From Rhabdophis nuchalis (Eukaryota > Chordata > Lepidosauria > Squamata > Natricidae): 64,000 bases of DNA. Shown here piece by piece: positions 1 through 64,000 of the stretch. The translations under genes and the position numbers were made by a program. The notes beneath the pieces are model-generated. The model was given only the letters and a program-made list of their open reading frames with translations. It ran no database searches and was not told the DNA's origin. Positions within the stretch are counted from its first letter, which is position 1. Each line of letters begins with the position of its first letter. The stretch is taken from contig CM077643.1 of assembly GCA_039707465.1 (NCBI GenBank), positions 319,615,919 to 319,679,918 on the forward strand, given 5' to 3'.

Positions 1-118
1 CGCACAGGGAATATAAAATATAAATATACATATATACAAAAATATAAATATTCTTAAAACTAAATTAAATTAAACCCACCCTGCGCTAAAACCAATTTTA
101 AAACCCCTAAATTAAAAC
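1..118 (-). mobile_element. L2 LINE 3' UTR fragment, cut by window edge
   Basis: Read on the minus strand, the first bases match the L2 3' UTR segment that precedes the conserved CCTGTGCGCC block seen complete in other copies here (for example near 1422 and 7695). The A/T-rich stretch with scattered TTTTAG and AAATT runs is the same as in those copies. The conserved end and tail lie beyond the left edge. No coding part remains. Confidence 0.6.
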
Positions 119-722
119 TTTGAACAACTAAAAAGCAGTGCAGTGTCGAGTAAAATCATGCCAGTAAAATCATGATGCCCACTACTGTGGGAGTAATTGT
201 GTGTGTACATCTCAAATATCAGAGGGGAAAAGAATATATAAAGCTTTCCCTCAGGATGATGTGATCCCAATTTCTAGAGACCACTCTTTGTTTCTGAATA
301 AGGAAAAAACAGGAAGTTGTGTTCAAATGGCATACCAGGTCACATTCTTGCCAAACTCTTGTTCTCACCTAGGCTTCACCAAATCACAAAACAGACTCCT
401 TATCCTGAAAAGAACCCTTTTTATTTGGCTAATGTGAATTCCTAGCACTCACATCCAGCAAAGACCCAGAAAACAGTCTTTGAAGGGTGAATTGCAACAA
501 CAGATCTTATCAGTCCTTGGATAATTGCCAGGCTGATAACGTATAGGTGCAATGCTGCACAATGAAATATTTGGCAAGGAGTTTCTGTGAGACACAGACT
601 TAGATAAGCGAATCTTCACACTAATAAATCTTCTGCAAACACCACTCCCCTTTTGCTCCTATTTATTTCCTATGGGAGGGGCCATTCAGCGTCCACTTCT
701 GCCTTTACTCTCGAGTCAACAC
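119..722. other. no recognisable gene
   Basis: A/T-rich DNA with only short frames and no splice-flanked coding signal. The part around 500-700 has several AATAAAT-like stretches and might be an old LTR, but I see no paired ends or target duplication. Confidence 0.4.
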
Positions 723-1485
723 CGTGGCCAGGGGGGCGTTTCATCAGGTACGCCTGATGCGCCAATTGCGCCCCTTACTGGACCGGGCTGCCCTTCGCAC
801 AGTCACTCAAGCTCTCGTGACGTCCCGACTTGACTACTGTAATGCTCTCTACATGGGGCTTCCCTTGAGGTGCACTCGAAAGCTACAGTTAGTCCAAAAT
901 GCAGCCACGCGGGTGATTATGGGAGCCACTAGATGCTCCCACATAACACCGATCCTGCGCGAGCTGCACTGGCTTCCTGTGGCCTTTCGGTGCGCTTCAA
1001 GGTTCTGACGACCATCTTTAAAGCGCTCCATGGCTCGGGGCCTAGTTATATGCGAGACCACCTCCTGCCCCATACATCCCTTAGACCGATATGCTCCCAC
1101 AGAGAGGGCCTTCTCAGGGTGCCGTCGGCCGGACAATGCCGACTGGCGACACCCAGGGGAAGAGCCTTCTCTGTGGCAGGCCCAGCCCTTTGGAACGACC
1201 TACCCCCTGAATTACGCACCATCACCGACCTCCGCCTCTTCCACCAATGTCTAAAGACATACCTTTGCCAACAAGCCGGCCTAGCCTAACCTCCCACGGG
1301 GACTTTTTAGAAAGTTTTAAATTGGGTATTTTAATATTTGGTTTTAGCATAGGATTAGGATAGTTTAATATATTTTAAATTATGTATTTATTTTTTGTAT
1401 TTTTGTATGTTTTTAAATTCCTGTGCGCCGCCCTGGGTCCTCTGTGGAGAAGGGCGGGATATAAATATAAATAAATTCAAATTCA
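723..1485 (+). pseudogene. 5'-truncated L2 LINE, RT C-terminus and 3' UTR
   Basis: The frame from 724 reads the thumb-region block QLRPLLDRAALRTVTQALV followed by SRLDYCNALYMGLPLRCTRK, identical in order to the intact L2 frame at 47224-49038. Near 989 one G is missing compared with the copy at 7269, so the rest (ALWNDLPPELRTITDLRLF) continues in another frame and ends near 1289. The 3' UTR carries CCTGTGCGCCGCCCTGGGTCC and GAAGGGCGGGATATAAAT, ending in an ATAAATTCAAATTC-like tail. The copy has no endonuclease or RT catalytic part and cannot be functional. Confidence 0.85.
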
Positions 1486-2462
1486 AATTCCCTTCTCATG
1501 ACAGCTCTATGCATGCACACATCGGGAACAGGCTCCAGCTGTTCTTCTGCCCCACTTATCTCCAACTCTGAAGGTAGCTGATATATGTCACACGGCTCTG
1601 GCCCCATCTCTGCCTCTGACACAGGGCACTCCTCAGAGCCTTCCCCAGGCTCCAGGACCGGCCCATGTTCGTCCCCAAACTCCTCACTGTCCAAATCTTC
1701 CACAGGCTCTGCTGACCACTGGCGGGCCACAATAACTCTTTTAGCGTAGTGTCTTATTTAAGCTCATCTCTGGTCAGGCTATGATACAATGTGTTATTTA
1801 TCCTAGAAAGACTTTCAACAATACATTTCAGATAAAAACTACCTAGTAGTTTATTACTCCAATTGAAATCAAGTGTTTGTAATATCAAATAAATTCCAGT
1901 TACGGATTTGGAGAATATGAACCAAATTTATAGAAAGTCAATCCAAAGATTAATGCAAAGTTCCTCTTCATTTGGTATTATAGAAATCAATGACAGTTGT
2001 TAAGTGTGAATCCAAGGATGGCTCATTATTTGAACTTACATGTGAAACAGCACCATACTTTTAATTGAAGAACATTGACACATTCAGTTTCAAGTCATCA
2101 AATATGTAGCAGCTGAGTGTCCCCGGGTAATGTAACAGAAGTATGAACTGATGTGCCATGACATTCCTTTCCAAGGCTTCGGTATGAATTCTGACGCTTA
2201 TTTTATTTGCTGCATTCTGCTTTAAAGAGCCAGTGCCATTTAATAAAAAAGTACTTATTATTACTTCAGCATACCTTGAATGTAGCATTTGTTTTACAAT
2301 GAGCAAGAAAGTGTTTTTGAATACAAGATGATAGTACATATATAGGTCTGTGGGTCTCTTTGTTTCCCAGTTTGAAGGTTTCAGTTTATTTTTTAAAACA
2401 AACAAACAACAAGGAGTGAGACAAAAGCTGTGTAGCATTGTCATAGATACAACAAAATTAAG
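1486..2462. other. no supported gene; acidic open frame on minus strand
   Basis: A minus-strand frame at about 1500-1730 is rich in Glu and Pro (for example EEFGDEHGPVLEPGEGSEE). Its C-terminal end runs into the L2 tail of the preceding entry. Acidic leader segments like this occur in some reptile retroelements, but I see no conserved domain. The rest is A/T-rich DNA without features. Confidence 0.3.
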
Positions 2463-2464
2463 TA

Positions 2465-2833
2465 CAGGTACTCAACTTACGACCACAATTGAGCCCCACA
2501 TTTATGTAGCTAAGTGAAAAAATTTGTTAAGTGAGTATTGTCCCATTTTACAACTTTTCCCACCACATTTGTTAAGTGAATCAGTGCAGTTCTTAAATTA
2601 GTAACACGGTTGTTAAGTGAATCTTAACTTTTGACTGCTTTTCAGAAGATCATAAAAAGGGATCACATGACTCCGGGATACTACGACCATCATAAAGCAT
2701 CTGAATTTTGGTCATATGACCAAGGAGATGTCGCAATGGTCATAAGTATGAAAATGGTCACAAATGACTTTTTCAGTTCCGTTGTAACTTTGAATGGTCA
2801 CTAAATGAGCTGTTGTAAGTCAAGGACAACCTG
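2465..2833 (+). mobile_element. TA-flanked MITE (CAGGTA..CTCAACTTACGACC family)
   Basis: The left end CAGGTACTCAACTTACGACC and the right end GTAAGTCAAGGACAACCTG are imperfect inverted termini. TA lies just left (2463-2464) and CA, a likely mutated TA, just right. The interior repeats GTTAAGTGA several times. A reverse copy lies at 41278-41667, a partial one at 27207-27350, and a fragment sits inside the hAT element at 18837-20839. TA duplication suggests Tc1/mariner mobilisation; this is inferred, since no transposase is present. Confidence 0.65.
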
Positions 2834-2835
2834 CA

Positions 2836-3385
2836 CTGGAAGAATTGCTCTTTCCTACAGGTTATTTATTCATCCTGAAACAGTTCCAATAACTATCTCC
2901 AAAGAAAATCAAAATAGGAGGGAATCCAACATCTGGATGAATGAAGCACTTGATGTAGACAAAATTGAATGTTCTAAATGTTAATAATTGCAGTTGAATA
3001 TTATTAGGCATTATATTCCAATCAACAATTCTCAATAGCAAAAGTAAATAAACTGGTAAATGTGAATGACTATTATGCACGTCTGTGACAAGTTGCGATA
3101 CTTAGAGTTTATCAGCACTGCCCAATTGTTCTGTCACTAGAATGGACTGGTAATAAAAGTGCAGAAACAGATGGCATCACCATTTGTTAATCACCCAGCC
3201 ACTATTAAGCAACCTCAGGATCCATTTTATTTCTCTATTTCCAAAGTACACTTTTCCATGATTTGTTGCCTCAAGCACTTGATTTCTAATAGCAGCTTGT
3301 TGGAGACCAATCCCAGCAGTTCATTGGCTACTTCTCAGAGGCAGGAATGCTTCCTCAAATAAGTTAATGGTATGTTTATCTGTGT
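2836..3385. other. no recognisable gene
   Basis: Short frames only, with a 67-codon plus-strand frame at 3159-3362 that has no domain I recognise. No repeat ends found. Confidence 0.4.
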
Positions 3386-3387
3386 GT

Positions 3388-3562
3388 TTATGTGCACGTG
3401 CACCTTTGAAACGTTTTTGGTTTTTGACAAGGTGGTTTAGAAGTGTTTTGCCATTACCTTCTTTCTTGGGCTAGAAGAAAGTGACTGACCCAAAATCACC
3501 TTGCTGACTGTGTCTTAGCAGGAGTAGAACTCCCAGTCATCTGGTTGCTAACTCGCTTCAGA
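3388..3562 (-). mobile_element. old tRNA-derived (MIR-like) SINE, reversed
   Basis: The text runs from a GACAAGGTGGTTTAGAAGTG stretch through GACTGACCCAAAATCACC to a diverged reverse B-box region near 3523-3555. The same arrangement recurs at 62430-62636. The order resembles reversed MIR/CORE-type SINEs, in which a 'caaggtcac' core precedes the tRNA-like head. Divergence is high, so family assignment is tentative. Confidence 0.4.
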
Positions 3563-3702
3563 TTGTGCATATATTATTTGAACTACTAGCCGTTCCTGGC
3601 CACGCGTTGCTGTGGCCCAGTCTGGTTAAATGGCCAACCAATCTGTGTGTAGATCTACACCTGCACACACAAACATGTACACACAACCACCGTATAACCC
3701 CC

Positions 3703-4552
3703 AACCTACCTACCTACTGTATTTCTCCCTCTCTCCCTCTCTCCTTCTACCTACCTACCTACCTACCTACCTACCTACCTACCTACCTACCTACCTACCT
3801 ACCTACCTACTGTATTCCTCCCTGCCTCTCTCTATCCACCTAGACTACCTACCTACCTACTGTATTTCTCCTTCTCTCTCTCTATCCACCTACCTACCTA
3901 CCTACCATATTTCTCCGTCTCCCTCTCTATCCCTCTGCCTACTGTATTTCTCCCTCTCCCTCTCCCTCTCTCTCCCTACTTACCTACCTACCTACCTACC
4001 TACCTACCGTATTTCTCCCTCTCTATCCCTCTACCTACCTACCTACTGTATTTCTCCCTCTCTCTCTATATTCACCTTGACTACCTACCTACCTACTGTA
4101 TTTCTCCTTCTCTCTCTCTATCCACCTACCTACCTACCTACCTACCTACCTACCTACCTACCTATCTACTTACCTACCTACCGTATTTCTCCCTCTCCCT
4201 CTCTATCCCTCTACCTACCTACCTACTGTATTTCTCCCTCTCTCTCTCTATCCACCTACCTACCTACCTACCTACCTACCTACCGTATTTCTCCCTCTCC
4301 CTCTCTATCCCTCTCCCTACCTACCTACTGTATTTCTCCTTCTCTTTCTCTCTCTCTCTCTCTACCTACCTAACTACCTACCTACCTACCTACCTACCTA
4401 CCTACTGTATTTCTCCTTCTCTCTCTCTATCCACCTATCTACCTACCTACCGTATTTCTCCCTCTACCTACCTACCTACCTACCTACCTACCTACCTACC
4501 TACCTACTGCATTTCTCCCTCCCTCTCTCTATCCCTATAGCTGCCTACCTAC
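3703..4552 (+). repeat. composite CTAC / CT minisatellite
   Basis: Blocks of (CTAC)n alternate with a recurring spacer reading TGTATTTCTCC or CGTATTTCTCC followed by CT-rich runs and TATCCACCTACC. About a dozen such spacers can be counted, giving a higher-order repeat with variable block lengths over roughly 850 bp. A 247-codon open frame (YLPTYLPTY, then SPSLSLSLP) runs through it only because the 4-bp unit lacks stops in that phase. Confidence 0.9.
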
Positions 4553-4679
4553 CTATTGTTATAACCATTGTGCAATCATAATATTCATGGTAAAAGAAGC
4601 TTCAAATAACATTAGAAAGCAATAGAGCATTAAGACTGTTTTTTTTAAACAGCTTGTTGAACCTTCATGCATGTAGATG

Positions 4680-4926
4680 AGCCATGGTGGGGCAGTGGTT
4701 AGAGTGCAGTACTGCTGGCTACTTCAGCTGACTGCCAGCTGACTGCAATTCAGCAGTTCAAATCTCACCAGCCTCAAAGTTGACTCAAACTTCTATTCTT
4801 CTGAGGTGAGTAAAATGAGGACCCAGGTTGTTGGGGGCAATATGCTGACTCTGTAAACCATTTAGAGAGGACTGCAACAAAGTAATGTAAAGCATTATAT
4901 AAGTCTAAGTGCCATTGCTGTTGCTA
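4680..4926 (+). mobile_element. Sauria SINE
   Basis: The tRNA-like head has an A-box-like GGCAGTGGTTAGAGTGCAG and a B-box-like GTTCAAATCTCACC. The body follows with GTTGACTC, GGTGAGTAAAATGAGGACCC and TTGTTGGGGGCAATATGCTG, then the tail AAGTCTAAGTGCCATTGCTG. This order is that of Sauria SINEs of squamates, whose 3' end is related to Bov-B LINEs. Near full length. Confidence 0.85.
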
Positions 4927-5019
4927 GATGTTGATGTTGTATGCATCTATGTTCAATTTAATTTTATGTTTGTATATTTGTGCATATATCTCACATACAC
5001 AAACAACTTCTCTCTCTCT

Positions 5020-5037
5020 GTGTGTGTGTGTGTGTGT
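5020..5037 (+). repeat. (TG)n microsatellite
   Basis: Short dinucleotide run directly after a (CT)n run. Confidence 0.9.
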
Positions 5038-5299
5038 ATTTGTATGTGTGTGACAGAAAGAGAGAAAGACTGTACATACACGCATGGATAGTCTGGGGTA
5101 GTTTATCCACAAGAAGGAAAGTGACTGGCAATTGTTTTTTTTTTAATGGAAAGGGCACAAGAATAGGGGAATTATATAGTAATATCTTGCTATTTGGACG
5201 GAACCCTTGGCAAAGGGTTTCAGTTTTAACAGAATTTTTTTTTGTACTCAGAGTTATGGAGGGCAGCTTCAACAACAGGTGTAGATAGCTTCCAATGGA

Positions 5300-5710
<411 letters not shown>

Positions 5711-6039
5711 TGCTTCCAGTGCTCTTTTGAGTCTGACTCTTAGGGGAAAGAGGTTTGTTGTAGCCTTTTTGAAATTTATTTTCACCATATGCTTGCCAAA
5801 AGATGCCTTCAGCCCAAGTAAATATCATACTCAAAATCCAAATATGTCATCAGAAGTGATCCTCAATCTGGTTGGACATAAACAATAAGACTTTTAGTTA
5901 ACCACGAAGGAATGTTGATAAATATTGTTTAACAAAATAGAGGAGAATTTTAGCAAACTTTAGACTGTTTTAAATTGTTATTGAAGAACTACCAGTTAAC
6001 AAACAATGAGTTATAATAAGAACAATGGAATAATAATAG

Positions 6040-6190
6040 ATTATTATATATATGCGCTTTCGTAGATTTTCACGGGTGACTGTGACAGTCACAGACCGAA
6101 GCCTGAGGATGACAAGTGAGATCTTGTCGAAACGTTGCAAAAAAAAATCCATGCTATATACACGGGAAAACACCCGAGGATGGCAACACC
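6040..6190 (+). mobile_element. Penelope-like terminal fragment with hammerhead-like core (candidate)
   Basis: The stretch has CGTAGATTTTCACGGGTGAC, a perfect 7-bp hairpin (GTGACTG-TGA-CAGTCAC), then CTGAGGA (6103-6109), a stem GACAAG/CTTGTC (6111-6116 with 6123-6128) and GAAACG (6129-6134). CUGANGA, stem II and GAAA are the conserved parts of hammerhead ribozymes, which Penelope-like elements are known to carry. Here one extra U (6110) separates CUGAGGA from stem II, and stem I would be about 2 bp, so activity is doubtful. The element identity is inferred from this motif and its layout. Confidence 0.45.
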
Positions 6191-6208
6191 AGCATATATC
6201 TATCTCTA

Positions 6209-6214
6209 TGTGTG

Positions 6215-6246
<32 letters not shown>
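6209..6246 (+). repeat. (TG)n microsatellite
   Basis: TG run with one TTTG interruption, joined directly to the inverted-repeat element starting at 6247. Confidence 0.9.
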
Positions 6247-6247
<1 letters not shown>

Positions 6248-6282
6248 TACGTTTTTGAGCTGATCAATAAATAAGTCAGGGA

Positions 6283-6329
6283 GACTAGGATAGATCTATT
6301 TCGAGCTTATTAGCTCTCATCAGCTAGCC
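6283..6329 (-). ncRNA. type-I hammerhead ribozyme motif
   Basis: On the minus strand the order is: stem I strand GGCUAG (6329-6324), core CUGAUGA (6323-6317), stem II GAGCU/AGCUC with loop AAUA (6316-6303), core GAAA (6302-6299), a short stem III AUAG/CUAU whose first A is the last A of GAAA (closed by 2 nt), C17 (6289), and stem I partner CUAGUC (6288-6283). Stem I pairs over 6 bp with one G-U. All invariant positions C3 U4 G5 A6 G8 A9 G12 A13 A14 are present. The predicted cleavage is after C at 6289, in an AUC triplet, which fits the NUH rule. The very short stem III is typical of type-I motifs in retroelements. Self-cleavage is predicted, not shown. Confidence 0.75.
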
Positions 6330-6339
6330 ATACCTTTAC

Positions 6340-6351
6340 TGGGATTCGAAC
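6340..6351 (-). promoter_or_regulatory. pol III B-box-like sequence
   Basis: The minus strand reads CTGGTTCGAATCCCAG, which contains the B-box consensus GGTTCGANTCC. It lies 10-20 nt upstream of the hammerhead motif in the same orientation, so pol III transcription would read through the ribozyme. An A box is less clear. Confidence 0.5.
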
Positions 6352-6529
6352 CAGGGCTGTATTACATGCCAGGCGAGAGCCAGGCGAGATTTATTGATCA
6401 GCTCAAAAACGTAACACACATATAAAAGAAAATTACACAATGGAATTCATGGCTTTCTGTCTAGATGGTCTCTTGTGATGAGCCGAAAGGCAGAAAAGGA
6501 AAAGCAGTGTGCTTCCTCCCTTAATTGGG

Positions 6530-6530
<1 letters not shown>

Positions 6531-6566
<36 letters not shown>
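6531..6566 (+). repeat. (GT)n microsatellite
   Basis: About 18 GT units; flanked by unremarkable A/T-rich DNA up to 6889. Confidence 0.95.
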
Positions 6567-6568
<2 letters not shown>

Positions 6569-6889
6569 ACCATGTATGTATTTATGTATATACGTAGGTA
6601 TGTAAGTATGGGAATGAGTGTATGTTTATTAGGTTGGATATAAATAGTAAAATATTTTCTTAGTTAACTATTAAGGAAAATTAATAGATATTGTTTAATA
6701 AAAAAGGTGGACTAGAAACAACACGATTTCTATGCAGACTACATTTCCAGGGTAAAGTACCAGGGGAGATTTTTTTTGGAATAGACAATGGATGCCATTA
6801 TGTGGTTATGTTTAAGTAAGACTTGTCTGAAGAAGAAGATAGACTAAATATGAAATATTAGAGGAGAATTCTGGTTTAATGATATTAAG

Positions 6890-7757
6890 ATATATAACTC
6901 CAACACTGGCCATTGGGGGCGAAACACTGGCCCCCGTGGAGAGGGCGCGCAATTTGGGTGTCCTCCTGGATTCTCAGCTGTCCATGGAGGACAATGTGAC
7001 GGCCGTGGCCAGGGGGGCGTTTTATCAGGTATGCCTGATGCGCCAATTGCGCCCCTTACTGGACCAGGCTGCCCTTCGCACAGTCACTCAAGCACTCGTG
7101 ACATCCCGGCTTGACTATTGTAATGCTCTCTACATGGGGCTCCCCTTGAGGTGCACTCGAAGATTACAGCTAGTTCAGAATGCAGCCGCACAGGTGATTA
7201 TGGGAGCCTCTAGGCATTCCCACATAACACCTCTCCTGCGCGAGCTGCACTGGCTACCTGTGGCCTTTCGGGTGCGCTTCAAGGTATTGATGACCATCTT
7301 CAAAGTGCTCCATGGCTCGGGGCCTAGTTATATGCGAGACCATCTTCTGCCCCATACATCCCTTCGACTGATCCGCTCCCACAGAGAGGGCCTTCTCAGG
7401 GTGCCGTCGGCCGGGCAATGCCAGTTGGCGACCCCCAGGGGAAGGGCCTTCTCTGTGGTGGGCCCTACCCTCTGGAACGACTTGCCCCCTGAACTGCGCA
7501 CCATCTCAGACCTCTGCCTCTTCCGCCAGCGTCTTAAAACGCACCTTTTCCAACAAGCCGGCCTAGCATAACCTCCCGTTTTGACTGTTTTTAGATAGAT
7601 TTTAATTCGGAGGATTTTATACTATTTTAGCACAGGGTATTGATTTAATAGCTTTTAAAATTTGTATTTTGTTATATTTGTATTGTTTTAAATTTCCTGT
7701 GCGCTGCCCTGGGTCCTTTTTGGAGAAGGTGCGGGGTATAAATTTGGAAAAAAAATG
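6890..7757 (+). pseudogene. 5'-truncated L2 LINE, RT C-terminal part
   Basis: An open frame ending at 7571 (about 227 residues from TPTLAIGGETLAPVERARNL) covers the segment after the RT palm: NLGVLLDSQLSMEDN, QLRPLLDQAALRTV, LDYCNALYMGLPLRC and ALWNDLPPELRTIS, ending QQAGLA and a stop. The 3' UTR has CCTGTGCGCTGCCCTGGGTCC and GGTGCGGGGTATAAAT. The palm motifs A-C and the endonuclease are missing through 5' truncation, the usual outcome of target-primed insertion. The listed ATG is fortuitous. Confidence 0.9.
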
Positions 7758-8455
7758 AATTTTTTTATTTAAAATCTATAAGTTGAGATTAATGAGCAAT
7801 GATGGTTTTAGAAATGCACAAGAGTTATGTGTAACCAGTTGACATACTTTCCAAAGGATACAATGTAGAATGATGGTTTCTCCTTTTTGTATTTTTGTTT
7901 TATTAAAAAAATAACATTTATTAAAAAAAAAAGAGAAGTGATCCACAATCAAGCTTGAAGAACATGATGGCATGCTACTGTGGGGGCAAAAAACCCAGTG
8001 AAGATGCCAGGTGCTGACACTGGATGGACCTGTCTCAGATGTGCACTAAAGATAAAGGTGGCACATGTCCCAAATGATTTTCCTCACAGTTTTAGTCAGC
8101 ATGGAAGATGCTGTTTTGATGAGACCATACATAGGATGGATGGACAGGTGGATGAATGGAAGGACGGACAGACAGATGGAGAGACAGACAGATGGAGAGA
8201 CAGACAGCACATGCTCTGTTGAGCTTAACCTGCTATGAGATGGGCTGGGGATTTTTTTTTAGCAATCGATCATTGATCTGGTGTTGGTTTTTAAGAAAAT
8301 GTGGAACTTCACTAAAATCAAATGTAGGCTCTTTCTTTTCAATTCTGTCTGCCAGCAGGAAGCAAATCAAAACTCACCCTGATTTAAAGGTAGTGTAAAT
8401 CTTTCCAATATGCACTTTGCAAGCAAGATGCTAGAAACAGTAAAAATAATTCTTA
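7758..8455. other. no recognisable gene; short GACAGA array
   Basis: Contains a degenerate (GACAGATGGA)n array at about 8130-8210, which is the source of an Asp/Arg/Thr-rich open frame. Nothing else identified. Confidence 0.4.
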
Positions 8456-9875
8456 GGTGTGTGTGTGGGGGGGGGGGAGAGGACAAATGCGACTTCTCGG
8501 AAGCACTCTGGAAATACTGCTGGAAATCTGAAGGAAAGAGCCAAGATTAATGCAAGCGATAGCAGGAAGAAAAATTGGCTAGTCTGTGTGCAAAACAATT
8601 AGAATGAAAAGGCTAAAAACAGAGCTCACTTGTTGAATGATTTGGGAGCAGATATGCCTGTGAGGCATAGCAGGCAATTGCTGGTGTGTGTGTTATATTA
8701 CATTGTCTGTCTGTATAATAAAACCAGAAATCTTCATCTTAACATTGGAAAATGTCACTTAGAATCACACCATTTGTCCCTCATTTTCTAAACCCTATTT
8801 ACTCAAGTCTATATATGCTTTCTGTCCTGGTTTTATTTTCTTGTTGTATGTGGCAGCATTCTAATTTTAACTCTCTTTCTTTCTCTTTTCATTCTCTCAG
8901 AAGCAGGAAATATTAAATTCTGAGTTTGATTGGTCTCACTGTTGCTTACCCTAGGGCAGCATTTTTAGGCTTATGAATACTGGCGTCAGTTGACAATGTC
9001 ATCTCTGCCATCAAGTGAATGAGAATAAAATCCTCATCATTTCCATTCTAACTAGACAATAAGGCAAAGGACCTGATAAATGCTGAGATAGGGCAGATTT
9101 ATCTGGGGAGATTTTAGAAAAATAAAGCTCTTCTCCCATCCCTTCAAATTCTCGTCAATATTATTCTGTGCTCTGGTTGTGCGGCTACAAATGCTACTGA
9201 CTGACAACATATTTTTGTTTGCATTAACACATTCCCTTCGAAAGGGATGGAAAAACATGTAGAGGCCCTGTGGCCAAAGATGATAATTTATTCACTGAGG
9301 ATTATGATAATTGTCCTGTTAGTTCTGCTGCTGTTTTCTTTTCTGATGACTTGTTGGCAGAATGCTGTTGGTGGCCTGATTCCTCCATAAACAAATGGCC
9401 CAGTTCCTGAAATTTCTCCTGAAACTAGCCAGACAGAACTAAAGCAAGGACTCTATGATCCCAGGATGAAAAAAAATGGCTTCCCTAAACATTTCATATC
9501 AAAGGTTTGGACATTGCATGTTCTTCAGTGAATATTTTCTCTTGGGCAAAAGATAGTACTGAAGTCCTGGAGTCCATCACGCATAATATTAAATAGGAAA
9601 TGAATATTAAGGCTTGGAGAACACGTGCAATGAAATAAAAATCTCCCTTCTCCTTCCCCGACACTATACAACATAGCGCTGAAATATTTATTGTCCACGG
9701 CACTACATTCTACAATGAACTTAAACTCTACGTCTATGAGCACATGAATGAATCAAGGCTATAAGACGATTAAAAAAGAAAATTTCAGTAGACTTCTGAA
9801 TGCATGTTCTAAGAGGAACAAAATGCCGAGTATGTCAGTGAGAAATAAATGCTGAGGAAAATGGTCCAATTGATC
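8456..9875. other. non-repetitive DNA, no gene seen
   Basis: A TG run and a G9 run at 8461-8477 open this stretch. The rest has mixed composition with no long frame, transposon end or tail that I can identify. It could include intronic or intergenic single-copy DNA. Confidence 0.4.
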
Positions 9876-9883
9876 CTATAGAA

Positions 9884-10248
9884 CTGGAGTGTCAAATTCA
9901 AGGCCCGGGGGCCTGATCTGGCCTGTGGGGTGCTTAGATCTGGCCCGCAGGGCTGCTCTGGAAACAGTGAAGGACTCGCCCGTGGTACCTCCGCCAGTGA
10001 AATGGGAGCTTGGGATGGCTTCATGCGGCCTTCCTGAGGTCTGTTTTTGCTGGCAGAGGGTTGCAGGAGGCTGTCGCAGCTGAAAACAGAGCTTGGGAGC
10101 CCATTTTCGATGACAGTGCTTGGGCCACCATAGGTGCCCCCCATATGAATGACGTCAAACTGGCCATGCTCATCCTGTCCACACATTCCCCCTGAGGTCA
10201 AACACAACCCTGATGCGGCCCTCAATGAAATTGGGTTTGACACTCCTG
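9884..10248. mobile_element. hAT-type non-autonomous transposon (365 bp)
   Basis: The ends CTGGAGTGTCAAA and (reverse complement of the right end) CAGGAGTGTCAAA are inverted. They are flanked by a perfect 8-bp duplication CTATAGAA (9876-9883 and 10249-10256). An 8-bp duplication with CAG-type ends is diagnostic of hAT. The interior is GC-richer than the surroundings and has only fortuitous frames. Confidence 0.9.
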
Positions 10249-10414
10249 CTATAGAAGCTTAGGGTATTTTAGGATGAAGGGGGGGGGGAGCTTAAAGAGA
10301 CATAGATATAAATACTTCTAATACATTCCTATACATTTATACTCAGAAGTAAGTCTCTCACTGATTTTAGAGTGGTTTATTCTCAGATTAGAGAATACAG
10401 GATTGTAGCCAATG

Positions 10415-10645
10415 TCTTAAGACGTATCTATTCCAACAAGCCGGCCTAGGATAGCCCCTACTTCTGACTTTTTAAAAATAAATTAATTTGGTACGGTTTT
10501 AATATGGGTTTTAGCATGGGTCTATTAATTTAATATATTTTAATTGATATTGTATTTTGTGGTTTTAATAATGCCTGTGCGCCGTCCTGGGTCCTAACAA
10601 GGAGAAGGGCGGGGTATAAATTTAATAAAATAAATAAATAAATAG
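10415..10645 (+). mobile_element. L2 LINE 3' end fragment
   Basis: Starts within the last codons of the L2 frame (CAACAAGCCGGCCTAGGATAG). The 3' UTR then shows CCTGTGCGCCGTCCTGGGTCC and AACAAGGAGAAGGGCGGGG, with an (ATAAA)n-like tail. The AACAAGGAG variant is shared with the copy ending at 49262, so the two belong to the same subfamily. Confidence 0.85.
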
Positions 10646-10702
10646 CCTTAATGCTTTCATTTTTATTCTATCTTTGATACAGCCGCCTTGCTAAAGAGAA
10701 AA

Positions 10703-10760
10703 TTGCAATAAAACAAAACAACAAAACAAAATAAAACAAAACAAAACAAAACAAAACAAG
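10703..10760 (+). repeat. (AAAAC)n microsatellite
   Basis: Imperfect AACAA/AAAACA pentamer array. Confidence 0.9.
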
Positions 10761-12047
10761 GAGATTAGGAAATGACTTTTTTGAGCAAGTAGGTATTAGA
10801 GAACAAATCTTCTTAGGCAGCATATTAAACAGCAGGTGGCAGTATCCATCTGACATGGCCAATCTTGAAAAAGCTAATGAGGATCAAATGTGATTAATAC
10901 TGTACATGGGAGGATAGGAAATCACCGAACTATAGGCCAGCCTGGATAATTAAAGAAGTCAATTGCCAAAATGATCTGATTGACTTGTCCATGAAATCAG
11001 CAGGAATGGAGCTTAAGTTGAGGGAGGATTTATCTTTTAAAATGATGCAGTGTACAACTAGCGTCCAAGACAATCCACAATCCAACCATAGAAATCACAA
11101 TGATTGCAACTAGATTGTGCATGCCTAACACTGAATATGCAGAGCTGGGAAGAGACAGCAGATTTGCAAGCACCAACTTCAGTTTATTTCATGAGATCGT
11201 TTACATGTTTAGTTGCTTGCCTTCCAAGTAACTGAAAAAATATGACAATTTCTTAAATTTCAGCAACATACAGCTAAGTACCCAAGAAATCTCTTGATTA
11301 AACATTGTCTGTATGTGAAATCAAGGATTCCTATTGTGGGCAACAATCCTATAAGAAGAACTTGTTTAGAAAATGATTTCTAAGCAGAAAAAGGATTACC
11401 CCAAGCACATATTTGCTGCTTTGAACTAATTCCCCAATGAGAATTCAAAAAAATACCTAAACATAGGAAAGTAAATAGGAAAGGATAGGATTATATGGAT
11501 TGATGAAAAGTTGGGGTAAACAGATATGTTTCTTTTTTCCTTTTTTTGTGTGGTATATCTTTGGATCTCTCTTACTGCCTATTTACGTTTTTGTGTGTAT
11601 GTAAGTTTTTGTGTGTATGTAAGTATACCACACACATCTATCTTGAGTGATGTTGTAATGCAAAGTGTGGCTTTCAGTCTTCGCTTTTCACTTTCATTTC
11701 CTTCCCTAGAGTGTCTAACCCCCACAGCTTCAACCTTAAATTGCCTACTGTGGACCTCACTCCATTCTTAAGAGGTCTGTAAAGGGGGAATGCATAAGCA
11801 CACCAGTGTGCCTACCGACCCCATTTATTTGTATTCATTTCTTACATTCATATCCAGGTTTATATCTATACCTGCTATCTTCTACACATTTGACAAACTA
11901 ATAAATACAAATACAAATATGGGGAAGAGATGGGAAGGGAAAACCAGAGCAAATGCTCTGTACAGAAGAGACAGCTGTGTGTTGTTAGAGGAGAAACATG
12001 GATTTCACTACCTGGTTTCAGAATCTTCAAGTGACTTATGCTCTAAA
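10761..12047. other. no gene or repeat recognised
   Basis: A short repeated TTTTGTGTGTATGTAAG doublet occurs at about 11588-11625. Otherwise nothing beyond short frames. Confidence 0.4.
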
Positions 12048-12055
12048 GATCTTTC

Positions 12056-12597
12056 CAGCAGTGGGTTGCTACTGGCATTACTGCCGGTTCAGTGGGCAAA
12101 AAAAATTGTGCTCTGTGCACATAAGAACATAAGAACATAAGAATAGCCTTGCTGGAACAGGCCACAGCCCATCCAGTCCAGCATTCTGTCTCACACAGTG
12201 GCTCCCTATTTGCTTCAGGGTCTTCCCAAGCAGATGTCTTCACCTGCTTATGATTCCCTGCAAATGGCATTGAGAAATATCCTGCCTATCTCTCCAACTT
12301 GGAGGGTGTCCTTAGGCATCCATAATGATAGCCATTGATACCCTTGTTCTCCATGAACTCGTCTAATCCTTTCTTAATACTGCACGTGCGTATTTACACC
12401 TAAAAAGGTCTGTGCATGCGCAGAATGTTACAAAAGAAAGGAAAAAAATACATTTTTGCAATGGAGATTGTTCTGCGCATGCCCAGAACCAAAAACTAAG
12501 ATGGTGCCGCCAACAATAGAACCGGTTTGGGTGCATGGGCATCTGAGTTACTACCTATTTGGCCTAACCAGTCCGAACTGGTAGGAACCCACCTCTG
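12056..12597. mobile_element. hAT MITE (CAGNGGTGGGTT family) split by a CR1
   Basis: Left end CAGCAGTGGGTTGCTAC; right end, reversed, CAGAGGTGGGTTCCTACCAG. The flanks GATCTTTC (12048-12055) and GATTTTTC (12598-12605) match at 7 of 8 bases. The interior motifs TGCGCAT, CCAGAACCAAAAACTAAG and CCGAACTGGTAGG recur in the copies at 22432-22675 and 52759-53026. A CR1 fragment sits inside at 12121-12379. Confidence 0.85.
12121..12379 (-). mobile_element. CR1 LINE 3' end with (TTCTTATG)n-type tail
   Basis: Minus strand: the 3' tail is repeats of TTCTTATG (12121-12143), preceded by the CR1-type block reading on plus as CTGGAACAGGCCACAGCCC then ATCCAGTCCAGCATTCTGT. The short repeat TGCAC flanks it (12116-12120 and 12381-12385), a likely target duplication within the hAT MITE. 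5'-truncated, no coding part. Confidence 0.8.
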
Positions 12598-12709
12598 GAT
12601 TTTTCCCAATTTGCACCTACCCAAGAGAAAACAACAACAATTGCTTTCATTTCATCACCCAATCCCACAAGACGGGCAAGGCTTATGTCATTTTTAGCTG
12701 TTCCGGTGT

Positions 12710-12710
<1 letters not shown>

Positions 12711-12785
<75 letters not shown>
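12711..12785 (+). repeat. (GATA)n microsatellite
   Basis: About 18 GATA units. GATA arrays are the core of the snake Bkm satellite, but a single short array is not evidence of sex linkage. Confidence 0.95.
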
Positions 12786-12891
12786 TAGATGATATAGATG
12801 ATATAGATATAGATATAGATATAGATAAAGATATAGATATAGATATAGATATAGATATAGATATAGATATAGATATAGATATAGATATAGA
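12786..12891 (+). repeat. (ATATAG)n microsatellite
   Basis: A hexamer array directly continuing the GATA array, with GATGAT interruptions at its start; it probably arose from it by slippage. Confidence 0.95.
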
Positions 12892-13846
12892 TTCTTCCTT
12901 ATTCCAGCACTATCCAAGGATAGCCTGAAGGTGCGTAATATCTGTCTGAATTTTTCATCTTTTAGCTTGGAAGGAAATCAGGTGCCTGAAGTAATAGTAT
13001 AGTTTTCTGTCAGTTCAAGGAATGGTGAAGAACTAGTTAGGCAGCGGGGAAAGTCTTGAACATCATCATTTCGCCTTCTATGGTTTCCTTCCATGAAATG
13101 AGCATTTTATGATGATTTGCAGAGACAGAAAAATGGTTTAAAATATAGGGTTACATCTCTTACATCTGTACATAACCATCCATTAGTATTTGAAAACAAT
13201 CTAGCAAGATGTACTACCAAGCAACTTGCAAAATGTAGGGGAAACAGAGTAAAGCAAGCCATATTCCTACAGTCTGCATATTTTGTCAGAAGGAATTTGC
13301 TACATTGGAAACTCTTCCATATGTGGTGAGAATATAGTGGTAAAGAAATTTATAGTTTGTGTTTTTTAGGAATTTAACATAAAATATGTTGTATAGTTTA
13401 AAAGAAGCATTACTTTGTACTTGATGTGCAAAATGTGAACTGTACTTGTAAAGATATTCTAAAGATAATATATGTGGGTGGAACTCATGATATTGCTAGA
13501 AATTAGGAAACAACTGCACATCTTTTAGAAGAATGCCAATATAAACAAATGGGAAATATTGTGTGTGAATAAAGAAACGAGACTGAAGGAAAACAAAAAC
13601 ACAATCAACTTGTTTAAACTATGGCATTGATTTACTAAATTTGAAGTTTTTTAAAAACAACAACAGATAAGTGTCAGATCTGGAAGCCATCTTTTACACT
13701 TGGCCTTCAGGCCTGCCACATTTTCTACTGTGGGAATATGGGAGGGGGGATTATACGAAGTATATGAGATATATAGTCAAAATAACATTCTTTTCTTAGA
13801 CACCTTGCCCAGCAGCTGCATAAAGATGACTGGGAAGCATCTCCAG
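12892..13846. other. no recognisable gene
   Basis: A/T-rich, with a 70-codon plus frame at 13117-13329 that shows no domain. Nothing else found. Confidence 0.4.
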
Positions 13847-13910
13847 CAGTGGTGGAATTCAACCAGTGTAAGAACTGGTTCACTGAGTGTGCGCTTCACA
13901 TGATTGGATC
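13847..13910. mobile_element. left half of a hAT MITE (CAGNGGTGG family)
   Basis: CAGTGGTGGAATTCAACC followed by AAGAACTGGTTCACTGAG matches the left end of the family seen complete at 22432-22675. No right end follows, so this is a deletion remnant. Confidence 0.5.
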
Positions 13911-14438
13911 TTTGGATGGACATGTAGATGCTGGGCAGGGACTTGGACTTTAGGTGGGGAAAACCTGGAAACCTTCAGATCCGGGTTTTTCCATGCCACT
14001 ATGGCATCTCTAATAAAATGGAACTTTGAGGAAACTCAAGTCTCAGAGTCTTCTTTCGTTAGGGGTGTTACTTAGAACCCTGACAATAAGGACTACTGTG
14101 CAAAGACAAATTGACTTTCTGAGGAATTTTGTACAGTGAATGGAATCATCTCCATTTTTTGCAATGTTCTTTATATTTCTTACAGTTGTTCTCTCCCCCC
14201 TCCCCAACACATTAAGAAATTGTGATGAATCATTTATTTTATATAAATGGAATTATTTTGAATGCAATACTCTGATTCGTTTTGTACTATTTCCTATATT
14301 CTCCCATATAATGCAATATAATGAAAGGAAAAAAGGTTTCTGCTTCCCTGGAAAAACTTTAATCCTCAAAGCAGCATTAAGTCTTGTTCCAAAGAATCTC
14401 CTTACCACCACCACCACCAATATAATTCCATATTAGCT

Positions 14439-14685
14439 CAGGGGTCGACAACCTTAAACACTCAAAGAGCCACAAAGGCCCTAACCAGAAGCCCCTGTTC
14501 AATTCTGGAACCAATCAGAAGTCTAGTTCCCCCATTATAGAGTCCCCTGCTAGCACAGCATCCTTTTCTTCTACCTGTCCTAACCGAAAGCCCTATCAAT
14601 TGTGGAGCTGACCGGTGACAGGGAGCTGCAGCAGAGGGATGAAACAGTCACATGCGGATCCAGAGCTGCAGGTTGCTGACCCCTG
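14439..14685. mobile_element. hAT MITE (CAGGGGTCGACAACC family)
   Basis: Ends CAGGGGTCGACAACC and, reversed, CAGGGGTCAGCAACC. Flanks TATTAGCT (14431-14438) and GATTATCT (14686-14693) agree at 6 of 8 positions. Length 247 bp, non-coding. Confidence 0.8.
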
Positions 14686-14869
14686 GATTATCTGAATTAG
14701 CTGAAAATTAATTCAGATCTGATACTTTGGAAAAAATGCTCAACCAGGTTGATAAAAAACAAAGGCACAATCCAAACAACAATTAATTTGTTAAATTAAT
14801 ACATGCTTTTCATTTTCCTACTTAAGGCATGATTTAAAAAGTACATGCCTTTTGTTAGATCGTAGCCTA

Positions 14870-15101
14870 CCCTGTTTCCCTGAAAATAAGACCTCTCCAG
14901 ATAATAAGCCCAATCGGGTTTTGAGCGCATGCACTAAAATAAGCCCTCCCTGAAAATATTGCAACATAGCAGCAGCCATGACGGGACCATCATCACCACC
15001 TCCTGCACCTCAAAAATAATAAGATCTCCCCAAAAATAAGGTCAAGCACTTATTTTGGGGTTAAAAGAAAATAAGACCCTGTTTTATTTTTGGGGAAACA
15101 G
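14870..15101. mobile_element. TA-flanked MITE (CCTGTTTCCC..AATAAGAC family)
   Basis: The left end CCCTGTTTCCCTGAAAATAAG and the reversed right end CTGTTTCCCCAAAAATAA are inverted; TA flanks both sides (14868-14869, 15102-15103). Internal repeats of AAAATAAGAC and AATAAGCCC occur. Tc1/mariner-like by target site; no transposase. Confidence 0.7.
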
Positions 15102-15489
15102 TATATTTTGCAAAGCTTCAAAGTGAAGCAAATGCAGTTCTTCTTCTCCGTTTATCAGAGCTTGGGGATCCTTTGAAAAGACAGCCAATGCAAATTGAGT
15201 TGAGCAACCTGCGAGAAAAATGAATTCATTTTAGAATTTCAAATGTGAATTATCTAGCATCACCTGTAGACCTGACATTTAAAGATGCTTTAGTTAATGT
15301 ATCTAGTCATAAAACAAAATCCAATTATTTGCCTTAGAGCTTCCCAGACATTTTTGTCTGCCATAGGCTGGCTTGCCAGGGACCATGTGAAATAGACAGA
15401 CAGACAAACAGACAGATGGATAGAACTTTATTTATTTATTTCTATTTATTATTTCTTTCTAAGATTTAGAAGCCATGCTACTCCAGAGT

Positions 15490-15592
15490 GAATTGATGAA
15501 TTGGCCACAGCGAGATGGCTGGAGGAAGTTCGCTATGGTGAGGCAGCCATGGCAAGATGGCCATGGCAAATTGGCCATAGCAAGTTATTTGC
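15490..15592. repeat. imperfect tandem of GGCCATGGCAA-type units
   Basis: Units such as GAATTGGCCACAGCGA, GATGGCCATGGCAAATTGGC and CATAGCAAGTT repeat about every 16-19 bp. They match the right arm of the fold-back element at 5300-5710, so this is a solitary arm. (ACAG)n at 15388-15420 and (TGTC)n at 15625-15652 flank it. Confidence 0.5.
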
Positions 15593-15652
15593 TACTGGGA
15601 TCCTGAGCCTAAGAAGATAGTGTCTGTCTATCTGTCTGTCTGTCTGTCTGTC

Positions 15653-15720
15653 CGTCTCTCTCCCTCCCTCTATCCCTGTCTCTCCCTCTCTTTCTTCCTC
15701 CATCCTTCTCCTTCTCTCAT
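15653..15720 (+). repeat. CT-rich array
   Basis: Pyrimidine-rich run of CTCT, CCCTC and TTCCTCC units. It borders the Bov-B fragment on its plus-strand left side; a similar run lies at its right edge (16049-16115). Confidence 0.8.
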
Positions 15721-15721
15721 C

Positions 15722-16050
15722 TTTAAGGCTAAGATGTATCCTCAAAAATCTTCTCCAATTTCAAAGTTCAGATGCATCCATATTCTTCTTATCTTCTTTA
15801 TCTTCTTTTTATCTTCTTAACTCCTTCAGAGTTCATCTTTCACTTCCATAAAATATCACAAGAAATACCAGTGCTTGCACAATTCTGATGGTTGTAGATA
15901 TAGAGAAATTTTCCAAAGCTTTCATGGCTGCTCTACCAAGTGATAATATTTCCTTTACTGTTGAGTTTGGATCCTAAAAGAGAGAATCTATTTACCTCTT
16001 GAGTGTCTTCACTGTCGGTTCTAAGGTTGTTGTACTCTTGGTCATTAGTT
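15722..16050 (-). pseudogene. Bov-B (RTE) LINE fragment
   Basis: The minus strand from about 16045 to 15722 parallels the plus-strand Bov-B at 30900-31200 almost base for base: it encodes decayed forms of LGRAAMK, IRIVQAL and VFYGSE. Frameshifts and a short TCTTCTTTATC array interrupt it. It carries the RT C-terminal part only. Its upstream edge meets a purine array (CT-rich on plus) just before the same AACTAATGACC word as in the other copy. Confidence 0.7.
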
Positions 16051-16529
16051 CTTGTTCTTGTTCCCTCCCTTCCTCTCTTCCTCCTTCCCACCCCCTCCCA
16101 CCCTCTCTTTCTCTCATCTTTAAGACTAAGGTTCCTCTACTCCTTCACTTCCTCTCTGAAAGACTTTTGAATGTAAGGTTACTGCTTATGAGAACTGCTA
16201 TGTCAAGAGCATTTTGTTTTGCTTTTTCCCTAGTGCTACTACTCCCCAGAAAGTATATTTTCTTGTAAACCTTTCTGTAAATCACTAGACAAATGTAGAT
16301 CCCTGTATGCAAAATAATACATGGAGTGTTGGCAGGAATGATAGAAAATGATTTTATTTGGTGAAGAGGTGATGGAGGGATTTTTTCTGCTTCCCAACCA
16401 AGTGACTTTGGGAAGGATAGCATTAGCAAACAAGCCCAAAGAACACTCAACTACCACCAGAATAAACAATGAATAGCAAATCCAGGATTTAAAAACTATA
16501 GATATGTCCAGGATTGCATACAAGTACAG
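16051..16529. other. CT-rich run then unassigned DNA
   Basis: CCCTCCC/CTTCC run to about 16115, then A/T-rich DNA with short frames and no recognised repeat. Confidence 0.4.
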
Positions 16530-17570
16530 ATAATAATTAATAATAATAATTTATTAGATTTATAAACCGCCCCCTCTCCCCGAAGGGACTCAGGGCGGTG
16601 TACAGGAAAATTAAAAAACCATCTAAAAACATACAATATATCCAAAGTTAAAAACGAATTAAATTACCCTGTACTAAAATTTAAGAACATTAAAATTACA
16701 ACCCAGCCTATGCTAAAATTCCCCTAAAATCTAACATCCATTTACATGTTTGTCAGATGTTATATTACAAAAGTCTAAACTATTATGCAAGACCAGCTTG
16801 CTGAAAAAAATATGTTTTAAGTGAACGGCGAAAGAGGGGAAGGTCAGTGATAGTGCGATGTTCGGGGGGTAGGTCATTCCAGAGGGCCGGCCCTGCCACA
16901 GAGAAGGCCCTACCCCTGGGCACCGCTAGCCGGCATTGACTGGCGGTTGGTACCCTCAGTAGGCCCTCTCTGTGGGAGCGTATTGGACGCAGGGAGGTAT
17001 GTGGCAGGAGACGGTCCCGCAAGTAACTAGGCCCCGAGCCATGGAGCGATTTGAAGATGGTAACAAGCACCTTGAAGCGCATCCGGAAGGCCACCGGTAG
17101 CCAGTGCAGCTCGCCCAGGAGAGGTGTTACGTGGGAGTAACAAGAAGCTCCCAGAATCCCCCGCGCGGCCACATTCTGAACCAACTGGAGCCTCTGGGTG
17201 CACCTCAAGGGGAGCCTCATGTAGAGAGCGTTACAATAGTCTAAGCGAGACGTCACGAGTGCTTGAGTGACAATGCAGAGGGCATCTCGGTCGAGAAAGG
17301 GACGCAACTGGCGTACCAGGCGAACCTGGTAGAATGCCCCCCTGGTCACGGCCATCACATGGTCATCCAGGGACAGCCGCGAATCCAGGAGGACGCCCAA
17401 GTTGCGAGCCCTTTCCACGGGGGCCAATGACTCGCCCCCGATAACCAGCGATGGAATGAGCTGGCTATGCCGAGATGCCAGAAACCACAGCCACTCGGTC
17501 TTGGACGGGTTGAGCCGAAGTTTGTTACTTCCCATCCAGAGCCGCACGGCTTCCAAACACCGGGACATCA
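16530..17570 (-). pseudogene. 5'-truncated L2 LINE, RT C-terminal part
   Basis: A minus-strand open frame of about 260 residues (17574-16783) starts LWMGSNKLRLNPSKTEWLWF, the RT palm motif D region, and continues through NLGVLLDSRLSLDDHV and ALWNDLPPEHRTIT to QQAGLA and stop. The 3' UTR end reads, on plus, AACCGCCCCCTCTCCCCGAAG and GGGACTCAGGGCGGTG, a different tail subfamily from the AACAAGGAG copies. The (TAA)n-type 3' tail is at 16530-16555. No frameshift in the remaining segment, so the insertion is fairly young. Confidence 0.9.
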
Positions 17571-18607
17571 GCATGGATTGGAAAACCCAAAAAATATTTA
17601 GGAAATTTGTGCCCAGGTTATGAATAGTTCAGCACTATTCTGCTAATGGCAAGTTTTTTTCTGAATCTGAACATCATACCTTCTTAAAGTATTATGAATA
17701 ACCCTGGACTCATATTTCTGCTTTCTTTCTCACATCTGACAGTAATATCATTTTGATTCTGTTGTGTAAAAAGTTACAATTACTTTCTTTTTCAAGGGAT
17801 GTTGTTTTTTTTTTAACTATTTGGATCATTAATACCTTTTCTTTGTCTTGGAGCTCTTGGTGTAGTCAAAAGTGAACAAAAGTGTACATGCATACACACA
17901 CACACACACACACACAAATATTAGCAACCCATTTAACAAGCCCAGAATTTGACATAGAAAATGCCAGGAGGAATTTTTTTAAACAGAAAAATATTGAACA
18001 ACTTTTTCAGTTTTCCCTAGACTGAATATTTTTGGGGGGATGTATTTTAGTTGTCAACATTTATTTGTCTTTTTCTTTAATTACAGCTTTGAATTGAGAA
18101 ACTGCAGTGGGACAGTTGCAGTACACGAGTGTATTTTGTTGTTGTTATTATTAGTCTTTTTGCCTTAAGCACTCATGGCTGATACTGAATCTCTCTTCTT
18201 TTGAAGTCTACTTACAAATGAATGGTTTGTGTGTTGCCCTTTCAGGGCATGTCAAATTTTTCAGCTTTCGATTTCCAAACATTAAGGGTGCTCAAAAGTT
18301 ATGACATGCCTTGGAGATTATAAAAAAAATAGTTTGGTTGCTTTAATATAATTTAGATGTGCTTGGTAAGTAACTACATAAATTATCATAACTTAAAAAA
18401 ACATTTTGTTTATTTACATGGAAATTCATTACCCACAAAAACAGAATAATCATAATGGGGAATGTCCATGAAGGTGTCTGCATCCAAAACGTTAAGATGG
18501 CAGCTGTTACCAAAGTCTCCCTGTTTTTGTGTGTATTGCACACAGGTTCCATGCAAAAATGGGACAGGGATTTAGTAGTGGTCCCTCTTGCAGGAGGTGC
18601 AATGAAA

Positions 18608-18645
<38 letters not shown>

Positions 18646-18737
18646 TAGGAAAGTTTTTGCTGGCGACTGGGACAAATGTTTTCAATCACAGTCATATGAC
18701 CACAAAATACTACAACTGGCCATAAAGCTGAGCCAAT
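17571..18737. other. no gene; two (CA)n microsatellites
   Basis: (CA)n at 17893-17917 and 18609-18644. The remainder shows only short frames, and the 97- and 110-codon frames at 18343-18748 run through the second CA array. Confidence 0.5.
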
Positions 18738-19049
18738 TAGTTAGTTAGTTTAGTTTATTCGATTTATATACCACCCTATTTCACCTAAAAGGGACTCAAA
18801 GCGGTGCACAGAGAGATAAAAACCCAACAATACAATCAGGGGTGGGTTTCTAAGGGTTCGCCCGGGATCCCGCGAGCCCTTTCGTCAAATTTCCCGATCC
18901 CGAGCGTTCCCTTTCAACCGTGGACCTGGAAGTAAGTCCTCCGCGTTTGTCCCCGCCCCCCCCCGCCACCCAGCCAACGCTAAAATCGCTGGATGCCGGG
19001 GGGGGCGGCTAACCGCCGCTGCTAACTGCTGCTCCCTCAGCTGGGGCAG

Positions 19050-19187
19050 GCAGGCAGGAAAGCAAGCAAGGCGGCTGCGCTGTCTTCTTTTTCCCTCAGC
19101 GAAGCGCCGCTGCGGCCGCCGCGGAAGCAGCACTTGGCTGAGGGAAAAAGAAGACAGCGCAGCCGCCTTGCTTGCTTCCCTGCCTGC
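19050..19187. repeat. 51-bp inverted repeat in hAT cargo
   Basis: Arm 19050-19100 is the reverse complement of 19137-19187 with one mismatch, around a 36-bp GC-rich spacer. The arms contain GAGGGAAAAAGAAGACAGCG, the word also found at 54086 in another transposon. Confidence 0.9.
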
Positions 19188-19659
19188 CCGCCCCAGCCCC
19201 TGCTGCTGCCGCCGCCGCAGCAGAGAGGAGGAGGAGGGGGCAGCCCCCTGGGCAGAGCGCGCAGCCAGGCGGCCGGGGCAGGCTAAGGCGAGTGATCGCG
19301 GGGGGCGGGGACGGGGGACGGGGACGCCAGGTTCCTTCATCCGGGGGTGGGTGAACGAGCGAACAAGCAAGCGCAGGCGGGCAAGGAAACTTGCTGCAGC
19401 AGCGCCCAACAACCTGCCTGCCCACCGCCTGCGGTTACTCGCTCGCTCACCTACCCACCGGACGAAGGAAGCTGGCGTCCGGTGGGTGAGCGAGCGAGTG
19501 AGTAACTGTGGCCAACTGGCCGCCGGGCGGGTAAGGAAAGTTGCTTGCTCACCCATCGGACGCCAGGTTCCTTCGTCTGGTGGATGGGTGAGAGAGCGAT
19601 TACAGCCAGTGGGCTGGCGGGCCGGTCAGGCTACTTCCAGGAGCTGAGGAGGTTTGTGG

Positions 19660-20632
19660 GGGGGGAGACAGACAGACAGAGAGAGGCACAGACACACAGA
19701 GAGACAGGGAGGGAGGGGGGAACCAGAGAGTGACAGACACACACAGAGAGACAGAGAGTGGGAGGGAGGGAGAGAAAGATAGACAGAGACACAGAATGAG
19801 TGATTTAAGTGCCTGAATGTGAGACAGACAGACACACACAGACACACACACAGAGTGACAGATGGGCAAACAAAGGAGAGAGAGACAGAGAGAGAGAAAG
19901 AAAAAAAAGAAGGTGGGAGAGAGAGAAAGAAAGAAAGACAGTCAGAGAGAAAGAGAAAAAAAAAGAAAGAGACAGAAAGGAAAGAAAGAGAAAAAAGAGA
20001 GAGAGAAAGAGAGAAAGAAAAGAGACAGAAAGAGAGAAAGAGAAAGAGAGAGAGAAAGAAAGAAAGAGAGAGAAGGAGAGAGAAAGAGGGAAAGAAAGAA
20101 AGAGAGAGAGAGAGAAAGAGAAATAGGGAAAGAGAGGGGGGAAAGAGGGAAAGAAAGAGAAAGAAAAAGAAAAAGAAAGAAAGAGAGAGAGAAAGAGAAA
20201 GAAAGAAAAAGAAAGTGAGAGAGAGAAAGAAACAGACAGAGAAAAAGAGAAAGAAAGAGACAAAGGAAAGAAAGAGAAAAAAAGAAAGAGAGAGAGGGAA
20301 AGAAAGAAAGAGACAGAAAGAGAGAGAGAGAAAGAGAGGGAGAGAGAAAGAGGGAAAGAAAGAAAGAGAAAGAGAAAGAAATAAAGAGAGAGAGAAAGAG
20401 GGAAAGAAAGAAAAAATGAGAGAGAAAGAAAGAGAGAGAAAGAGGGAAAGAGAAAGAGAGAAAGAAAGAAAGAGAGAAAGAAAGAAAGAGAGAAAGAGAA
20501 AGAAATAAAAAGAGAGAGAGAAAGAAAGAAAGAGGGAAGGAAAGAAAGAGACAGAGAAAGAAAGAGAGACAGAGAAAGAGAGAAAGAAAGACAGAAGGAA
20601 AGAAAGAAAAAGAAAGAGAGAGAGAGAGAGAA
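19660..20632 (+). repeat. long polypurine (GA/GAAA) array
   Basis: Nearly 1 kb of A and G on plus, mixing GAGA, GAAAGA and GACAGA units. It creates the long Arg/Lys/Glu frames on plus and the Ser/Leu/Phe frame on minus (up to 348 codons), which I do not regard as genes. Confidence 0.95.
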
Positions 20633-20710
20633 CTTATGACCACAATTAAGCCCAAAAGTTTGGTTGCTAACCAAGACCATTGTTAAGTGAGTTTCACATT
20701 TTCCAAATTG

Positions 20711-20804
20711 GCCACTCCCACCGGTCACATGGCCGGCAAGCCACTCCCACCCAGTCACATGGCCAGCAAGCCACTCCCACCCGGTCACATGGCCAGCAAG
20801 CCAC
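20711..20804 (+). repeat. three 28-bp tandem units
   Basis: Units of CCACTCCCACC then GGTCACATGGCCAGCAAG repeat three times near the right end of the hAT element. Confidence 0.85.
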
Positions 20805-21170
20805 AGAACCTGTTCCAAAAATTTTGAAACCCACCCCTGAATACAATACAAAATATAAAAGACAATTAAATTATTAAATCTGTGCTAAAATTTGGATAAA
20901 TAAATTTAAAACCAATAAATATCAAAGTTTAAAATTATTCCCTAGTCTATGTCAGGCCGGCTAGATGAAAGAAATGTGCTTTTAACATCCGACGGAAGAG
21001 TCGTAGGTCTGTGATGGTCCGGATATCGGGGGGCAGGTCGTTCCAGAGTGCCGGACCGGCCACAGAGAAGGTTTTTACCCTGGGAGCCGCCAGCCGACAT
21101 TGACCGGCTGATGGCACCCTGAGAAGGCCCACTCTGTGGGAGCGGACAGGTTGAAGGGACAGGTCGAAGG

Positions 21171-22278
21171 GTTGCCCAAAATTCAATCACCTCTCCACCT
21201 CTCTCTCCCTCCCTCTCTCCCCCTTCTCTCTTACCATTGGAACCCCAGAACCAGGGCATAACTAGCTTTTGGGAAGGATATTCCTTCCATCATAACACTG
21301 CACAGTTGTGATAACAACCTATATGGAAACTGCATATTTGTCTTATTTTGTTTGTTTAACTCCTCCCAAGAAGAAATGGAAGATGGGAACATTATATTGA
21401 ATTGCTGCTTTATGGTGTAATAATTATAGAGAACAATTCTGAAGTACAAAGTCAAATTGCAATATTTTTTTCTCTTCCATTCAAGAAATTAGCTTTCCCC
21501 AGAAATAGAATTTTTTTTTCTTTTACTAGAAGCTTGAAGGAAAAAGACTAACATATTTAATTCTGCAAAGTGTTCATCTGGAAGTAAATGGAGCCCGGCC
21601 TCGTTCTTTAATATTTAATACAAACTTTATTAATTTTTTTAAATAAAAGATTTCATTTCTGATTTACTTCTACCTCCAGGCTAGCAGTAACATTTTCTAA
21701 CATGTTATCCGGCTTGCATTTATTTGCTCTTGTGCTTTCCTTAACTATTTTATTTTGTAACATTTTGGAAATTATGAGGCTCAGGGTATTAAGTCTGTAT
21801 TTCAACAGAGTTATGGTTTTACAGTTTTTCAGTTGAATCATATATAGAGACAGAATTTGGATGCACAACCACTGAAAATAGTGAACATATACAATACTTC
21901 AGTATTGGATTGAGAATAAGATCTTAAAAGATCGTTTAGACATATTTAAATTATTAGGCAAAAAAATCATGCAGGCGGGAAACTACCATTTTATAACCTA
22001 TCAGTAATTACTTTGGAATGAACCTTCAGCAAGACTTATTGAGTAGTTACCAGAAAGAGGAAGACTTTTTAAATAGTTACTTTTACCTTCTATAACCATT
22101 GTACTGGTATTATTTTATATGGTATTGCATTTTATATAAATGTTTTAATGTACGCTTCTTAAAATTATTTAACCTTTTGTTTTTAAACTACCATTATAAT
22201 TTTTATTTGTCAACCGTTCTGAAATTTATTTATGTTTTTTGTAATGGGAAATACATAGCAAAGTTTTAACTGTCTATT
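21171..22278. other. no recognisable gene
   Basis: Contains a short CT run (about 21190-21235) and A/T-rich DNA with no repeat ends identified. Confidence 0.4.
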
Positions 22279-22762
22279 TGTTGGGCCCAAAATCAAAAAT
22301 GACATCTGGCAATTCTTCCAAGCTGAGTTCTTTATTGTTTAACATATATAGACAAAATCTTGACAGATTGAGGACTCTACTGGCTGTATCTACAATATAC
22401 TCTGGGAATCATTAGGGAGGGGCTATTGGGCCAGTGATGGGTTTCTGCCAGCGTTACTGCCGGTTTGGTGTACACGCGATTTTGCAGATTCTGCACATAT
22501 GCAGAAGGTTAAAAATATAAACAAAAACAAAAACAAAACCCACTCCATGCTGCGGTGACCAAGAACCAGTTCAGGGCTGTGGCGAGCCTGCTGCCCTTAC
22601 TGTTTCGGTGATCCAGTCACAATTTCCACTACCAGTTTGCCCGAACCAGTGCGAACCAGTAGCAACCCACCTCTGATCTGGGCTATATTGCCTCTTACTC
22701 CTCTGGAGCGCACCCCTTTCCTCTGAGGATCCATCTTTTCACTACATTCCATCCTAATATCA
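22279..22762 (-). mobile_element. candidate solo LTR, split by a hAT MITE
   Basis: On the minus strand the text ends in AATAAAGAACTCAG, a polyadenylation-like signal, and then GGGCCCAACA, a typical LTR 3' end (plus: TGTTGGGCCC at 22279). The other end is placed only roughly, and I found no target duplication. The hAT MITE at 22432-22675 interrupts it. Confidence 0.35.
22432..22675. mobile_element. hAT MITE (CAGNGGTGGGTT family), complete
   Basis: Ends CAGTGATGGGTTTCT and, reversed, CAGAGGTGGGTTGCT. Flanks TATTGGGC and ATCTGGGC agree at 5 of 8. The 244-bp interior has CCGGTTTGG, CAGAAGG and GAACCAGTGCGAACCAGTAG, as in the sister copies. This is the short form of the family whose ends bound 18837-20839. 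Confidence 0.75.
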
Positions 22763-23339
22763 AAGTATCAAAACTGTCTTTGAGAAAGGAAAAATAATAT
22801 TTTAAAATAAGAGTGAATTCATTATGGCTTCCCTTGGACTGGACTAGGCAATACTAAGTGATGAAGGAGATATTATTTTTTCATCCAGAGTTCAACAGTT
22901 ACTCATAGTAATTGTCTGTCAGCCTTACCTGGTACACTGAACAGGGAACATAGCCAGACAAACTTACTTCATAGTAAAATTACATTAATCAAAAACTGAA
23001 AGTACTATCCTCCAGCCAACATTTTTATAGCCTGATAACTTAGGGAGGGTGTCTCCTTTCCCTCTTGCTCTGCCATGCAGCTATGAGCTTTGTCCCCTCC
23101 TATTTTATCATTATCAAGGTAGCAGCACTTTGCCCAGTTTCCATTCATTTCCACATACCATTACATTGTTACATACTCCATCCACAGTTTCTCAAATTCA
23201 TAATGGTCTGCTTCTTCCCGATAATAGAAACCCAGGGGACATGGCACTAGTATGAATAGGAAACTGCAATAAACAAAAAGCAATCTTAGTTCAAGTTCAA
23301 ATTCTTCCTTCCCATCTAGATACTTACAGCATCCAAGAC
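22763..23339. other. no recognisable gene
   Basis: Mixed-composition DNA; two overlapping frames at 23049-23255 show no domain. Confidence 0.35.
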
Positions 23340-24350
23340 CAAAATAAGATGTTGACAGCATCTCCCGACTGCCTGTGGGTGATGATATAAGTTGGATATC
23401 ATCAGTGTACTGATGATACTGTATTCCAAACTGTCAGATGACCCTTGCCCCAAGTAGCTTTATTTAGATGTTAAAGAGCAGGGTTGGGAAAACCAAGCTC
23501 TGTAACACTCTGTAAAGACATGATATTGGGGTGGAAAGGAATCAACAGCTAAGGGAGAAGAAATGAAAACTTTGTCTGAAAAAAATTGAAAGTTAGAGAA
23601 GGAATTTTAGCTTGAGAGAAATTTCCTCAAGCTCTCAAGATTATGTTATTGTATCCAACAACAATAAAATAGTATTCCTGTTTGTTTCTTGACTTGGCCA
23701 ATTTCAAAGTGCTGACACATCCCATAAGACCTGGATTACTGGGACAAGCTCTTATCCTCTGCCCTATAGACTGAATTTTCCTAAAGAGGAAGAAACAAAA
23801 CTATTATAAAGAAGTGCCTTCAACTCTCAACCACTGCAAGTGGTATAGCAAGATACTGCTAGAGATGCTGAAAAGGATCAAGAGAGGCATAAAACCTTCA
23901 TCTAAGCCCCTACAAAGTTCAACCAGAATGGGAACAATGCTTTCTTAGTTCCATTCCTAGGTCTTGATCAAAATGATTCATATAATTTACTTCTTCTAAT
24001 GTGGTCTCTAGTTGTTTTGTCACCATCTTCTTCACAATGTTTGCCCAAAAGGGATGATGGGACATGGGCTAATAGTTATCTAGGAGCATGGGTCCAATGA
24101 TGACCTATTCAGAAGGGGTAACACCATAGTTTCCTTCAAGACTATTGGCAACTCCTCTTCCTTTACCAACAGAAGAGTCCAATGAAGACAATATAACAAG
24201 ACAGTGATCTAGTCAACACTAAAAGAATTATCTCCATCAGGAATCAAAATTTTAGTGATTCTGAGTCACTTCATCAACAAACCCTATGTAAATAGATCAC
24301 AGTGGCCAGCTGGGTGATTCTAAAAGGGAGTTTACAATCCTAAACAAGGC
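23340..24350 (-). pseudogene. decayed L2-like reverse transcriptase
   Basis: Reading minus from the right, about 24090-23950 encodes broken HPFWANIVKKMVTKQLE and TTLEEVNYMNHFDQD, equivalent to the RT N-terminal block HFLAKVVESVVAQQF of the intact L2. Near 23440-23370 it encodes a decayed catalytic segment, YHQYTDDIQL, where intact L2 has YHLYADDTQLY. Many stops and frameshifts lie between. It represents an older L2-like lineage than the near-intact copies. Confidence 0.6.
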
Positions 24351-24377
24351 AGCTGGATGACAGTATCCTTTGAGAAT

Positions 24378-25150
24378 AATACAATACAATACAATAGCAG
24401 AGTTGGAAGAGACCTTGGAGGTCATCTAATCCAACTCCCTGCCTAGGCAGGAAACCCTATACCATTTCAGACAAAATGGTATCCAACATCTTCTTAAAGA
24501 CTTGCAGTTGTGGGGCATTCACAATGTCTGGTGACAAACTGTTCCACTGATTAATTGTTCTCACTGTCAGGAAATTTCTCCTCAGTTCTAAGTTGCTTCT
24601 CTTCTTGATTAGTTTCCACCCATTGCTTCTTGTTCTACCGTCAGGTGCTTTGGAGAATAGTTTGACTCCCTCTTCTTTGTGGCAACCCCTGAGATATCAG
24701 AACACTGCTATCATGTCTCCCCTAGTCCTTCTTTCATTAAACTAGACATACCCAGTTCCTGCAACCGTTCTTCATATGTTTTAGTCTCTAGTCCCCTAAT
24801 CATCTTTGTTGCTCTTCTCTGCACTCTTTCTAGAGTCTCCACATCATTTCTACATCGTGGTGACCAAAACTGAATGCAGTATTCCAAGTGTGGCCTTACC
24901 AAGGCATTATAAAGGGGTATTAACACTTCACGTGATCTTGATTCTATCCCTCTGTTTCTGCAGCCTAGAACTGTGTTGGCTTTTTTGGCAGCTGCTGCAC
25001 ACTGCTGGCTCATATTTAAATGGTTGTCTACTAGGACTCCAAGATCCCTTTCACAGTTACTGCTATTGAGCAAGGTACCACCTATATTGTACCTGTGCAT
25101 TTCATTTTTGTTGCCTAAATGTTGGCAACATTTTTGTTGCCTAAATAATT
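24378..25150 (-). pseudogene. CR1 LINE 3' part with (ATTGT)n tail
   Basis: Minus-strand frame 25154-24711 reads CERDLGVLVDNHLNMSQQC, then VLIPLYNALVRPHLEYC and LERVQRRATKMIRGLE, the CR1 RT C-terminal signature. The 3' UTR continues to the block read on plus as AGAGTTGGAAGAGACCTTGG and AGGTCATCTAATCCAACTCC, and the tail is a pentamer run (ACAATACAATACAATAG on plus). Frame intact for about 140 residues; 5'-truncated. Confidence 0.9.
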
Positions 25151-25235
25151 CCAAAGAAGGGATCCAAACTAGCAGGTAATGCCACCTTAAAAGTCTGTAT
25201 TAATTTTAATGTGTGGATTCTTTAGAACACTACAG

Positions 25236-26263
25236 CAGGGGTCTCCAACCTTTGCAACTTTAAGTCTTAAGGCTGGCTGGAGAATTCTGGGAGCTGAATA
25301 ATAATAATAATAATTTAATTTGTAAACCGCTCCCTCTCCCCACAGGGACTCGGGGCGGTGCACAGGGAGAATAAAAACAATAAATATACAACCATAGCAT
25401 AAAAACGAATTAAATCAAATACCTGTGCTAAAAATCCCATTAAACACTAAAATACCCTATAATTAAATAAAAACCCCATAGCAGAGAGATTACCCTAGGC
25501 CGGCCAAGCAGAAAAGATATGTTTTTAATTTCAGGCGGAAGGAGCGGAGGTCCGTGGTTGTTCGAATATCAGGGGGAAGGTCGTTCCAGAGGGCTGGGCC
25601 CGCCACAGAGAGCCACCTTCCCCTGGGCGTTGCCCGCTGACAAAGTCTAGTGGACGGCACCCGGAGAAGTCCCTCTCTGTGGGAGCGAATCGGCCGTGAG
25701 AATGTATGAGGCAGGATCCGATCCCGCAGATAGCTAGGTCCCGAGCCATGGAAGATGATAACTAACACCTTGAAGCGCACCCGGAAGACGACAGGCAGCC
25801 AGTGCAGCTCGCGCAAGAGCGGTGTTACATGGGTAAACCTAGCGGTTCTCATAATTGCTCGCGCGGCTGTATTCTGGACCAACTGAAGTCTCCGGGTGCA
25901 CCTCAAGGGGAGCCCCATGTAGAGAGAGTTACAATAGTCCAGTCGGGATGTCACGAGTGCATGAGTGACTGTGTGAAGGGTGTCCCGATCCAATAGGGGG
26001 CGCAATTGGCGAACCAGGCGAACCTGGTAAAACACCCTCCTGGCCACGGCTGTCACTTGATCTTCCATGGACAGCCGGGCATCTAGGAGGACACCCAAAT
26101 TGCGCACCCCATCCACAGGGGCAAGATGTTCGCCCCCTATGGCCAGCGATGGAGTCAGCTGGTTGAATCGGGCAGCCGGAAACCACAGCCACTCAGTCTT
26201 GGTCGGGTTGAGTCTGAGTCTGAAGTCCTTCAGACTTAAAGTTGCAAAGGTTGGAGACCCCTG
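25236..26263. mobile_element. palindromic hAT MITE split by an L2
   Basis: Left half 25236-25298 (CAGGGGTCTCCAACCTTTGC) and right half 26220-26263 (AAAGGTTGGAGACCCCTG). Flanked by a perfect 8-bp duplication CACTACAG (25228-25235 and 26264-26271). The halves match the uninterrupted copy at 55383-55488. The L2 insertion duplicated CTGAA (25294-25298 and 26220-26224). Confidence 0.9.
25299..26219 (-). pseudogene. 5'-truncated L2 LINE nested in a MITE
   Basis: The minus-strand frame from about 26220 to 25490 starts RLRLNPTKTEWLWFPAAR and runs through NLGVLLDARLSMEDQV and ALWNDLPPDIRTTTDLRSF to CLAGLG and a stop. Upstream residues of the open frame (QGSPTFATLSLKDF) come from the MITE, not the LINE, so the apparent start is chimeric. 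An internal in-frame deletion lies near FKVLVIIFHGSGPSY. The 3' tail is (TAA)n at 25299-25320. Confidence 0.9.
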
Positions 26264-26271
26264 CACTACAG

Positions 26272-27206
26272 GATTGCATGAAAATCTGAAAGAAGTCAGA
26301 ATACTTTAGCAAACAACAGAGGGATTATGCTCACTTTAGATATCATCACACTCCTTTCAAATATGCATAACCCAATTAGCAACTTCCAATTTAATGCACA
26401 GTGATTTCCCAGCAATGCAAAGGAGCACCCTGGAAGATAATTTAGCTTTCATGGAAGAGACCTGGAAACTAGGTGGTTGCCACAGCTATGGAACATCTGT
26501 AGATTTGTAGACAAAATAAATACATCTCTGCCCTTCAGAACAGCAGGGAATAGGGCTCCATAGCAAATGAATGATCATGAACATAGCAATAAAATCACTG
26601 GTTTTTTCCCCACTTTTACAGTGAAGAGCATGGGGAATCTTGGCAAGCAAATGCAATGTAAAATCTACTGCCAAATCCAAATGCTACATAGGTCACAGCC
26701 GTGCCTTTATTTTCCATGCCATCTATCTGGGAAGAAGGCCATGAAAACTGAGCAATTTTCATGGTCCTAAACCTGCTTGATTTTTGAATTTAATTTGCAG
26801 ACTGGTTGCTGCACATTAAGTACTGGGTGGATAGTCTGAATTCTAAAAGCAGGTCAATGGCAGAACATTTAGTTTAGGAATTTGGGGTTATCTTCTTCAG
26901 TGGAGTATTTCAGGAAATGCAGGTTACTTGGGAACCAGGAGTTAATTTTATACTGTTGCTTCAATTTCTACTCAACTCAACTTTATCTATTTATTTATTT
27001 CCCCCCCCCCAAGCAAGTTACAAATATAATTTAAACACGGCATTAGCTAAAACAGTTTAACAAGTAAAATATTTCATATTACATAATAGACTTAAAACCT
27101 CAACTCATTGTTTGTTACTAAGAGTCTTATTTTTACAGTCATAGTTAAATTTTTTGCTCTTGTCACTTATGTGACGATTTTCATTTAAAAGGAAAAATGT
27201 TATGCG
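26272..27206. other. no recognisable gene
   Basis: Mixed DNA with a C10 run at 27001-27010. No repeat or domain recognised. Confidence 0.4.
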
Positions 27207-27350
27207 TAGGTAGTCCTCAACTCAGGACTGTAATGGAACTTGCCCATTGTGGTTGCATTATGGTGACAGTAGTTAAGCAAGGCAGCCACATGTTCACCTT
27301 GCTTAATGACCCTTAGTTGTCCTCTCCCCAATATGATAATTAAATGACTG
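27207..27350 (+). mobile_element. partial TA-flanked MITE (CAGGTAGTCCTC family)
   Basis: TAGGTAGTCCTCAACTCAGGAC opens like the left end of the 2465-2833 family, followed by GTTAAGCAAGG-type words. The right end is missing or too diverged to place. Confidence 0.4.
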
Positions 27351-28612
27351 TGCAGATCATTAAGCAGAACACGGGGTGCCTCGGAGTTGCACCCCATGGG
27401 AAGCATAGAACAAGCCCAGACATGCCTTCTGCAATCCCCTAAAGCCTCCCGTATCCTGAGGCATCCTGTGCTCTGCTTTCTGAACTTTCAGGGATCCTTC
27501 AGATTTTGTGCCTGCTTCCCACTTCCCATGCCTTCTTTTCCAACTCTCATCACCCATCACACACTCAACAACCTCTGGAGTTCCAAAGATCATGTTAGGG
27601 AACTAGGGCAGGCCTCTCTGTCTCTTGGCATTTCTGATCACATGCCTAACTGCATCTTGGAAGCAGGCACCATTTTTGGAATAGTCACAATTAATTTTCC
27701 TTCAATTTTTGTGTGAGAGTCTTGAAAAATTATATTGAGAAAGAGGTAAGTTGCTTTCGTACAATGAAAGTGTACCCTTGTATATTTTTGAGTATGAACC
27801 CATATGTTTGTCTGTATTCATCCACAAATGACTGTACAGCAACTTTAGAGCAAACTGGCTTCTTTTATTCAGGAGCATGAATGCCATTATTGCAGTAGCA
27901 ATTATCTGCAGTAAAAGTGCAAATCCAGTGTACACTTGAAGCTGGAAGGTGTACTGAAAAATAAATAATGGACCTAATAAATAGGGACAGTTTCAGGGCA
28001 TAACAAGTGCTACAGACTAATGTTGGTGATACACTTTAGAACCACAAGCATCCACAGTGCAATTCTGAAGCTCTTCTGTACCTATAAATATGTGCAGTAT
28101 ATCTCTCCTTAGCCTGTGACAAACACTGAAACTACACAAACCTTCTGTAAGGAAAGGTGTAGTCAATGGATTTGCTCTGCATTTGTAGTGGTGTAATTGA
28201 GAGGGAAATTTGCCTCCCGGTCTACAATAAACAAGAGCAACCACAAATGAACTGTGAAGGTGATTGGGTTATTCTCTCCTGTACAAACGCAAAACTACAT
28301 GGCAGATTCCTACTCTCACAGGCTGTGATTAACTCCTCTTGATTTAATTGTGTCTTGAGGGGAGAACTGGGCTTGAGAGCAAAAATGATGCTGCCAGCAC
28401 AGCTCCACAATGTTGAACCAAGCCAGACACAGGCAGATGTGGAGACAACACAGAAAGTATTAAAAGGCAACATCAAAATATTTTAATTAATTGATTGATT
28501 GATTGATTGATTGATTGATGACTTCAGGGAGTTTGGGAAAAACCCCACATTTCAGTCCACTTTGTTTAGTACTGATGGAGACTATATTTCGCTGCCTGAA
28601 GTTCATTTAACT
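27351..28612. other. no gene; short (ATTG)n run
   Basis: (ATTG)n at about 28491-28520; otherwise no identified elements. Confidence 0.4.
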
Positions 28613-29072
28613 CAGTGGCGGCGAACCTTTTTGGCACTGAGTGCCCAAACTGGAATGTGTATGCATGCACATGCATGTCCATGTGCCGGAGTTTCGGAAA
28701 CCCGAACACCACCTGGCCGGCATTCGCATGCCTGTTTTTTGGGCCGTTTTCAGGACATTTTCTAGGCCAAAAACCCAACCTGAAAACAGCCTGAAAAATG
28801 GTAAAAAAGCAGGCTGTTTCTAGGCCATTTTCTGGAGCTCTGGGGCCCACAAAGACCAGCTAGCCAGCACACAAAACTGCCCTGAAAATGCCCCCAAATG
28901 CCCCCGAAATGCCCAGGTTTTTGCCCATTTTTGGACGGTTCTCAGGCCGTGCTCCAGTACCCACAAAGACGAGCTGGGCAGGAACCAGAAGAGCAGCTGC
29001 CAATGGTGCATGTGCCCAGAGAGGGCTCTGCATGCCACCTCTGGCACATGTGCCATAGGTTTGCCATCATGG
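28613..29072. mobile_element. hAT element (CAGNGGCGGCGAACC family)
   Basis: Left end CAGTGGCGGCGAACCTTTTT, right end, reversed, CCATGATGGCAAACCTATGG. Flanks ATTTAACT (28605-28612) and ATCTAACC (29073-29080) agree at 6 of 8. Related copies are 51435-51790 and 52131-52552. The interior repeats GAAAATGCCCCC-like and GGCCATTTTC words. Confidence 0.65.
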
Positions 29073-29084
29073 ATCTAACCTAAT

Positions 29085-29445
29085 GATCCATTTTTAGCAA
29101 CAACAGAGCAACCTTAAGTGTTACTGAGCAGAACATTGTCCCTGCCACCCCACCATGCCCCTACCAGGAGTCTCCACACGGCCCATTTTGGATGCGAGGT
29201 AAGCGCAGGGCCCACATGGAGGCTCGAGGAAGGGGGAAAAACAGCTACCTGAAAGGCCTCTGGACCCCAGGGGAGGCAGTTTTCACCCTCCCAGAGGCTC
29301 GAGGAAAGCCTCCGGAAACTGGAGAAGGTGAAAAGCATCCCCATGCCGTAGTGTAGGAGGCCAACTATGCCACGCCCACCATGGCCACGTCCACCCAGCA
29401 ACTGAGCAGAGAACCTGTTGGTAAAATTTTTGTAGCCCACCCCTG
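29085..29445. mobile_element. hAT right-end fragment (CAGNGGTGGG family)
   Basis: Ends GTAGCCCACCCCTG preceded by GAACCTGTTGGTAAAATTTTT, the same right terminus as the 18837-20839 element. No matching left end is visible, and the next 8 bases CATCTAAC resemble the flank left of 28613, so the boundaries of this and the preceding element are uncertain. Confidence 0.5.
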
Positions 29446-29453
29446 CATCTAAC

Positions 29454-30742
29454 CATCAGCTGGAGTTTTGCAGCTCTAATCTGTTAGTCCTAAATACGAT
29501 GATTCTTTACCTAAAGCATCAAGCTAAGGTGCCAGGCTTTGTCCCACTTCTATAAAATGTCTTGGATGGATGGATGTCTTCCACTCCCTGGAATATCCAG
29601 AGAGAGGATAGGAGCAAAGCGGGGACATGTGCCAATTGTATTAAAGAGAACATGCGATACAGGAAATTGGGACACCTCCAATCAATAAGAAAGCATTTGT
29701 TTTATGTGACTGGCTGACTGATTGATTTGATTTCTAATCCACTTTCATTTGGCCAAATGCCCAATAATCCCTTCTCTATTTTTCCCCCACAACCATGCAT
29801 TAGGTTGGACTGAAGGAATATACCCAGGTCACTATTTAACTGAACCATAGGAGAAAGCTCTTGTCTTGTTAGTTAGAACCCCTCTCAATCAAGAAAAGAT
29901 ATGGGTGGGGGGAGCAATCCATGTTTAAGTCTATAAGCAAAGCCATGAGATATTGTGGTTGTTAATAACAATGTGAATTGTTTTTGTTTTAATTTTCATC
30001 TTCTGGCTGAATTTATTTTATTTATTTATTGCAGAATTTCAATAGAAGGCCATAGGGATGTTTTAGATTTGCATTCCAATTAATGAATAAACATATGCAA
30101 ATGAGCAGTGGCCTGTTTTTTGTTTTCCTTTGGGACAGAAACAACTCTAATTTGCACTTCTGCCATCACAGCTATAAAGCAGAAACTATTGCTCTTCTTT
30201 GGGTGATTGAACAGAATTTGTACCTCTCTGTCATTGCTCTTAACTGCCACCACTAAAAATACCAAAATCGTTTGGTATAAGGATGCACACATGAGGATGT
30301 GTTGTATGCTGGGGAACAAAAAGCATTTCTGAACTGGAGAACCTCTGTATTAAATACCGAAGTCTACATTCTGTAGACTAGGCGTCCTATTCAAATGCAT
30401 TAAGAGTTATGCCATGGGGAAGATATTTGTAAGGAGATTGTAAGCAAAACTGTCTACGCTATAGCCTATGGGCTGATGCTGGATTGCAGGATTCCATACA
30501 TTTGAATGGAATTGCTGAAGTTGCTCAGGATTATAGTGTGAGCAAAATTGGGACTATTGGGGGATAGCCATTCTGTCAAGGGTTATAATACCACTTGACA
30601 TGAATATGTGCAGATTGCAATGAACATCAGCTATCATCAGTTATAGTAAGTAATCAGTTATAGTAAGGCTATAACTGATTCCAGTTCCCCTTCGAAAGAA
30701 GTCTTGTTTTGTTGAAAAAGCCAAAAAGTGAATTCAGCCTGG
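29454..30742. other. no recognisable gene
   Basis: Single-copy-looking DNA with short frames only. Confidence 0.4.
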
Positions 30743-30812
30743 AGGGGGGGAGGGGGGGAGGGGGGGAGGGGGGAGGGAGGGAGGGGGGGAGGGAGGGAGG
30801 GAGGGAGGGAGG

Positions 30813-30898
<86 letters not shown>
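30743..30898 (+). repeat. GGGGA / GGGA / (GA)n array
   Basis: G-rich units grade into about 39 GA dinucleotides, ending immediately at the Bov-B fragment. It produces an open frame in phase with the Bov-B sequence, which is fortuitous. Confidence 0.95.
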
Positions 30899-30900
<2 letters not shown>

Positions 30901-31530
30901 TAATGACCATGGGTACAATAACCTTAGAACTGACAGTGAAGATGCTGAAGAGGTAGATAGGTTCTGCCTTTTAGGATCCAATCTCCACAATAAAGGAACA
31001 AGAAGTCAAGAAATATGCCACATATTACCACTTGGCAGGGCAGCCATGAAAACCCTGGGAAAAATGCTTAGATGCCATTTCTCTATATCTACAACCATCA
31101 GAATTGTGCAAGCGCTCGCATTTCTTGTGATATTTTATGGAAGTGAAAGTTGGACTCTGAAGAAGCTGAATAGAAAGAATATGGATGCATCTGAACTTTG
31201 GAACTGAAGATGATTCTTGAGAATACAATAGGCAGCCAAGAAAACAAAAAAGTTTTCTTCTTGGATGATTGAACAACTTATCTACAGACAGCTGGGTTTC
31301 TTAAGTAAGAATACTGGAACCCAGTATTCTTACTTAAGAAACAAATAATCAGGTTAAAATTATCATTCTTTTGATATGTTATGTGAAGACCCAGCTGTCT
31401 GAAGAAAGCGGTGATGCTGGAAAGGTGGAGATAAAAAGAAGATCAAGACAGAAGCAAGATGGATGAATTCAGTTACAATGGCAATGGTAGACCGAAGACC
31501 AAGTTAGGGACAGGTGGTCATGGAGAAAAA
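30899..31530 (+). pseudogene. Bov-B (RTE) LINE, RT C-terminal part and 3' region
   Basis: The frame to 31207 reads VDRFCLLGSNLHNKGTRSQE, LPLGRAAMKTLGKML, IRIVQALAFLVIFYGSESW and TLKKLNRKNMDASELW, the C-terminal signature of Bov-B RT. It stops early at 31207, and the rest (GRPRTRWRD-like region near 31490) is frameshifted. A 22-bp perfect fold-back at 31296-31342 interrupts it. Bov-B is known to have moved horizontally between squamates and ruminants and supplies the tail of Sauria SINEs. Confidence 0.85.
31296..31342. repeat. 22-bp perfect inverted repeat
   Basis: Arm 31296-31317 (GTTTCTTAAGTAAGAATACT..) is the exact complement of 31321-31342, separated by AAC. The flanks extend the symmetry partly: AGACAGCTGGG at 31286 and CCCAGCTGTCT at 31390. 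Confidence 0.95.
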
Positions 31531-34500
31531 TCTTTCTGTGTGGGCAGTAAGACTTGGTACTGACTTGAGGGCACCTAATCATGCAATGATTCAATCAATG
31601 TGTTTTGTGAGGCCTTTAGATTGAAAATCCTCACTTTATTCCTGATGATATGTCATTTGGAAAGGATGAATACGGCTTCATTTCCAAACATGGCTTGGCT
31701 GAGTCATTCAGTCTCAGGCATAAGGTACTGGGATATGACACTGTGAAAAAGGGAGTGAATGAGTGAACGAGTGAGGAGGGAGGGAGGGAGGAAGGAAGGA
31801 AGGAAGGAAGGAGCACTATCTCTTTCAAACAGAGCAAAAGGGAATTTAGTATGAAAAGTTTTGAATAGTCTATTGATGACTGTCATCCAGACTGAAACTG
31901 CATGGGCTTCCTCACCATTTCTTTCTCAGTGAGTTTTGATTCACCGGCAGAGAGAAGAAAAGAATAGTGTGTATTTCAAAATCTGACATGTTTCTTTCCA
32001 TTTCAATATTTCTTGGAAAAAGCAAAGGTGGCTCTTTTCCCCCCATGACAGCATCCTGTGCTTCTCTGTGCTCCTGGCAGCATTTTCTACCTCTATAAAT
32101 GGAAGCTGTCTATCAAGGCCATGCTGCCTCCCACCTTGCTTTTGGGTATTCGCTCATTACCATCCATGGCAAAGCAAAGGGCATCACCAATATGCTCAAG
32201 GCTTTTGCTTGGGTCAGAAAGCAAGGAAGGAGATAAAGTTATCTCGCTCAAAAGCACACTATCAGTGTAGGCTCCTTCATAACAAAAAACATGTCCTGGG
32301 TCCCTAATACATCTATGGGAAAGGAGAGCGCAGTCCTGTTTGTAACTCTAGCAGAGTTTATATCTCTGTGGTCTGATTCTGCTCCCTTATTACATTGGAA
32401 AAGAAGTCAACATCAGCATGGATATTTTGTGCTAATATAATTACCAATATAATCCAGAATTCAGCATGAGTAGGATGCAAATGGCATGGGGAGGAGTGCA
32501 CAAATATGACGGGGGTGGATGGGGGGCTTTAAGGAAGTGAAGAAAGAAGCAGAAAGGTTTCAGCCAGTGAGCACACTCTTGCTTACTTTCATGGCACATG
32601 GAGAGGCAATGCTTTCATCTACTGAAACCTCCAAAAGCTGATTAATGGTAAATTATTCATAGCCTCTATCACTTAAGATGGCAGTGAAGGACTCTGCATT
32701 CCACTAAAAACCAAGCATGAAAAATCAGCTGGTCAGAGAGTAGACTACATATTAGGAATCTTTCTCATGGTTCTAGGTTTATAATTTTAAGAATCACTCT
32801 CTCTCTCTCCCTCCCCTCCTCCATTCCTCTCTCTCTTTTCCACTCCTAGAATGAAATAATCCCCTGCAGGAGAAAGCATTTCCCTAAATTGTCATGGCTA
32901 GTATTAATTTTCAAAGCAGCCACCTGCTTTTCTAATATGCAAAATATGCTACAGATTATTCTGTTACAAAAGCGCAGAAAGAGCAACAATGTCCACAGGA
33001 AATTATTATTTATTATTTTTTTAACATTCTGGTTTTATTATGTGCCAGTATTTGCACATAATAAAGTAACCTGTGTGTCAAAAGTTCTCCTGTTGGCTCC
33101 TCAAAACCTGGGTTCCAGATTTCATAAAATAAAACTCTAAAATTTTGGAGTGCCACCAAATAATGTGGTTACCAAGTCAATTATGTGCCTTTTCCCATAA
33201 CAGCTTTTGCTTTAAGGCATCTTTCCGATGACTTCATCTTGGCTATAAGTGTAATAAGAAAGGCCTGGAAATACTGGTTCCTCACTAAGGCCTTGGCTAG
33301 GATGATTGAAATTCACTTTTTTTTCTTTTTCTTTATTCCCATCCAATTTTGCCAGTACTGTTTTCCGTTTTCATCTACTTTTTAAATGTATTCACAATCT
33401 GAAAAGTGCCCAGAATTTCTGGGAATTGGGTAACACATACATTATTATTATTCACTTATGGGAAACAGGTCAAAGGCATGTAGAAACATCCCATCGCCAA
33501 TTGCCCTTCCAACTATCATTCTGTTGCTGAATCTCTGGGCCACAGCATGTCTCAAAGGCACTTGTCTCTGTTGCTTCTGTCTTTTGTAGCTGGAAGCCGA
33601 GGCATGAAGTTGCAGAGGATGGTGGAAACGACGTTCCCAATCTTGCTGGTTCACATTTTTCTGCATCTGTTTCAGAATGGATAAAAATGGAACCGAACTA
33701 GTTTCACGTTCTTTACAAAGCTAATTTATATTGCACACGATCTCTTTCTCTCCCTGAGAGAATTAAGATTAAGCTGCACAGTGGGCATATTTGCAATTTG
33801 ATACAATGTGTGAGATTGTGCATACTACTGAACATTGCTAAGTTTTGGGGATGCACGAAGCTAGAAATCGGACCCTTTGAAATTCTGGGATACTCCTCAC
33901 TCTCGTTTGAGGAGTAAAATCTAAAAGAGGATAATGGCGCACCTGCAGCTTGGATCTTACAAAGATGCGAACCGCAGAGAGTGTTGCCAGGAAGGAAAGA
34001 ATGCCACTCTTCTGCCAGCACGGCAGAGGCATTCGATGCATTACTCCACAAAGGCTCTGATAGTACAACCGTGCTTGTAACCTTTTGCCTGTTCCTTGTC
34101 ACTTTTTGCATTTGGTGTTATTTGTTTTATGTTGATATTGTCAGTGTGCTTAAAGAGATTATTTTTCCCCCGTGGCATGCCCAGAATGACTTGGATTTCA
34201 CAGTAGGAATAATGGTAATGACTAGTTAGACTTGGAGGAGACTGATAGCAAAGGGAAATAAATCTTCTGCGCTCAACTTGTGTTAGGTACCACGTTTCTT
34301 AAGAAATAACATGGCAGATGGCAAGAAAGAAACTGTCCAACATGGAGTTCAGGTCAATAATTTATCCCCCAGCCATTCATCTGATGGTCTGAAGCAATCC
34401 TGACAGCAGTGATTAGAAAAAAATGCTTAAGAAAGGGTTGGACAACTTGGGGCTGCAGGCAGTGCACAGTCCTTGGGCCCCTACTTTGACCACTCTCCTT

Positions 34501-34570
34501 CAAATGCTCTCCTCTTCAGCATCGCTGCACTAATAATGGCCTTCTTTCCTCTAATGTACTCTTTTGCAAT
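31531..34570. other. long stretch without recognisable gene or element
   Basis: Holds a (GGGA/GGAA)n run at 31775-31811 and a CT-rich run at 32800-32850. Several 60-130-codon frames occur (for example minus 34111-33713), but none has a domain, splice context or composition that persuades me. This is one of the least repetitive parts of the window. Confidence 0.4.
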
Positions 34571-34808
34571 ATAGCAACAGCAATAGCACTTTGACTTACA
34601 TGCCATTTCAAAGTGCTTTACAGCCCTGTCTAAACAGAGTCAGCATATTGCCCCCAACAATTTGGCTCTTCATTTTACCCTCAGAAGGATGGAAGGCTGA
34701 GTCAACCTTGAGCCTGGTGAGATTTGAACTGCCAGATTGCAGTCAGCTGGCAGTCAGCTGAAGTAGCCTACAGCACTGCACTCTAACAACTGCACCACCA
34801 GGGCTCAT
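34571..34808 (-). mobile_element. Sauria SINE, reversed
   Basis: On plus it runs from the tail TAGCAACAGCAATAGCACTT through GCATATTGCCCCCAACAATT to the head complement GATTTGAACTGCC (B box) and AACTGCACCACCAGGGCTC (A-box side). Full length, moderately diverged. Confidence 0.85.
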
Positions 34809-35232
34809 ACTGTTGCTATTATGCTGCAGCAGAGTGTATACATAAGAATGTTTTTCCAACTTGGCAACTTTAAGGAGTGTGAGGTTCAATTCCTAGAATT
34901 TTTCAGGCAGCTACTGTACACATAATTGGCATATATAACTCTTGTTCCCAAGTGCCCCATGGCAGGCTGCATGAGAACCTTATTAGTCTGGGGAAAGAAT
35001 TTATCTTGTCCTTCTCTACCCCAGGGTTATCACACTTCCTGGCAATGAACCAGTTTGGCAGATAGTGTAGTCTTTTGGACTGGAGAAAGGTATATGAGCA
35101 GATTCTTTTCATGGCCCTCTTTCCCACAGCTATAGCACTGCCTGACAGTCCATATGTTTATAGAAGGCAGGAGAATGCTACCACATGCCTCCATTTCCTT
35201 TGTACTGGAGATATTCCTCATTTATCTTTTTA

Positions 35233-35365
35233 ACAGATAAACAGAGTTGGAAGGGATCTTGCAGGTCATCTAGTCCAACCCCCTGCCCAAGCACGAGACA
35301 CTACATCTGCCTCTACCTAGGATCGAACTCGCAACCTCCTGATTGGGAGGCGAGAGCTCCACCTT
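35233..35365 (-). mobile_element. tRNA-derived SINE with CR1-like 3' tail
   Basis: The minus strand reads GCTCTCGCCTCCCAATCAGG, then GAGGTTGCGAGTTCGATCC (B box; plus 35321-35330), a short linker with GTAGAGGCAG, and then GGGGGTTGGACTAGATGACC ending TCCCTTCCAACTCTG. The tail is the CR1 3' UTR consensus, so CR1 enzymes would mobilise it. The 5' end of the tRNA head is missing. Confidence 0.7.
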
Positions 35366-35419
35366 CTTCCATAACATGATGTCTGTTTGACTGTAACTTC
35401 TATGTGCATGGGTGAAGAT

Positions 35420-35960
35420 GCATAAATAATCAGAGAGTTGGAAGGGGTGTTGGGGACAATCTAGTATAATGCATGAATTCATGACAAATAGTCATCCAGC
35501 TTCTGTTAAACATCTTCAGTTGAAGGAGAGTACACCGTCTCCCAAGGGACTCTGTTCCATTGTTGAGCAATTCTTAGTGTTAGGATTTTTTTTGCTGATG
35601 ACCAATTAAAATCTACTATCCTATAATTAAAGCCCATTGTTTTTGGCCTGTCTTCTGAAAGAGCTCTGAACAATTTGCCTGTTCTTCTATATGACAGTCC
35701 TTCAGACACTTAGAAAACAGTTATCATGTCTCCCTGCAGTGTATTCTTCTCTAGGCTAAATATAGCGAAAGCTCCAACAGTTTCTCTTAGGTTTTCCCCC
35801 TGGTACCTTTATCAGCTTAATTGCTTTCTTTTTAACGTGTGCCACTCTTTCCTCCTAAACGCAGTGCTAAAACTGGATGCAGTATTCATGTCTGACCAAT
35901 AGAGAGGGATGATAACTTCTTGTGATCTTGTCACCACACTTCTGGAGATGCAGTCTAGGA
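35420..35960 (-). mobile_element. old CR1 LINE 3' UTR
   Basis: On plus, AGAGAGTTGGAAGGGGTGTT is followed by words parallel to the CR1 at 24378-25150: TGTTCCATTGTTGAGCAATTC, TCATGTCTCCC, AAACTGGATGCAGTATTC and GATAACTTCTTGTGATCTTG. More diverged than the other copy, with no coding frame left. Confidence 0.75.
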
Positions 35961-36039
35961 TTTTATTATTGTTGCTGTTTATGTATTAGTATGTATTAGT
36001 ATGCATAGGTTTGTGTTATTATGTATTATTATGATTGTG

Positions 36040-36480
36040 GTGGTGGTGATGATGATGATAATGATTATTATTATGTGGTTAATCTTTGGTGAGATTCATA
36101 GCCTTTGGGGCTGGTTGGTAGCTCAACAGCTCGAGTCCTAACCAAGGACCCAGGAACTGTTAAGGTAACGTCGGAGGATATAAGCTGTTCCAAGTAGGGT
36201 GGTTTTTTGTAGACTCAGAATGTTCAAGACAGGTAAATTTAGAATTTCTAAATAGCGAGGTAGCCCTTTAGGTATTGCTCCAAGGGCTCAAATTACAATC
36301 GGGAAAACACATGGTTTCTTTTTCCACAGTCGCTCAACTTCAATTTGCAAGTCCCGGTACTTTGTGATTTTTTCTTGCTGCTTATTTTCAATTCATGCAT
36401 CACCAGGTATTGCAATGTCAATAAACCATACTTTTTTCTTATTTTATAATAAGAATCTGACTGTTTGATGGTGCTACAGA
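36040..36480 (-). pseudogene. R4-clade LINE C-terminus (copy B)
   Basis: Reading minus from 36470: KKVWFIDIAIPGDA, then EKITKYRDLQIEVERLWKK, FPIVIGALGAIPKGL, and LLGTAYILRRYLNSS before a stop near 36135. DIAIPGD belongs to the restriction-like endonuclease of R4/R2-type LINEs. Frameshifts are present. It joins copy A head to tail. A (TNN)-rich tail (ATGATGATG, ATTATTATT) lies at 36020-36080. Confidence 0.65.
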
Positions 36481-37885
36481 TATCATCACAGGATGGAAGC
36501 TGTTCCAAGTCAAGCTGCCTTCTGTAATTGACTGATGGCAAATTTGTCAATGCCTATGGTGTTCAAGTGGTGCTCCAGTTGTTTTGGGACTGCACCCAAG
36601 GCACCTATTTACTATTGGTACTACCTTTGCTTGCCGTTACCATAGTTGTTCTACTTCTATTTGTAGGTCTTTGCATTTTGTTATTGTCTCCAGTTCTTTC
36701 TCTTCTAATCTGCTGTCTCCAGGCACTGCCACATCCACTATCCAGACTTTTTTGTATTTCTTATTGACAACTGTTAAGTCTGGGGTGTTATATGGCTGGT
36801 GCCTGACTAGATTCTGAAGTCCCAGAGCAATTTAACTTTTTCATTTTCTATGACTTTCTCTATTTATGGTCCCACTTACAGGCAAGTGATATTTCTTGCA
36901 GATCTTCCAATGCACTACTTTGTCATGCCACTGCTTGTAGTCAGTTTGTGCAATCTTCTTGCAGAAGCTTACCAGTTGATCCACTGTTTCTTTAGCTTCT
37001 TTGCATAGGTGGCACTTACTGTCTGTTGCTGTCTTCTCAATTCTGGCTTTGTATACATTTGACCTTAAGGCTTGGTCTCCTGCAGCCAAAATTAATCCCC
37101 CAGTCTCTTTCTTTAACTTTTCTGCTCTTACCCATTGCCAGGTTTTGCTATTATCTGCTTTCCCTGCTATTTTTTTTTAATGTACTGGCCATATAGTGCT
37201 TTGTCTTCCCATGCCTCCATTCTGTTCTTCATTTGGTCTTTCATGTAGGCCAGCTTGGTCTCTCCAGTAGTCAGCAAGCTTTCCATGCATACTAACTTCA
37301 GGGCATCTTCTTCATTGTCCTTCAGATATTCTCCCAAAGCCCTTTTTTCTTCTTTAACTATCTGATATACTTGCAGCATTCCATACCCACCTATTTGCCT
37401 TGGTAGGTAGAGTCTGTCAATGTCAATGCGAGAATGAAGGGCATGATTCATTGTCATTATTTTTCTGGTCCTCCTATCCATTGCTTTTCATTTTGTTTGA
37501 ATCCAGTTCACTATTCCAGCTGTCTATAATGACTGGTATTACCCAGGTGTTGATTGCCTTGATGGTCCTCCATTGAGTTTTAACTTTAAGATCTTCTTTC
37601 ACTCTCTTGATGTATTCTCCTCTAATCTTTTTCTTGACTTCAGTTGCTTGATGTTGTCAGCTTGAAAGATACCCAGGTATTTGTAGTAATCATCTTCATC
37701 CAGACTCTTAATGTTATTTTCATAGGGCATCTTGACTCCTTCAGTTTTTACTATTTTTCCTCGTTTGATAGGGAGTGTGGCACATTTGTCCAATCCAAAC
37801 TCCATTGCAATATCTTGGCTCTCTATATATGAACAGTGTTAAGCAGTGATTCTGTTTCAAGTGGTGTTTTTCCATACAACTTTAT
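36481..37885 (-). pseudogene. R4-clade LINE, RT end to endonuclease (copy A)
   Basis: On minus, in order: IKLYGKTPLETESLLNTVHI; MEFGLDKCATLPIKRGK (RT motif D, near 37800); YYKYLGIFQADNIK; DRRTRKIMTMNHALHSRID; LYLPRQIGGYGMLQVYQ (37440-37360); a zinc-knuckle-like CHLC-KEAKETVDQ-LVSFCKK (37010-36950); and PDLTVVNKKYKKVWIVDVAV then PGDSRLEEKEL (36790-36710), the restriction-like endonuclease. At least three frames are needed, so it is dead. R4 elements are known from Anolis. The palm YxDD region is at the truncated 5' edge. Confidence 0.75.
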
Positions 37886-39236
37886 CAGGCTGGTATTCAC
37901 TTATTTTCCCTACCGGTTCACAAACGTGACTTTCTGTAAAGTCCAGTCGCCTCTTGAAAAAGCACCTTTGGGGAAGTCATGACCTGGATGACTGAGGATC
38001 TCCATAAACATTTGTCCTTACTGAAATTAGTCTTGTTGGATTTTGTAATGTTCCAGCTTCTCATGACCTGTCCAAACTTAATCTATCCTCTCTCCACTAT
38101 CTTTTTATATTTGCAAAATAGGAAATTATTAAGTCATTCAAAATTGTACTGAGCAGTAAGAACCTAGAGTAAAGCCCCATAGTATGCCACTCAATAGTTC
38201 CAGTTTAATGAAGAGGATGAATTTTGTATACATCTTGTGGTAGGATTGCTAAGAGTACATTTTGCTAACTTGTCCAGAGGATTCTCAAGATTCACTAAAT
38301 TGACCAGGTTTGTTCTTGATAAATCTGTGCAGTCTCCTGCCTAGAAATAATTCATTCCTAATGTTCATACCTATAGTCCCTAATCTATAGTCCCTAATCT
38401 GTTTCAGAATTTTGTTGGGCACTAACATTAATCTGGCTGCTTTGTAACTATGTGAGTCCCCTTGGCGACTAGAGGAATGATACTTTCCCTTCTCCGGTCC
38501 TCTGATCTTAAACCCATCTCCTTTAATTCTCAAAGAGCACAGAAAAATGTTTTCAAATGGCTTTCAGACATGACTAGTCTAGAAATCTTAAACTTAGTAA
38601 CCAGATAGTCTCTCACTGTCTCTTTCCTTACTTTGAATTCCCTCCTTTTTCATTTGTTCTGCTTAGGTCCATTTGAACCTGGTTTCCTTTTCAGGAGAAA
38701 ACCAACAAAGTATGAGTTGAGGACCTCTTCCCATCCTCATTGTTATTACTCAACCACCTTCCTTTTTCTTATCCCCCAAAATGTCATTTCTGTTGCTTTT
38801 AGCTTTGCTAATGAGCCTAGGTTCTGTTCAAATATTAGCTTTTCTAACTTTATCTCTGTAGCTGCTACCCTCTCACAAGTGTAGCTGATTGATGACTACA
38901 ACACCCACATTCTATTTCTTATATATGATTTTTTAAACTCCTCCCTCACATGAAAGCATCCCATGCATCCATGTTTTCCAACCGACTATCCTCATTCGTT
39001 TTTCTGATTGGAATGAGGCCTGGTTCTATTTCCAGTAGCTCATTTTTGAGAATTTCCCAACCCTTCTGTACTCCCTTTGAACTAAGGCTTTTTGTCCATA
39101 GTAATGCCTCCTAGTATTTCTATAAAGAGATAAGATAATCCTTATTGTCTTTTTTTATTATTGTGCGCACACTGGTCCACATTAAAAATGAAATTCTGTT
39201 GCTTGTTCTCGAAATAAAGTCTATAACTACACATAC
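37886..39236. other. unassigned DNA, possibly ancient repeat
   Basis: Decayed minus frames near 38285-38533 are basic and lack a domain I can name. The stretch has an even, old-repeat look, but I could not classify it. Confidence 0.3.
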
Positions 39237-39312
39237 ATAACACACAGACACACATGCTATATACATACATATATACACACACAGAGAGAGATCTATACAC
39301 ACATACATATAA
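39237..39312 (+). repeat. mixed AC/AT/AG dinucleotide run
   Basis: ACACAC, ATATAC and AGAGAG runs; the source of a Cys/Tyr-rich minus frame. Confidence 0.8.
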
Positions 39313-41277
39313 ACTTGTTGAGATTAGCTCCCCTGAAATCTATTATACATATACAATTTATTCTTCTAGAATGTCTTGAAATACAGGATGGTATGTTCCC
39401 TTCTTTGCAGGTTTTCTCTTATTTTAACTTCTTCAAGTAGATATTTCTCATTGTTTAGAATCAGATCTGGAAGAGTTGATCCCCTTGTTTCTTCTTTAAT
39501 GTGTTGAAAAATGAAAACATCAGCAGGATGACTGAGGAATTTTTGGAACCTTGCAATCTTGACAGAGTTGGCTTTCCAACAGATGTCGGGATCATTGAAG
39601 TGTCATGTTATTCTTATCTATTTCCTTTTTGAAATCCTTGTGGTAGGAAGGCAAGATATCCTGAGTCAAACCCAGCACCGCATGTAGCCTCTGAGACGGA
39701 AATTATTGCTTAGGAAATATACAAAACTATACTCACAACTAAGATAACATTCAATTTGGTGAAAAAAGAAAAATGCACTATGCTGCTATTGGTTAAATGT
39801 GTTTTTGTTTTATTATTCCGCTGGTTTCTCCCCCTTTCGCTTGCTACCAACATGTTTAACAGCGGCAGCTGTAGTACTGTGTGAGAATAGCATTAAATAT
39901 GGGTAATGTGCCATAAATAAACAGAAATAGACAGCCAGGAAATTGTGGTAATCACTGCTTTGATGTCACATGAATTATGGTTACTGTGAAAGCTTTAAGT
40001 CCACGGAGTCTATGGATATGCTCATTTTGGCTCAGTTGGTACCGTGTTAGGAAGACAGTTAATCCAGTTTTCATCTTTCAGTTTTCTCCCCTTTGCCCCG
40101 ACAGCTGTTGTCTCGTGATGAAGTGAAATGCAATCTCCCCTGATTTCCTACTTGCAAGAAAGTAGGAGCTCTTTTCTGCTCCACAAGTTGTAGACAACTA
40201 ACCACCTCCCCAGGAAAGAAGTCAAAATGACAGCTAGGGCTTTGGTGCAAATTCCCAGGCTTACAAGAAGCTGTTTCTTAAATCGTGGGTCAGAGTCGGC
40301 ATCTTTCATTAGATTTGCTTGTGTTAAGATGACACCGCCACTGAGGCTCCATTGGGGCCAGCAGCGATGCAGCTAGGTTCTGGGTGTCACTTTAATCATT
40401 ATGTTGTCTGGCCACACTGAGAACTTTCTTTTAAAAAAAGAAAGAAATAATAAATAAATAAAAGACAGGTGCTGAGATCAATGCAACTCTTAGGCTGTTT
40501 CCATTGCTGTCTCTTAACTATAGCTATAGTACTGTCTTGTTGACAGGTTTCTACGGACATTTTTGAAACTTGTAGTATGATAGTTGTTTAAAATAATCTC
40601 CTCTCAGTTACAGTGACACTGTAAGAAAGTTTCTTATTAAATCCCGCTTGCGTTTCCAGTGTGTGTGTGTGTGTATGTGTACACTTAATGTGCATTATCA
40701 TTTTACCTTCACTTGACCATTTCACTGTTGTTTTAGTTACTTTTTTTTAATCTTTTCAAATTGCTTGGCCTAAATGGCTGCAAATGAGATGAAAAGTGCT
40801 TAAGTGCTGCCAAGGTTCAACGAATGCGTTGACCTTATGATAATTCCGATGTAATAGAGCACCGGCGAATGCCAAAGAGAAGTCTTCCATTCCATAACTA
40901 GCTAGATAAGTGCTCTAAAATGCCATAAAACTTCAACCCTGCCTTCTAGTACTCTTAATGAACTATCAGCAATAATGTTTGCATTTCTTTAGACTGGCAT
41001 CAAGGAGAGTCCTCTAGTGGTAGAAAGTATGAAGACATGGGTGGTCACGGATTCTCCAGCACAATTGATTTCACTGCGATAAAGGGAGACCTTTCAAAGC
41101 CCTATTTGAAGGTGGAAAAACCAAGCAGTTGTAGAATTGGAAGTTGGAAATGGGAGTGATGCCATGAGGGACTGTTTTCTTCGTAATTCTCATATCTCAG
41201 TCCATCAATAATAGATCAATAATATTATAAAACGGTACTGCCAATATTTATCATCCTCATCCTCATCAGTAGCAGTT
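39313..41277. other. non-repetitive stretch, no gene seen
   Basis: No frame above 60 codons survives in this part and no transposon ends were found. A (GT)n run lies at 40662-40680. The segment 39840-40080 has balanced composition and few homopolymers, so it is a place to look for conserved non-coding sequence. Confidence 0.35.
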
Positions 41278-41667
41278 GTAGGGGAACCATGGCAGATTTA
41301 CCACAGTTCATTAGTGACTGTTTGAAGTTACAACAGCATTGAAAAAGAGGAAGTTATGACCATTTTTCACACAGAACCGTTGCAGCAAGGTCACATGATT
41401 TAGTTTCAGATGTTTGACCACTGGTTCATATTTACGACGGCTGCAGTGTCCCAGAGTCAGGTGATCATCTTTTCTGACATTCTGGCAAGCAACGTCAATG
41501 GGGAGGGAAGATTCACTTAACTACCATGTTACTCACTTAACAACTGCAGTGATTCACTTAACAAACGTGGCAAAAGTGATCTTAAAATGGGGCAAAGCTC
41601 ACTTAAATTTCTCACTTATCAACATAAATTCTGGGCTCAATTGTGGTTGTATGTTGAGGACTACCTG
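41278..41667 (-). mobile_element. TA-flanked MITE, reverse copy (CAGGTAGTCCTC family)
   Basis: The right end GAGGACTACCTG is followed by TA (41668-41669). The interior on plus repeats CACTTAAC words, the complement of GTTAAGTG in the copy at 2465-2833. The left end is diverged. Confidence 0.65.
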
Positions 41668-41669
41668 TA

Positions 41670-42265
41670 TATATCTGAGTACTCTGGCAATATCTTATTG
41701 ACAACTATGAGAGGGAAAAACAGCTACACTAAATAGACTCTGCTTTAATGGAAATATTCTGGAGTTCACATAGATGTAACAATTGCAAGCAAGAGAACAG
41801 TGGTTATAGCAGGAAGGTGATTATAGTGGCTGTTGAAATTACTGGCATGGACATCTCAATATCAGCTAAATGTCCCATCATACATGACCATTTCTGGACT
41901 TTGTCATATCATTTCCAGTATATTTGTTTGCCCAGCTGGGTCATGCATTGTGAGCACTGTATATGAATTTTAGAATTTCTATTATAACACTGTTCTCAGG
42001 TTTGTTTTTTCCTTCAAAGACTGAAAGGAAGCTATTAATTTATATGGGAACATACAAGTTTCCTTCCAAACTTTCAATGTTCATATTGGCTATTGCAAGC
42101 AAAGCACCTTTCTCCCTTAGGATTCAAAGCTAATTATAAATATCAAAAGGACCCCTTGAGAATTAATCTTACTGCTATCTCCCTGAATCCCATATCTTCC
42201 TGTCCTTAGACCAACCTTGAGTTCTATGTTAAAATATTTGTGTGTGATAAAAATCAGAACTCCTA
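41670..42265. other. no recognisable gene
   Basis: Short frames only. Confidence 0.35.
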
Positions 42266-42328
42266 TCCATCCATCCATCCATCCATCCATCCATCCATCC
42301 ATCCATCCATCCATCCATCCATCCATCC
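42266..42328 (+). repeat. (CCAT)n microsatellite
   Basis: About 16 units, uninterrupted. Confidence 0.95.
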
Positions 42329-43210
42329 TAGGAAAGAAGCATCTTTTCTAAATGACATCTGAGTCATAAAAGCGTCAGATGTTTGCTTATACAGTATATC
42401 AAGCAATCATTTTTGTTATATTGTATACATTAAATGTAATTTTTGATTATGTATTCTACTTTGAAATAGTCAGTAGAATACTTTGTATCTGAGTTGCCTT
42501 TATATGCTGCATACATTAACCTTTCATTGGTATGTGTTTGAGAATTGAAACAATTCACATGCATCATTAACAATTTTTGCAGTTTCCCATCTAAAAGACA
42601 TTTGCATCAGACTCAGTAGCTGGAGAATATAAGATCAACCAGTTTCATGATTATGCTTCCAATGCTTTCTATATTTTTTCTTCAAAATATAGAGAGGAAA
42701 ATACTTTCTAAATATTCCATTGAACTTCTAATTTCCGCTAGGCAATAATGCTAATATATAATGATTAGAGCTATTTATTTTCAAGGCAGATGACCTTATT
42801 TCCCACAATTCACTTTTGGATTGCTGAAGCATTACAGGACTTAAGTCCATGTGTCACGTGACACTTGTTTAAATATTCGTATGCTAGCTGAATAAAACAA
42901 GAGGTATTTGAACAAACTGAAAAGGCCATGCATGCATTAACTGCATGATTGTTTTCTGCAAAAGATGATCTCTTTTTATAATTTATTATCATTGTCAGTT
43001 GAGTCCATGCAAAGTTGAAGTTGAGCCCGTGGAAAAGAAAATGCAGAAAAGAAATATAAGTAAATGTGTCTTTGTTAAGGCAATGACTTCATCTTCTGTA
43101 GATAACATTGTGACTGGCTGTAAGTTGAAGGCATATATACGTACCAATTCAGTATCTGATTTTTAAAAATATAAACGATGATGCAGTTCAATGGTTTGAT
43201 GGTCTAGACC
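42329..43210. other. no recognisable gene
   Basis: A/T-rich DNA; no elements placed. Confidence 0.35.
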
Positions 43211-43625
43211 CAGGATGGCAATCCTATGGCATGCGTGCCACAGGTGGCATATGAAGCCATTTGTCGGCATGCGAGGCACTGCCCTGTCAGATGGCCAGCA
43301 TGCATGCATGCTGGTCAGCTGAGTTCACCCTTTTTAAAAGCCATTTTTCACCCTCCCCAGGCTCCAGAGGCTTTATAGGAGCCTGGGGAGGGCGAAAAGA
43401 CCCTCCCCCGGAGGCCCTCCGCAGGCTTCATGAGCTTCCCTGAAGCCTCCGGAGCACTTAAAACGATGCTCCAAGCAAACCGGAAGTGACTTCTGGTTTG
43501 CTGGTAGCATTGCTTTAAGTGCTCCGGAGGCTTCAGGGAAGCCTCCTGAAGGTCGCTGAAGCCTCCAGGGTGCTCAAAATGACCCTCCAAGCTAACTGGA
43601 AGTCACTTCCGGTTTGCTTGTTGGG
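43211..43625. mobile_element. hAT-like element with one clear end
   Basis: CAGGATGGCAATCCTATGGC at 43211 is a left end of the family seen at 28613 and 52131 (reversed ends there read CAGTGATGGCGAACCTATGG). GC-rich interior has palindromic GCCTGGGGAGGG/CCCTCCCCAGGC words, also present in 52131-52552. The right boundary is not resolved. Confidence 0.5.
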
Positions 43626-44344
43626 TCTTCAATGTAGTCTGGTTGCCATTTGTTGCTAATAATTTGGTTTACGCTTCTGTGCTCTCCAGGGTGTATCACG
43701 AGGAGGCAAACTAGCATCACACCCCACATAGAAGATTAGTGTGTTGGAACTGAAGGGGTGGAACTAGTTTGTCTATTCAGGAGTCTTATTAAGGAATCTC
43801 ATTATGATATCTACCAAATACATGACATAGTCCTATGATTACAGATACTCAAAATCTTCTTTACAGATAGAAGAAGCCTTTAAAGGAAGGCATTTCTGGA
43901 TCTTTCTGTGCTTATTTCATTGAGTCCTAGAGGTGTTCTTTCTTGTTACACATTGTATTTTCCATTGTATTTAACTCTGAGGCCTTCCACTGCATAGAAA
44001 TTTCCCTAGTTTTTGCATTTTGGAACCCAGTGTGTTATATCATTTTCCCCCCTCATTCCTCACTCCAGGGAAATCCACTTATACAAATTAGCTATTAGGC
44101 ATTTAATAAATCATAACTGACAGTATTGAGAGGGCAGGAATAATGTGCATTTTCTGAACTTCAAAGCATCAGTTCCATCTTCTAGTTGGAATCTCCAAAA
44201 TAGCATCTATCAAGACCAGAAATTTTGCAGTGTTTTATCTGGGATGTTCTTTGAAGGACAGGAACTGAAATATCTTATTATGCCATACCAAACAATAAAA
44301 TAAATCTCTCTGTATTTAAAAATACTGAGTATTCTATAATAAAT
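43626..44344. other. no recognisable gene
   Basis: Nothing beyond short frames. Confidence 0.35.
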
Positions 44345-44556
44345 GAGCCATGGCGGTGCAGTGCTTAGAATGCTGTACTGCAGGCTACCTCTGCTGACTG
44401 CTGGCTGTTCAAATCTCACCGGTTCAAGGTTGACTCATCCTTCCATCCTTCCAAGGTCGGTAAAACGAGACCCAGATTGTTGGAGGCAATATGCTACACT
44501 GAGAGGGCTATAAAGCACTGTGAAGTGGTATACAAGTTTAAGTGCTATTGCTATTC
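44345..44556 (+). mobile_element. Sauria SINE
   Basis: Head GCCATGGCGGTGCAGTGCTT, B box GTTCAAATCTCACC, body GGTTGACTCATCC and TGTTGGAGGCAATATGCTAC, tail AGTGCTATTGCTATTC. Small internal deletions in the head (one TGCCAGC unit lost) compared with other copies. Confidence 0.85.
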
Positions 44557-45426
44557 CTAATGATATCAACAGCCATGGGACGATTGGCTGGTTTCCAGAA
44601 CCTATAAATTATATGCTCTGTTGAAAACACCTGAATATGTTTATGTTTATATAATGTATAACTGTACATTTATATAAAATTTGTATGTAATTATGAATCT
44701 AAAATCCCAACTTTCCAATCTCACAGAAAACATTGTTACTCTATTTTCCATAGCTTGCTAAATATTTAAATACAGAAACATAGAAAATTTGGGCTGAGAA
44801 TGCACAGGCTTTTCTGAAATCAAATGATGCAGTCCCCATATATGTGTGCATGATAAAAATCTGGAGATGTGAAGATCATTGTTGTTAATGTGCTGCTAGT
44901 AATGTTTCAGGGAGCTTGAAAAAAAGATTATGTTCGAAGATTTTTAAAAAAAAATAGAATTAAGCCAGAATAGTTTCCACTACTGCTCTAAAGATTCTCT
45001 CCATTGTAAAGCTCAAGGATGACATAAATGTTTTGTTGTTTTCACAGGAAATCAGAGTGAATAGCAGGCATGACACTTTTAAAAAGTCAAATCAATGCTT
45101 AGATGACATATTTCTTCCCATTTAACACTTTTTAAAGGCTTTCATAAATTAATAGATAAACTTGTTAACATCAGTTACGAGGGGAAACTAATTACTTTGT
45201 TTATATAAATTGTAACTCAGCACGAAATTTTAGGGTCTACAGAATGATCATAGAATTTTAGTTGTTGACAGCTGCAATGCTATAAATCAATTCTTTTAAT
45301 AATTCTCACATATCACTAAAAATTAGTTTACAGAAATCTCTCTTTTTTGCTGGTGTGATATTTCAGCACTAATTTTGTCTTGTATTTGAACATTATTTTC
45401 TTCATTCATATGGGAAGATATATTCC
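44557..45426. other. no recognisable gene
   Basis: A/T-rich DNA without identified elements. Confidence 0.35.
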
Positions 45427-45521
45427 TTCCATCCTTCCTTCCTTCCTTCCTTCCTTCCTTCCTTCCTTCCTTCCTTCCTTCCTTCCTTCCATCCATCCAT
45501 CCATCCATCCATCCATCCATC
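45427..45521 (+). repeat. (TTCC)n then (ATCC)n microsatellite
   Basis: About 15 TTCC units pass directly into about 8 ATCC units, a two-phase tetranucleotide array. Confidence 0.95.
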
Positions 45522-45702
45522 TTTACAAGAATAACTCATCTGTAGTGCCTGTGTTTCCATAAAACTTTCCTTTGTGATCTTGATGTGATTTTTTAAAACT
45601 TTTTATCACATATTTCGAGATAGTTTTTATTTCATGAATAGCACACACAAATTACTTCAACAGATGCAAACTACGTATAATAAATATACTGTAACTTAAA
45701 GT

Positions 45703-46577
45703 TAAATTGCACCCGGACCTGGTGGGAATTACGGAGATCTGGTTGGGCCCCGAGGGGGGTTTACCCCTCGTGGAAATGTGCCCACCAGGCTACCGTGCAT
45801 TTCATCAGCCTAGGGCCCTAGGCAGGGGTGGGGGGTGGCGGTTATTGTTAAGGAAAGTCTGGAACCGAGGGAGACCACTGTGCCTCAGACAACTGGCTGT
45901 GAGTCCCTCTTCGTGAAGTGGGGCCTAGGGAGGCAGTTGGGCTTGCTGATTGTAGTAATGGTAGTAATGGGGGACTTTAACCTGCCATCGGCGGGCGAAA
46001 CATCCAAGGCAGCCCGGGAGTTCATGGCTTCCATGACGGCCATGGACCTGACCCAAGTAGTTCAGGGCCCCACTCACGAGGGAGGACACACGCCAAATCT
46101 GATTTTTGTCTCTGGACAGTGGAGAAGCGATCTCGGAACAGGGGATTTAGTCATCTTACCCTTGTCATGGACAGATCACTCTCTCCTTCGGATGGACTTT
46201 CCAACCGTCACACCCCACCGCGGGGAGGCGGAACCGGAGACATCGAGCTGGTTCTGCCCCAGGCGCCTGATGGACCCTGAAAGGTTCCAGAGGGAGCTTG
46301 GGCCAATACCTGTGTCCCTGAACCGCAACTCGACTGAGGATGTAGTGGCCGCATGGTACAGTGCGGCCACGGGGGCCTTGGACCGAGTCACGCCCTTGCA
46401 GCCTCTCATGCGGCGTCGAGTCACCCAGGCCCCTTGGTTTACCGAGGAGCTTCGGGAGATGAAACGCCGCAAGAGACACCTAGAGAGTAGGTGGAGATCC
46501 TCTCGATCTGAAGCTGACCGAACACTAGTGAGAGACCATATTAGGACTTACTTAGTGGCGCTAAAATACAAAGCTGG
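45703..46577 (+). pseudogene. L2 LINE, APE-type endonuclease part
   Basis: Begins HPDLVGITEIWLGPEGGLP, the endonuclease N-terminal block with its catalytic Glu, then needs a frameshift near 45835 to AVIVKESLEPRETTVPQTTG. GLLIVV joins directly to VMGDFNLPSAGE: the usual linker of roughly 30 residues between them is missing, so there is an internal deletion. The rest is open to 46577 and has TPNLIFVSGQW and WTDHSLLRMDFP (catalytic His). The C-terminal side ends LVALKYKAG and resumes after the L1 insertion. The 5' part of the element is absent. Confidence 0.85.
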
Positions 46578-47221
46578 CTGATGGAAATAGTAGATATCAA
46601 CTTCCCTCTTAAGCCTGAATCTTATTTACTTGGCATTAAACCAAATCAAACTCAGAACCAAGACTGGTACCTTTTTATACACATTACAACAGCAACAAGG
46701 ATGGCCATTGCGCAACAATGGAAGGATAGTAATGTACCAACAGACCACCTCGTCATATCCAAAATTTTCAACTGTGCTGAATCCGATAGGCTAACATATA
46801 TCTTAAAAGATAAAACAGAGTCGATTTATGCTCAAACCTGGGAAAAATGGTACATATGGTACGACAAGAGAACAAAAGGATACCACAGTGAACAACCAAA
46901 TAGTATAAACGTGGAATAAATACAAGGAAAAAAGTGAGAAGACAATGAACTTAAGATAATTATAGAGATACATAGGCAGATAGTTAAGTTAAAATGTATA
47001 TAAGAATGAATAGAACAGACTGGGACAAACAAAAATTTTTGAATTTGGGGAATAATTATATCCCCGGTATGCCCACCCTTTTCTTTTCTTTCTTCTATCT
47101 CCCTTCTCCCCTCTCCCCCTACCTTCCTTTCTGCCTTAATAATGTATGTCGATTTTTCTTTATATTTGTTAAATGTTACTTTTATATCTATATTAATAAA
47201 GATTTTTTAAAAAAAAAAAAA
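46578..47221 (+). pseudogene. 5'-truncated L1 LINE 3' end inserted in the L2
   Basis: The frame to 46919 reads DWYLFIHITTATRMAIAQQW, LVISKIFNCAESDRLTYIL and TWEKWYIWYDKR, like the C-terminus of L1 ORF2. A 3' UTR with AATAAAG and a poly(A) run (47207-47221) follows. Poly(A) and truncation point to L1 target-primed insertion; the flanking duplication is short and unclear (TGGC on both sides). It separates the L2 endonuclease from the L2 RT. Confidence 0.8.
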
Positions 47222-49262
47222 GAGTGGCCAAACATGAGTATTGTGCCACCCTTATCGCGTCCGCGGAAAACCGCCCTGCCACCCTGTTTGGGGTGACCCG
47301 CTCCCTCCTTCATCTGAGGCCGCGGGAAGCCCCTTTGCAGGGTCGAGCAGAGGAATTTGGAGTGTTTCTGCAGGACAAAATCACTCAGATTCAGAACGAG
47401 CTGTCCTCCACGGAAAGTGATCCAGTCGATTTGTCCGGTGTTGGTCTTGAGATAACACCTTGGGAGGAGTTTGACTTTGTCACTACCGAGGATATGGACA
47501 GGTTGCGGAGGAACCTTAGAGCCACCTCATGTTTATTGGACCCGTGTCCCTCCTGGCTTGTACTGGCATCCTGGGAGGTGACACGAGGCTGGCTCCAGGA
47601 TATTGTTAATGCGTCTTTGAGCGAGGGGTTCTTACCTACCGCCTTGAAAGAGGCGGTGGTGAGACCTCTCCTCAAAAAGTCTTCCCTGGACCCAGCATTG
47701 TTGGAAAATTTCCGTCCGGTCTCCAACCTTCACTTTCTTGCGAAGGTTGTAGAGAGTGTGGTGGCTCAACAGTTTCCTCGTCACCTGGAGGAAGTTGATT
47801 ACCTAGACCTGCGCCAGTCCAGCTTCCGACCCGGTCACAGCACTGAGACGGCATTGGTCGCGTTGGTTGATGATCTCTGGAGGGCACGGGATAGAGGTTG
47901 CTCCGCTATCCTATTCCTATTAGACCTTTCAGCGGCTTTTGATATCATCGACCATGGTATCTTATTGCACCGATTGGGGGGGTTGGGGCTGAGAGGTACC
48001 GTTTTGCGGTGGTTCTCGTCCTATCTCTCTGGTCGGTCGCAATGGCTGTTGGCAGGAGGGCAGAGGTCGTCCCCGAGGCCCCTCACATGTGGGGTTCCTC
48101 AGGGGTTGGTCCTCTCGCCACTTCTGTTCAACACCTACATGAAGCCGCTAGGCGAGCTCATCCGTGGTTTTGGGGCGGAATATCATCTGTACGCTGATGA
48201 CACCCAGCTGTACATATCCACCCCAAACCACCCCAATGATGCCGTCGAGGTGCTGTCCCGGGGTTTGGAGGCCGTATGGGTCTGGATGGGTGGTAACAAA
48301 CTCAAACTCAACCCGTCCAAGACTGAGTGGCTGTGGTTTCCGGCACCCCGGTTCAGCCAGATAAGTCCAACACTGGCCATTGGAGGCGAACAACTGGCCC
48401 CCGTGGAGAGGGTGCACAACTTGGGCGTCCTCCTGGATTCCCGGCTGTCCATGGAGGACCATGTGGTGGCCGTGGCCAGGAGGGCGTTTTATCAGGTACG
48501 CCTGATACGCCAGTTGCGCCCCTTACTGGACCGGGGGGCCCTTCGCACAGTCACTCAAGCGCTTGTGACATCCCGGCTGGATTACTGTAACGCTCTCTAC
48601 ATGGGGCTCCCCTTGAGGTGCACTCGAAAGCTACAGTTAGTTCAGAATGCGGCCGCGCGGGTGATTATGGGTGCCCCAAGGCAAGCCCATATAACACCTC
48701 TCCTGCGCGAGCTGCACTGGCTGCCTGTGGCCTTTCTAGTGCGCTTCAAGGAGTTGATGACCATCTTCAAATCGCTCCATGGCTCGGGGCCTAGCTATAT
48801 ACGAGACCGCCTACTGCCCCATACATCCCTTCGCCTGATCTGCTACCACAGAGAGGGTCTTCTCTGGGTGCCGTCGGCCAGGCAATGCCGGTTGGCGACG
48901 CCCAGGGGAAGGGCCTTCTCTGTGGCGGGCCCGGCCCTCTGGAATGACCTACCCCCCGACCTACGCACTATCTCAGACCTCCGCCTCTTCCGCCAATGTC
49001 TTAAGACATATCTATTCCAACAAGCCGGCCTGGCATAGCCCCCCGTTTCTGACTTTTTATATATATAAATTGTAATTTGCAATTGTTCCTATCCAGGTAT
49101 TTAAATGGGTTTTTAGCACGGGTTTAATAATTTAATATGTTTTTAATGATGTATATTGTTGTTTTTTATTATGGTTTTAATAATGCCTGTGCGCCGCCCT
49201 GGGTCCTAACAAGGAGAAGGGCGGGGTATAAATCCGAAAATAAAAAAATAAAATAAAAATAA
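47222..49262 (+). CDS. L2-clade LINE reverse transcriptase, open for 604 codons, with 3' UTR
   Basis: Non-LTR retrotransposon reverse transcriptase, here the RT half of the L2 ORF2 (47224-49038). It would prime cDNA at nicked target DNA. Seen: VAKHEYCATLIASAENRPAT linker (1-20), FRPVSNLHFLAKVVE near residue 165, FRPGHSTETALVALVDDLW near 200, motif A LDLSAAFDIIDHGIL with the first catalytic Asp, motif B GVPQGLVLSPLLFN (QGL where QGS is usual), motif C YHLYADDTQLY with both catalytic Asp, motif D LKLNPSKTEWLWF, then thumb NLGVLLDSRLSMEDHV and the C-terminal ALWNDLPPDLRTIS..QQAGLA. No stops or shifts. The true start is upstream in the endonuclease, now cut off by the L1; the listed ATG is incidental. 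The 3' UTR ends with CCTGTGCGCCGCCCTGGGTC and AACAAGGAGAAGGGCGGGG plus an AATAAA-rich tail. Confidence 0.9.
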
Positions 49263-49615
49263 ACTTCATTAATTTATCAGAATTCCAGGGTGAGAGCATA
49301 ATTCTATTTTAAAAACTTTGAAGTGTACTTTCAAAGCAAACCTTAGTCCATATTTTGTGGTATTCAGCTCCAAGAAATGTTAAGTTACGTACCTCTCAGC
49401 TTTGTTAGGTCTCATCCTTTTCAACTTTTTGCAACATTTTATAATTTTTTTAAAGAATGAGTTCTTATTTTACAGAATAACATTATTAACTTTTTTTTAA
49501 AAAATATAGTTTTCTGCCTGCTTTTTTTACATACTTCATTTATTTTGAAGTGGTGGAGAGAACTTTTGAGAAGCCTAGTCAACATCTGGCAGGTTGAGAC
49601 TTGTATTTCTGTAAC
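49263..49615. other. no recognisable gene
   Basis: A/T-rich, short frames only. Confidence 0.35.
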
Positions 49616-49623
49616 ATCTAGAG

Positions 49624-49746
49624 CAGGGGTCTCCAACCTTTGCAACTGTAAGTCCGAAGGACTTCAGCTCCAAGAATTCTCCAGCCAGCAAAATTCTGGG
49701 AGCTGAAGTCCTTCGGACTTAAAGTTGCAAAGGTTGGAAACCCCTG
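49624..49746. mobile_element. palindromic hAT MITE
   Basis: CAGGGGTCTCCAACCTTTGC on the left is mirrored by GCAAAGGTTGGAAACCCCTG on the right, with the inverted match continuing through AAGTCCGAAGGACTTCAGCTC. Flanks ATCTAGAG (49616-49623) and CTCTAGAG (49747-49754) agree at 7 of 8. 123 bp, essentially two arms without a core. Confidence 0.9.
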
Positions 49747-49908
49747 CTCTAGAGTACTATGGTTTCTCCTGACTTGGAACAACCAGAAAATATGAGATAC
49801 GCTGCACAAGGCAAAAATGCTTTTGATAATGTTTCAGAGTAACTTAGTAAGCCATTGGTTCCCTTGTTCATTATATAAATATAGTTGGTCTGCATTATTA
49901 ATGTAAAT

Positions 49909-50040
49909 GCATGTGTGCATATGTGCATGTATGTGTGCATATATGTGTGCATGTATGTGTGCATGTATGTGTGCATGCATGCATGCATGCATGTATGTAT
50001 GTATGTATGTATGTATGTATGTATGTATGTATGTATGTCT
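49909..50040 (+). repeat. (TGTGCATA)n then (TGTA)n microsatellite
   Basis: Alternating TGTGCATATG / TGTGCATGTA units grade into TGCA and TGTA tetranucleotides. The plus and minus frames rich in Cys/Met/Ala or His/Tyr/Thr are by-products. Confidence 0.95.
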
Positions 50041-50072
50041 ATACAATATATATGATAATAATACACTGATAA

Positions 50073-50320
50073 GAGCTGTGGTGGCACAATGGGTGCAGTA
50101 CTGCAGGCTACTTCTGCTGACTGCCATTTGCCAGCAGTTCGGCAGTTCAAATCTCACCAGCTCAAGGTTGACTCAGCCTTCCATCCTTTCGAGGTGGGTC
50201 AAAATGAAGAGCCAGATTGTTGGGGGCAATATGCTGACTCTGTAAATTGCTTAGAAAGGGATGTAAAAGCTCTATGAATGGTATATATATCTAAGTGCTA
50301 TTGCTAAATGCTCTTGCTAT
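50073..50320 (+). mobile_element. Sauria SINE
   Basis: Head GAGCTGTGGTGGCACAATGG, B box GTTCAAATCTCACC, GGTTGACTCAGCCTTCCATC, TTGTTGGGGGCAATATGCTG, tail ATCTAAGTGCTATTGCTAAA. Inserted right beside the TGTA array. Confidence 0.85.
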
Positions 50321-51434
50321 TTGGAAGAGGAAAGGGAAAGTAAGCACCTCCATCTTTATTTTTTCTTTTGCATATAAGTATCCAGGAAGGAACAGAATCC
50401 GCATTCCCCGGAGCCAGATTTTCCTATCCAGGTATTTTTAAGTTATGCCACAAATCCTAGGTGCTTTACCTGTTCTAAGTAACTTTTTAACTTATGAGAA
50501 CAAAGGTGAAATAAGAAAGAATAAAATTGTGCCTGGGAAAAATACGCAGAGATGTGCACTGGTTCAGATCACCATCCCAGATTTCAGGTAGGGATTGGCA
50601 TATTTGATTTCAAAATGCAAGTGCAGAGAAAGTTCAGCCATTCCTATAAGAATTATGGTTGCAAGGAGAACTTGCATTAAAATCTATAATTAGCTACAAA
50701 AGTTACTCATGTTTCAATCTTGTACTAATTTTCTCCACAACAAAAAAATCCCCACTATACTAATTAAAACCTACTTCTGAATAAACAAGCATAGATTTCA
50801 CCATGAGTGACTCTGACCTATATATGCTGTCAGAGTCTATGCTACTCTTCATTATTGTGATGAGGATCATATGAAGAATAGAAAATCAATGCACAGTCCT
50901 GAGTCCTTTGGAGGCATACAGAGAAAAGGGGGGGGGGGAAATACCTCATCCTTCCACAGAGAAACAAGGCTCCAACTGCCTCTTTTGAAACCACAATAAG
51001 TTTCAGCATTTTCTTTTTCATTAAAAACTCTACAAAATCATATGAGGCAGACTGGAGATCTTTCATTTCAGTGAATAAAACTGTTCTGCCATGTGGCTTG
51101 AGGGTTATGGCCTAGAAGGGCCTCCAAAGACAAGGACACCCTTTACATGCTTAAAACATTTGATTTCTCTTAACAGTTTCCAGCTTGTGGACATACTTTG
51201 TTTATCCTCTCTACCTAGAAGGAACATTTATTGGTGCTATTGAAATGACCTGGAAAGAATCTCCTTTCAGCATCTCCCAGAGCCAACAGTTGAAGGAGAG
51301 ATAGGCCGTTTATTACCTTCTTCCCCACCTTCTGGTTTTATTATTAGTTCAAAATTGGAGTTCTTTTTCTAGGTGTGGCATTGTATAATGTTTGCATGTT
51401 AATGCTTTCTCATTGTGGCGATGATGGCACGGGG
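50321..51434. other. no recognisable gene
   Basis: A G9 run at 50929-50938; otherwise unassigned DNA. Confidence 0.35.
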
Positions 51435-51790
51435 CAGGGATGGCTAACATTTTCCGCACTGAGTGCCCAAAGTGTGTGGGTGCCCAAACTTCCAAATTAC
51501 AATGTGTGCATGACCCCTGTGCATGCACCCCCCCTCTGCACAGGTGCACACGCCCCACTCCCACACATGCACATGCAGATCCCACATGCACCCCAGCCCC
51601 CAAGCATGTTTGGTCCTGTCACACGTGCCCCCCCCGCATGAATGAACAGCCCTCACACATGTGCCCGGCCCCTGTGCCTGCATGGCAGAGACCCGAAGAC
51701 CAGCTGGCTGGCAAGACATGCATGTATAGCAGAGCTAAACTGGGGCGATGGCGCATGCACCTGGAGGGTGCCATAGGTTCGCTATCATGG
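51435..51790. mobile_element. hAT element (CAGNGATGGCNAAC family)
   Basis: Left end CAGGGATGGCTAACATTTTC; right end, reversed, CCATGATAGCGAACCTATGG. Flanks GCACGGGG and GCATGGGA agree at 6 of 8. Shares CACTGAGTGCCCAAA with 28613-29072. GC-rich interior with CATGCAC words. Confidence 0.75.
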
Positions 51791-52122
51791 GCATGGGAAG
51801 GAGCAGGGAAGGATTAATGAAGAATGCCATGATTATGCACCAAAAGTATATAATTTCAGAGGAGTCACCCAAAGCATAATAATAAATTTAATAATAAATT
51901 TAATTTGTAGACCGCTCCCTCTCCCCGAAGGGACATCATGCCAGTTGTCTGTCTGAAATAGAGCACCTTTATTGGGTAAACAACAATCTAGGGAAAATGG
52001 TAAACCATTCCTGCATTTTACTAAGAGCATTACATGGATAGACAATATGAAGTGATTGATGACATATTGCCAGAGGATGGGTGTCTCTGGCTGGATGGCA
52101 CTCGGCATGCTACTGAGGAAGA
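51791..52122 (-). mobile_element. unassigned DNA with a small L2 tail fragment
   Basis: At 51880-51935 the plus strand reads (ATAATAAATTTA), TTTGTAGACCGCTCCCTCTC and CCCGAAGGGAC, the end of an L2 of the 16530 subfamily on minus. The remainder shows nothing identifiable. Confidence 0.6.
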
Positions 52123-52130
52123 GCTTAGGA

Positions 52131-52552
52131 CAGACATGGTGAACCTTTTTAGGCTCATGTGTCATAAGGGGTGGAGCGCAGGTGGGGGGGTCCTGCGCCG
52201 GTGTGCTGCACCCATAATGCAATGTGCAATGTGCATGCATGACAGGTGGTCCCCCCATTTTTTACATGCTTTTTTCGCTCTCCCCAGGCTTTATAGGAGC
52301 CTGGGGAGGGTGAAAACAGTTTCCATTAAACCTCTAGAGGACTAAAAAGGGCCGTTTTTAGTCCTCTGGGGCTTCAGGGAAGCGCCTGAAGCCTCCAGAG
52401 GGCCTCTGGAAGGGGCGTGGGGCTGTTTTCGCCCTCCCCAGGCTCCTATAAAGCCTGGGGAGGGCGAAAAATGGCTTTAAAAATGTCAAATGGCCTGTCA
52501 AATGGCTCCGTGTGCCACCTGTGGCAAGCGTGCCATAGGTTCGCCATCACTG
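52131..52552. mobile_element. hAT element (CAGNNATGGNGAACC family), 422 bp
   Basis: Left end CAGACATGGTGAACCTTTTT; right end, reversed, CAGTGATGGCGAACCTATGG. A perfect 8-bp duplication GCTTAGGA flanks it (52123-52130 and 52553-52560). The interior has mirrored CCTCCCCAGGCT / AGCCTGGGGAGG words. Confidence 0.92.
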
Positions 52553-52758
52553 GCTTAGGATCTTTCAGAGTGGTAATGTTGTTTATGATAAAACTAAATT
52601 AAAGTCTTTGAGATAACTAATTGCTAGTATTGCCAGGCTGAAAAACAAAACATGAAGCGACAAAGACAGAATTACGGTGACAACATGCAGCATAAGAGGA
52701 GTGACTATGGAAAGCCAAGCATAGTGAAAGATGAAACGAGTGAATTACACATTGCCAT

Positions 52759-53026
52759 GGGGGTGCGTTCCGGCATTCAGTACTGCTGGTTTGCTTGTGA
52801 CCATGCGCGCACACTTGATGCGCACTGTGTGTGCATGTGCATTACAATAAATATTGCTCTGCACATGCGCAGAAGCAAAAAACAAGATGGCACTGCTATA
52901 GGCACTGCCCAGAGAATCAGTTCAGGGGTGTGGAAGGCTTGGGTTGCTGCCAGTTCCAGTGACCCAGGCCACCAAACCACTACCGATTTGGCCAAACTGG
53001 TGTGAGCTGGTAGGAATCCACCACTG
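52759..53026. mobile_element. hAT MITE (CAGNGGTGGGTT family)
   Basis: The right end, reversed, is CAGTGGTGGATTCCTACCAG; the left end GGGGGTGCGTTCC has lost about one base. ATTGCCAT is on both sides (52751-52758 and 53027-53034). Interior CACATGCGCAGAAGC, AAAAAACAAGATGG and CAGTTCCAGTGACCC as in the sister copies. Confidence 0.85.
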
Positions 53027-53097
53027 ATTGCCATGTATTAAAATGAATGGAAATTGGACATTTCCAATCATATGATCATATTGTTTTCTATTTAGGG

Positions 53098-53293
53098 AAG
53101 TGGTTCTTCACCTGTGGATCGCAACCCCTTTGGGGGTCGAATGATCCTTTCACAGGATCTTGCCTAAGACCATTGGAAAATTGGAAAATTACAGTTATGA
53201 AGTAGCAACAAAAATAATTTTATGGCTGAGGTTCACCATAATATGAGGAATTGTATTAAAGGGTTGCGGCATTGAGAAGGTTGAGAACCACTG
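53098..53293. mobile_element. SPIN-like hAT element
   Basis: The left end AAGTGGTTCTTCACCTGTGG (first base mutated from C) and the right end GAAGGTTGAGAACCACTG are inverted. Flanks ATTTAGGG (53090-53097) and ATTTAAGG (53294-53301) agree at 7 of 8. The interior has AACCCCTTTGGGGGTCGAA, TACAGTTATGAAGTAGCAAC and GGAATTGTATTAAAGGGTTG, which I recognise as the non-autonomous SPIN (Space Invaders) family. SPIN is documented as horizontally transferred among tetrapods including squamates. Confidence 0.75.
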
Positions 53294-53469
53294 ATTTAAG
53301 GCATGAAAAAGAAAGAAGGAGTAACATTGCTTTCATAGCGAGGAACAATATAGCAAAGGTAGTACGTGGGTACAATTCTGTGAGCAACTACCGTATTTAT
53401 CGGCGTATAACACGCACAGGCGTATAACACGCACCTTCATTTTAAGAGGGAAATTTCAGGAAAAAAATT

Positions 53470-53727
53470 TCTCTCTCTCTTTATTTCTTTCTCTTTCTCT
53501 CTTTCTCTTTCTCTCTTTCTTTCTCTTTCTTTCCCTCTTTCTCTCTCCCTCTCTTTCTCTTTCTGTCTCTTTCTTTCTTTCCCTCTCTCTCTTTCTTTTT
53601 TCTCTCTCTTTCTTTCCTTTGTCTCTTTCTTTCTCTTTTTCTCTGTCTGTCTGTCTTTCTTTCTCTCTCTCCCACTTTCTTTTTCTTTCTTTCTCTTTCT
53701 CTCTTTTTCTTTCTGTCTCTCTCTCCT
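53470..53727 (+). repeat. polypyrimidine (CTTT/CT) array
   Basis: Complement of the purine array type found in the 18837-20839 element; source of Arg/Lys/Glu frames on minus. Confidence 0.95.
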
Positions 53728-53983
53728 TCGTCCGCCCATCTCCGTGTGTGAGGAGGTCTTTCCGTGTGTCCGTGTGTGAGGAGGTCTTTCCAAACCCTGG
53801 GAGCTCGCCAAGGGGTGGCAGCAGCGGTGGCCGCGGCAGCCGCGGCGGCGGCAATGGCGGCAACGGCGGCGGCGGCAGTGGTGGGAAGTGGGGAAAGGGG
53901 AGAAGCCCCTCGACCTTGCTCTACCTGCCTCCTCCTTCTCCTCCTCCTCCTCCAGCCGCCCTGCTTGCTTTCCTGCCTGCCCG

Positions 53984-53986
<3 letters not shown>

Positions 53987-54063
<77 letters not shown>
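53987..54063 (+). repeat. (GA)n microsatellite
   Basis: About 38 GA units within the TA-flanked transposon. Confidence 0.95.
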
Positions 54064-54065
<2 letters not shown>

Positions 54066-54296
54066 GACGGCCGCGGCGCTTCGCTGAGGGAAAAAGAAGA
54101 CAGCGCAGCCGCCTTGCGAACGCGGAGGACTTAGGTACTTCCGGGTCCACGGTCCAAAGGGATCGCTACTGTAAAAACATGGTATGTTTATATTATATCA
54201 GCGTATAACACGCATATCGGCGTATAACACGCATACATCATTTGCCCCCTATTTTCAGGGGGGGAAAGTGCGTGTTATACGCCGATAAATACGGTA

Positions 54297-55039
54297 ACTA
54301 ATATCTTTCCACAAACCATCCTTTAATATGACGATATCAAAGTTTACACTCCAACAATTGGTGAAGTGGTTGATGATCTGAAATTAGCATAACATGGAAA
54401 CAAAATCTGCTGCTTGTGATTGGAAACAGCAATGCTAGTACTGGAAATAACAGGGAGGAAAATGTGCTTGAAATCTATTGTCTAGGAAACAGAAATGAAG
54501 CAGAAACATGACTTATTGGTTTCTACCAATCCAATGATTTTTTAATTGCTAACATCATCTTCAAAGCAATCAAAATGCCTATATACATGGATATCTCCAG
54601 ATGGAGAACCCTGAAATCAAATTAGCTACTGATATAAGAAGATGAAAGAGCTTATTTATAACAGCAAATTCATGGTTTGGAAAACAGATCATGAACTTCT
54701 TATGTGCAAGTTCTGTACCATGTTAAAGTGGAAGAAAACAATCAGTTTCCATGATATGCTTCTAAACATATACTCATCATTTTCAAGAGGAACGCAAGGA
54801 ATTATTTTGAAATCATGAACTTCACTGAAAGAAAAGAACTGATGAATTAAAACAAAGAAATTGTTAAGGATGCATCTGAAGAGAGCCTGCCGATAATCAA
54901 GAAAAAATAAATCAAATTGGATGTCAGAACAATCTGTAGAAATTGCCAAGAAGGGAAAAGAAGAGAAACTAAAGCCAAGCAAGACAAAGATTACAGACTT
55001 TGAAAAGCAAGAAAAGTCTTCTAAAAGGTCTCTGAATTC
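54297..55039. other. no recognisable gene
   Basis: A/T-rich DNA; a 97-codon minus frame (54982-54689) shows no domain. Confidence 0.35.
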
Positions 55040-55044
55040 AGGAG

Positions 55045-55349
55045 TGTTGGATTAGAAGAAGGATTCCGACTCAGGCATAGTCAAACAACAGGAATGTTTA
55101 TTCAGCAACTATTTACAATACACAAGGATCATTACTGGCAAGGTTTCCCTGCCTGACAGCAGTTTATATACAGCTTTCAGGCTGGAAACCTTTCCAGCAA
55201 GGCATCTGCAACATTGTTTCAGATCTCTAGACAGAATCCGGCCAGCCGCATCTTAGCCAATCAGACGCGGCTGCCGGCTCCATTCCGGAATGCGGTAATT
55301 CAAAGTTCACCAGACTTGTTGGCACGGTCGTAAGCCTGAGGACTTAACA
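55045..55349 (-). mobile_element. solo LTR (gypsy-like)
   Basis: 305 bp bounded by TGTT..AACA on both strands (plus: TGTTGGATTA at 55045, GACTTAACA ending 55349). Flanked by the 5-bp duplication AGGAG (55040-55044 and 55350-55354). On minus it has a CCAAT-type box (55261-55257), TATATAAA (55170-55163) and AATAAA (55102-55097) in promoter-to-polyadenylation order. The internal part was lost by LTR recombination. The 5-bp duplication fits gypsy or some endogenous retroviruses; no coding remains to decide. Confidence 0.85.
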
Positions 55350-55382
55350 AGGAGGTTCCAATCTCAAATTGATGTACTAAAG

Positions 55383-55488
55383 CAGGGGTCTCCAACCTTT
55401 GCAACTTTAAGTCTGAAGGACTTCAGCTTCCAGAATTCTGGGAGCTGAAGTCCTTCAGACTTAAAGTTGCAAAGGTTGGAGACCCCTG
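55383..55488. mobile_element. palindromic hAT MITE, uninterrupted
   Basis: 106 bp, two arms of about 50 bp: CAGGGGTCTCCAACCTTTGC mirrored by GCAAAGGTTGGAGACCCCTG. Perfect 8-bp duplication TACTAAAG (55375-55382 and 55489-55496). The copy used here to define the family. Confidence 0.95.
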
Positions 55489-55744
55489 TACTAAAGGATG
55501 CCCAATACAGAGACAGTAACTTATTTAAAGATCAAAACAATGAAACATTACTGATAATGCATGTAGGTTAATTGAGAAAGCCAAAAAGTTACTAGAAAGA
55601 AGAAAATGAGAAAGGCATTGTCTCATGCAAAATCTATACACAATGCAGAAGGCTACAGAATGGAGAAACATGATAAAACAGATCAGCTTTGCGGTGAAAC
55701 AAGGCTACATACCTTCCCCTTTGTTGAACAACCTATATACTGAA

Positions 55745-55964
55745 TATAGCAATAGCAATAGCACTTAGACTTATATACCGCTACCCAGTACTTTACAGCC
55801 CTCTCTAAGCAGTTTACAGAGTCAGCATATTGCCCCCAACAATATGGGCCTTCATTTTACTGATTTCGGAAGGATGGAATGCTGAGTCAACCTTGAGCCA
55901 ACGAGAATCGAATTGCTGGCAGGTGGCAGAATTAGCCTGCAATACTGCATTTAATCACTGCACA
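55745..55964 (-). mobile_element. Sauria SINE, reversed, head truncated
   Basis: Tail TAGCAATAGCAATAGCACTT, then GCATATTGCCCCCAACAATA and the reversed B box region AATCGAATTGCTGG. The 5' head is cut off at the TA target of the next element. Confidence 0.85.
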
Positions 55965-55966
55965 TA

Positions 55967-56487
55967 CCATATTTTTCCAGAGTATAAGATGCACTGGAGT
56001 ATAAGACGCATCAAGATTTTGAAGAGGTAACTTTAAAAACAGATTTTGCACTCTGCTGACCTCCCAAACCCTCTGCATGCCTCTTTTTTTTTTTTTTGCC
56101 AAAAAAGGACATGCATTTAAGAGGCTTAAAGAGTTGTCCTGGGGGCTGTAGAGGGGAGGAAATGAGCAAAAAAATGTGCCATTTTTTTTTGCAAAAACAG
56201 GACTGTTTTATGCCCAAAAAGGGCATGCATAGCCTTTAAGAAGCTTGTAGAGAGCTCTTGGGGGGTGGGGTGGGGGGCAAAACAAACAAAAAACAGCCAA
56301 TTTTTGTCCTCCCCAGCTCCCAGGAGCACTTTGCAGGCCTCCCAAACGGTCTGCACATTCATTTTTGTGAAGGGGGTGGGGTTTCAGGAGGAGAAAAATG
56401 CTGTATTCAGTGTATAAGATGCACCCAGATTTTCACCCTTTTTGGGGGGAGGGGGGAAAGGTGTGTTTTATACTCTGAAAAATATGG
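55967..56487. mobile_element. TA-flanked MITE (CCATATTTTTCCAGAGTATAAG)
   Basis: The left end CCATATTTTTCCAGAGTATA and the reversed right end CCATATTTTTCAGAGTATAA are inverted, with TA at 55965-55966 and 56488-56489. GTATAAGATGCAC words recur near both ends. The termini resemble those of 53391-54294 (CCGTATTTATCGGCGTATAA), so the two are related families. Confidence 0.8.
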
Positions 56488-56651
56488 TATATATCAGACC
56501 AGCATTTGGGGAAAAAATTATGAAAATGCCATGATACATCTATACTTACAAAACCGCATTTCAGATACAAGATGTGAAGGTATGTTTTCTTCAGAAGTTT
56601 ATATTTCCGGGAAAGGTGGAAGGAAAGAAGAGGATGACCACCAACAAGTTT

Positions 56652-56714
56652 TAGTTTATTCAGTTTATTCAAATTCATACCCCGCACCTTCTCCAAAAAG
56701 GACCCAGGGCGGTA
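56652..56714 (-). mobile_element. L2 3' tail fragment
   Basis: Plus strand: ATACCCCGCACCTTCTCC, AAAAAGGACCCAGGGCGG. Only the last ~60 bp of an L2 remain. Confidence 0.7.
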
Positions 56715-57160
56715 GTAGCAGCCAAATGGAATTCCGGTGGCAATTGCTGCACAACTGGAAAATCTGAAGGGCCAAATTGGAAACAGATTCTCTAAGGAAA
56801 TGTTCGTTCATGTTCAGAGTCAACTCTGTCTTGATGGTAAATGATCAAAGGATCTATGTGTGCATTTCTTAAAAAAAACATTGAAAACAAGACATTTCAC
56901 AATAGCACAGATGAAATTTTATAGGGGCAGCAGTAACAAAAAACCATGTGAAACAAACATTTGTTTTATTGTTCTTAACAAATACAAACAATGAAAATAT
57001 CATTCATTAGGAACGGGAGGTAAAAGGCCTATTGAAGTCTACACTGCTTGAACTAATGTGAAAGGCTTTCTCTTTCCCCATCCAATAAACTGTATTACCT
57101 AATAGGTATATTTTATAATGAATAGAGAAAATGAAAAATGAATTTTCTAATTTGGACTAC
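56715..57160. other. no recognisable gene
   Basis: Nothing identified. Confidence 0.35.
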
Positions 57161-57168
57161 ATCTAGAG

Positions 57169-57303
57169 CAGAGGTTCCCAAACTTGGCAACTTTAAGACT
57201 TGTGGGCTTCATTTCCCAGAATTCTCCAGCCAGCACAGCTGGCTGGAGAATTCTAGGAGTTGAAGTCCACAAGTCTTAAAGTTGCCAAGTTTGGGAACCT
57301 CTT
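57169..57303. mobile_element. palindromic hAT MITE, variant family
   Basis: CAGAGGTTCCCAAACTTGGC mirrored by GCCAAGTTTGGGAACCTCTT. Perfect 8-bp duplication ATCTAGAG (57161-57168 and 57304-57311). The last base is mutated G to T. The centre has CCAGCCAGCACAGCTGGCTGG, itself a palindrome. Confidence 0.92.
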
Positions 57304-57311
57304 ATCTAGAG

Positions 57312-58405
57312 TCTACATTCAAAGACCTGAGAGAAAATTATCTAGAAAGCAGAAATTAAATTATTTTAAAATACCACAGTCCCCAGAACACAGCTGCTGT
57401 AATGCTCCAAACTGTGTTTCTGATGCAAGATTTTGGGGCCCTCCGCTATGGTATCTCCTGCTATATTTTCTGAATGTTTCCAGCAATTGATGCTGATGGA
57501 CAGATACTTAATCCTTTGGGATTTAATCCGTTAATTGAGATTATTCTAAAACCATTTATCCACTCACCACTCTCCTCATTACTGTTATTTACATAAAACA
57601 ATGGATGGATGATTCAACTTGTTATAAATCGCTAATGAGGAAATGAGAAAGGTCTCTCTTAGCCAGTTAAATTTCATGAATATTCTTAGTCTCCCCTCCC
57701 TTTTTAAAAAATTGACATGAAAGGATGTGTGAAAAGTTTTAAACAGCTTCTTAGGCACAGTAAGTGAACAAATTAAGTCTCAATCTAGAGAAAATCAGGG
57801 ATGGCAACCTATCCTTTGAGAGATCAGATATAATTCTTAGGATTACTGTTGGATTCCTTAGTGCTCCCAGGAAGTCAGAGAGCAGCTTTGCTGAGAAACA
57901 ACTTTGAACATTTTTGTCTGATATGCTAACTGTTTCTTTGGGAGGAAATGGAAGGCCTACCGATAGAGATTCACATAGGAATAGTCTCTTGTTTAATCTG
58001 TAATATATTCTAAAATGCTATTATTAAAATGTTAGATGTTAGGGTGAAATGTAATGCCTAAAATGTTTTTTTTTGGAATAAGACACTAACTGATATAAAT
58101 GTCTCTTAATTAGTTCCTATATAAAGTACAAAGTGTTGGTTATGACACTTTAGAATACTGAATGGTTTGGAAAGTATTGGAAAGATTACCTTTTCCCATA
58201 TGTACCGATCATTAATTTATTATTATAATGAGAAAACCATTTAATGTTTAACTATCTTTAGAAGATAGATTGGTGGCTGCTCAGGGGAGACTTTTCTGTT
58301 TCGCTCTTTTTGGTTTTTAATGGTTCTCACAAGTTAGTATGATTTTAACTTCTAGGTTTCTTTAAAAAAAGGATAATCTTTTGTAATATTTTTTAGGTTT
58401 TGCCT

Positions 58406-58411
<6 letters not shown>
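57312..58411. other. no recognisable gene
   Basis: A/T-rich, single-copy-looking DNA. Confidence 0.35.
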
Positions 58412-58439
<28 letters not shown>

Positions 58440-58493
58440 AGAAAGAAAGAAAGAAAGAAAGAAAGAGAAAGAAAGAAAGAAAGAGAAAGAAAG

Positions 58494-58552
<59 letters not shown>

Positions 58553-58553
58553 A
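58412..58553 (+). repeat. (GAAA)n microsatellite
   Basis: About 35 GAAA units with occasional GAGAAA interruptions. Confidence 0.95.
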
Positions 58554-59064
58554 CCTTTTTAATGGCTCCACTACAGGGCCACTAAAAAAATGGGAACTGC
58601 AAAAACCTTACTACCCAAAATGAAGTATTCCCACGCTTGGGGGGGTTCCTTTGAATTTGGAGTCAATGGCTGTCAAAAAGAGGAGAGATCCTTTAAAACA
58701 GCTTGGTGTTTTTAATATTCTTGCAAAGGATAAAGTCAGACTGGCTCAAGAGACTGACTAGACTGGACCTTTTCTTAGTTCCCAAGATTGGGCAAAGCAC
58801 CACTCTTAGAGGGTTCATATGCTATTTTATAGGGCCTCTGATTTTGAAGACAATTTCTCATTCAAGACCTGGTGAGTCCAAGTCTGGCTGGAGAAAAAAA
58901 GTAATTTCAGAATGGACATAAGGAGATTTGGCTGACATCAAGACATCGTTTGAACAGGACACCAGATAAGCAAATGGATTAACAGACTGCAGTCTTCCCT
59001 ACTACAAGAAGTCCTTCTTTCACTTAGCTGAATATCTACATAATAATCTGAATATCTACATATG
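58554..59064. other. no recognisable gene
   Basis: No element ends or domains; a 72-codon frame at 58703-58921 lacks features. Confidence 0.35.
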
Positions 59065-59072
59065 CACTAACC

Positions 59073-59384
59073 CAGGGGTCCCCAACTTTTTTTGCACCAG
59101 GGACCGGTTTCATTTTAAAGAAAATTCTGTGGACCGGCTGGCGTAGAGGAGGAGCAGGGGGGGGACAGGCGGTGCATGCACACGCAGGGGGAGGAGTCGG
59201 CTCGCTCGGTCCTCTAGGGCCTCCAACAGTGCGAACGGCCGCGCCTGCGCTCTCCCGCATCCGGCGTGCGCTCTGCCCAGGGGGCTGCTCCTTCCTCCCT
59301 CCTCCTCCTCTCCAGCCCTGCGGCCCGGTTCCTATCAAGCCACGGACCGGCACTGGTCCACGGACCGGGGGTTGGGGATCCCTG
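59073..59384. mobile_element. hAT (Charlie-like) element with GC-rich interior
   Basis: CAGGGGTCCCCAACTTTTTT on the left; right end, reversed, CAGGGATCCCCAACCCCCGG. Perfect 8-bp duplication CACTAACC (59065-59072 and 59385-59392). Sub-terminal ACCGGTTTC and GGTCCACGGACCGGGG words are typical of Charlie-type hAT ends. The interior word GCTCTGCCCAGGGGGCTGC followed by a TCC-rich run also occurs, inverted, at 19217-19260 within another hAT element. Confidence 0.9.
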
Positions 59385-59719
59385 CACTAACCCATTCAAA
59401 TGTTTTGCAGATTGTTTATCCTACAATTTTCATTTTATTTTGCTGATTAATTTCTTCTTTGGAATTAATGCTGGCTGGGGAATTCTGGGAGCTGAAATCC
59501 AACTAACTTTTTACCAAAGAATTAATAGTCACAAGTTTGACTCAAAACAATGACAGAGTGATATGGGGGCATATTAATCTCTAGAGAACACTCTATTACA
59601 GATGTCCAAGTGACCATTTTGAAAAAAAAATAACATAAGATTCTAATATCCCTATTGACTGAGAGATTGTGGAACACACATACTTCAAAAGGTTCCAAAC
59701 TATCTCAAAAGGTCTAAAC

Positions 59720-59945
59720 CAGGGGTAGTCAACCTTTTTATACCTACTTCCCACTTTTGTATCTCTGTTAGTAGTAAAATTTTCTAACCGCCCACCAGTT
59801 CCCCAGTAATGGTGATTTATAAAGTAGGGTAGTCAATTAAATTAAAAAAAGGAAAGTGCTTCAATATCGGACAAAACCCCTACCGCCCACCATGAAAGCT
59901 GGAACGCCCACTAGTGGGTGGTAGGGAACAGGTTGACTACCACTG
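59720..59945. mobile_element. hAT MITE (CAGGGGTAGTCAACC family)
   Basis: CAGGGGTAGTCAACCTTTTT mirrored by ACAGGTTGACTACCACTG. Perfect 8-bp duplication GTCTAAAC (59712-59719 and 59946-59953). Internal CCGCCCACC and GCCCACTAGTGGGTGG. Confidence 0.92.
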
Positions 59946-60099
59946 GTCTAAACAAATAGAACAGGTTTTTATTATTTATTACAATTACTAATTGCTACTT
60001 GTAATCTCTCACATCTACATTACTAATCCCTCTTTCCCTCTGTCCCTCCCTCCCTACTGCTCAACCTAATTTAAATCCTGTATCACTTAAGCCACTTTA

Positions 60100-60180
60100 T
60101 GCATCTGATGAAGTGAGCTGCAGCTTAGGCCATTTAATAACATTTGTTAATCCGAAGAGCTGCTACCAGACTCCTTTGGA
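60100..60180 (+). mobile_element. decayed hammerhead-like/Penelope-like 3' fragment (candidate)
   Basis: GCATCTGATGA (60101-60111) carries the CUGAUGA core, followed by a stem GTGAGCTG/CAGCTTAG (60113-60128). The expected GAAA is replaced by GCCA, so it cannot cleave. ATAACATTTGTTAATCC and GAGCTGCTACCAGACTCC follow, a layout I associate with amniote Penelope-like ends. Confidence 0.35.
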
Positions 60181-60547
60181 TTCCTATTCTATTAATTTAA
60201 ATACTGCTGTGCTCAATGAAGAGAACAAATGGCTAGTTCCTCCCACTTATGACTGCAGGACTGTAACTTTGTTGCTCGTATCCTTACGGTTTCAACTGAT
60301 ATTGTTTCCTGATTGCTTATTTGTACCCTATGACTATCATTTAGTGTTGTACCGTATGATTCTCAGTGAATGTATCTTTTCTTTTATGTACACTGAGAGA
60401 GTATGTACCAAAGACAAATTCCTTGTGTGTCCAATCACACTTGGCCAATAAAGAATTCTATTCTATTCTATTCTGTTCTATTCTATTCTATTCTATTCTA
60501 TTCTATTCTAGTCTAGTCTAGTCTAGTCTAGTCTATTTTATTATATT
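60181..60547 (+). mobile_element. CR1-like 3' end seeding a (TTCTA)n microsatellite
   Basis: Ends GACAAATTCCTTGTGTGTCC, AATCACACTTGGCCAATAAA, GAATTC and then (TTCTA)n, shifting to (TCTAG)n (60467-60547). (TTCTA)n is (AATAG)n on the other strand; pentamers of this type attached to CR1 (Snake1/L3-type) tails are reported from advanced snakes. No coding frame. Confidence 0.6.
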
Positions 60548-61205
60548 CTATCTGGTTGAATAAACACAATGACCGATATCTTTGTATTCAACACAGATAT
60601 ATATATATATTTCATTGTGGGTAGCCAGCAAATCTGAAATTAAGTTTAGTAATTCTCCAAGTCAAATAAAGATCTGATGTAAGACTGGATTGAGGTGCAG
60701 AATGATAAGAAAACAGAAACAGAGAACTAATTCCTAAAAGTACAGTTTGAATAGAAAGGAGACACATGGCACTTGTACCAATGAAGTAAGAGGAACTTGG
60801 ATGCAATTCTAGGAAATGTGGCTTTCCTGTCTGCAATACTGATTTATTTATAGAGCAAAATGAATGAGAATCCCTCTTTCTTCACTAAGATTGTATTTTT
60901 ACAGCTCCCCAGGAAAAGTTGTGCAATAGCTTTTCTACCGGAAAATGTAATTTCTCCCATAAATATGAAAACCAACAACAAAAGTGTCTCCAGACTGCTG
61001 TTTGATGTTTCCTTGGGCAGCTTCCACCTGCCCAGAAATCCATCAACACATGCATTTTTAGTTAACAATCCTGTTCAGCTCAGACAAATATATTTAATCA
61101 GTGGCAAGCAGTTTCATTCCCTCCATTAACAAATTGTAATTAAAAACAAAAAAAAGCTGATTATTATTCTCCAAAGTGTTTACTTGCTTGTTACAGTATT
61201 TATTT
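60548..61205. other. no recognisable gene
   Basis: Short frames; an 89-codon frame at 60860-61129 shows no domain. Confidence 0.35.
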
Positions 61206-61394
61206 GTTACAGTTATAGCCTTCCTTTTTTGGAAAAGGGCAGCATGATACACATGGACATCTCCTATATGTAATTCTATTCATATGACTATTATCCTTGA
61301 GGTAGGTTGGACAGAGAAGAAATGACCAGCCTAAAATCACTTATGAACACCATTGTCAAGTGAGGGTTTGAACTTGGATCTCCAGTGGAAGACT
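61206..61394 (-). mobile_element. MIR-like SINE, reversed
   Basis: TTGAGGTAGGTTGGACAGAG, GACCAGCCTAAAATCAC and GGGTTTGAACTTGGATCTCC follow the order of a reversed MIR/CORE SINE: 'caaggtcac' core before the B-box complement. Diverged. Confidence 0.45.
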
Positions 61395-61396
61395 TA

Positions 61397-61556
61397 TTTT
61401 ATTTATTTATTTTTATTTTATTAAATTTATACCCCGCCCTTCTCCTACAAAAGGACCCAGGGCAGCACACAGGAAAATTAAAAATCAGAACATACATACA
61501 TAAATAAACCAATTATTAAAACCCAATTAAATTAAATTACCCCGTGCTAAAACATG
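61397..61556 (-). mobile_element. L2 LINE 3' UTR fragment
   Basis: Plus: (ATTT)-rich tail, TATACCCCGCCCTTCTCC, AAAAGGACCCAGGGCAGC, then the A/T-rich UTR with CCCGTGCTAAAAC. It resembles the copy ending at 49262. Confidence 0.8.
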
Positions 61557-61935
61557 AATTGGGTTGAGCAGGCCTGAACAATATATGGCCTTTAGGTCAC
61601 ATGCATCCTGCTAAGAACCCTTCTGCAACCCACCAGAAATTTTTAAATAAATTATCACCGCTGCCACTGTCACTATCACTTTCAGGCCTTATCACTAATG
61701 CCACTCCTAGCTTCAGCACTGTAGCCACTAAACAGATGACCGGTGTACCAAATATTTCTTGATGGCCACCAAGGATTTTTAATGTATTAATACGGTCCTT
61801 GTGCAGGCCTGGGCTAGAACATTAATTCCTATATGATTTCAAGTTTCCCAGGGATCCTTATCTGAAATGAGTTCTTCTGGTGGCAATAAGATTTGATGGG
61901 TGTTCTTAGGTTGTCCTGAATATCAAGGTGATATT
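61557..61935. other. no recognisable gene
   Basis: A short segment with CAGGCCTG words around 61575 and 61807 may be a decayed hAT element; ends are not convincing. Confidence 0.3.
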
Positions 61936-62187
61936 CAGCCGGTTTGGACCGGTCTCCTGAACCGGTTGTGAAAATCGCAGGCCTGCCCACCCACCCTGGC
62001 TGTATGGTATCCTGTTTAGGCACCTTTTTGAGGCTGAGTACATGCGTAGATGGTGCATGTGTGAGCAAAGTGCATGTGTGGAAGGCCGGGTGCATTTATG
62101 GAAGGCGCACATGCGCCAACTTTGCATGTGCATGCACACAAAGCACTGAGGTGAACCAGTAGTAATGAAATGTGCAACCCACCACTG
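61936..62187. mobile_element. hAT MITE (CAGNGGTGGGTT family), decayed left end
   Basis: The right end TGTGCAACCCACCACTG is clear. The left end CAGCCGGTTTGGACCGGTC is close to the sub-terminal part of sister copies. GCGCACATGCGCC lies inside. No clean duplication. Confidence 0.55.
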
Positions 62188-62429
62188 CTCTCTTTATTCC
62201 CTTCTGAGGTTGATACATATTTTGCATTAAATGGAAGCCTGAGATGAGCAGTGTAGGGATTGCCAGGTCATTTTGGTGACACTGCAAAGAAAAAAAAATC
62301 TAGAAAGGAAGCAGCAATACTTGAAGAGACAATGTCACTAATAAAGCTGAAATAATGATCTGGGACAAGATAATCTGCCTTTTTTTTTTCCAAAAAAAAT
62401 ATCTGTCCTTAATGGCTTTTCTTTCTTTT

Positions 62430-62636
62430 GTTCAATTATGTCTGATTCTTTTGGAAAGTCACTACAGTTCCTTGACAAGGTTGTTCAGAAGTGGTTTGCC
62501 CTTACCTCCATCCCAGGGCTAAAAGGAAATGACTAGCTCAAGGTCAGCCAGCTGGCATTGTGCCTAAGGCAAACCCACAACTCACAGTCCCTCAGCTACT
62601 AGTCTGATGACTAAACCCTTACACAAAGTCACTCTC
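62430..62636 (-). mobile_element. old tRNA-derived (MIR-like) SINE, reversed
   Basis: TTGACAAGGTTGTTCAGAAG, GACTAGCTCAAGGTCAGCC and GCTACTAGTCTGATGACTAA parallel the copy at 3388-3562. Confidence 0.45.
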
Positions 62637-63445
62637 TAATGGCTAGCACACACAACCTCAAATTAAAATTGGAGGTCATTTGGTACATATATGAGAAACT
62701 ATAATGAAGAAACATTGCAATCTTCCAGTTTCGGTGACGATAAATTCAAGATTATTGAAATGCTAACATTGTTATATATTATTTACATGTTACACTATCT
62801 CAAACTTAATTTTGTTACTGAATGCCAATGCAAACCAATAATTCAATGATATAAACAGATAATAATTAGAAGAGATAGAAAAACATTATGTGTATTGTTG
62901 TGTAGATGGGTAGTAACATCTGTGGTTTCCCCTCATATTCTACTGGAGTACATTTAAGTGTAATTTAAGACTGAATAACTCAGCATGATTAGGAAATTGA
63001 AAGAGGAAGTTTATAATAAAAATGAATTTCAGAGGTAAGCAAAATTTTATTTTATGTGAGAATGCAATCTCTTGATTGATATAACTTTTTCTATCTGCTA
63101 CTACTTTGTCATGATAGTTTAAAACTTTAAAGTCTCCATACAATTATTAGTCCATTAGCATACTTGATTGCATGCTATCAAGAGTCACTGGCTTGTGACA
63201 TGGGCAACATATAAATTTGCTGAATAAATAAAAACATCAATTGTGTGGATAGAATATAATAAAAATGCCTTTACCTAGTGCCAAACTGATGCCAATGTAG
63301 GTACTAGTTGATTCTCTCTGGAGAGGCAATTACATAAATAATTACATAAACCAATTTCATTGTAATTTTAGTACAATGACAATAAAGATGATGATGATGA
63401 TGATGATTATCTTTATTCATAAAATATAAAACTCAGCCAACTGAA
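62637..63445. other. no gene; (GAT)n run
   Basis: (GATGAT)n at about 63386-63408; otherwise A/T-rich DNA. Confidence 0.4.
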
Positions 63446-63650
63446 CATTTTAGTTCTTATTTTTTATTTAAATTTATATCCCGCCCTTCTCCACAGAGGA
63501 CCCAGGGCGGCGTACAGGAAATTTAAAAACATACGAATACAAAGATAAATATATAATTTAAAATAAATATTAAACATTCCCATCCTGTACTAAAACCAAA
63601 TTTAAAATACCCAATTTAAAACTTCCTAAAAGTCCCCACGGGACTTAAAA
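63446..63650 (-). mobile_element. L2 LINE 3' UTR fragment
   Basis: Plus: TTATATCCCGCCCTTCTCC, ACAGAGGACCCAGGGCGGCG, TACAGGAAATTTAAAAAC, ending with AGTCCCCACGGGACTT at the junction with the R4 fragment. The CCACGGGGAC form matches the copy at 723-1485. Confidence 0.85.
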
Positions 63651-63664
63651 ATGCATATTACAAA

Positions 63665-64000
63665 TACTATTGACTGGTGCTAATTGTTGATACAGTTTGC
63701 TGCCAGCATCCTAGGTATCAACCAAGTATCTTCGTAGAATATAAGATGTTCCAAGTAGCGCCGTTTTTGGTAGTTCCACTGGTGTTATTGCAAGAAGCTG
63801 CAATTTGCTGAGATATTTATTAAAATTCTTGGACATGGTGCCAAGTGCCCCGATGACAATGGATGTCACTGTGACATGCTTCATCCATAGCTGTGTAGTT
63901 TCAATGGCCAGGTTGCGATATTTCATGATTTTTTCTAGTTTTTTTTCTTCGACTCTGGCATCTCCAGGAACAGCGATATCAATGAACTGTACACTTCGGC
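63665..64000 (-). pseudogene. R4-clade LINE C-terminus, continues past window edge
   Basis: Minus from the edge: VQFIDIAVPGDARVEEKKLE, KIMKYRNLAIETTQLW, VIGALGTMSKNFNKYLSKL and LLGTSYILRRYLVDT with a stop at 63711. The 96 residues are open, with FIDIAVPGD of the restriction-like endonuclease intact, so this copy is better preserved than the two at 36-37.9 kb. The 5' part lies beyond the right edge. Confidence 0.8.

Follow-up and report, generated by a model that had tools for sequence, protein, structure and literature searches.

A probable retrozyme family in the squamate Rhabdophis nuchalis and its association with a Penelope-like element

Retrozymes and related hammerhead elements

Metazoan non-LTR retrozymes are described as non-coding tandem repeats of 150–450 bp that have a GC content below 50% and carry a type I hammerhead ribozyme (Cervera & de la Pena 2020, PMC7229834). 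They occur in many copies, in genomes that also contain Penelope-like elements (PLEs), are expressed as linear and circular RNA, and have target-site duplications of more than 4 bp when these are present. The same account reports them from invertebrates and amphibians, and proposes PLEs as their mobilisers on the basis of common features and co-occurrence (PMC7229834). The PAc/Poseidon PLE of Anolis codes for a reverse transcriptase (RT) and a GIY-YIG endonuclease (Frangieh 2024, PMC11167929). In vitro its protein is reported to cut and extend both strands and to start internally in an AC-rich stem-loop, with a hammerhead upstream; genomic copies have an optional 30–40-bp tail and form partial tandems (PMC11167929). 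SMalpha elements of Schistosoma are short and SINE-like, with a type I hammerhead, and one member measures 335 bp (PMC8490949). The family treated below resembles SMalpha by description, not by sequence, and belongs to another host phylum.

The amniote hammerheads of C10orf118 and RECK are those termed HH9 and HH10. They are described as single conserved intronic copies (PMC3088659, PMC6155905), and conserved intronic hammerheads have been traced to an element apparently still active in some frogs (Perreault 2011, PMC3088659). Short squamate repeats are known as Sauria SINE and Squam1–3 SINEs; the word ‘hammerhead’ is absent from these three papers (PMC13295347, PMC7983390, PMC10702118). Sauria SINE shares a squamate host with the present family and is set apart, by description rather than by sequence, in ending in (ACCTTT)n. 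Titles and abstract openings in the open-access literature gave no report of retrozymes in amniotes or squamates.

The locus considered here lies in a 64,000-nucleotide stretch of R. nuchalis DNA, termed the window. It is best read, with a probability of about 0.84, as a 5′-truncated, 5′-inverted insertion of a high-copy, non-autonomous, non-LTR squamate retrozyme. In the sequence properties tested, the unit agrees with the published description of metazoan retrozymes: type I hammerhead, unit size, absence of coding capacity, GC content below 50%, many copies, and PLEs in the same genome. A weak stem III and a palindromic tetraloop are also described for axolotl retrozymes, whose units are 330 and 350 bp. 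The amniote host and the A- and B-box matches are new relative to that description, as are loci that are mostly head-to-head instead of long direct arrays, discrete 5′ stops, microsatellite-linked 3′ ends and PLE fusions.

The inverted insertion and its 340-nt unit

Features of the locus are given below. Unit positions (u1–u340) are those of 1301–1640 in L002, a relative from the same genome; on the minus strand, window position equals 6582 minus unit position.

6082–6196, plus strand: 3′ end of a PLE remnant; matches at 95% the 3′ end found after the endonuclease open reading frame of locus L062
6209–6247, plus strand: (TG)n tract flanking the insertion on its left, taken to be the target microsatellite and also the 3′ tail of the antisense arm
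6241–6272, minus strand: 32-bp inverted-repeat arm, tail u309–u340 of the antisense arm (inverted-repeat search, unit alignment)
6242–6381, minus strand: antisense arm of the retrozyme, u201–u340, 100% identical over 140 nt to the L002 unit
6278–6336, minus strand: hammerhead with outer stem I (covariation helix 1, 90.1% of cells paired)
6283–6329, minus strand: predicted type I hammerhead ribozyme with stem I, CUGAUGA, stem II, GAAA and stem III
6342–6352, minus strand: B box GGTTCGAATCC, T-arm-like
6389–6420, plus strand: 32-bp inverted-repeat arm, the same tail as the 5′ start (u310) of the sense arm
6389–6529, plus strand: sense arm of the retrozyme, u310–u340 then u1–u112, by homology to the unit
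6531–6566, plus strand: (TG)n tract, right outer flank

A reading of the locus from sequence only had proposed a 170-bp element enclosed by perfect 27-bp inverted ends. The repeat is indeed perfect, and extends over 32 bp (6241–6272 with 6389–6420), but its halves are not element termini: homology runs on to the right as far as 6529, and other copies have variable arms. The inverted ends are one 32-nt tail present twice, in two opposed arms, because the window holds two unit pieces joined 5′ to 5′. The antisense arm is 5′ truncated; it begins at u201, past the A box at u187, which is therefore missing here. The sense arm extends past the box originally drawn. The two form a head-to-head pair without u113–u200 (about 88 nt), and together they read as a single RNA of about 372 nt with its 5′ part inverted and u113–u200 lost. 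In the window, the tail u309–u340 has no second match outside the insertion. In relatives, (CA)n or a comparable microsatellite comes after the 3′ end of the unit in most cases. No target-site duplications were called when flanks, which are often microsatellites, were inspected by eye.

Searches covered the window's own assembly (348 contigs; 1.918 Gb, or 1.92 Gb). The 33-nt core pattern GCTAGCTGATGAGAGCTNNNNAGCTCGAAATAG, which has 29 fixed bases, gave 4,352 exact genome matches, and the reversed control gave none. The idea of a short retroelement combining a hammerhead with pol III-type box matches is supported by thousands of genome copies, by base-pair covariation and by the near-absence of TTTT terminators on the sense strand. 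The window core (6388–6273, minus strand) yielded 43 matches (best 40 of 2,237 candidates scored). Forty of them, the window's own included, are 99–100% identical; the other 39 near-identical matches cover query positions 8–116, and as they all start at position 8, the first seven bases belong to a joint specific to the window locus. Also found were 41 units, query included, that cover 330 nt or more of the 340 and are 96–100% identical (best 40 of 3,351 candidates scored), and among 47 full units nearest-neighbour identity reaches 99.1%. Other copies are abundant; they consist of variable arms around the 32-nt tail and do not share the same two ends. Retrozyme sequence is present in 2 of 12 arbitrarily placed 4-kb pieces, and by rough extrapolation the total may be tens of thousands. 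The family is high-copy and young.

Loci for closer study were chosen by similarity or an intact core, not at random. They comprise the eight best matches to the window core (L001–L008), the 30 best matches to the L002 unit (L014–L043) and 30 regions around exact-core sites that were among the first places listed, all on contig C1 (L045–L064, L078–L087). L009–L014, L029 and L044 were excluded from counts as duplicates, overlaps or unrelated sequence.

The unit, delimited by reading outward from copies, is about 340 nt long and circularly permuted. It contains, in order, A- and B-box matches, the type I hammerhead (u246–u304, cut predicted between u293 and u294) and a 32-nt AC-rich tail that ends in GTAACACAC, and is followed by (CA)n. 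Direct copies spaced 337 nt apart in L002 point to a tandem arrangement, and 56 of 212 arms run across the u340|u1 junction with 60 nt or more on each side; yet only 26 of 113 close joints are direct. GC content is 42.7%, and the longest open frames are 58–60 aa, also when the unit is read as a direct dimer (up to 90 aa in single unit copies). The translated unit had no match among proteins, and a 22-nt exact scan of viral contigs, and of these only, gave no matches. L015:1017–1245, L034:2909–2970 and L024:2590–2650 appear to be older, diverged retrozyme subfamilies with different stem pairs, and a subfamily tree could date the family.

Hammerhead ribozyme and pol III box matches

All core residues of the hammerhead that had been placed at 6329–6283 of the minus strand are present. 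In stem I, GGCTAG (6329–6324) pairs with CTAGTC (6288–6283). The core CTGATGA (6323–6317) is followed by stem II (6316–6312 with 6307–6303), GAA (6302–6300) and a 3-bp stem III, ATA/TAT (6299–6297 with 6292–6290), whose loop is a palindromic GATC. The motif layout leads to the same predicted cleavage site as before, after C6289. Outer stem I is most commonly AGGG/CCCU among copies; the window copy has AAGG, with one mismatch. Because stem III has just 3 bp, the monomer would be expected to cleave weakly.

A covariance-model search had been suggested earlier as a check. The Rfam model Hammerhead_HH9 (RF02275) matches 6338–6269 of the minus strand at 30.6 bits, with an E-value of 6.1e-6 that refers to 351 bases searched, but this is under its gathering score of 52; across the whole window, no match attains a gathering score. 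HH9 is the best Rfam ribozyme match of the window copy, and HH9/HH10 have a similar stem I with an internal loop. Unlike these single-copy hammerheads, the present family is young and interspersed. The isolated 56-nt motif folds no better than shuffles (z-score −0.31), and for this reason a single copy alone would not convince.

A candidate second hammerhead at u50–u85 (window 6476–6496, plus strand, form TGATGAGCCGAAAGGCAGAAA) was rejected, as its core has G at C3 and an extra A. Rfam models gave no match at u50–u85 of L002 with E up to 1. The sequence is hammerhead-core-like, and is possibly a degenerate second ribozyme.

Evidence for the ribozyme comes from comparison of copies. Alignment A1 has 46 distinct rows: the window copy, the exact-core site L064:800–861 and 44 neighbour copies, i.e. 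copies that did not cause their locus to be fetched. Two neighbour rows with deletions inside the hammerhead (L028:741–796 and L034:596–652) were left out. Standard pairs fill 95.4% of cells in the four helices (93.2% in shuffles, at most 50.9% in slid alignments). Both sides have changed in 7 of 18 pairs (shuffle mean 3.7; 3 of 500 as high; slid at most 4), and in 23 cells (shuffle mean 5.7; 0 of 500 as high; slid at most 5), many of them inherited within subfamilies, so that independent events are fewer than 23. Such changes are seen in all four helices, and L034:2909–2970 has several substitutions at once with pairing kept. Additional pair types are not above shuffles in the 46 copies (16 against 17.5; 485/500).

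Core conservation was assessed by setting aside 60 of 113 rows as anchors; two of the remaining 53 (L064 near 772 and L054 near 1159) are exact-core sites, which left 51 neighbour copies. In these, the 12 fixed core sites diverge by 1.7%, against 8.7% in flanking sites. The whole core is intact in 39 of the 51 and damaged in 12; intact cores number 41 when all 53 rows are used, and 32 of 42 with loci fetched by unit similarity only. Stem I pair u256–u296 is U-A in 39 neighbours and C-G in 12, and pair u258–u294 is G-C in 39, A-U in eight, U-A in two and unpaired in two. Position C17 is C in 38, A in 11, U in one and a gap in one; only G at this position should stop cleavage, and one anchor copy (L039:1534–1595) has it. 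By this comparison the canonical type I hammerhead is under selection; its RNA should be able to cut itself.

The B-box-like sequence reported previously is confirmed as a match to GGTTCGAATCC at 6352–6342. In the unit it lies at u230, with an A box TGGCTTAATGG at u187. Divergence over 88 rows is 3.6% in the B box, 8.8% in the A box and 12.2% in the rest, so the A box is only mildly conserved. The sequence-only reading had also called the element tRNA-headed. This did not hold: the locus has no complete tRNA head, its A box is deleted, ARAGORN finds no tRNA in the window, the best Rfam tRNA score in L002 is 19.6 against 29, and the minimum-energy fold shows no cloverleaf. The unit has the A and B boxes of a tRNA-derived SINE; it has no tRNA-like fold at a 5′ head, the boxes being internal and ahead of the hammerhead. 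TTTT pol III terminators occur in 2 of 47 full units on the sense strand and in 47 of 47 on the antisense strand, with 39% of units expected to have one under a first-order Markov model and 74% under base shuffling. The sense-strand scarcity fits pol III read-through of several units.

Break-points, PLE neighbours and a possible pathway

Boundaries were sampled in 66 loci with 212 arms, after arms no more than 20 nt from a locus end had been dropped. Thirty-eight of the 212 arms have 5′ ends at u305–u314 (6.2 expected), mostly 13–16 nt 3′ of the predicted cut and just past u304, the last base of stem I that is paired; only 13 fall at u290–u304, which spans the cut. Because the ends lie 13–16 nt past the cut, cleavage may or may not be what sets them. 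The 3′ ends cluster from u336 onward into (CA)n (86) and at u143–u156 beside AT-rich repeats (55). The 45 arms that start at u303–u316 fall into length classes of 28–76 (11), 143–186 (12), 362–415 (15) and 498–523 nt (7). These four classes are what a fixed 5′ stop would predict together with starts at u340 and u147 on an RNA longer than one unit. Reverse transcription would accordingly begin within an RNA that is multimeric or circular, and end at the hammerhead in its cut or folded state. Alternatively, the 5′ cluster may mark a true RNA 5′ end near u308 of other cause.

A second cluster of 5′ ends lies at the B box/T arm, u227–u241 (26 of 212 in the 66 loci, 9.4 expected). A stop at a tRNA-type modification is conceivable here, a reading weakened by alignment blur and the choice of loci.

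Joints within 60 bp number 113; head-to-head joints make up 61 of these, tail-to-tail and direct joints 26 each, and a head-to-head joint is present in 47 of 66 loci. In a 56-locus set there are 49 close head-to-head pairs. In 32 of them the two arms have sequence in common beyond the tail, which calls for two templates or a multimer, since a single monomer RNA cannot give rise to such a pair. The other 17, the window pair included, could come from twin priming on one RNA.

The repeat at 6082–6196 sits in sense orientation directly before the (TG)n microsatellite. It is assigned to a PLE 3′ end because in L062 it follows a PLE C-terminal open reading frame, an adjoining stretch (L077) has RT motifs (PF00078, E 7.2e-9) and its closest relatives in Crotalus tigris, and a GIY-YIG motif can be read by eye in L035 and L062. 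The PLE was recognised from translations, the RT domain PF00078 and protein relatives, many of which have PF26215; the nearest come from two snakes and an agamid, with a protein of Crotalus tigris as the best match (86%, covering 73% of the query). The L035 endonuclease frame had no Pfam match. A GIY-YIG profile (PF01541) match at L044, found in one place among the best 150 of 1,267 candidates, is unrelated to the PLE; its translation is presumably an SLX1 exon. A separate PLE in this genome has both RT and GIY-YIG parts, and the retrozyme unit has neither. No hammerhead was found in the fetched PLE, a 5′-truncated copy, and no recovered PLE copy has its own leader or hammerhead. Just upstream of the remnant, CTTTCGTAGATTTTCACGGGT at 6057–6077 is the inverse of the PLE's terminal motif.

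Among 55 retrozyme loci, 19 contain a PLE 3′ end and eight contain endonuclease fragments; neither is seen in any of 12 random 4-kb pieces, a small sample in which retrozyme pieces occur in 2 of 12 and PLE pieces in none. The count predates the last ten loci, of which L083 also has PLE 3′-end pieces. Gapless same-sense PLE–retrozyme fusions occur in 3 of 65 loci: PLE to u308 in L028, PLE to u91 in L063, where the PLE piece is only 25 nt, and u340 to PLE in L038. (In this search the first 57 nt of the PLE query also matched random pieces L066 and L075; this was taken as an unrelated repeat and ignored.) In L062 a PLE 3′ end is followed by retrozyme sequence in the same sense, and in L035 PLE and retrozyme meet head to head, 8 nt apart. 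Fusions of this kind would be expected if a single enzyme switched templates; alternatively, one element may have inserted into the other and sequence was then lost. Closeness to PLEs could also stem from a shared preference for microsatellites.

It is the break-points of the copies that suggest a PLE as mobiliser, and the element is probably a squamate retrozyme moved in this way; if it is a retrozyme, PLE mobilisation is somewhat favoured. By analogy, the joints and 3′ ends fit an enzyme of the Anolis PLE type better than a LINE. The unit shares with the published PAc description a hammerhead upstream of an AC-rich internal RT start, a tail of similar length and partial tandems, and two-ended copying would match the cutting and extension of both strands by PAc in vitro (PMC11167929). 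It differs in having no RT or endonuclease frame, and its copies are often flanked by (CA)n, (TG)n or (TA)n, whereas PAc is described as preferring AT-rich DNA.

A possible pathway can be outlined. Pol III would read through tandem units, whose hammerheads would divide the transcript into unit lengths; ligation may then turn these into circles. The copying enzyme, most likely the reverse transcriptase of a PLE, would begin within the RNA at microsatellite-like sites, beside (CA)n at u~340 and beside (TA)n at u~147. Its target would be DNA with a break inside a microsatellite; copying would often proceed from the two broken ends and so give head-to-head copies, and the cDNA would end at the hammerhead's 3′ base. 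At the window locus, this would have split a (TG)n tract and left arms u201–u340 and u310–u112 facing each other. The fullest version of this proposal is tentative, with the odds slightly against it: a living amniote retrozyme family whose insertions record every step of the pathway. In it a PLE RT would take multimeric or circular RNA, processed by hammerheads, as its template, begin at internal microsatellite-like sites on the two ends of a broken microsatellite, halt where the hammerhead is folded, and change templates between its own mRNA and the RNA of the retrozyme. If true, this would reveal the engine of animal retrozymes and provide a relative, in amniotes, of the elements from which the conserved human intronic hammerheads are proposed to descend. 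A high-copy squamate family would be an amniote counterpart of the frog element of Perreault 2011, and the gapless fusions, defined 5′ stops and head-to-head joints make PLE mobilisation testable in a genome that has a PLE.

Other explanations have to be weighed. A LINE (CR1/L2 or Bov-B) might have spread the unit as a SINE of tRNA type, with the hammerhead as a passenger. Box matches and LINE-like frames in the window speak for this, as do microsatellite-like 3′ tails of the kind described for Bov-B and its SINEs (PMC13295347). It is nevertheless unlikely: joints are mostly head-to-head, read-through arms are common, the boxes are internal and not at a 5′ head, the hammerhead covaries, and the tail is confined to the insertion within the window. 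Fusions were found with the PLE, in a search directed at PLE sequence. Distinctly unlikely, too, is the view that the unit is the pseudo-LTR leader of a PLE and its copies PLE debris, not an independent retrozyme. PLE leaders are described as carrying hammerheads, and PLEs as forming tandem or partial-tandem repeats (PMC11167929); the pieces are co-located, and the L062 arrangement could be so explained. However, the 340-nt unit lacks a long open frame even as a direct dimer, 36 of 55 loci have no PLE 3′ end, and unit copies have their own defined length classes. The hammerhead is canonical, whereas those of PLEs are described as minimal (PMC6155905).

The remaining two readings concern the locus more narrowly. 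That the hammerhead is a chance or dead look-alike within a repeat would account for the Rfam score under the family cut-off, the unremarkable fold of the 56-nt motif and the damaged core in 12 of 51 neighbour copies, but is very improbable given both-side changes in all four helices, a protected core and substitutions that together preserve pairing, as in L034. Hardly credible is a DNA element of 170 bp, foldback or MITE-like, with the 27–32-bp inverted repeats as its ends. The repeat is perfect and symmetric, and the MFE z-score is −7.8; against this stand the homology beyond the right repeat and the other copies, where variable arms begin (5′) or finish (3′) with the 32 nt, in direct and in inverted order. 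For the copies examined this reading was rejected, as variable arms surround one 32-nt tail and inverted repeats do not mark both ends of copies.

Elsewhere in the window there are LINE-like stop-free frames at 47200–49035 and 6843–7568 on the plus strand and at 16786–17628 and 25493–26305 on the minus strand. The frame at 47200, 612 residues long, looks like that of a reverse transcriptase and is perhaps fairly young. Short tandem motifs based on GCGTATAACACGC occur at 53402–53434 and 54195–54235.
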